A stretch of 20,513 nucleotides of DNA from a virus. Of the stretch, positions 1-20,513 are shown in pieces. Made by a program: the position numbers and the translations under genes. The stretch covers positions 1 through 20,513 of the IMG/VR virus record IMGVR_UViG_3300037493_001351. The stretch is one strand, 5' to 3'. The notes below the pieces were generated by a model, which was given only the letters and a program-made list of their open reading frames with translations, ran no database searches and was not told the origin of the DNA. The number at the start of each line of letters is the position of its first letter. Position 1 is the stretch's first letter.

Positions 1-2
1 GA

Positions 3-137
3 GAGGCAGACAGGTGGACCATACACACGACCATACAGGGCGCCACGATAGACGACGCAATATGGAACCCCGATGCACACGATCAACTAAACAGCCTAGC
101 GGCTGAGATGGAGCAAAGACATGAACCGCGTAATTAA
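3..137 (+). CDS. C-terminal end of a small unknown phage protein (5' truncated)
   Basis: An open frame enters from the left edge and stops with TAA at 135-137, so only the last 44 residues are visible and the start lies outside the window. The readable tail contains GATIDDAIWNPDA followed by a Leu/Glu-rich helix (LNSLAAEMEQRHE). It overlaps the next gene by 17 bases, in keeping with the tight packing here. Its GATID segment and the following acidic helix resemble the small protein at 864-1070, and the two genes share 17 identical bases (37-53 and 940-956). They may be paralogues. I assign no function. Confidence is moderate because no start can be seen. Confidence 0.5.
   Translation, partial: EADRWTIHTTIQGATIDDAIWNPDAHDQLNSLAAEMEQRHEPRN
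37..53 (+). repeat. 17-bp direct repeat, copy 1 (copy 2 at 940-956)
   Basis: AGGGCGCCACGATAGAC occurs at 37-53 and again at 940-956. In both places it encodes G-A-T-I-D within a small protein that continues with an acidic helix. It is best explained as a trace of paralogy between the two small genes rather than as a control site. Confidence 0.6.
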
Positions 138-456
138 AGCAATGATCCTAACAGGGTGCGCCCTATTTGAAGTGAGTGCTCACTCTCAACAGTTGACGAT
201 TACACAACTTCAGGCGGCACTCAAGGACCCGTACACACCGGAGGCGGTGCAGGCCACCGGCTACGTGCTAGGCGCGTACGACGCCATGGCCGGTATCGTG
301 CACTGCCCCACAGGCATGCCACCGACAAGGGACACGCTACTCAAGTGGACGCGTGAGGGACTGGGGCGGTACCACGGGCCCAACAGAGGAGCCGACCACC
401 TACTGGCGTCGGTGTTCGCAGAACGCGCACCATGCGCTAAGAAGGGAATGACATGA
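121..456 (+). CDS. Rap1a/Tai-family immunity-like exported protein
   Basis: This 111-residue protein has a short hydrophobic N-terminus (residues 4-20) that could be a signal peptide. A segment LTGC at 10-13 faintly resembles a lipobox. Residues 44-105 match the layout I know for the Rap1a/Tai family: a GYVLGAYDAMAG helix, a Cys (C62) followed by Pro, a helix, and a closing A-P-C (C105). In the family the two cysteines form a disulfide, and founding members are periplasmic proteins that neutralise type VI secretion effectors. Phage copies are of unknown role; modulation of host envelope functions is only inference. The gene overlaps its downstream neighbour by ATGA at 453-456. The family assignment comes from pattern recognition, not a search. 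Confidence 0.7.
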   Translation: MNRVIKAMILTGCALFEVSAHSQQLTITQLQAALKDPYTPEAVQATGYVLGAYDAMAGIVHCPTGMPPTRDTLLKWTREGLGRYHGPNRGADHLLASVFAERAPCAKKGMT

Positions 457-635
457 CAACAGGGTGGCGCAAGCGGCAGATAGACGACGACATTCAGGAC
501 TACGTGCGCCCATGGCGGCCACTGACAGACGAGGAGATCGGTGCGTGTTTTGAATTTATCATTGAAGAGGACAGCCAAGCAATCCGATTTGCTAGGCTAA
601 TCGAAACCAAACTGAAGGATAAAAACCATGGCTAA
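453..635 (+). CDS. small hypothetical phage protein (LTDEEI motif)
   Basis: This 60-residue protein starts at ATG 453, overlapping the upstream stop (ATGA), with a purine-rich GAAGGGA just before it. It contains the segment RPLTDEEIGACFEF and a C-terminal helix FARLIETKLKDKN. This arrangement recurs in small accessory phage proteins and ends in a charged, probably exposed helix. It has no Cys pairs, membrane segment or catalytic motif. It overlaps the next gene by 8 bases. Function unknown. Confidence 0.7.
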   Translation: MTTGWRKRQIDDDIQDYVRPWRPLTDEEIGACFEFIIEEDSQAIRFARLIETKLKDKNHG

Positions 636-867
636 AGGCGATATACGAGACGTGTGGGCAACAAACCAACGACGCCTAGAGCGTAAACGCGAAACAGAGC
701 GCGAGTACGCAAGGGCCAACAGGGACAGGATAAACGCGTACAAGCGTGCCACAAAGGCTAGGAAGGCGGCCGAGTTCGAGGCCAACAAGGTCAAGAGCGC
801 GTACCACGCAGACTGGCGCGCAACAACATACAATGGATCTGAATTAACATATAGGGGGTTGGCATGA
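628..867 (+). CDS. very basic helical hypothetical protein
   Basis: This 79-residue protein begins at ATG 628 with AAGGA at 616-620. It overlaps the preceding gene by 8 bases and the following one by ATGA at 864-867. Residues 12-55 are almost continuously charged, rich in Arg, Lys and Glu (RRLERKRETEREYARANRDR), and predict one long helix or coiled coil. The excess of Arg and Lys would suit nucleic-acid contact, but no known domain is recognisable. It is not obviously an HNH protein: no Cys pairs or catalytic His are present. Function unknown. Confidence 0.65.
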   Translation: MAKGDIRDVWATNQRRLERKRETEREYARANRDRINAYKRATKARKAAEFEANKVKSAYHADWRATTYNGSELTYRGLA

Positions 868-1070
868 AACGTGCTAGAATGCTACAATTAGCAGAACAGG
901 CGGGGTTTGTCATGTGGTCGGACTGTGACTGGAAGCCTAAGGGCGCCACGATAGACTGGTCCTGCGACTACGACAAAGAGTTGAAGAAGTTCACTAAACT
1001 GGTGGAGGAAGAGTATGAGCGGGTGGCTAATAGCCCTGACGGGGCTGATCTATGCGGGCGTGGCAGTTGA
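864..1070 (+). CDS. small hypothetical phage protein (LAEQAGF / KFTKLVEEEYER type)
   Basis: This 68-residue protein starts at ATG 864, coupled to the upstream stop and preceded by a GGGGG tract at 853-857. The order is a helix with LAEQAGF (residues 9-15), a middle GATID segment and a helix with KKFTKLVEEEYERV. Small phage proteins with an AxEAGF-like start and an ELxxFAxLV...E-type C-terminal helix are widespread in Gram-negative phages, and no function is established for them. Its last 56 bases overlap the start of the next gene (1015), which has its own strong ribosome-binding site. The 17-bp identity with 37-53 suggests paralogy with the truncated gene at the window edge. Confidence 0.65.
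   Translation: MKRARMLQLAEQAGFVMWSDCDWKPKGATIDWSCDYDKELKKFTKLVEEEYERVANSPDGADLCGRGS
940..956 (+). repeat. 17-bp direct repeat, copy 2 (copy 1 at 37-53)
   Basis: Identical to 37-53 over 17 bases and in the same coding context (GATID). Confidence 0.6.
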
Positions 1071-1158
1071 GCAGGGGCTCAAGGGCAACATGCCTATGTG
1101 TCTAACGTATTTAGGCTACGCGTTTGCAAACGTCGGCCTGTACAAACTAGCGAGTTAA
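1015..1158 (+). CDS. small membrane protein, 47 residues
   Basis: ATG at 1015 is preceded by a strong GGAGG at 1004-1008 with 6-base spacing and opens a 47-codon frame ending TAA at 1156-1158. The protein begins MSGWLIALTGLIYAGVAVEQ, a hydrophobic helix. It continues GLKGNMPMCLTYLGYAFANV, a second weakly hydrophobic helix, and ends GLYKLAS. Tiny membrane proteins with this W-L-I-A-L-T-G start, central Asn-x-Pro-Met-Cys and GYAFxNxGL end recur in phages of Gram-negative hosts; their role is unknown. It overlaps the end of the 864 gene by 56 bases in another frame. Inner-membrane location is inferred from hydrophobicity. Confidence 0.7.
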   Translation: MSGWLIALTGLIYAGVAVEQGLKGNMPMCLTYLGYAFANVGLYKLAS

Positions 1159-1160
1159 TT

Positions 1161-1352
1161 ATGATCTCAGAAGTTGACCTTAAAGATTTTGACTACATCA
1201 ACGTGGAGACAGTCAAAGAGAACGACGACGGGTCCTGTGAGTGCACCATTAACATGGGCCCACTGGCAACAAGGTACCTGCTAAATTTTGCGTTCATTGG
1301 CGTGCTCAAAACCGCCATTGCCGAAGGCAAAATGTTGACACCAAAGGAATAA
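1161..1352 (+). CDS. small hypothetical phage protein, 63 residues
   Basis: I place the start at ATG 1161, two bases after the upstream stop, giving MISEVDLKDFDYINV. An upstream in-frame alternative at 1098 would add 21 residues lying inside the preceding membrane-protein gene and is rejected. The protein has an acidic first half (VKENDDGSCECTINMG), then a helical C-terminus (LATRYLLNFAFIGVLKTAIAEGK). The INMGPLA...L...I..LK.AI pattern is familiar from small phage proteins without known function. No strong Shine-Dalgarno site lies in front, so translation is probably coupled to the upstream gene. Confidence 0.7.
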   Translation: MISEVDLKDFDYINVETVKENDDGSCECTINMGPLATRYLLNFAFIGVLKTAIAEGKMLTPKE

Positions 1353-1355
1353 GAC

Positions 1356-1688
1356 ATGACAGACAACGAGCGCGCAGTATACGAGGCCAACCTAAAAAAG
1401 CTACCGCCCGAAAAGGCGGCACAGTGGACCGAGGAGGTCAGGGAGGCGTGGTTACGCATGCGACGGGCGAGAAAGGTGTGGCGCGCAACGCGCACACCCG
1501 CCACACGTTGTCTAGGGTCAGTCAAAGAGGACGGGCGCCTGACGCCCCTCTTCATTCCAAACACAGAGTACGTGCGCTACGAGGAAGCGTGGGCAGACTA
1601 CACACAAAACTACCAACCCAAATACATGTTTGAAGAGCGCGCGCGTGCGGGCGAAGATGACGACGACTACGATTGGAGCAAGGCATGA
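1356..1688 (+). CDS. hypothetical phage protein, 110 residues
   Basis: ATG 1356 has AAAGGA at 1343-1348 with good spacing. The protein is helical and charged: Lys/Glu-rich N-terminus (residues 1-30), an Arg-rich stretch at about 34-47 (RMRRARKVWRATR), a Tyr- and Trp-containing segment (about 70-95) and a very acidic tail (EDDDDYDW). I recognise no domain, membrane segment or catalytic motif. The mix of basic core and acidic tail could suit a nucleic-acid-binding or mimic protein, but this is speculation. Its stop overlaps the dioxygenase start (ATGA, 1685-1688). Confidence 0.65.
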   Translation: MTDNERAVYEANLKKLPPEKAAQWTEEVREAWLRMRRARKVWRATRTPATRCLGSVKEDGRLTPLFIPNTEYVRYEEAWADYTQNYQPKYMFEERARAGEDDDDYDWSKA

Positions 1689-2821
1689 TTTGCATTTTTA
1701 ACCCTGAAGAATGCGCGTCGATTGTTTCTGCGTTTGATAACGTCGAAAATAAAGTCAACGAGGACACACAGAATTTTTACAAAGGCAGTGAAGGGGTGTA
1801 CAACCTGCCGGCCACATTGGCCTACGCAGACCGGTTGACCAAACAAATTCAAAAATACTACCCCAAAGCAACACTGGCCAACACATACACACGTGTGTAC
1901 AGACGCGGCAGTTTTCTTGGCATACACACAGACCGAAAAGATTTAGACGTCACAATGAGTGTTTGCCTTGAAGATAAAAACAACCTGCAGTGGCCGCTTT
2001 TTATCAGCACAAAAATTTATGACAAAGAAGAATGGAATGGCGCGGACGACACAGCCAAATACAAAGAAAACCCAGTGGGTTTAGTACTCCCTTTGGGACA
2101 CGGGGCTGTTATGGAAGGGCGCAAACACCCACACTGGCGCGAAGAGCTATTGTGCGGTGAGGCACAGAGGGCGGTGTATGTGTTCTACCACTGGACCCTA
2201 GAGGCCAAAGCAAAAGACAAGTCAGAGGTGTTGGTAAAATCTCGCCGACCCGACGCAACTGTGTACAATAAATTTTTAGACCAAAGTGAATGCCAAGAAA
2301 TTATTGCACAAGCAAAGGCTAAACTGGTTGCCTCGCAAGTAGTAGACGACCAAAATGGCGCGTGGGTTTCACATGAAGGCCGCACAAGTTGGGGCATGTA
2401 TTTTATGCGCGGAGAAACACCAATACTCCAAAAAATTGAGCAAAGAATTGCAGACCTAACCGGCATACCTGTAGAAAACGGAGAGGGAATACAAATTCTT
2501 CGTTATGAAAAAGGACAGGAGTACCGGCCGCATTTTGATTATTTTCCAGAGAACCTAGAAGGGTCTGCGGTCCACCTTAAAAATGGAGGCCAACGCATAG
2601 CAACATTTTTAATGTACTTAAACACGCCTGAAAGTGGAGGGGCAACTATTTTTCCCGACGCGGGGATAGAAGTTAATGCGCGAGAAGGCAACGCGCTATT
2701 GTTCAGGTATAACACACCAACAGAAGACACCAAAACACTACATGGTGGTGCGCCAGTAGAATCAGGTGTTAAGTGGGTGGCCACAAAATGGTTACGTATC
2801 AATGAGTTTAAGGAAAACTAA
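1685..2821 (+). CDS. fused double 2OG-Fe(II) oxygenase (prolyl 4-hydroxylase-like)
   Basis: I choose ATG 1685, which overlaps the previous stop; an in-frame TTG at 1673 lies inside the upstream gene. The 378-residue product has two oxygenase-like halves. The C-terminal half (about 190-375) is a P4H-type domain: Fe ligands in RPHFDYF (H283, D285), distal H353 in TLHGGAP, and K363 placed to bind 2-oxoglutarate. The N-terminal half (about 1-175) has its own H-x-D (H81, D83 in GIHTDR), the sequence KHPHWREEL with H150 as likely distal His, and an Arg-bearing strand (QRAVYVFYHW). Such enzymes use Fe(II), O2 and 2-oxoglutarate to hydroxylate proteins, small molecules or bases; the substrate is unknown. 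The two-domain fusion is the notable part. It sits among early-type accessory genes. Confidence 0.85.
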   Translation: MICIFNPEECASIVSAFDNVENKVNEDTQNFYKGSEGVYNLPATLAYADRLTKQIQKYYPKATLANTYTRVYRRGSFLGIHTDRKDLDVTMSVCLEDKNNLQWPLFISTKIYDKEEWNGADDTAKYKENPVGLVLPLGHGAVMEGRKHPHWREELLCGEAQRAVYVFYHWTLEAKAKDKSEVLVKSRRPDATVYNKFLDQSECQEIIAQAKAKLVASQVVDDQNGAWVSHEGRTSWGMYFMRGETPILQKIEQRIADLTGIPVENGEGIQILRYEKGQEYRPHFDYFPENLEGSAVHLKNGGQRIATFLMYLNTPESGGATIFPDAGIEVNAREGNALLFRYNTPTEDTKTLHGGAPVESGVKWVATKWLRINEFKEN

Positions 2822-3027
2822 TGAAAGCAACACTTGAGTTCGAGTACCCCGATGACGAAGACAAACTGCGGTATGCCCTGCACGGCCAAGACGCGATTTT
2901 TGCGTTGTTGGACATATCAGAACAACTGCGACTACACTACAAGTACGAAGCAGACGGCAAAGAAATCTTGGCCAACATTAACGAGTTGGTTATCGACGCT
3001 TTAAAAATGTGTCAGGAACACCCATGA
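2821..3027 (+). CDS. small conserved-type phage hypothetical protein
   Basis: This 68-residue protein starts at ATG 2821, sharing one base with the oxygenase stop (TAATG). It opens MKATLEFEYPDDEDKLRYAL, followed by an amphipathic helix (LLDISEQLRLHYKYEADGK) and a final helix. Short phage proteins beginning MKATL.F..P.....L..AL and ending in a helical segment are common and lack an assigned role. It is soluble and acidic, with no catalytic motif. Its stop overlaps the next start by ATGA. Confidence 0.7.
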   Translation: MKATLEFEYPDDEDKLRYALHGQDAIFALLDISEQLRLHYKYEADGKEILANINELVIDALKMCQEHP

Positions 3028-3380
3028 AAAAAATAATTTACGCAATCTATTTATTTGGTGCCATACTGGCGTCGGTGGTCGGGTATTTTTTAGACCCAAT
3101 CACGGCAACGGCCATCGTTCTAATCATGCCTATGGTGGTGATCACCATAATGGAAATGCAGGGGCTTGTACAATTTGGGTACCACGGGCCAGAAGATGAC
3201 AACAGTGTGCTTAACAAAGCCTCACGACTGGACCTGACGGCCGAGGAGGCCGCGGAGAAGTACGGGCAGGCAATTATCAACGAGATGGACGAGCAGATCA
3301 AAGAGACCGAGATGGGGCTCATGGAAATGAAGCAAGCGCGAGAAACAGCGTACGACACACTCAGGGGTGTCAAAAAATGA
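3024..3380 (+). CDS. membrane-anchored hypothetical protein
   Basis: ATG 3024 overlaps the previous stop and gives 118 residues; a GTG at 3009 inside the upstream gene is a weaker choice. Residues 1-22 and about 25-46 are two hydrophobic helices (IIYAIYLFGAILASVVGYF, then ITATAIVLIMPMVVITIM). The remainder is a charged region with LTAEEAAEKYG and a long Glu/Met/Lys helix that could form a coiled coil. The likely arrangement is two inner-membrane helices with a cytoplasmic helical tail, as seen in some phage proteins of unknown role. It could have holin- or membrane-recruitment-like functions, but nothing here proves that. Confidence 0.6.
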   Translation: MKKIIYAIYLFGAILASVVGYFLDPITATAIVLIMPMVVITIMEMQGLVQFGYHGPEDDNSVLNKASRLDLTAEEAAEKYGQAIINEMDEQIKETEMGLMEMKQARETAYDTLRGVKK

Positions 3381-3413
3381 TAAACTATTCACCAAACACA
3401 AAGGCGCAAACAC

Positions 3414-5729
3414 ATGAACAAACCAACAGCACTGGGGGTTCAATTCGAGAACATCCCGATCAGCCTCAAGAAAATCTCCCGTTGGGTTTTGTGGAGGTTA
3501 GTCGAGGTTGGAGAAGAGTCGAACAAGCGGTGGTCAAAGTTACCACTGCAATCAAATGGGTCGTCAGCAAGTTCAACAAACCCAACAACATGGTGTGATT
3601 TTCTCCATGCGCAAGAAGCTTATCAAACTGGTCGTTTCGACGGCGTTGGTTTTGTCTTTGATGGTAGCGACGGCATCATGGGCATCGATCTGGACGACTG
3701 CGTGGATGCCGTTCAGGGTCCAACGTCTCTTACGCCTGAAGCGCAAGCCATTAAAGACGCTGTTTTAGGCTACGCAGAGGTCAGCCCCTCAGGCACCGGC
3801 ATCAAAATCTTCACGCGTGCACAGCTACACGCCGCGCACGTAGACCATGAGAAGGGTTTGGAGATCTACCCCAAGGGCCGTTACTTCACAGTGACAGGCC
3901 ACACACTTGGTGGCACCATCCCCGATCAGGAACAAGACCTGCAACACATCGTGCCCGCACGTCGCAGTTACCGATCAGGTGATTCGTTTGCAGACTACAG
4001 CCCACCACTGGACGGGTGGGACTTGGCCCGCGTAGAGACCGACCTGTTGACGCAGTTGGACCCTGACTGTGGGTACACAGAGTGGTTGGCGGTGGGCATG
4101 GCCCTGCACCACCAGTTTGGTGGCGACTACGAGGCACTGGAGTTGTGGGACCGGTGGTCTGATAACGACGGGGCCTGCGGTGCCTACGCGGCAGGGCAGT
4201 GTGCGGCCAAGTGGGACAGCTTCGGTGGCACTGGCGGCACGACCCTGCGGTCACTGGTGTTCAAGGTCAACAAGGCCAAGGAGGCCGAGGTGGTGGCCAA
4301 CGGGGACAAGGTGCTCACAGGCGGACCACTCAACCACGCCAAAGAGTTCTTAGCCAGTCAGTTTACGTGCGAGGAAGGCACGTCGTTGACCACGTACGCG
4401 AACGACATGTTCCAGTACAGGGGCACACACTACCAAGACATTGAAGAGGCCACAGTGCGCTCCATGCTGTACACGTTTTTGGACCGGTGCAAGAAGTACG
4501 ACAAGAAGCAGAACCTGATGCCGTTCAACCCAACGCCTGCGCACGTGTCTGCAATCCTAGACGCGGTGCACGCGGTAACGCACCTGCCCAACACGGCCAA
4601 CACCAAACCACCGGTGTGGCTTGAAGGGTATGGCAAAGACAGGCCAGACCCAAGCAAACTGGTGTCGCTTGAGAACGGCATTTTTCACACCGAGCAAAAC
4701 ATGTTGATACCCCACAGCTTGGGGTTCTTCACGCAGAACAGTTTGCCGTTTGCTTATGACCCTGACGCGACGTGCCCAACATGGGAGCGTTTCTTGCAGG
4801 ACATTTGGAACGACGACCCTGAGAGCATTACGTGCTTGCAGGAGATGTTCGGCTACATTCTGAGTGGTGATTCATCACAGCAGAAATTCTTTAACATCAT
4901 TGGACCGCGCCGCTCTGGCAAGGGAACGATCAACAAGGTGCTCGTTAGCCTCTTGGGGCAACACAACACAGTGGCGCCACAACTGGACGAACTATGCGAT
5001 ACTTTTGGACTTCAACCATGGCTAGGAAAACTGCTAGCGAGTTTCACGGACGCACGCGCACCGGAGCGCAACAGGGGTGCTGTAGTGAGCCAGTTGCTCC
5101 GGATTGTTGGCGGGGATACTGTGACTGTGAACAGAAAAAACAAGGAAGCTTGGAGTGGTTATTTGCCAACGCGCATTGTGATCTATTCTAACGAGGCCTT
5201 GCAGTTGACGGAAAACTCCAACGCGTTAACAGGGCGCATGATTGTGCTGAAGATGAGCAATAGTTTTTATGGCAAAGAGGACACGTTTTTGGCCGACAAG
5301 TTGGCCAAAGAGTTGCCTGCCATTTTCAACTGGGCCATTGCAGGACAGCAACGACGCATGGCGCGCGAGGGTCAGCGGTTCCAACAACCAACAACAGGGC
5401 GCGAGCTACTGGAGTTGATGGAGGAGCTAGGCAATCCTATCGGGTCATTCGTAACAGACGCACTGGACTACGACCTAGAGGCCACTTCGCTGAAGGACGA
5501 CGTGTTTGTGTGTTGGCGCAAATGGGCCACTGCAAAGAACATACCGCCCGGAAGTGACATGGCGTTCAAGCGTAGGTTTCTTGCGGCAACGCAGGACCAT
5601 CGCGTGACGGCCGCAAGGGTTCGCATTGAGGGTGAGTTGACCAACGTGTACCTAGGTTTGAAGTTGAAACCCAAGGCGCAGAAGTACGTGGACAGTATCA
5701 GCAACTTTGAACGGGAGGAGATATTTTGA
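3414..5729 (+). CDS. PrimPol-like primase fused to SF3 (D5/P4-type) helicase
   Basis: This 771-residue replication protein makes primers and unwinds DNA at the fork. The N-terminal domain (about 1-180) has WVLWR, GVGFVFDGSDG, GIDLDDC (acidic residues 92-95, likely metal ligands), SPSGTGIKIF and GRYFTVTG. This is the pattern of phage bifunctional primase-polymerase N-termini. A PriCT-2-like segment follows (about 205-275: WLAVGMALHHQF, LWDRWSD, KWDSF). The D5-type helicase begins near 310, with Walker A GPRRSGKGT at 497-505, an acidic Walker B-like ASFTDA at 542-547 and a motif C-type Asn in VIYSNE (N593). ATG 3414 follows a 33-base gap. A 73-codon frame opening at 3377 overlaps this start but looks like a shadow. 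Its TGA overlaps the TTG of the next gene. Confidence 0.9.
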   Translation: MNKPTALGVQFENIPISLKKISRWVLWRLVEVGEESNKRWSKLPLQSNGSSASSTNPTTWCDFLHAQEAYQTGRFDGVGFVFDGSDGIMGIDLDDCVDAVQGPTSLTPEAQAIKDAVLGYAEVSPSGTGIKIFTRAQLHAAHVDHEKGLEIYPKGRYFTVTGHTLGGTIPDQEQDLQHIVPARRSYRSGDSFADYSPPLDGWDLARVETDLLTQLDPDCGYTEWLAVGMALHHQFGGDYEALELWDRWSDNDGACGAYAAGQCAAKWDSFGGTGGTTLRSLVFKVNKAKEAEVVANGDKVLTGGPLNHAKEFLASQFTCEEGTSLTTYANDMFQYRGTHYQDIEEATVRSMLYTFLDRCKKYDKKQNLMPFNPTPAHVSAILDAVHAVTHLPNTANTKPPVWLEGYGKDRPDPSKLVSLENGIFHTEQNMLIPHSLGFFTQNSLPFAYDPDATCPTWERFLQDIWNDDPESITCLQEMFGYILSGDSSQQKFFNIIGPRRSGKGTINKVLVSLLGQHNTVAPQLDELCDTFGLQPWLGKLLASFTDARAPERNRGAVVSQLLRIVGGDTVTVNRKNKEAWSGYLPTRIVIYSNEALQLTENSNALTGRMIVLKMSNSFYGKEDTFLADKLAKELPAIFNWAIAGQQRRMAREGQRFQQPTTGRELLELMEELGNPIGSFVTDALDYDLEATSLKDDVFVCWRKWATAKNIPPGSDMAFKRRFLAATQDHRVTAARVRIEGELTNVYLGLKLKPKAQKYVDSISNFEREEIF

Positions 5730-6379
5730 GCAACGCATATTTTCATGTGGATGTTGGTTTCTTTCCGGTGCCTGTAAAGATGTGCTTTACATCACAGGCG
5801 TTCTACAAGGTGTTGAAGGACCACGGCATAGCGGCACAGCCAGAGATGGCGCCACTGGAGTTGGGCATCGCGGAGACACACAGCTTCTCTACACCAAAGG
5901 AGGCCATTGTCATCGTGGTGTTCAACCTGATTGAGTGTGTTGACAACGCGGCCCTGCTGGCCAGTGTTGTGGCGCATGAGGCCACACACGTGGTGGCGCG
6001 GGTGCTCGAACACATCGGTGAAGACGTGGAGGATTTTGGTGAAGAGTCGCGGGCGTACCTGACCGAATGGTTGGTGCGTCAAATGTTCACGGCCTGTTTA
6101 GTGGAGGTTGCCAAGATTGCAAAACGAAAAGAAAATCGAACAAAGACTGGTAAAAAAGGTCAAGGAGATGGGGGGCCTGTGCCTGAAGTGGGTAAGCCCG
6201 TCGATGACGGGGGTGCCGGACAGGCTAGTGTTCTACAACAGCCGAGTGATTCCAGTGGAGTTGAAAGACCCAAAGGGAAAACTAAGCGCAAGACAGGAGT
6301 TGATGATCAAGGAGTTGTTGGCGCGGGGGGTGAAAACCCACGTGCTATCAAGCGAACAAGACGTAGACCAATTCATTGA
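5726..6379 (+). CDS. HExxH putative metallopeptidase-like protein with long overlapping tail
   Basis: Translation appears to start at TTG 5726, overlapping the primase stop (TTGA), with a strong GGGAGGAG at 5713-5720. Residues 1-130 form a credible domain. VVAHEATHVV contains the zinc-binding HExxH (HEATH) and is followed by IGEDVEDFGEESRAYLTEWL, where the later Glu could be the third ligand as in minigluzincin-like proteins. Small HExxH proteins of this type occur in phages, but their substrate is unknown. From about residue 131 the frame turns into a Gly/Lys/Pro-rich low-complexity tail that lies wholly over the VRR-NUC gene in another frame. That tail may be real overprinting, or the result of a lost stop or a frameshift. 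The N-terminal domain is convincing; the tail is doubtful. Confidence 0.65.
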   Translation: MSNAYFHVDVGFFPVPVKMCFTSQAFYKVLKDHGIAAQPEMAPLELGIAETHSFSTPKEAIVIVVFNLIECVDNAALLASVVAHEATHVVARVLEHIGEDVEDFGEESRAYLTEWLVRQMFTACLVEVAKIAKRKENRTKTGKKGQGDGGPVPEVGKPVDDGGAGQASVLQQPSDSSGVERPKGKTKRKTGVDDQGVVGAGGENPRAIKRTRRRPIH

Positions 6380-6389
6380 CCAGCTATGA
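6117..6389 (+). CDS. VRR-NUC domain nuclease
   Basis: This 90-residue protein is a stand-alone VRR-NUC nuclease, a PD-(D/E)XK-fold family related to the FAN1 nuclease domain and common in phage replication modules. Seen motifs are an N-terminal helix with EKKIEQRLVKKV, then KWVSPSMTGVPDRLVF (G-V-P-D metal-site Asp), PVELKDPKGKLSARQ (the E-x-K pair and the later Gln) and a final strand THVLSS. No ATG is available. TTG 6117 has GGAGG at 6103-6107 with 9-base spacing and gives the N-terminus usual for the family; TTG 6108 is an alternative. The gene is embedded over its whole length, except the last 10 bases, in the tail of the 5726 frame. Its TGA overlaps the next ATG. Likely role: branched-DNA or end processing during replication or recombination. 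Confidence 0.85.
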   Translation: MQNEKKIEQRLVKKVKEMGGLCLKWVSPSMTGVPDRLVFYNSRVIPVELKDPKGKLSARQELMIKELLARGVKTHVLSSEQDVDQFIDQL

Positions 6390-6868
6390 CCGACGACGAA
6401 GTCCACGAGGCTAAAAAGCGTAACCACATTGCCAAAACAATGTTCAACATTAAACGACGCGCTAAAGCCGCAGGTATTCCATTTGAATTGGACCATAAAT
6501 ACCTGTGTGCAATCGCGCCCGATTATTGTCCCATTTTCAAGACCAAAATTCTTTGGGGGTTTGGACAATCGGGCACTGTGGGATCGAGCGGCCCCGATTC
6601 ACCAAGCCTAGACAAAATCATTCCTGAAAAGGGGTATGTCAAAGGCAACGTGGCATGGTTAAGCAACAGAGCAAACACAATCAAGTCCAACGCAACACAA
6701 GAGGATCTGTACAAGGTTGCGGACTGGACACACGAAAAGATAAAGGAGGTAAACAATGGAGGTGCACGACCGCCCCCAATCGGCGACCCTGCAAATACCT
6801 ACGTCACTCGCCCCACGCGTCATCGCATTGTTAACGACGTTACAGCAAGGGAAAGAGCAGGCTACTGA
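6386..6868 (+). CDS. HNH/endonuclease VII-like nuclease
   Basis: This 160-residue protein starts at ATG 6386, coupled to the VRR-NUC stop. Residues 15-60 hold a helix (NIKRRAKAAGIPFELD) and DYCPIF. Residues 75-105 hold SPSLDKIIPEKGYVKGN, VAWLSNRANTIKSNAT. The order C-P..., S-L-D-(R/K)-I, G-Y-x-x-G-N, and A-N-x-I-K is the one I know for small phage nucleases of the HNH/Endo VII type. Here only one clear Cys is left, so the zinc site usual in relatives may be reduced. The C-terminal 40 residues after KIKEVNNGG are Pro/Thr/Arg-rich and overlap the reading frame that opens at 6756. The stop shares bases with the helicase start (TGATG). It could be a homing nuclease or a resident recombination nuclease. 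Confidence 0.7.
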   Translation: MTDDEVHEAKKRNHIAKTMFNIKRRAKAAGIPFELDHKYLCAIAPDYCPIFKTKILWGFGQSGTVGSSGPDSPSLDKIIPEKGYVKGNVAWLSNRANTIKSNATQEDLYKVADWTHEKIKEVNNGGARPPPIGDPANTYVTRPTRHRIVNDVTARERAGY

Positions 6869-7004
6869 TGTTGACATTAAAAAATTTACACCCCTACCAA
6901 CAGCGCCTAGTGCAGGAGAGCAAGACTCAGCCTCACATGGGACTGCTGATGGACATGGGACTGGGCAAGACGATAACGGCCCTGACAATACTCAGCCAAA
7001 TTGA
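6756..7004 (+). CDS. possible overlapping small protein with strong ribosome-binding site
   Basis: ATG 6756 is preceded by AAAGGAGGT at about 6742-6750, among the best ribosome-binding sites in the window, with 5- to 8-base spacing. The first 45 codons read like a real small protein (PTSLAPRVIALLTTLQQGKE, then a short acidic segment). After 6868 the frame overlaps the SNF2 helicase and becomes rich in Gly, Asp, Ser and Thr. In its first part it overlaps the doubtful tail of the HNH gene. Either this is a genuine gene with a 137-base overlap into the helicase, or the original stop was lost. No family is recognised. The upstream signal is the main support. Confidence 0.4.
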   Translation: MEVHDRPQSATLQIPTSLAPRVIALLTTLQQGKEQATDVDIKKFTPLPTAPSAGEQDSASHGTADGHGTGQDDNGPDNTQPN

Positions 7005-8205
7005 GGGCAAGACGCTGATCATTGGGCCAAAGGCCGTCGTTAAAAATGTTTGGAAACAGGAGGCACAAAATTGGACGCACACCGAGAAGATGAAGTTTGC
7101 CCTCATTGTGGGAAGCCCACAGGAGAGGTTGAAAGCGTTGCAGAGCGATTCGGACGTGTATTTGACCAACGTCGAAAACGTGGTTTGGGTGTTCGAGCAA
7201 GCCTCATTGCCGCGTTGGCAGACATTAGTGATCGACGAGTCGAGCAGGTTCAAAAACCCGTCGTCAAAACGGTGGAAGACGTTGAAAGGGCATTTGAAGA
7301 ATTTCGAGCACAGATACATACTTACAGGAACACCGACCCCGAAGTCGTACCTAGACCTTTGGACCCAAGTCGGCATATTGGATTTGGGCCAACGACTAGG
7401 GAAATCGATGACTTCCTACAAAGAGAAGTTCTTCGAGCCAGACACCCGAGATCGTAGGACCGGCATGGTCTGGAGTTGGAAGTTAAAGCCCAACGCCAAG
7501 GAACAGATTGACGCCCTGATTGGGGACATTTGTGTGTCCCTGCGCAAGGAAGACTACCTGACCATGCCACAACGTCAGGACATTGTGCACACCATCGAAT
7601 GGGAGAAGCAGGCCAAACAGGCCTACAACACCATGCGCAAGGAAATGGTTGTCGAGGTGGAAGAGGAGACACTGACCGCGGCGTCGGCCGGTGTGCTCAC
7701 GGGCAAGCTACTGCAAATGACCGCAGGGTCCATTTATTCTGAAACCAAAGAGGTGGTGCACATCCACGACACCAAACTGGAATACCTGACCGACATGTTG
7801 GACGACACGCCCACAATCGTGTTCTATAACTTCAAACACAGCCTAAAACGGCTTCAGGGCGTTTTTCCTGACGCGGTGCTACTCAGCCCTGACGACGATA
7901 AAACAATCGCCCTATGGCGCTCTGGTAAGGTCCCAGTGCTACTTTGCCACCCTAAAAGCGTGGGAATTGGCCTGAACCTGCAGTGCAACGTGGGTGACAC
8001 GGCACAAATCGTTTGGTTTGACCTGCCATGGTCCAGTGAAGACTACTTACAAGCCAACGCGCGCCTGTTTAGACAGGGGCAAGAAAAGCCTGTAATTATT
8101 CACCACCTGACCATGCAGAAAAGTATTGACAGTCAGGTCATGGACGTGCTAGAAGGGAAGATCGACATGCAAAACGCGTTAATGAACGCGCTCAAACTTC
8201 AATGA
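6868..8205 (+). CDS. SNF2-type DEAD-like helicase/translocase
   Basis: This 445-residue SF2 ATPase of the SNF2 type is a standard member of phage replication modules with primase and VRR-NUC. Motifs seen: a Q-motif-like LHPYQQ (8-13); Walker A DMGLGKT (29-35); IIGP motif Ia; Walker B VIDESSRFKN with DESS at 123-126 in place of DEAH, usual for phage members; TGTP (153-156). The second RecA lobe has IVFYNF, GIGLNLQ (motif V) and QANARLFRQGQ (395-405, motif VI Arg residues). Length is typical of phage SNF2 proteins with no extra DNA-binding domain. The start ATG 6868 overlaps the HNH stop. It probably moves along duplex DNA to remodel forks or joints; the precise job is unknown. Confidence 0.92.
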   Translation: MLTLKNLHPYQQRLVQESKTQPHMGLLMDMGLGKTITALTILSQIEGKTLIIGPKAVVKNVWKQEAQNWTHTEKMKFALIVGSPQERLKALQSDSDVYLTNVENVVWVFEQASLPRWQTLVIDESSRFKNPSSKRWKTLKGHLKNFEHRYILTGTPTPKSYLDLWTQVGILDLGQRLGKSMTSYKEKFFEPDTRDRRTGMVWSWKLKPNAKEQIDALIGDICVSLRKEDYLTMPQRQDIVHTIEWEKQAKQAYNTMRKEMVVEVEEETLTAASAGVLTGKLLQMTAGSIYSETKEVVHIHDTKLEYLTDMLDDTPTIVFYNFKHSLKRLQGVFPDAVLLSPDDDKTIALWRSGKVPVLLCHPKSVGIGLNLQCNVGDTAQIVWFDLPWSSEDYLQANARLFRQGQEKPVIIHHLTMQKSIDSQVMDVLEGKIDMQNALMNALKLQ

Positions 8206-8495
8206 TCAAAGTAAACGCCACCATCCGCAGGCTTTCAGACGAAGAACCGGACCCTCTTGAGCACGAGGATTCGTCCTCCGAACCTACAACCGGCGCAGGG
8301 TGGGCGCCGTGGGGTCCAGACACCATCCAAGACGTGTACAACGTCGTGGCTGAGAAGCTGTCCCCACAACAGAGGGAAATCATTGAGGCGCACCTGTCAG
8401 GGTATAACTACCATGATCTGGCAGTGACCCAAAAGTATTGGCGGTATCATTTTGCGGCGGCGGTTGCTAAAATACGAAAGGAGTTAAAATTGTGA
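8202..8495 (+). CDS. sigma-70 region 4-like helix-turn-helix protein
   Basis: This 97-residue protein starts at ATG 8202, overlapping the helicase stop. The first 30 residues are acidic and probably disordered. Then GWAPWGPDTIQDVYNVV leads to a helical region LSPQQREIIEAHLSGYNYHDLAV and KYWRYHFAAAVAKIRKEL. L-x-x-x-Q-R-x-I-x-x-x-x-L-x-G-x-x-x-x-D-L-A-V, followed by a basic recognition helix, is the layout of sigma region 4 and related HTH proteins. It may be a phage transcription regulator or a terminase/packaging accessory; it lies two small genes before the small terminase. Its stop overlaps a GTG start downstream. HTH class is inferred from the pattern. Confidence 0.65.
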   Translation: MIKVNATIRRLSDEEPDPLEHEDSSSEPTTGAGWAPWGPDTIQDVYNVVAEKLSPQQREIIEAHLSGYNYHDLAVTQKYWRYHFAAAVAKIRKELKL

Positions 8496-8686
8496 ACGGA
8501 TACATCGTGGAGTATGTCAAGCAAGGATGGCCTACAATAGACATTCAGGTTGACGCCAAGCACCCCATGTTCGAGAAAGATCAAGACGTGCTGTCAATAT
8601 GGCACTTTGAGAACGAAGACGAACGTGATTTCATATTGCGGGATTTACGCAAGTTTCGAGAACAGCAAACAAAAGGATTAGCATAA
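8492..8686 (+). CDS. small hypothetical protein (GTG start)
   Basis: GTG 8492 overlaps the previous stop (GTGA), with AAAGGAG at 8477-8483 and 8-base spacing. The 64-residue product reads GYIVEYVKQGWPTIDIQVDA, then FEKDQDVLSIWHFENEDERD and a charged helix LRDLRKFREQQ. It looks like a small alpha/beta protein with an acidic middle. No known family, membrane segment or Cys motif is apparent. Tight coupling to neighbours (its TAA shares a base with the next ATG) suggests co-translation with the sigma-like gene. Confidence 0.65.
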   Translation: MNGYIVEYVKQGWPTIDIQVDAKHPMFEKDQDVLSIWHFENEDERDFILRDLRKFREQQTKGLA

Positions 8687-8877
8687 TGGCAAATGAAGCA
8701 ACAAATTTATTAACGTCTTTGGGCGTGAAACCAAAAGAGCAACGCATTCAGGAAATGGCCGGAGCGGTGACAAGATTGGTGGTAAACGAGGCATTACGCG
8801 AGGCAAAGGCCCGTGCGCAGGTGCGAGACTCAAATACTCAGGCGCAGAAGGTCGAAAAACCCTCTCAAAATGGGTAA
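8686..8877 (+). CDS. small hypothetical helical protein
   Basis: ATG 8686 shares a base with the previous TAA and has AAAGGA about 9 bases upstream. The 63-residue product opens MANEATNLLTSLGVKPKEQR, then a helix AGAVTRLVVNEALREAKARA, and a polar tail. It is small, soluble and charged, with no recognised domain. Its end marks the close of the plus-strand coupled cluster that started at 3414; the next gene is 49 bases away across a hairpin. Confidence 0.6.
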   Translation: MANEATNLLTSLGVKPKEQRIQEMAGAVTRLVVNEALREAKARAQVRDSNTQAQKVEKPSQNG

Positions 8878-8889
8878 TTCTATATAGGA

Positions 8890-8908
8890 AAGGCCTTTTT
8901 TAGGCCTT
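8890..8908 (+). other. hairpin in leader of small terminase gene
   Basis: AAGGCC at 8890-8895 and GGCCTT at 8903-8908 form a 6-bp stem with loop TTTTTTA. There is no U-run after the stem on either strand, so it is not a standard terminator. It lies between TATATA (8881-8886), a possible -10, and the terminase start. It may protect or pace the transcript; function is not proved. Confidence 0.4.
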
Positions 8909-8926
8909 GAATATAAGGTATACACC

Positions 8927-9316
8927 ATGGCAACGAAATCCAAATACGAGTTTAAACCGGAGATGTGCGACCAACTGATAGAGTTGGGCAAGGTAGGCGC
9001 GTCCCAAAAAATGATGTTTGCAAGCGTCGGAATTAGTTCCGCGGCCGCGCAGACGTTTAAGAAAAACCACCCAGAGTTTGCTGAAGCACTGGACATGGCT
9101 ATTACCCACTCACAAGCTTACTGGGAAACCCAGTTGCTTGCTAACGTGGAGAACAAGGCATTTAACAGCAGGGTGGCTGAGATAGCGTTGAGGGGTCAAT
9201 TCCCCTCTGACTATCGCGACGACAAGAGCAGTAAGCTTGAAGTCAAGGCGGACGTCGTGTTGGATTTTTCTGGTGCAGTTACCGATTTGATCACGGCGCT
9301 CAAAAAAGCGGCGTGA
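8927..9316 (+). CDS. probable terminase small subunit
   Basis: This 129-residue protein starts at ATG 8927 with AAGG at 8915-8918. The order is an HTH-like N-terminal region (YEFKPEMCDQLIELGKVGAS and a following MFASVGIS), then HPEFAEALDMAITHSQAYWE, ENKAFNSRVAEIALRG and QFPSDYRDD. It closes with an oligomerisation-type helix (DFSGAVTDLITALKKA). HPEFAEAL...HSQAYWE and FNSRVAEIALRGQFPxDYR are segments I associate with small terminase subunits of phages of Gram-negative hosts, which bind DNA and load the large packaging ATPase. No large terminase is visible in this window. It is the last gene before a terminator (9356-9376). Moderately sure. Confidence 0.7.
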   Translation: MATKSKYEFKPEMCDQLIELGKVGASQKMMFASVGISSAAAQTFKKNHPEFAEALDMAITHSQAYWETQLLANVENKAFNSRVAEIALRGQFPSDYRDDKSSKLEVKADVVLDFSGAVTDLITALKKAA

Positions 9317-9322
9317 CAATAC

Positions 9323-9348
9323 GTCGGTACTTAGCAATAAGTTCCGAC
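9323..9348 (+). promoter_or_regulatory. near-perfect 10-bp inverted repeat (possible operator or RNA hairpin)
   Basis: GTCGGTACTT at 9323-9332 and AAGTTCCGAC at 9339-9348 are inverted copies with a single T:T mismatch and a 6-base loop (AGCAAT). It lies just downstream of the terminase stop and 7 bases before the terminator. It could be an operator, an mRNA 3' stem, or part of a double terminator. There is no U-run after it. Confidence 0.45.
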
Positions 9349-9355
9349 ATTTCGT

Positions 9356-9376
9356 AAGCCCCGAGAGGGGCTTTTT
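9356..9376 (+). terminator. rho-independent terminator after small terminase
   Basis: AAGCCCC (9356-9362), GAGA loop, GGGGCTT (9367-9373), then three further T (9374-9376). The 7-bp GC-rich stem has a tight tetraloop and a run of five T that begins inside it. It closes the plus-strand unit ending with the small terminase. Confidence 0.85.
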
Positions 9377-9400
9377 CACCTTTGCATAAAGGAGAGCATC

Positions 9401-10522
9401 ATCGCTACACATGCACTACTCAGTGCCTCAGGGTCCAAACGATGGATGTCTTGTACACCCAGCGCGCGACTAGAGGCGTCACTCCCCGAACCTAAACGAA
9501 AAGCCGGCGCGTTCGACTTCAGCCAAGAGGGCACCACAGCCCACACCATGGCAGAGGCCAAGCTACGCCGGCATTTTGGACAGATGACGGCCAAGGAGTA
9601 CAACGAGGCAATTGCAGAGGTCAAGGCAACACCCTACTACGACGAAGACTTTGAGGCGCACGTGGACAACTACGTGCTCTACGTTCGTTCGCAAATTGGT
9701 GAGGGGGATATCCCTTACTTTGAGCAACGGGTGGACTTCAGCGAGTGGGTGCCTGACGGCTTCGGCACAGCCGACGTGGTCATAATGAGCGAGAACAAGG
9801 TTCGAGTAATCGACCTAAAATTCGGCAAGGGGGTGCCGGTGGACGCCGCGGACAACCCGCAACTGAGGCTGTACGGCCTTGGTGGTTGGTACAAGTACAA
9901 GGATGAACACCCAAACATCACCCACGTTGAATACACCATTCACCAACCCCGACTGGACAGCATCACCACCGAAACGGTGACGCTAGAAAGTTTGCAAGAC
10001 TGGGCCGTGCATGTAGTAAAACCCAAGGCTAAAAAGGCACACGCCGGCCAAGGGGAGTTCATGGCAGGAAGCCACTGTCAATTCTGCAGGGCCAAGTCAC
10101 AGTGCAGGGCCCGAGCAGACTTTAACAACGTGGCCGCGGCGGCCGATTTCAAGGCGCCAGCGCTCCTGTCAGAAACCGAGTTGATAAAGATACTCTCAGA
10201 CGCGGCTAAGACACGCAAGTGGCTTTCCGATGTTGAAGATTACATGTTGACACAGGCGACGGACCATGGCATAGTGCCTACAGGTTACGAGTTGGGGCAG
10301 ACAAGCACAAACCGTAAAATAGAGGCGCAAGAGGATGCGGCGAAAAAGTTGCAGAAAGCAGGTTTTGATGATATATTCACAACACCTGCATTAAAATCTG
10401 TGGCACAATTGGAAAAGCAAGTGGGCAAGGGGCACCTCCAAGATATTCTTGGTGACCTGATTGTCAAACCTGCCGGCGAGCCCAAGTTGGTCCCGTCAAA
10501 AGCCAGAGAAGATTTTGCGTAA
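9401..10522 (+). CDS. DUF2800 / Cas4-like PD-(D/E)XK nuclease, apparent ATC start
   Basis: The conserved N-terminus of this family, HALLSASGSKRW, is encoded at 9410-9445, upstream of the first in-frame ATG (9446). No ATG, GTG or TTG precedes it. The best start is ATC 9401, six bases after AAAGGAG (9388-9394), giving 373 residues that begin with the typical x-A-T-H-A-L-L-S. Later motifs: EGTTAH; GTAD (D125); VIDLKFGKG (D138, K140); QLRLYGLG (Q154). These are the PD-(D/E)XK set. Four cysteines, C18 plus C226, C229 and C235, match the Cas4/AddB-type iron-sulfur pattern. The enzyme likely processes DNA ends in phage recombination together with the DUF2815 protein that follows. If ATC is not used, translation would begin at ATG 9446, losing the HALLSASGS motif. 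Confidence 0.85.
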   Translation: MATHALLSASGSKRWMSCTPSARLEASLPEPKRKAGAFDFSQEGTTAHTMAEAKLRRHFGQMTAKEYNEAIAEVKATPYYDEDFEAHVDNYVLYVRSQIGEGDIPYFEQRVDFSEWVPDGFGTADVVIMSENKVRVIDLKFGKGVPVDAADNPQLRLYGLGGWYKYKDEHPNITHVEYTIHQPRLDSITTETVTLESLQDWAVHVVKPKAKKAHAGQGEFMAGSHCQFCRAKSQCRARADFNNVAAAADFKAPALLSETELIKILSDAAKTRKWLSDVEDYMLTQATDHGIVPTGYELGQTSTNRKIEAQEDAAKKLQKAGFDDIFTTPALKSVAQLEKQVGKGHLQDILGDLIVKPAGEPKLVPSKAREDFA

Positions 10523-10532
10523 GTAGGGTATT

Positions 10533-10558
10533 GAGAGCCGCCCTTTTTAAAGGCTCTC
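10533..10558 (+). other. intergenic hairpin
   Basis: GAGAGCC (10533-10539) pairs with GGCTCTC (10552-10558) over a 12-base loop containing TTTTT. No U-run follows, so termination is doubtful. It could define an mRNA end or stabilise the DUF2815 message. Confidence 0.45.
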
Positions 10559-10559
10559 G

Positions 10560-10590
10560 AACAAGCTAACAAGCTAACAAGCTAACAAGG
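10560..10590 (+). repeat. 8-bp tandem repeat leading into the ribosome-binding site
   Basis: AACAAGCT occurs three times in a row (10560-10583), followed by a partial copy AACAAGG (10584-10590) that merges into the AAGGAG Shine-Dalgarno site of the DUF2815 gene. Slippage would change the spacing between the upstream hairpin and the ribosome-binding site, not the start spacing itself. Confidence 0.8.
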
Positions 10591-10598
10591 AGACCAAG

Positions 10599-11114
10599 AT
10601 GGTCAAAGTAGTTGAAAAAGTGGTTACCAATAAAGTTCGTTTTTCTTTTGTACACGTGTTCAAAGCCGTTGCAATGGAAGAGGGAATGACACCCAAGTTT
10701 TCTGTGTCAATCATTATTGACAAGAAAGACAAGGAAACAATTGACAAAATTAACGCGGCTTTTGAAAGAGCTAAAGTGGCAAACGCTTCAGTTTTTGGTG
10801 GAGCAATCCCTAAAAACCTCAAGGGTGGTTTGCGTGACGGCGACACGGAGAAGGACGATCCTGCGTACGCAAATTCGTATTTCATCAACGCCAACACTCA
10901 CCAAAGGCCCGGCGTTGTGGACGCTGATTTGAACCCAATCCTTGACCCAGATGAGGTGTATTCCGGTTGCTACGGCAGGGCGTCTTTGACATTCTACGCA
11001 TACAACCAACAGGGCTCCAAGGGCATTGCCTGCGGTTTGAACCACTTGCAAAAGTTGGAAGATGGCGAGCGTTTGGGCGGTAGTTCTTCCGCCGCTTCGG
11101 ACTTCGCGGTCTAA
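10599..11114 (+). CDS. DUF2815 family single-stranded DNA-binding protein
   Basis: This 171-residue protein starts at ATG 10599 with AAGGAG at 10587-10592. The sequence shows RFSFVHVFKA near the N-terminus, KFSVSIIIDKKDKETI, a Lys-Glu-rich helix, DGDTEKDDPAYANSYFINAN, RPGVVD, DEVYSGCYGRASLTFYAYNQ and GIACGLNHLQKLEDGERLGG. This matches DUF2815, a phage family found beside DUF2800 and PolA and regarded as an OB-fold-like ssDNA-binding protein. The gene carries an acidic tail (SSSAASDF), as many ssDNA-binding proteins do. Likely role: coat ssDNA for the polymerase and recombination nuclease. It is followed by a terminator. Functional assignment rests on family knowledge. Confidence 0.88.
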   Translation: MVKVVEKVVTNKVRFSFVHVFKAVAMEEGMTPKFSVSIIIDKKDKETIDKINAAFERAKVANASVFGGAIPKNLKGGLRDGDTEKDDPAYANSYFINANTHQRPGVVDADLNPILDPDEVYSGCYGRASLTFYAYNQQGSKGIACGLNHLQKLEDGERLGGSSSAASDFAV

Positions 11115-11120
11115 GTAGGT

Positions 11121-11146
11121 TGGGGGCCTCGGCCCCCATTTTGTTT
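11121..11146 (+). terminator. rho-independent terminator after DUF2815 gene
   Basis: GGGGGC (11122-11127), CTCG loop, GCCCCC (11132-11137), followed by ATTTTGTTT. A strong 6-bp GC stem with a U-rich tail. A TATACT at 11149-11154 just after it could be a -10 for the next gene, though I see no -35. Confidence 0.8.
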
Positions 11147-11165
11147 AATATACTGAACATTTATT

Positions 11166-11348
11166 ATGATCAAACTTGAATTTTCTGTGGACGAAGTTAA
11201 CCACATTTTGATGTTGTTGGGCAAGCTTCCCTTTGCTGACGTGAACATGACCATCATGGCCATCGTTGACCAAGGACGCCCACAAGCAGAAGCTTTGGAA
11301 GCCGCGAAAGCCGCTGAAGAAGTAAAAGAACCAACAGCAGAAGAATAA
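11166..11348 (+). CDS. small hypothetical phage protein, 60 residues
   Basis: ATG 11166 has no visible Shine-Dalgarno site; it follows a terminator and an A/T-rich stretch. The protein reads MIKLEFSVDEVNHILMLLGK, then LPFADVNMTIMAIVDQGRPQ, and a Glu/Ala-rich helical tail. The first part (hydrophobic strand, V-D-E-V-N, I-L...LG.LPF..V) is a pattern common in small phage proteins without known function. It lies between two terminators, so it is effectively its own unit. If TATACT at 11149-11154 is a -10, the message would have almost no leader. Confidence 0.7.
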   Translation: MIKLEFSVDEVNHILMLLGKLPFADVNMTIMAIVDQGRPQAEALEAAKAAEEVKEPTAEE

Positions 11349-11365
11349 ACGCTGTTGCACCCGAC

Positions 11366-11392
11366 GCCCACCCTCACGCGTGGGCTTTTTTT
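11366..11392 (+). terminator. rho-independent terminator before GIY-YIG gene
   Basis: GCCCAC (11366-11371), an 8-base loop, GTGGGC (11380-11385), then seven T (11386-11392). A textbook terminator that separates the small gene from the GIY-YIG gene. Confidence 0.88.
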
Positions 11393-11414
11393 GTCTCTAA
11401 AATTTATCACCACC

Positions 11415-11849
11415 ATGCATAAAAACAAAGATGTTTATTACATTTATGTACATAAAGATCCACCAACACAAACAACAAAATACATTGGCATAGGCCAGCT
11501 AGACCGCGCGTGGAACGTGCGAAAATCGCACCGAAAAGAATCTCATGTTGAATGGGTTCAAACTCTTTGTAATGAAGGTTATACGCTGTCAGATATTGTT
11601 GAAATAACACATAAACAGCTATCTAAACAAGAAGCACTACAAATTGAAAGTGCTTTGATTAAAGATCAAAAACCAGAATTCAATGAGCTTAGTAACCCTG
11701 ACCATTGGAACAGGGGAAGATCTTATGACAAATCAATTGCGGAGTTTGCAAAAACGCTCCATGAAATGGGTTATGGATATATCAGAATTGCTTTCTTGAT
11801 AGGAAGCGAAAGTCACATGTTAGCAAAAAGGATGGTAAAAAATGGTTAA
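11415..11849 (+). CDS. GIY-YIG endonuclease (putative homing nuclease)
   Basis: I use ATG 11415; a TTG in frame at 11355 lies before the terminator stem and is not credible. The 144-residue protein has YYIYVH (GIY strand), KYIGIG (YIG strand), a conserved Arg in RAWNVRKSHRK, HVEWVQTL, and ALQIESALIKDQKPEFNELS with the catalytic-type Glu and closing Asn. This is a full GIY-YIG core. The last 40 residues (KSIAEFAKTLHEMGYGYIRI) look like a short helix-turn-helix for DNA binding. The gene is visibly richer in A/T than its neighbours and has no good ribosome-binding site. It sits immediately upstream of, and overlaps by 8 bases, the reductase gene, a classic target of phage homing nucleases. Confidence 0.8.
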   Translation: MHKNKDVYYIYVHKDPPTQTTKYIGIGQLDRAWNVRKSHRKESHVEWVQTLCNEGYTLSDIVEITHKQLSKQEALQIESALIKDQKPEFNELSNPDHWNRGRSYDKSIAEFAKTLHEMGYGYIRIAFLIGSESHMLAKRMVKNG

Positions 11850-13719
11850 AATGGATCAATACAGAGAATATATCCACAAAAGCAGATACGCCAAGTTCAT
11901 GCCAGATCAAAACCGACGTGAGGACTGGAACGAAACTGTAAACCGCTACGTGAACTACATTTTTGAAAAGACCCCCAAGCTTGATCCAAAACTGTATCAA
12001 GACATTTTTAACGCCATATCTGGCCATCACATCATGCCGTCAATGCGCGCCATGATGACTTCTGGAAAAGCCGCCGACCGTGACAACACCTGTGTATACA
12101 ACTGCTCATACCTCCCCGTGGACGACGTCAAGTCGTTTGACGAAGCCATGTTCATCCTGCTCTGTGGTACAGGTGTCGGCTTCTCTGTGGAATCTAAGTA
12201 CACCAACAAACTGCCGGACGTGCCAGAACGCCTGTTTGAGTCCAGCCACGTTATCAACGTGCACGACAGCAAAGAAGGTTGGGCCAAGTCATACCGCCTG
12301 CTGTTAGCCAACCTGTACGCCGGCGAGATCCCAAAATGGGACGTGAGCAAGGTACGTGCCGCAGGAGCGCCTCTGAAGACCTTTGGTGGCCGTGCGTCAG
12401 GCCCAGAGCCACTGGTTGACCTGTTCCACTTCACAATCAAAATCTTCAAGGCCGCACAGGGCCGCAAACTCAACACCCTTGAGTGCCACGACATAATGTG
12501 CAAGATCGGTGAGGTTGTTGTGGTGGGTGGCGTGCGCCGTTCTGCCATGATCTCTTTGTCCGACCTGAACGACGAGCGCATCCGCTATGCCAAATCTGGC
12601 AACTGGTGGGAGACCGCAGGCCATCGTGCGTTGGCTAACAACAGCGCGGTGTACGACGTCAAACCCACTGTGGGCACGTTCTTGGAAGAGTGGACGTCGC
12701 TGTACAACAGCCACTCAGGCGAGCGTGGTATCTTTAACCGCGAGGCCGCCAAGGCCGCGGTGGCCAAGTACGGCAAGCGTGACCCCAACTTTGAGTTTGG
12801 CACAAACCCCTGCAGTGAGATCATTCTGCGCCCCTACCAGTTCTGTAATTTGACAGAGGTCATGGTGCGCCCTGAGGACACACTGGAGAGCCTAAAACAG
12901 AAGGTGCGCATGGCGGCCATTTTAGGCACCATACAGGCCACGTTCACACACTTCCCATACCTGCGTAAGGTCTGGCAACGAAACACCGAGGAAGAGCGTT
13001 TATTGGGTGTGTCCTTGACCGGCATTTACGACCACAAGGTCACGAGTAGCACAAGCGGCGCTGAGTTGTGGTTGCCCCAGTTGCGTTTGGTTGCTGAACA
13101 GGCTAACGCTGAGTACGCCGACCTGCTCGGTATCCCACGCTCAACAGCCATTACAGCCGTTAAGCCTAGTGGCACAGTGAGCCAGTTGACAGACACAGCA
13201 AGCGGCATCCACCCACGTCACTCGCCCTACTACGTTCGCCGCGTGCGCGGTGACATGAAGGACCCACTGTCCCAGTTCTTGATTACCCAAGGCATCCCCA
13301 ACGAGCCCTGCGTGATGAAGCCCAACAACACGATCGTGTTCAGCTTCCCACAGAAGGCGCCAGAGGGATTGACCACACGCGACGACATTGACGCCATTGA
13401 CCACTTGGGTCTGTGGCTGACGTACCAACGCCACTGGTGTGAGCACAAGCCCTCTGTGACCATATCGGTCAAGGAGAGCGAGTGGCCCAAGGTGGGCGCG
13501 TTTGTTTGGGACCACTTTGACGAAATGTCAGGCGTGTCGTTCTTGCCCCACGACGGCGGCACGTACAGACAGGCCCCATACGAAGAGTGCACCAAAGAGG
13601 AGTACGACACACTGTTGGCGCAAATGCCAACAATTGAGTGGGCAAAGTTTGCTGAGAACAAGGACAACGTGGAAGGCGCTCAAATGCTTGCCTGCGTGGC
13701 CGGCGTCTGTGAGATATAA
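11842..13719 (+). CDS. nrdJ: adenosylcobalamin-dependent (class II) ribonucleoside-triphosphate reductase
   Basis: This 625-residue enzyme reduces ribonucleotides to deoxyribonucleotides for phage DNA synthesis using vitamin B12, with no need of an O2-dependent partner subunit. Seen: NCSYLPV with the first redox Cys (C88); GTGVGFSVE; NPCSEI (322-327), with N322, radical C324 and E326; the second redox Cys in YQFCNLTEV (C335); a late AVKPSGTVSQL phosphate-binding loop; and the swinging C-terminal pair C618 and C623 in ACVAGVCEI. The spacing C-x4-C matches the Lactobacillus-type monomeric reductase, though this one is over 100 residues shorter. ATG 11842 overlaps the GIY-YIG stop; ATG 11851 is an alternative. 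TATAAT overlapping its stop may start the next transcript. Confidence 0.93.
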   Translation: MVKMDQYREYIHKSRYAKFMPDQNRREDWNETVNRYVNYIFEKTPKLDPKLYQDIFNAISGHHIMPSMRAMMTSGKAADRDNTCVYNCSYLPVDDVKSFDEAMFILLCGTGVGFSVESKYTNKLPDVPERLFESSHVINVHDSKEGWAKSYRLLLANLYAGEIPKWDVSKVRAAGAPLKTFGGRASGPEPLVDLFHFTIKIFKAAQGRKLNTLECHDIMCKIGEVVVVGGVRRSAMISLSDLNDERIRYAKSGNWWETAGHRALANNSAVYDVKPTVGTFLEEWTSLYNSHSGERGIFNREAAKAAVAKYGKRDPNFEFGTNPCSEIILRPYQFCNLTEVMVRPEDTLESLKQKVRMAAILGTIQATFTHFPYLRKVWQRNTEEERLLGVSLTGIYDHKVTSSTSGAELWLPQLRLVAEQANAEYADLLGIPRSTAITAVKPSGTVSQLTDTASGIHPRHSPYYVRRVRGDMKDPLSQFLITQGIPNEPCVMKPNNTIVFSFPQKAPEGLTTRDDIDAIDHLGLWLTYQRHWCEHKPSVTISVKESEWPKVGAFVWDHFDEMSGVSFLPHDGGTYRQAPYEECTKEEYDTLLAQMPTIEWAKFAENKDNVEGAQMLACVAGVCEI

Positions 13720-13720
13720 T
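13715..13720 (+). promoter_or_regulatory. possible -10 promoter element (TATAAT)
   Basis: A perfect consensus TATAAT spans the reductase stop codon. A start site about 7 bases on would fall at 13727, exactly the first G of the structured element. The -35 is poor (CTGCGT at 13692-13697 with 17-base spacing), so the call is tentative. Confidence 0.35.
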
Positions 13721-13725
13721 TAAAC

Positions 13726-13771
13726 TGGGGTGGTGCCTCTGAGGGTTCTCGGGGGAGCGCACACCATCCCA
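13726..13771 (+). ncRNA. structured leader between reductase and membrane peptide genes
   Basis: TGGGGTGGTG (13726-13735) pairs with CACCATCCCA (13762-13771) over 10 bp with one G:U, enclosing a smaller GAG/CTC hairpin (13741-13750). The stem is followed by CCTTTTAGGAG, so a weak terminator or a 5' stabilising stem are both possible. I see no tRNA T-arm, and no riboswitch family is recognised. Confidence 0.4.
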
Positions 13772-13787
13772 CCTTTTAGGAGCAGGT

Positions 13788-13934
13788 ATGAAAGACAAAA
13801 TTTTAGCAATTTGTGAGAATGTCCTTGGTGCTTTCACCATGTTGGTGGGAATAATTGGCGCGGCATACCTTGGCTTTATTGCCATGGGTTTGTGGGCCCA
13901 CTTGCACCAGTACGCACTGAGCGCTTTCAAATGA
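13788..13934 (+). CDS. small membrane protein, 48 residues
   Basis: ATG 13788 has AGGAG at 13778-13782 with 5-base spacing. The 48-residue product is MKDKILAICENVLGAFTMLV followed by GIIGAAYLGFIAMGLWAHLH and a short tail, so a single long hydrophobic segment (about residues 15-38) with a charged N-terminus. It is likely an inner-membrane peptide. Its ATGA overlap with the DUF3310 gene suggests coupling. The upstream block TTAGGAGCAG is shared with the polymerase gene. No family is recognised. Confidence 0.65.
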   Translation: MKDKILAICENVLGAFTMLVGIIGAAYLGFIAMGLWAHLHQYALSAFK

Positions 13935-14149
13935 ACGAGCCAGATGTAGTTAATAAGCCCCCTCATTACACCGAACACCCGTCGGGTATTGAGTGCATCC
14001 AAGTTACTGAACACATGGGGTTTAACTTGGGTAACGCAATTAAGTATATCTGGCGTTGTGATTTAAAGAAGGATGCCATTGAAGACTTGAAGAAGGCTAA
14101 ATGGTACCTTGAACGCGAAATTGATAAGCGCACAAAATCTATGGTATAG
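13931..14149 (+). CDS. DUF3310 family protein (T7 gp1.7-like fold candidates)
   Basis: I choose ATG 13931, overlapping the previous stop; an in-frame codon at 13892 would read inside the membrane peptide. The 72-residue product carries VNKPPHYTEHPSGIECIQVT, FNLGNAIKYIWRCDLK, and a final helix DAIEDLKKAKWYLEREID. N-(K/R)-P-x-H-Y, G-I-E-x-I, G-N-A-x-K-Y-x-W-R and L-x-K-A-x-W-Y-L are the DUF3310 signature, known in many phages and linked to nucleotide-kinase-type T7 gp1.7. Placing next to reductase and polymerase suits a nucleotide-metabolism role, but activity is not shown by the sequence. Confidence 0.9.
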   Translation: MNEPDVVNKPPHYTEHPSGIECIQVTEHMGFNLGNAIKYIWRCDLKKDAIEDLKKAKWYLEREIDKRTKSMV

Positions 14150-14150
14150 T
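14121..14150 (+). promoter_or_regulatory. sigma-70-like promoter
   Basis: TTGATA (14121-14126), 18-base spacer, TATAGT (14145-14150): each hexamer differs from consensus at one position. It lies at the end of the DUF3310 gene and would start transcription near 14157, ahead of the terminator at 14189-14219 and the polymerase gene. Confidence 0.5.
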
Positions 14151-14156
14151 TTCGGT

Positions 14157-14219
14157 GTGTTTCATGGTGAGTCCTTGGTTGGACTTTTAGCAGGGGAGGC
14201 AACTTCCCTGCTCTTTTTT
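14157..14219 (+). ncRNA. candidate small RNA or attenuator leader
   Basis: From the predicted start (about 14157) to the terminator U-run, the region is about 63 bases with no convincing reading frame. It contains a 5-bp hairpin (AGTCC 14170-14174, GGACT 14181-14185) and then the strong terminator. It may be a short regulatory RNA or an attenuator controlling polymerase expression. No known RNA family is recognised. Confidence 0.3.
14189..14219 (+). terminator. strong terminator with GCAA tetraloop upstream of polymerase
   Basis: AGCAGGGGAG (14189-14198) and CTTCCCTGCT (14203-14212) form a 10-bp stem (one G:U) closed by a GNRA-type GCAA loop, followed by C and six T. It sits between DUF3310 and DNA polymerase on the same strand, so the polymerase needs readthrough or its own promoter. 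Confidence 0.88.
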
Positions 14220-14222
14220 AAC

Positions 14223-14236
14223 GCAGATTCGTCTGC
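14223..14236 (+). other. UUCG hairpin just before polymerase ribosome-binding site
   Basis: GCAGA, TTCG, TCTGC: a 5-bp stem capped by a UUCG loop, ending 7 bases before the polymerase Shine-Dalgarno site AGGAG (14244-14248). It could set mRNA stability or ribosome access. Confidence 0.5.
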
Positions 14237-14253
14237 ATGCCTTAGGAGCAGTT

Positions 14254-16197
14254 ATGTCAGTTCTTTCAATCGACTTCGAGACCCGTAGCAGGGTCGATCT
14301 CAAGGTCCACGGCCTTGATGTTTATTCATCCTCCCCCACAACAGAAATCATTTGCCTCGCCGCAGGTTTTACCGCGGACGACGTGCAGGTGTGGACGCCC
14401 GACCAAGTGCCCCCGTGGGTACTGGACCATGCGGCGAATAACGGGCTAATCGCCGCATGGAATGCGTCGTTCGAGCACCACATTTGGAACCGCGTAGGCA
14501 CCCGCTTTGGGTGGCCTGAGATCCAGTGGGAGCAACTCATTGACTCCATGGCCATCGCGGCCGCAAACAACATCCCACAGGACTTGGACACGGCCGGCGA
14601 GGTAATGCAGGCAGACTTCCAGAAAGACAAGCGCGGCAAAAAGCTCATTCAACTGTTGAGCAAGCCCAAGCGCGACGGCACGTTCAGCGAGGACCCAGTG
14701 CTAGTGGCCGAGATGCTTGAGTACTGTAAGCGCGACGTGCAGACTGAGATTGCAGTCGTCGGAAAGTTACGAAAACTGTCACCTTCCGAGCAGTCTGTTT
14801 GGGTGGTCACGCAGAAGATCAACCAACGCGGTGTTCCAGTGAACCCCACAGAGTTGAACAACATTATGAACGTGGTGGACCACGAGATGAGCCACATCAA
14901 CGAAGAGATCACGCGCCTGACCGGAGGCATTGAGGTGTCCAAGCGCGAACAACTGCTCAACTGGTTTAGGGCCAGAGGCGTGGCGCTGACTGACATGCAG
15001 GCCGAAACAATTGAGAACGAGGCCAAGAAGACCCACACCGACAAGGACGTGGACAAGGTGCTGAAGTTGCGCTCTGAGGGCTCCAAGACGTCTGTCACCA
15101 AGTTCAACAAAATGGCCGACGTTCAGGTGGGTGGACGCATTCGTAATGGACTGGTGTACCACGGCGCCTCCACAGGACGTTGGGCCAGTCGCGGCATCAA
15201 CCTGCAGAACATCGCGCGACCCGCGCTGTGGATGAAGGACCAAGACATTGCAGACGCGGTGCAGATTGGTTTAGAGCATGGCGGCTACTTGGCCATGAAG
15301 GAGCGCTTTGGTGACCGCGTGATGGACGCGTGCTCGTCGATTGTGCGCAACGCCATCAAGGCACCAGAAGGGTACACCTTTGTGGACGCTGACCTGTCGT
15401 CAATCGAGAACAGGGTGGCGTCGTGGATCGCGGGCCAGAATGACAAGGTGGAGTTGTTCCGCCAAGGTCTGGACGAGTACAAGACGTTTGCGTCAACAAG
15501 CCTGTACAAGGTGCCCTACGAACAAGTGACCAAAGACATGCGTCAGGTCAGCAAGTCCGCTGTGCTCGGTTGCATGTTTGGGCAGGGCGCAAAGGGCCTT
15601 GTGGCCTACGCTGAAGGCATGGGGGTGATGTTGGATCTCGGACAGGCAGAGAACGCTGTAAGCGCGTACAGGCTGTCTTACGCCAAGGTGAAGAACTGTT
15701 GGTTCCTAATGGGCCAAGCGGCCATCGACGCCATCAAGGAGCCCGGAAGCCCCTTTAAGGCCGGTAAGGTGACGTTTAAGGTGCTTAAAGGCGCGTTGTG
15801 GATGCAACTGCCCAGTGGTCGCCTAATTTGTTGGCAAGCCCCTGAGGTCGTTCAGGAGTACACGCCATGGGGTAAGTTGGCTGACGTGGTGTACGTCACC
15901 AGTCAGAACACTTTCACCCGCAAGTGGGGCCGCAACAAGCTTATTGGGTCTAGCATCTTCCAGTCCGCCGTTCAAGGAACCGCAAGAGATTTTCTTGCCG
16001 AGGCTTCGCTTGAACTGGAGGGTAAAGGCGTTTCGGTGATTAACCTGATCCATGATGAAATTCTTTCGTTATGCCGTGTAGAAGACGCGAAACAAACTGA
16101 AGAATTGGTGATGAAGTCATTGACCACACCACCAAGTTGGGCGGGAGATTTCCCGCTTGCGGCAGAGTCTTGGATCGACACACGCTACCGCAAATAA
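14254..16197 (+). CDS. polA: family A DNA polymerase with 3'-5' exonuclease
   Basis: This 647-residue replicative polymerase has an N-terminal DnaQ-like proofreading domain: DFETRS with D7 and E9; NASFEHHIW; YCKRDVQTE. The polymerase domain shows STGRWASRGINLQNI, motif A DLSSIE (D380-E385), motif B beginning R430 with K434, L438 and F442, and motif C HDE at 600-602. No 5'-3' exonuclease domain is present, as is normal for phage PolA. L438 aligns to E. coli Phe762 and F442 to Tyr766; both differ. ATG 14254 has AGGAG at 14244-14248. The gene is the last on this strand and faces the minus-strand virion genes. Expression may be gated by the terminator and promoter upstream. Confidence 0.95.
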   Translation: MSVLSIDFETRSRVDLKVHGLDVYSSSPTTEIICLAAGFTADDVQVWTPDQVPPWVLDHAANNGLIAAWNASFEHHIWNRVGTRFGWPEIQWEQLIDSMAIAAANNIPQDLDTAGEVMQADFQKDKRGKKLIQLLSKPKRDGTFSEDPVLVAEMLEYCKRDVQTEIAVVGKLRKLSPSEQSVWVVTQKINQRGVPVNPTELNNIMNVVDHEMSHINEEITRLTGGIEVSKREQLLNWFRARGVALTDMQAETIENEAKKTHTDKDVDKVLKLRSEGSKTSVTKFNKMADVQVGGRIRNGLVYHGASTGRWASRGINLQNIARPALWMKDQDIADAVQIGLEHGGYLAMKERFGDRVMDACSSIVRNAIKAPEGYTFVDADLSSIENRVASWIAGQNDKVELFRQGLDEYKTFASTSLYKVPYEQVTKDMRQVSKSAVLGCMFGQGAKGLVAYAEGMGVMLDLGQAENAVSAYRLSYAKVKNCWFLMGQAAIDAIKEPGSPFKAGKVTFKVLKGALWMQLPSGRLICWQAPEVVQEYTPWGKLADVVYVTSQNTFTRKWGRNKLIGSSIFQSAVQGTARDFLAEASLELEGKGVSVINLIHDEILSLCRVEDAKQTEELVMKSLTTPPSWAGDFPLAAESWIDTRYRK

Positions 16198-16242
16198 GGG
16201 CGAAGAGGGGGGTGGTTTGGTAGCCACTCTTCTCCCCCAAGC
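16198..16242. other. structured convergent intergenic region
   Basis: Between the stop of the polymerase (plus) and of the transglycosylase (minus) are 45 bases. GAAGA (16202-16206) can pair with TCTTC (16228-16232), and GTGG (16212-16215) with CCAC (16224-16227), leaving a G-rich bulge; GGGGG and CCCCC pairing is an alternative. No U-run follows on either strand, so bidirectional termination is possible but not shown. Confidence 0.35.
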
Positions 16243-19200
16243 CTATAAGTGTGTCAAACCACCCTGTGCGTAGTTCACGCCGTACTTGGTTTTTAGTCGT
16301 GGGTCTTTCCACGATGTTTTCTCTACGTCACGCGCCAGCACCAGTGGGCCGGCCTGAATCTTTTCAGCCGCGCTCCACACGGGTTGCATGTCGGCCTTGT
16401 CGTAGAATTGTGACCCGCGGTATGGGTTCATACCAATCTGGCGCCACGAGGGGTCCTGTAGGGCCTCTGCAAGCATCCTGCGGACCTCGTCGTTGCTTGT
16501 GACTTGGTTGTCACCAACCATCATGGCAAACGGCGCCTTGCCTTGACCCTCTTCAAGTGCCAAGGGGGTCATTCCTTGTTCTCTGGTTCCAAGGCCCGCG
16601 CGAATGGCCCTGTTGGGGTCAGACTGGAACTCCACGTTCTTTAAGTGGCCTGTGTGACCATAAGCAATAGGCTTGCCTCCACTTGAAGGGTCGTGCATTG
16701 TGTCCACGTAAGTACCAAAGCGCTCGTACGCAGGAATGTCAAGGCGGTTACCAACGCGCATGCCCTGTGGCGCAAATAAATTCACACCCAAAATACCCTT
16801 ATCCTCAACCTGATTTCTATTTAGTGCAGAAGCAATGTCTGTGTCAGAGTGTGCTCTTGGCACTTCTGTTAACGGGCGAATTGGCCTGCGCTCGTTCATA
16901 ATGCGCAGGTAGTCAGCCTGTGATATTTTGCCTGTCATGTACGCTTCAAGCGCTTGGGCCAGTTGAGGGTCCTGCTGTTGTTTATATGGTTTTGCGTTGG
17001 CCTTGCGCCAAGACTCAAGCTTCTCAGGCGTCAGCTTGAGTATGTCGTACGCTGACTCAGCAAGGCGCGTCAGAACACCCGTCCTACCGCCTTTATCGTA
17101 GTGTGGTACACCAGTTAAACCACCCTTTGCGTACCCTGCATCCTCTGCCATGGTAATGTAGTCTTTGCTGATAAGCTGTGGTCTCTTAGGATAAGAGAAC
17201 CAAGCGTTGCCGTGGGGTTCCATGCCGATACGTGGCTTGATCTCATTGTACCAATCACGCACCGCAATATTCTGTGGCACCGCAGGGAACTGCACCCTTT
17301 GGTCTTCACCTGTTACTTTCCAACGATAGTCAGGGTGCAACACATCGTCTGTGTACTGCGCAGGCACATTGTCCACCTTAAACAAACGTGTACCAACCGC
17401 GCTTGTAGGCGCGCCTTTTGTAAAGGGGTCTGCGTGGTCTTCTAGGATGTTTGCATACTGCGGTACAGTTGGGGGCTTGCGTGTTCCAAGGCCCATACCA
17501 AGCAGGTCGCCGATTGCCTTGCGTCCCTCAAACGTTTGTCCGGCAATTGCCTTGACTGCGTCTTTGTCCATGATGTTGAATTGATCATTGAACGGAAGGT
17601 TTTTTAGCGTGCCTGTTGTCTTGGCTTTACTCAGAATAGCTTGGTTGATTTTCTCAATTTGCTCGGGTGTTACTTGGCCCGCGGCTTGGTTCTTATAGAA
17701 CGTATCAAGCACGTCGTTGAAAACGGTCTTGTTGGACCTGTGTTGATCCGGCGCACCAATGTAGTTGGTGTTGACCATAGGACGGCCGTTAAATTCCCTA
17801 GAGGTTTGAATTAGTTTGTTGGCGGCCTCTTCACTGTCGTTCATCCACACAGACTTGTTGGCCGCGTGAAGAGGACTGGTATTTTGGAAGTTAGGGAAAC
17901 CTGTGCCACCCCAACGACCGCCGTGAACACCCTGTCTGTCAGACATGTGCACACCAAGGTAGTGATCTTGGTACGGCCTAATGGCGTCGCTGAACTTAAT
18001 TTGCTGTGTTGGCTTTGGTGCAAACTTTGCAACCTCTTCGGCAGTGGGTATGACCAACTGGCCCGGGGCCTGACCAAACGCGCCGGCAATTTTACCCGCT
18101 ACAGTTTTTGCAATACCCGTACGGCCACCGCCGTCAAAGTGCTCGACGGCGGACAGGCCGCCGATCGGCTTTTTTATTGCACCACCTTTTTTATACTTAG
18201 GCGGTGTGCCATCTGGTTGCAACACTGACTTGGTTTGGTCTTCTGTGTTGAAAATGTTTTGAAGCAAATGAAGAGCACCACCAGCCGCGGTATAAGCCGC
18301 ACCAGCCGCTTTAATTTTAGGGTTGGGCGCCATCATTGCCGTGGCGCCGGCAGAAGTAATTCCGCTGGTCAATCCACCTGCCCAATCGCCTTGATTAAAT
18401 TTCTGTGCCGCGTCGTATCCTTGTTGGCCTGCAATAGCGCCCATGACACCACCACCAACTTTACCAGAACCAACGTTTTTAGCCCTGTTAGCAATCACCT
18501 GCATTTGTAATTGAGCGGGTGTCAATTGCCTTGGAGGGGCTAGGTTTGCAAGGTTAGCCCGTGTTGGTGCCACACCAAGGTTTGGAGTTTGTGCAACAGG
18601 CGGCGCAGGAGGGGGCATTGCGCTAGGAAAAGTTGAAAAGGGTGAGGCTTGCATTGGTAGCGGGCCTTGAGGAATGTTTCTTACAACTTTATTTCCTTGT
18701 GACAAAACGCTAGCAATTTCATCCGCATGTGATTTTGTGTTGGGGTTCATTGCCTCAACAGTTGGACCAATGTGTTGAGGGTATTCTTGGTAGATCCAGT
18801 TTTTTGTGCCATACCCTCGGTCTTGCGTTGGTGTTGTTGCCTGTGTAGGCGCAGGTTGATTTTGCGCCTGTGCTTGAGCTTGTGCAATTGCAATACGTTG
18901 CTGATTCGCTGTAAGTTCGTTGCGTGCTTCGCGCGAAAGCTGTCTTTCTTCGCCCTCTGTTGGGGGGCGCAACATGTGGCCAACACCCACGCCGGCAACA
19001 CCACCAAAACCGGCGGCAATTGCATCATCTATACCGACTTGTCTGGACGCAACTTTTTCGTTGGTTGTAGTAGTAGTAGAAGGATTCCATGTTTTTAAAT
19101 CGGCCTCGTCAATTGGTGCCAACGTAATTCCGTGTGCAGGTTTTTTTTCAGCCATTGCTTGGGTTCCTGTGCTAATTTTTTGCATCGGGGGTGTTGGCAT

Positions 19201-19629
19201 TGTGCCAACGGGTACATCACCATAGCCGCCGTGCTTGGTAATTCTTGTAATGTACCCACGTGTCTCGTCGGGCAAATATCCAGTTTTAAAAAAGTTGCTG
19301 TTTGGGCCGTAGTTGTATGCCACAGAAGCAAGCATCTTGTTACCACCAAAGCGGTCAAGATTTTCTTTTAAATACCTCACGCCGCCGTCGATGTTTTGGT
19401 CTACATTATAAGGGTCGATCTTTAACCCTTTAGCCGTGTTAGGCATGATCTGCATAAGACCAATTGCACCTTTGCCAGACTTCCTCTTAACACTGTGCAT
19501 AAAGTCGTCGTTCTCTGCCTTTGCGGTAGACAAAGCAAACGCGGGGTCCACGCCGTATTTTTCAGCGGCCCTAACAACTTTATCTGCCAGAGCTTTCTGT
19601 TGGGGGTTTAAAGAATTAACCCATTCCAT
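16243..19629 (-). CDS. modular virion-type lytic transglycosylase, polyvalent protein
   Basis: This 1128-residue protein, read from ATG at 19629 down, begins with an SLT lytic transglycosylase: AKAEND (catalytic-type E39), GAIGLMQIMPNTA (54-66) and AYNYGP (104-109). It would cut peptidoglycan during DNA entry or release. A Pro/Gln/Ala-rich linker follows (about 145-375), then a Gly/Ala-rich hydrophobic segment (about 388-458) that could cross or insert in membrane. Two further modules (about 517-832 and 859-1119) resemble domains I know from giant phage polyvalent or internal proteins: QHRSNKTVFNDVLDTF in the first; RLDIPAYER, QIGMNPYRGSQFYDK and GPLVLAR in the second. Y-x-(K/Q)-G-G linkers separate them. 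It is probably an ejected or virion-associated protein. It starts two bases after its upstream neighbour. Confidence 0.85.
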   Translation of the reverse strand: MEWVNSLNPQQKALADKVVRAAEKYGVDPAFALSTAKAENDDFMHSVKRKSGKGAIGLMQIMPNTAKGLKIDPYNVDQNIDGGVRYLKENLDRFGGNKMLASVAYNYGPNSNFFKTGYLPDETRGYITRITKHGGYGDVPVGTMPTPPMQKISTGTQAMAEKKPAHGITLAPIDEADLKTWNPSTTTTTNEKVASRQVGIDDAIAAGFGGVAGVGVGHMLRPPTEGEERQLSREARNELTANQQRIAIAQAQAQAQNQPAPTQATTPTQDRGYGTKNWIYQEYPQHIGPTVEAMNPNTKSHADEIASVLSQGNKVVRNIPQGPLPMQASPFSTFPSAMPPPAPPVAQTPNLGVAPTRANLANLAPPRQLTPAQLQMQVIANRAKNVGSGKVGGGVMGAIAGQQGYDAAQKFNQGDWAGGLTSGITSAGATAMMAPNPKIKAAGAAYTAAGGALHLLQNIFNTEDQTKSVLQPDGTPPKYKKGGAIKKPIGGLSAVEHFDGGGRTGIAKTVAGKIAGAFGQAPGQLVIPTAEEVAKFAPKPTQQIKFSDAIRPYQDHYLGVHMSDRQGVHGGRWGGTGFPNFQNTSPLHAANKSVWMNDSEEAANKLIQTSREFNGRPMVNTNYIGAPDQHRSNKTVFNDVLDTFYKNQAAGQVTPEQIEKINQAILSKAKTTGTLKNLPFNDQFNIMDKDAVKAIAGQTFEGRKAIGDLLGMGLGTRKPPTVPQYANILEDHADPFTKGAPTSAVGTRLFKVDNVPAQYTDDVLHPDYRWKVTGEDQRVQFPAVPQNIAVRDWYNEIKPRIGMEPHGNAWFSYPKRPQLISKDYITMAEDAGYAKGGLTGVPHYDKGGRTGVLTRLAESAYDILKLTPEKLESWRKANAKPYKQQQDPQLAQALEAYMTGKISQADYLRIMNERRPIRPLTEVPRAHSDTDIASALNRNQVEDKGILGVNLFAPQGMRVGNRLDIPAYERFGTYVDTMHDPSSGGKPIAYGHTGHLKNVEFQSDPNRAIRAGLGTREQGMTPLALEEGQGKAPFAMMVGDNQVTSNDEVRRMLAEALQDPSWRQIGMNPYRGSQFYDKADMQPVWSAAEKIQAGPLVLARDVEKTSWKDPRLKTKYGVNYAQGGLTHL

Positions 19630-19631
19630 GG

Positions 19632-20513
19632 TTAGGATCTTTCCAACGCAGGATCAAACGCGGGAGCATTAGACAGACCAAGTACTTTTGTCATGCGGTC
19701 GTACTGGTCTTTCTTCAACGCCATCATTTCAGGCGATCTTCTAAATTGTTGGTACGTCGCGCCGTTTGATTCCATTTTGTTCCAAAGGTCTCTGCGTTCT
19801 TTGGCGTTTGTAGCCTCGTATTTAACAGCCCTAGCAACCATCATAATGTTTTGTGCTGTCAAACGAGATGGGTCTCCAGTGGCTTGTTTAATCAACGCGC
19901 GCTCGTTGTCAGACACAGCGCCTTGACCCTGAATCATCTTCGAGCCCTGTAATGAAAGGAAGGCAAAGTCACGCGCCAGTTGTTGCGCCGCAGACAGGCG
20001 AGCTTCTTTTACTTTAGGGTCTTTAATGTTTCTGATACTTGGGTCAAGCTGTACCGCCAACTGGTTAACATCGTTGATGCCAATAGAACCCATCGGCGTT
20101 CTAAGTCCTAGGTCAGCAAGGTTAAGGATGGCAGACTGTACTGTGTCTCTACCCAATAAGTTAACCAACTCTGGAACCTTTTGAACGTTCTGTGAAATGC
20201 GGTTTGCAACAAGAATGTTGCTGTCTGCGCTATCAGCAGAGGCTTGCAAATCTTCAGAGGCTTTAGAAGCCACTTTAATTGCTTCAGCGTTGGTTGCAAT
20301 TTGTCGTTCTGTTTCAACCTTACGCGCCGCTTCTAACTGTCTTTGTTTTTCGACAAGGTCTTGTGCAGTTCCCGGATCAAAAACACGAGCCGCAGGAGCA
20401 CCCGCTACAGGAGCCGCAGGAGCACCCGCTACAGGAGCCGCAGGAGCACCCGCTACAGGAGCCGCAGGAGCACCCGCTACAGGAGCCGCAGGAGCACCCG
20501 CTACAGGAGCCGC
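19632..20513 (-). CDS. hypothetical virion-region protein with PVAGAPAA repeats (5' truncated)
   Basis: On the minus strand the frame is open from the window edge at 20513 to the TAA at 19632-19634, so at least 293 residues are encoded and the start is outside. A GTG at 20273 could give a shorter product, but the frame stays open and coding-like upstream. The visible N-terminal part is (PVAGAPAA)n from a 24-bp repeat, then ARVFDPGTAQDLVEKQRQLE, a long charged helix (about 45 residues, likely coiled coil), then a helical domain with VPELVNLLGRDTVQSAILNL and SIRNIKDPKVKEARLSAAQQ. It ends two bases before the transglycosylase. No known family is recognised. Context suggests a structural or ejection protein. 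Confidence 0.7.
   Translation of the reverse strand, partial: AAPVAGAPAAPVAGAPAAPVAGAPAAPVAGAPAAPVAGAPAARVFDPGTAQDLVEKQRQLEAARKVETERQIATNAEAIKVASKASEDLQASADSADSNILVANRISQNVQKVPELVNLLGRDTVQSAILNLADLGLRTPMGSIGINDVNQLAVQLDPSIRNIKDPKVKEARLSAAQQLARDFAFLSLQGSKMIQGQGAVSDNERALIKQATGDPSRLTAQNIMMVARAVKYEATNAKERRDLWNKMESNGATYQQFRRSPEMMALKKDQYDRMTKVLGLSNAPAFDPALERS
20388..20513 (-). repeat. 24-bp perfect tandem repeat, five copies plus part, running off the window
   Basis: A 24-bp unit starting AGCCGCAGGAGC on the plus strand repeats at 20388, 20412, 20436, 20460 and 20484, with six more bases to 20513. All five copies are identical and in frame, encoding P-V-A-G-A-P-A-A on the minus strand. Complete identity implies recent expansion or active slippage. 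The true copy number is unknown because the window ends here. Confidence 0.95.

Follow-up and report, generated by a model that had tools for sequence, protein, structure and literature searches.

A candidate gp16-type ejection protein with exchangeable, Gly-Gly-tagged modules and a putative −1 frameshift cassette at its first tag

We describe here a predicted modular virion protein of 1128 aa, encoded by a single ORF on the minus strand at positions 16243..19629 of the window, i.e. of the whole 20,513-nucleotide stretch of viral DNA that was analysed. The explanation which we consider moderately probable, derived from comparison of sequences, is that of a gp16-type ejection (internal virion) protein, in which two exchangeable modules, cargo of the polyvalent type, would come after an N-terminal SLT part. 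Every module would be closed on its C-terminal side by a short disordered [YF]xxGG tag, frequently extended by another GG unit (HFDxGG, for example), and this tag may act as a handling signal for proteins that enter the virion and are later delivered from it. The first tag would also comprise a frameshift cassette: some ribosomes would shift −1 at this point and release a short transglycosylase whose C-terminus consists of the tag and a basic tail. The remaining ones would translate the long form, which includes modules B and C; in this way one gene could set the ratio of bare to effector-bearing ejection protein. If true, this provides a sequence signal for virion proteins handled as delivered cargo, by which unknown injected phage effectors would be findable by the tag alone, as well as a means of effector dosing, with bare and armed ejection protein made from one gene in a fixed ratio. 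The view of such proteins as truncated would also be corrected.

The protein was divided into the SLT part A (residues 1-478), module B (479-832) and module C (833-1128). The N-terminal lytic transglycosylase domain typical of gp16-type proteins was found at residues 20-111 (19297..19572, minus strand; PF01464, E 1.2e-16), and a match to PHROG 342 (phrog_342, internal virion protein with endolysin domain; E 1.1e-17) covers residues 15-209, spanning only profile positions 16-234 of 1235. The NCBIfam search returned transglycosylases only, all under cut-off. With the T7 gp16-type ejection protein (PHROG 342) the product shares the N-terminal SLT domain, the large size and a late gene adjoining virion genes; the size of gp16-like proteins reportedly varies between 609 and 1337 aa, and domain swapping is reported for ejection proteins (PMC8954989). 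It differs in that detected homology ends near residue 209, the remainder being cargo modules B and C with their tags, and the accessible text of PMC8954989 makes no mention of tagged cargo modules of this sort.

Motifs start in the ORF at residues 479 (YKKGG), 497 (HFDGGG), 833 (YAKGG), 843 (HYDKGG) and 1120 (YAQGG), and the pattern [YF]x[KQ]GG occurs four times against 0.08 expected, a number reached in none of 5000 shuffles. The residues 479, 833 and 1120 named in the original prediction were exact; its wording Y-x-K-G-G suits tags 1 and 2 and is loose for the third, which has Q for K. All coordinates that follow lie on the minus strand. Tag 1, YKKGGAIKK (residues 479-487; 18169..18195), continues into HFDGGGRTG (residues 497-505; 18115..18141), the latter half of linker 1. 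Linker 2, YAKGGLTGVPHYDKGGRTG (residues 833-851; 17077..17133), consists of the closing tag of B and the leader of C, with HYDKGGRTG after tag 2, while the terminal tag YAQGGLTHL (residues 1120-1128; 16246..16272), the usual protein end, runs from GGLTHL directly into the stop codon; both continuations and the third end are as originally described. In AlphaFold models the folded part of module B extends over residues 521-834 (17128..18069; mean pLDDT 79.8) and that of module C over residues 852-1121 (16267..17076; mean pLDDT 91.0). Runs of at least three residues with pLDDT below 50 appear only at residues 492-520 and 835-848 in the model of B and at 1122-1128 in that of C. The motifs therefore lie at domain edges, in agreement with the earlier reading, and the models suggest that the tags are short disordered elements just outside two folded modules.

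Comparison of relatives shows, on the level of sequence, that phage-to-phage exchange occurs at the tags. Among 19 relatives, 22 of the 25 sharp identity breaks fell inside the two linkers, which amount to 7.3% of the length, and 245 breakpoints scored in 171 pairs were located at residues 125-174 (40), 400-524 (95) and 825-899 (109), with a single one elsewhere. Loci L008 and L026 have an identity of 1.00 in both SLT and A2 and of 0.37 in B, and for L012 and L013 it is 0.34 in A2, whereas linker 1 gives 0.98 and C gives 0.99. An ART-PolyVal domain is inserted between B and C in L022, L023 and L035, and also in L033. The exchangeability of the modules, as originally proposed, is therefore well founded: B and C are swapped independently and extra modules are inserted at the motifs in relatives.

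The other half of that proposal, according to which the last module was cut short and the protein ends at the stub of a lost terminal module, fared differently. It could draw on the approximately 350 aa present after module C, beyond the equivalent tag, in two (L033/L034) of the 32 related loci whose right end is complete; however, the other 30 loci end at the same GGLTHL with no extra module, and homologues of C elsewhere, distant ones included, also close just past the same kind of tag. In locus L199 a 291-aa single-module C gene ends with TYKSGGLTHLR. We regard the loss of a module as extremely improbable, and truncation of the protein was rejected on account of the end common to 30 of 32 loci. 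The tag stays with its module whether another module comes after it, the protein ends or the module has a gene of its own, and therefore it is no stub; comparison shows it to behave as the trailing element of each module. What stands of the prediction is that the motifs edge swappable modules, and what falls is the protein end as a truncation.

The tag is also found beyond this family. At least 576 confirmed stretches of module C were detected in viral contigs, homologues in other proteins being searched for in ORFs of at least 150 aa. Of the 37 non-redundant copies of module C from phages, 34 have an aromatic-x(1-2)-GG motif in the following 45 aa, as counted from a separate QxGPLV anchor. 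At the end of module B the motif occurs in 19 of 24 (GG alone in 24 of 24), a less independent result because counting started 25 aa ahead of the HMM end; random windows give 12% for the motif and 35% for GG. The tag was part of the alignments behind both HMMs. The cultured Roseobacter phages CRP-9 and CRP-207 are among those in which module C has trailing tags. Alignments A4 and A6, from which three of the 37 C copies (L233, L304, L327) are absent, were trimmed right after GG, and their invariant GG columns are partly so by construction. The likeness of tags within as opposed to between proteins (per-protein mean −5.08 vs −6.41 shuffled; value reached by 27 of 1000 shuffles) was judged too weak to be relied on.

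One may ask whether the tags are merely flexible Gly-Gly spacers, which separate cargo domains and allow threading through the tail, the conserved neighbours being inherited and not under selection for binding, and the heptamer described below a coincidence of Lys codons. Their disorder in both AlphaFold models, exactly at the fold edges, is in line with this. Spacers would not be expected at the end of a protein, however, whereas 12 of 37 proteins with C and 6 of 24 with B terminate at most 26 aa from the GG, and single-gene versions of the modules (L199, L267, L269) are each tag-terminated. Moreover, VQHFDxGG was found in 46 non-redundant contexts outside the family (46 of 76, after removal of 13 family matches and near-duplicate contexts), against 18 matches, mostly in short ORFs, for the scrambled VHQFDxGG. 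We consider spacers unlikely and favour a handling signal, which we infer by association, as the tag recurs in proteins that hit tape-measure and DNA-ejection profiles. Among the 25 listed of 47 PHROG families matched by 40 motif proteins, 21 are tape measure, one DNA ejection, one endolysin and two unnamed; at most seven of the proteins match any one family, so that most may match no named PHROG. Among the openly available papers listed, no title or opening of an abstract describes the tag or a frameshift in an ejection protein.

A likeness exists to the polyvalent proteins of Iyer et al. 2017 (PMC5512222), in which, according to the text available, several dissimilar domains are joined in one delivered polypeptide. 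Here the SLT domain is accompanied by two folded modules, and ART-PolyVal, PcfJ and Zeta toxin domains are found beside B or C in relatives. The same text offers grounds for regarding the tags as processing sites, at or near whose Gly-Gly a phage or host protease would cut before packaging or after delivery to free the modules, as processing has been proposed for polyvalent proteins and P1 DdrB is described as cleaved before packaging; the motif is in fact present in every inter-module gap of the 1128-aa protein. Against cleavage, which we hold to be improbable, speaks that no processing peptidase was found in this protein by Pfam up to E 1, zincin-like metallopeptidases included, which are frequent but not obligatory in polyvalent proteins, and that neither protein ends nor genes with a single module would need a cut site. 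In the main text of PMC5512222 as available to us, 'linker' and 'glycine' are absent as words, and neither the tags nor a frameshift cassette is described.

Regarding the identity of the modules, module B gave no match to PDB folds at E ≤0.001 (best Foldseek E 0.74), and its best VIA row was a YTH domain (Z 5.0, rmsd 4.5, 149 aligned). Module C likewise gave no PDB fold at E ≤0.001 and no Z ≥2, and its structure matches in BFVD were small phage proteins, e.g. U5Q1I1. It weakly resembles the mycobacteriophage L5 gp82 family (PF25735)/PHROG 586, differing from it by about 100 additional residues; the match to PHROG 586 has E 6.5e-4, that of L218 to PF25735 has E 9.3e-4, and every PF25735 match is under the curated cut-off.

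Tag 1 looks like a −1 frameshift cassette of the dnaX type, to judge from its nucleotide sequence in the window and in relatives. The slippery heptamer A_AAA_AAG (18169..18175), of the X_XXY_YYZ form, lies in the zero frame at codons 485-487 as a putative −1 site and is present in 23 of 24 family CDSs. On its 5' side an SD-like GGTGG (18182..18186), of the GGNGG class described in the accessible part of PMC4066793, falls in the 6-17 nt range given there, and a hairpin CGGCGG-CCTGT-CCGCCG (18147..18163) with a 6-bp GC stem begins 5 nt past the heptamer in the window (4 nt counting an A-U pair), the dnaX-type range being 5-8 nt. A TGA in the −1 frame (18134..18136) would end the predicted short product after ADRRPVRRRAL. 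The same heptamer, upstream SD-like stretch, downstream stem, early −1 stop and shorter product are reported for dnaX (tau/gamma) in the available text of PMC5009743 and PMC4066793. In contrast to dnaX, the putative site is located between the structural part and the effector modules of a virion protein, and the −1 stop follows after 11 codons in the window, not after one; the number is 8 in 21 of 23 cases and 11 in the window and L007. Lambda gpG/gpGT and other phage frameshifts are also alike, in that a phage obtains two forms of one assembly protein at a defined ratio by shifting to −1 (PMC5009743, in the part available), but the shift gives the longer form there and would give the shorter one here.

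Six of seven hairpin pairs are invariant across 20 distinct rows, the outermost A-U pair being broken in 5 of them, the window included; no covariation is seen in these rows, as the stem never varies. The 61-nt stretch folds with z −4.2, and the minimum-energy fold in the window is a larger, competing alternative. The heptamer is coded as ATA or GTA AAA AAG, although 8% of Ile codons are ATA and 19% of Val codons are GTA. In the tag core (residues 479-499), codon identity was 0.87 in 50 pairs in which neither flank is related, where B gave 0.42 (expected 0.42), and 0.91 vs 0.73-0.75 in 28 pairs with related flanks. Synonymous variation at the slippery site is among the lowest of the segments compared, but is matched at residues 1096-1117 and so is not unique to the site. 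Recombination at tags could likewise keep tag DNA alike.

Outside the window family, AAA AAG encodes KK of GGxxKK tags in 14 of 26 contexts, and the full heptamer occurs in 8, all belonging to a second, unrelated family. There all 10 of 10 members have the cassette with precisely one codon ahead of the −1 stop, TAA, TAG and TGA all being represented, followed by an 8-bp stem 6 nt downstream with U-G/A-U covariation; low synonymous variation at the site is equalled about 40 codons downstream. These features bear on a rather unlikely explanation, namely that the tags are recombination seams, whose DNA would be conserved because phages recombine via short stretches that they share at module boundaries and because the spread is recent, with no frameshift. 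Breakpoints at the tags and linker DNA alike despite unrelated flanks on both sides agree with seams, which nevertheless leave unexplained the one-codon −1 stop formed by three different stop codons and the covarying stem at constant spacing.

Extending the frameshift reading, we tentatively propose, as a possibility and less than a probable one, a general cargo system of tailed phages, in which the [YF]xxGG tag, portable between unrelated folds, would mark any module for virion loading and delivery, and in several unrelated families the tag codons would be a −1 frameshift cassette setting the share of effector-bearing ejection protein. One locus set was kept free of loci chosen by slip pattern, and a cassette scan was run with nothing specified downstream (44 of 80 listed rows kept). 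Among the matches listed, 26 large-ORF contexts were obtained, with a stop within three codons in the −1 frame in 16 and in the +1 frame in none, and a GC stem was present in 12 of 12 one-codon contexts vs 3 of 32 others (null 2.8%). Because 9 of these 12 one-codon contexts, among the matches listed, have a related PxGFADGG-type linker in common, the cassettes point to few independent origins, approximately four groups and the window family.

The modular protein of 1128 aa is encoded on the minus strand (19629-16243) of the window, which makes up the whole viral record of 20,513 bases and is a fragment, since the upstream ORF is cut. In that ORF (20383-20513), head-to-tail 24-bp units coding AAPVAGAP continue past the contig end. 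The motifs starting at residues 479, 833 and 1120, the first two followed by HFDGGGRTG and HYDKGGRTG, agree with the sequence as originally described. Part A (1-478) carries an SLT transglycosylase domain at residues 20-111 (PF01464, E 1.2e-16), and the best head-and-packaging match of the N-terminus was PHROG 342 (internal virion protein with endolysin domain; residues 15-209, E 1.1e-17), while the Pfam search gave no match above cut-off for the rest of the protein. According to AlphaFold models, modules B (479-832) and C (833-1128) are real folded units with the motifs at their edges: mean pLDDT was 79.8 for B, falling below 50 (runs of at least three residues) only at 492-520 and 835-848, and 91.0 for C, with values below 50 only at 1122-1128 (QGGLTHL). 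PDB fold searches with either module returned nothing with E <= 0.001. Module C matched predicted phage proteins, including ones named PcfJ-like, ART-PolyVal-like, LT_GEWL, Zeta toxin and tail lysozyme.

The related viral loci fetched first, 33 with module C and 19 with module B, indicate on sequence comparison that modules are exchanged at the motifs, as the original prediction held. In a segment-wise comparison identities to the window vary independently: part A is of two main kinds (SLT stretch about 97-99% or 30-41%), module B of several (85-98, about 70, 50 and 28-30%), module C is 82-99% identical in all loci except L033 (74%), and linker 1, between A and B, is 64-92% identical in every locus other than L033, including those whose A and B are each near 30%. 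Loci L008 and L026 are identical in DNA through A and share 0.37 in B; L012 and L013 share 0.34 in A, 0.98 in linker 1 and 0.99 in C. A change-point scan of 171 non-independent pairs of 19 sequences found 245 breaks, all but one of them in three clusters, and 22 of the 25 sharp breaks, again from non-independent pairs, lay within residues 462-510 or 826-858, that is in the two linkers, which make up 7.3% of the length. Relatives carry extra modules at these positions: L022 and L033 have an ART-PolyVal domain separating B from C (E 7.3e-10, above cut-off, and E 1.3e-6, just under it), and L033 and L034 have a further stretch beyond C, a relative of which was recognized by eye in L131. The latter locus (L131:2-5737) encodes a protein of more than 1900 aa with module C and the relative of the L033 extra module, its boundaries carrying GGAVHMAxGG, and L033 ends in a 45-aa tail (residues 1579-1623; PHROG 16028, E 7.1e-26).

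The last motif had been regarded as cut short, which was not borne out: among 33 module C loci, one of them open at the right end, 30 of 32 stop at GGLTHL, and truncation of the protein is rejected on this count. Relatives with another terminal module, also anticipated, exist in L033 and L034 and not among the other 30. A profile search found at least 576 confirmed module C stretches in viral contigs, and only 9 loci in a collection of 84,980 species genomes. An aromatic residue followed by one or two residues and GG occurs within 45 aa after module C in 34 of 37 non-redundant copies (12% in random windows of the same proteins), and in 12 of the 37 the C-terminus lies no more than 26 aa from the trailing GG; for module B copies the GG was found in 24/24, the aromatic residue in 19/24 and the protein end in 6/24. 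In L199, L267 and L269 the modules are separate neighbouring genes, adjoining the convergent ORF known from the window, with the ends KQGGLAQLKEAA, AQGGLSGLL, KSGGLTHLR, ARGGLAHLGAA, AQGGLAHLR, KKGGKVKKKKK and AKGGKVSGSHEDALKKILSKK. Since module copies and single-module genes end with it, the motif is a tag trailing each module and not a linker to a lost part, and this module-and-tag anatomy of the 1128-aa protein is very probably correct. In L298, L307, L309 and L290 module B is followed by a tandem array whose units, about 22 aa long (KGGxVDIEAADARLxxAIxxRMA), all contain a GG tag.

The tag extends beyond the window family: DNA coding VQHFDxGG was found in 76 stretches of viral contigs, 13 of them within the family. 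A second GG lay at most 12 aa upstream in 29 of 46 non-redundant non-family contexts, against 11% background. The scrambled string VHQFDxGG had 35 matching stretches; the 18 non-redundant ones lay largely in short ORFs, and 3 had the GG upstream. Forty motif ORFs of at least 300 aa, scanned together, matched 47 PHROG families, and the 25 listed comprised 21 tape-measure families, one DNA ejection protein (4 members), one endolysin and two unnamed. Six related contigs carry the tag in the modular gene and in a virion-region protein three genes upstream, the longest also in ORFs adjoining portal and capsid genes; it is absent from their large replication-region ORFs, bar one N-terminal-side match in an ORF read stop to stop, and composition accounts for matches in a few ORFs that are glycine-rich or on the opposite strand. 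From these sequence contexts, a role of the tag in loading or delivery of virion cargo may be proposed tentatively, at somewhat less than even chance. In L003, L004 and L005 (MW202701, Roseobacter phages CRP-9 and CRP-207) the module C gene sits between portal and coat, and after module C come tags of the FAKGG type and a segment that includes SEGE(F/Y)V; in CRP-207 (L005) this segment matches a tape-measure PHROG.

The codons of the first tag form a putative -1 frameshift cassette, and linker 1 is conserved in its DNA as well. In 50 pairs with unrelated A and B, identical residues of the linker 1 core share their codon in 756 of 872 cases (0.87), and in module B of the same pairs in 0.42 (expected 0.42); where the flanks are related (28 pairs), sharing is 0.91 in the core and 0.73-0.75 in the modules. 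The core consists of GGTGG, a six-base spacer, in-frame A_AAA_AAG, four or five bases and a 6-7-bp GC hairpin. The heptamer is present in 23 of 24 window-family CDSs (L033 lacks linker 1), its first base being the last of ATA (16) or GTA (7), codons that the family uses for 8% of its Ile and 19% of its Val residues, respectively. In the -1 frame 8 codons precede the stop in 21 of these 23 CDSs, and 11 in the other two, those of the window and L007. These parts and distances fit the search rules of PMC4066793 (an SD-like GGNGG 6-17 nt before the slippery site and a structure 5-8 nt after it) and the dnaX case described in PMC5009743, in which half of the ribosomes shift and the stop comes one codon later. 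Six sequences folded better than shuffles (z -2.6 to -4.2), although a larger, competing structure is the most favourable one for type-1 sequences, the window among them; the hairpin is invariant in the family and covariation is therefore not visible. A frameshift here is somewhat favoured. The predicted short product would be the transglycosylase part ending in YKKGGAIKK plus a basic tail, with the tag at its end like the single-module genes, and the long one would have B and C. Synonymous conservation equal to that of the slippery site was seen at residues 1096-1117 (16279-16344), near the module C end.

A second family of ten loci, fetched as module C carriers, encodes large proteins of 1252-2039 aa, some of them incomplete at a contig end, one of which (L218) has a Zeta toxin domain (E 5.6e-12); their N-terminal part gave no credible match to part A of the window (best E 0.16). 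All ten have FAEGG- or MAEGGxVKK at the junction of that part with the modules, and all ten encode it with GGNGG, a six-base spacer and A_AAA_AAG. Exactly one codon precedes the -1 stop in every one of them (the following codons being CCT AAA, CCT AGA, CCT GAA or TCT GAA), and all three stop codons are in use. An 8-bp stem from 6 nt after the heptamer is present in 10/10; its sequence comes in two main versions, and one of its pairs covaries (U-G/A-U); 93 of 20,000 random 8-mers had such a partner. By sequence comparison this family makes the case for frameshifting much stronger, and in its own members a -1 shift is predicted with good confidence.

A count over 967 genes (583,411 codons) gave 101 in-frame heptamers; 41 follow a tag GG, all of them from the two families. 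A last scan fixed only EGGxVKK in slippery coding, with nothing specified downstream, and gave 44 non-redundant contexts among the matches listed. In the 26 large-ORF contexts among these, a stop within 3 codons was found 16 times in the -1 frame and never in the +1 frame, and a GC stem accompanied 12/12 contexts with a one-codon tail versus 3/32 others among the matches listed; random sites have the stem in 2.8% and a one-codon -1 stop in 9.6%. Since 9 of the 12 listed one-codon contexts share a related PxGFADGG-type linker, the independent cases number about four plus the window family. Loci chosen by slip pattern (L335, L353, L367, L375, L348, L341, L343, L361, L374 and L376) gave further GGAxKK tags carrying A_AAA_AAG, the -1 stop coming after two codons via a GCT codon in L341, L343, L361, L374 and L376.
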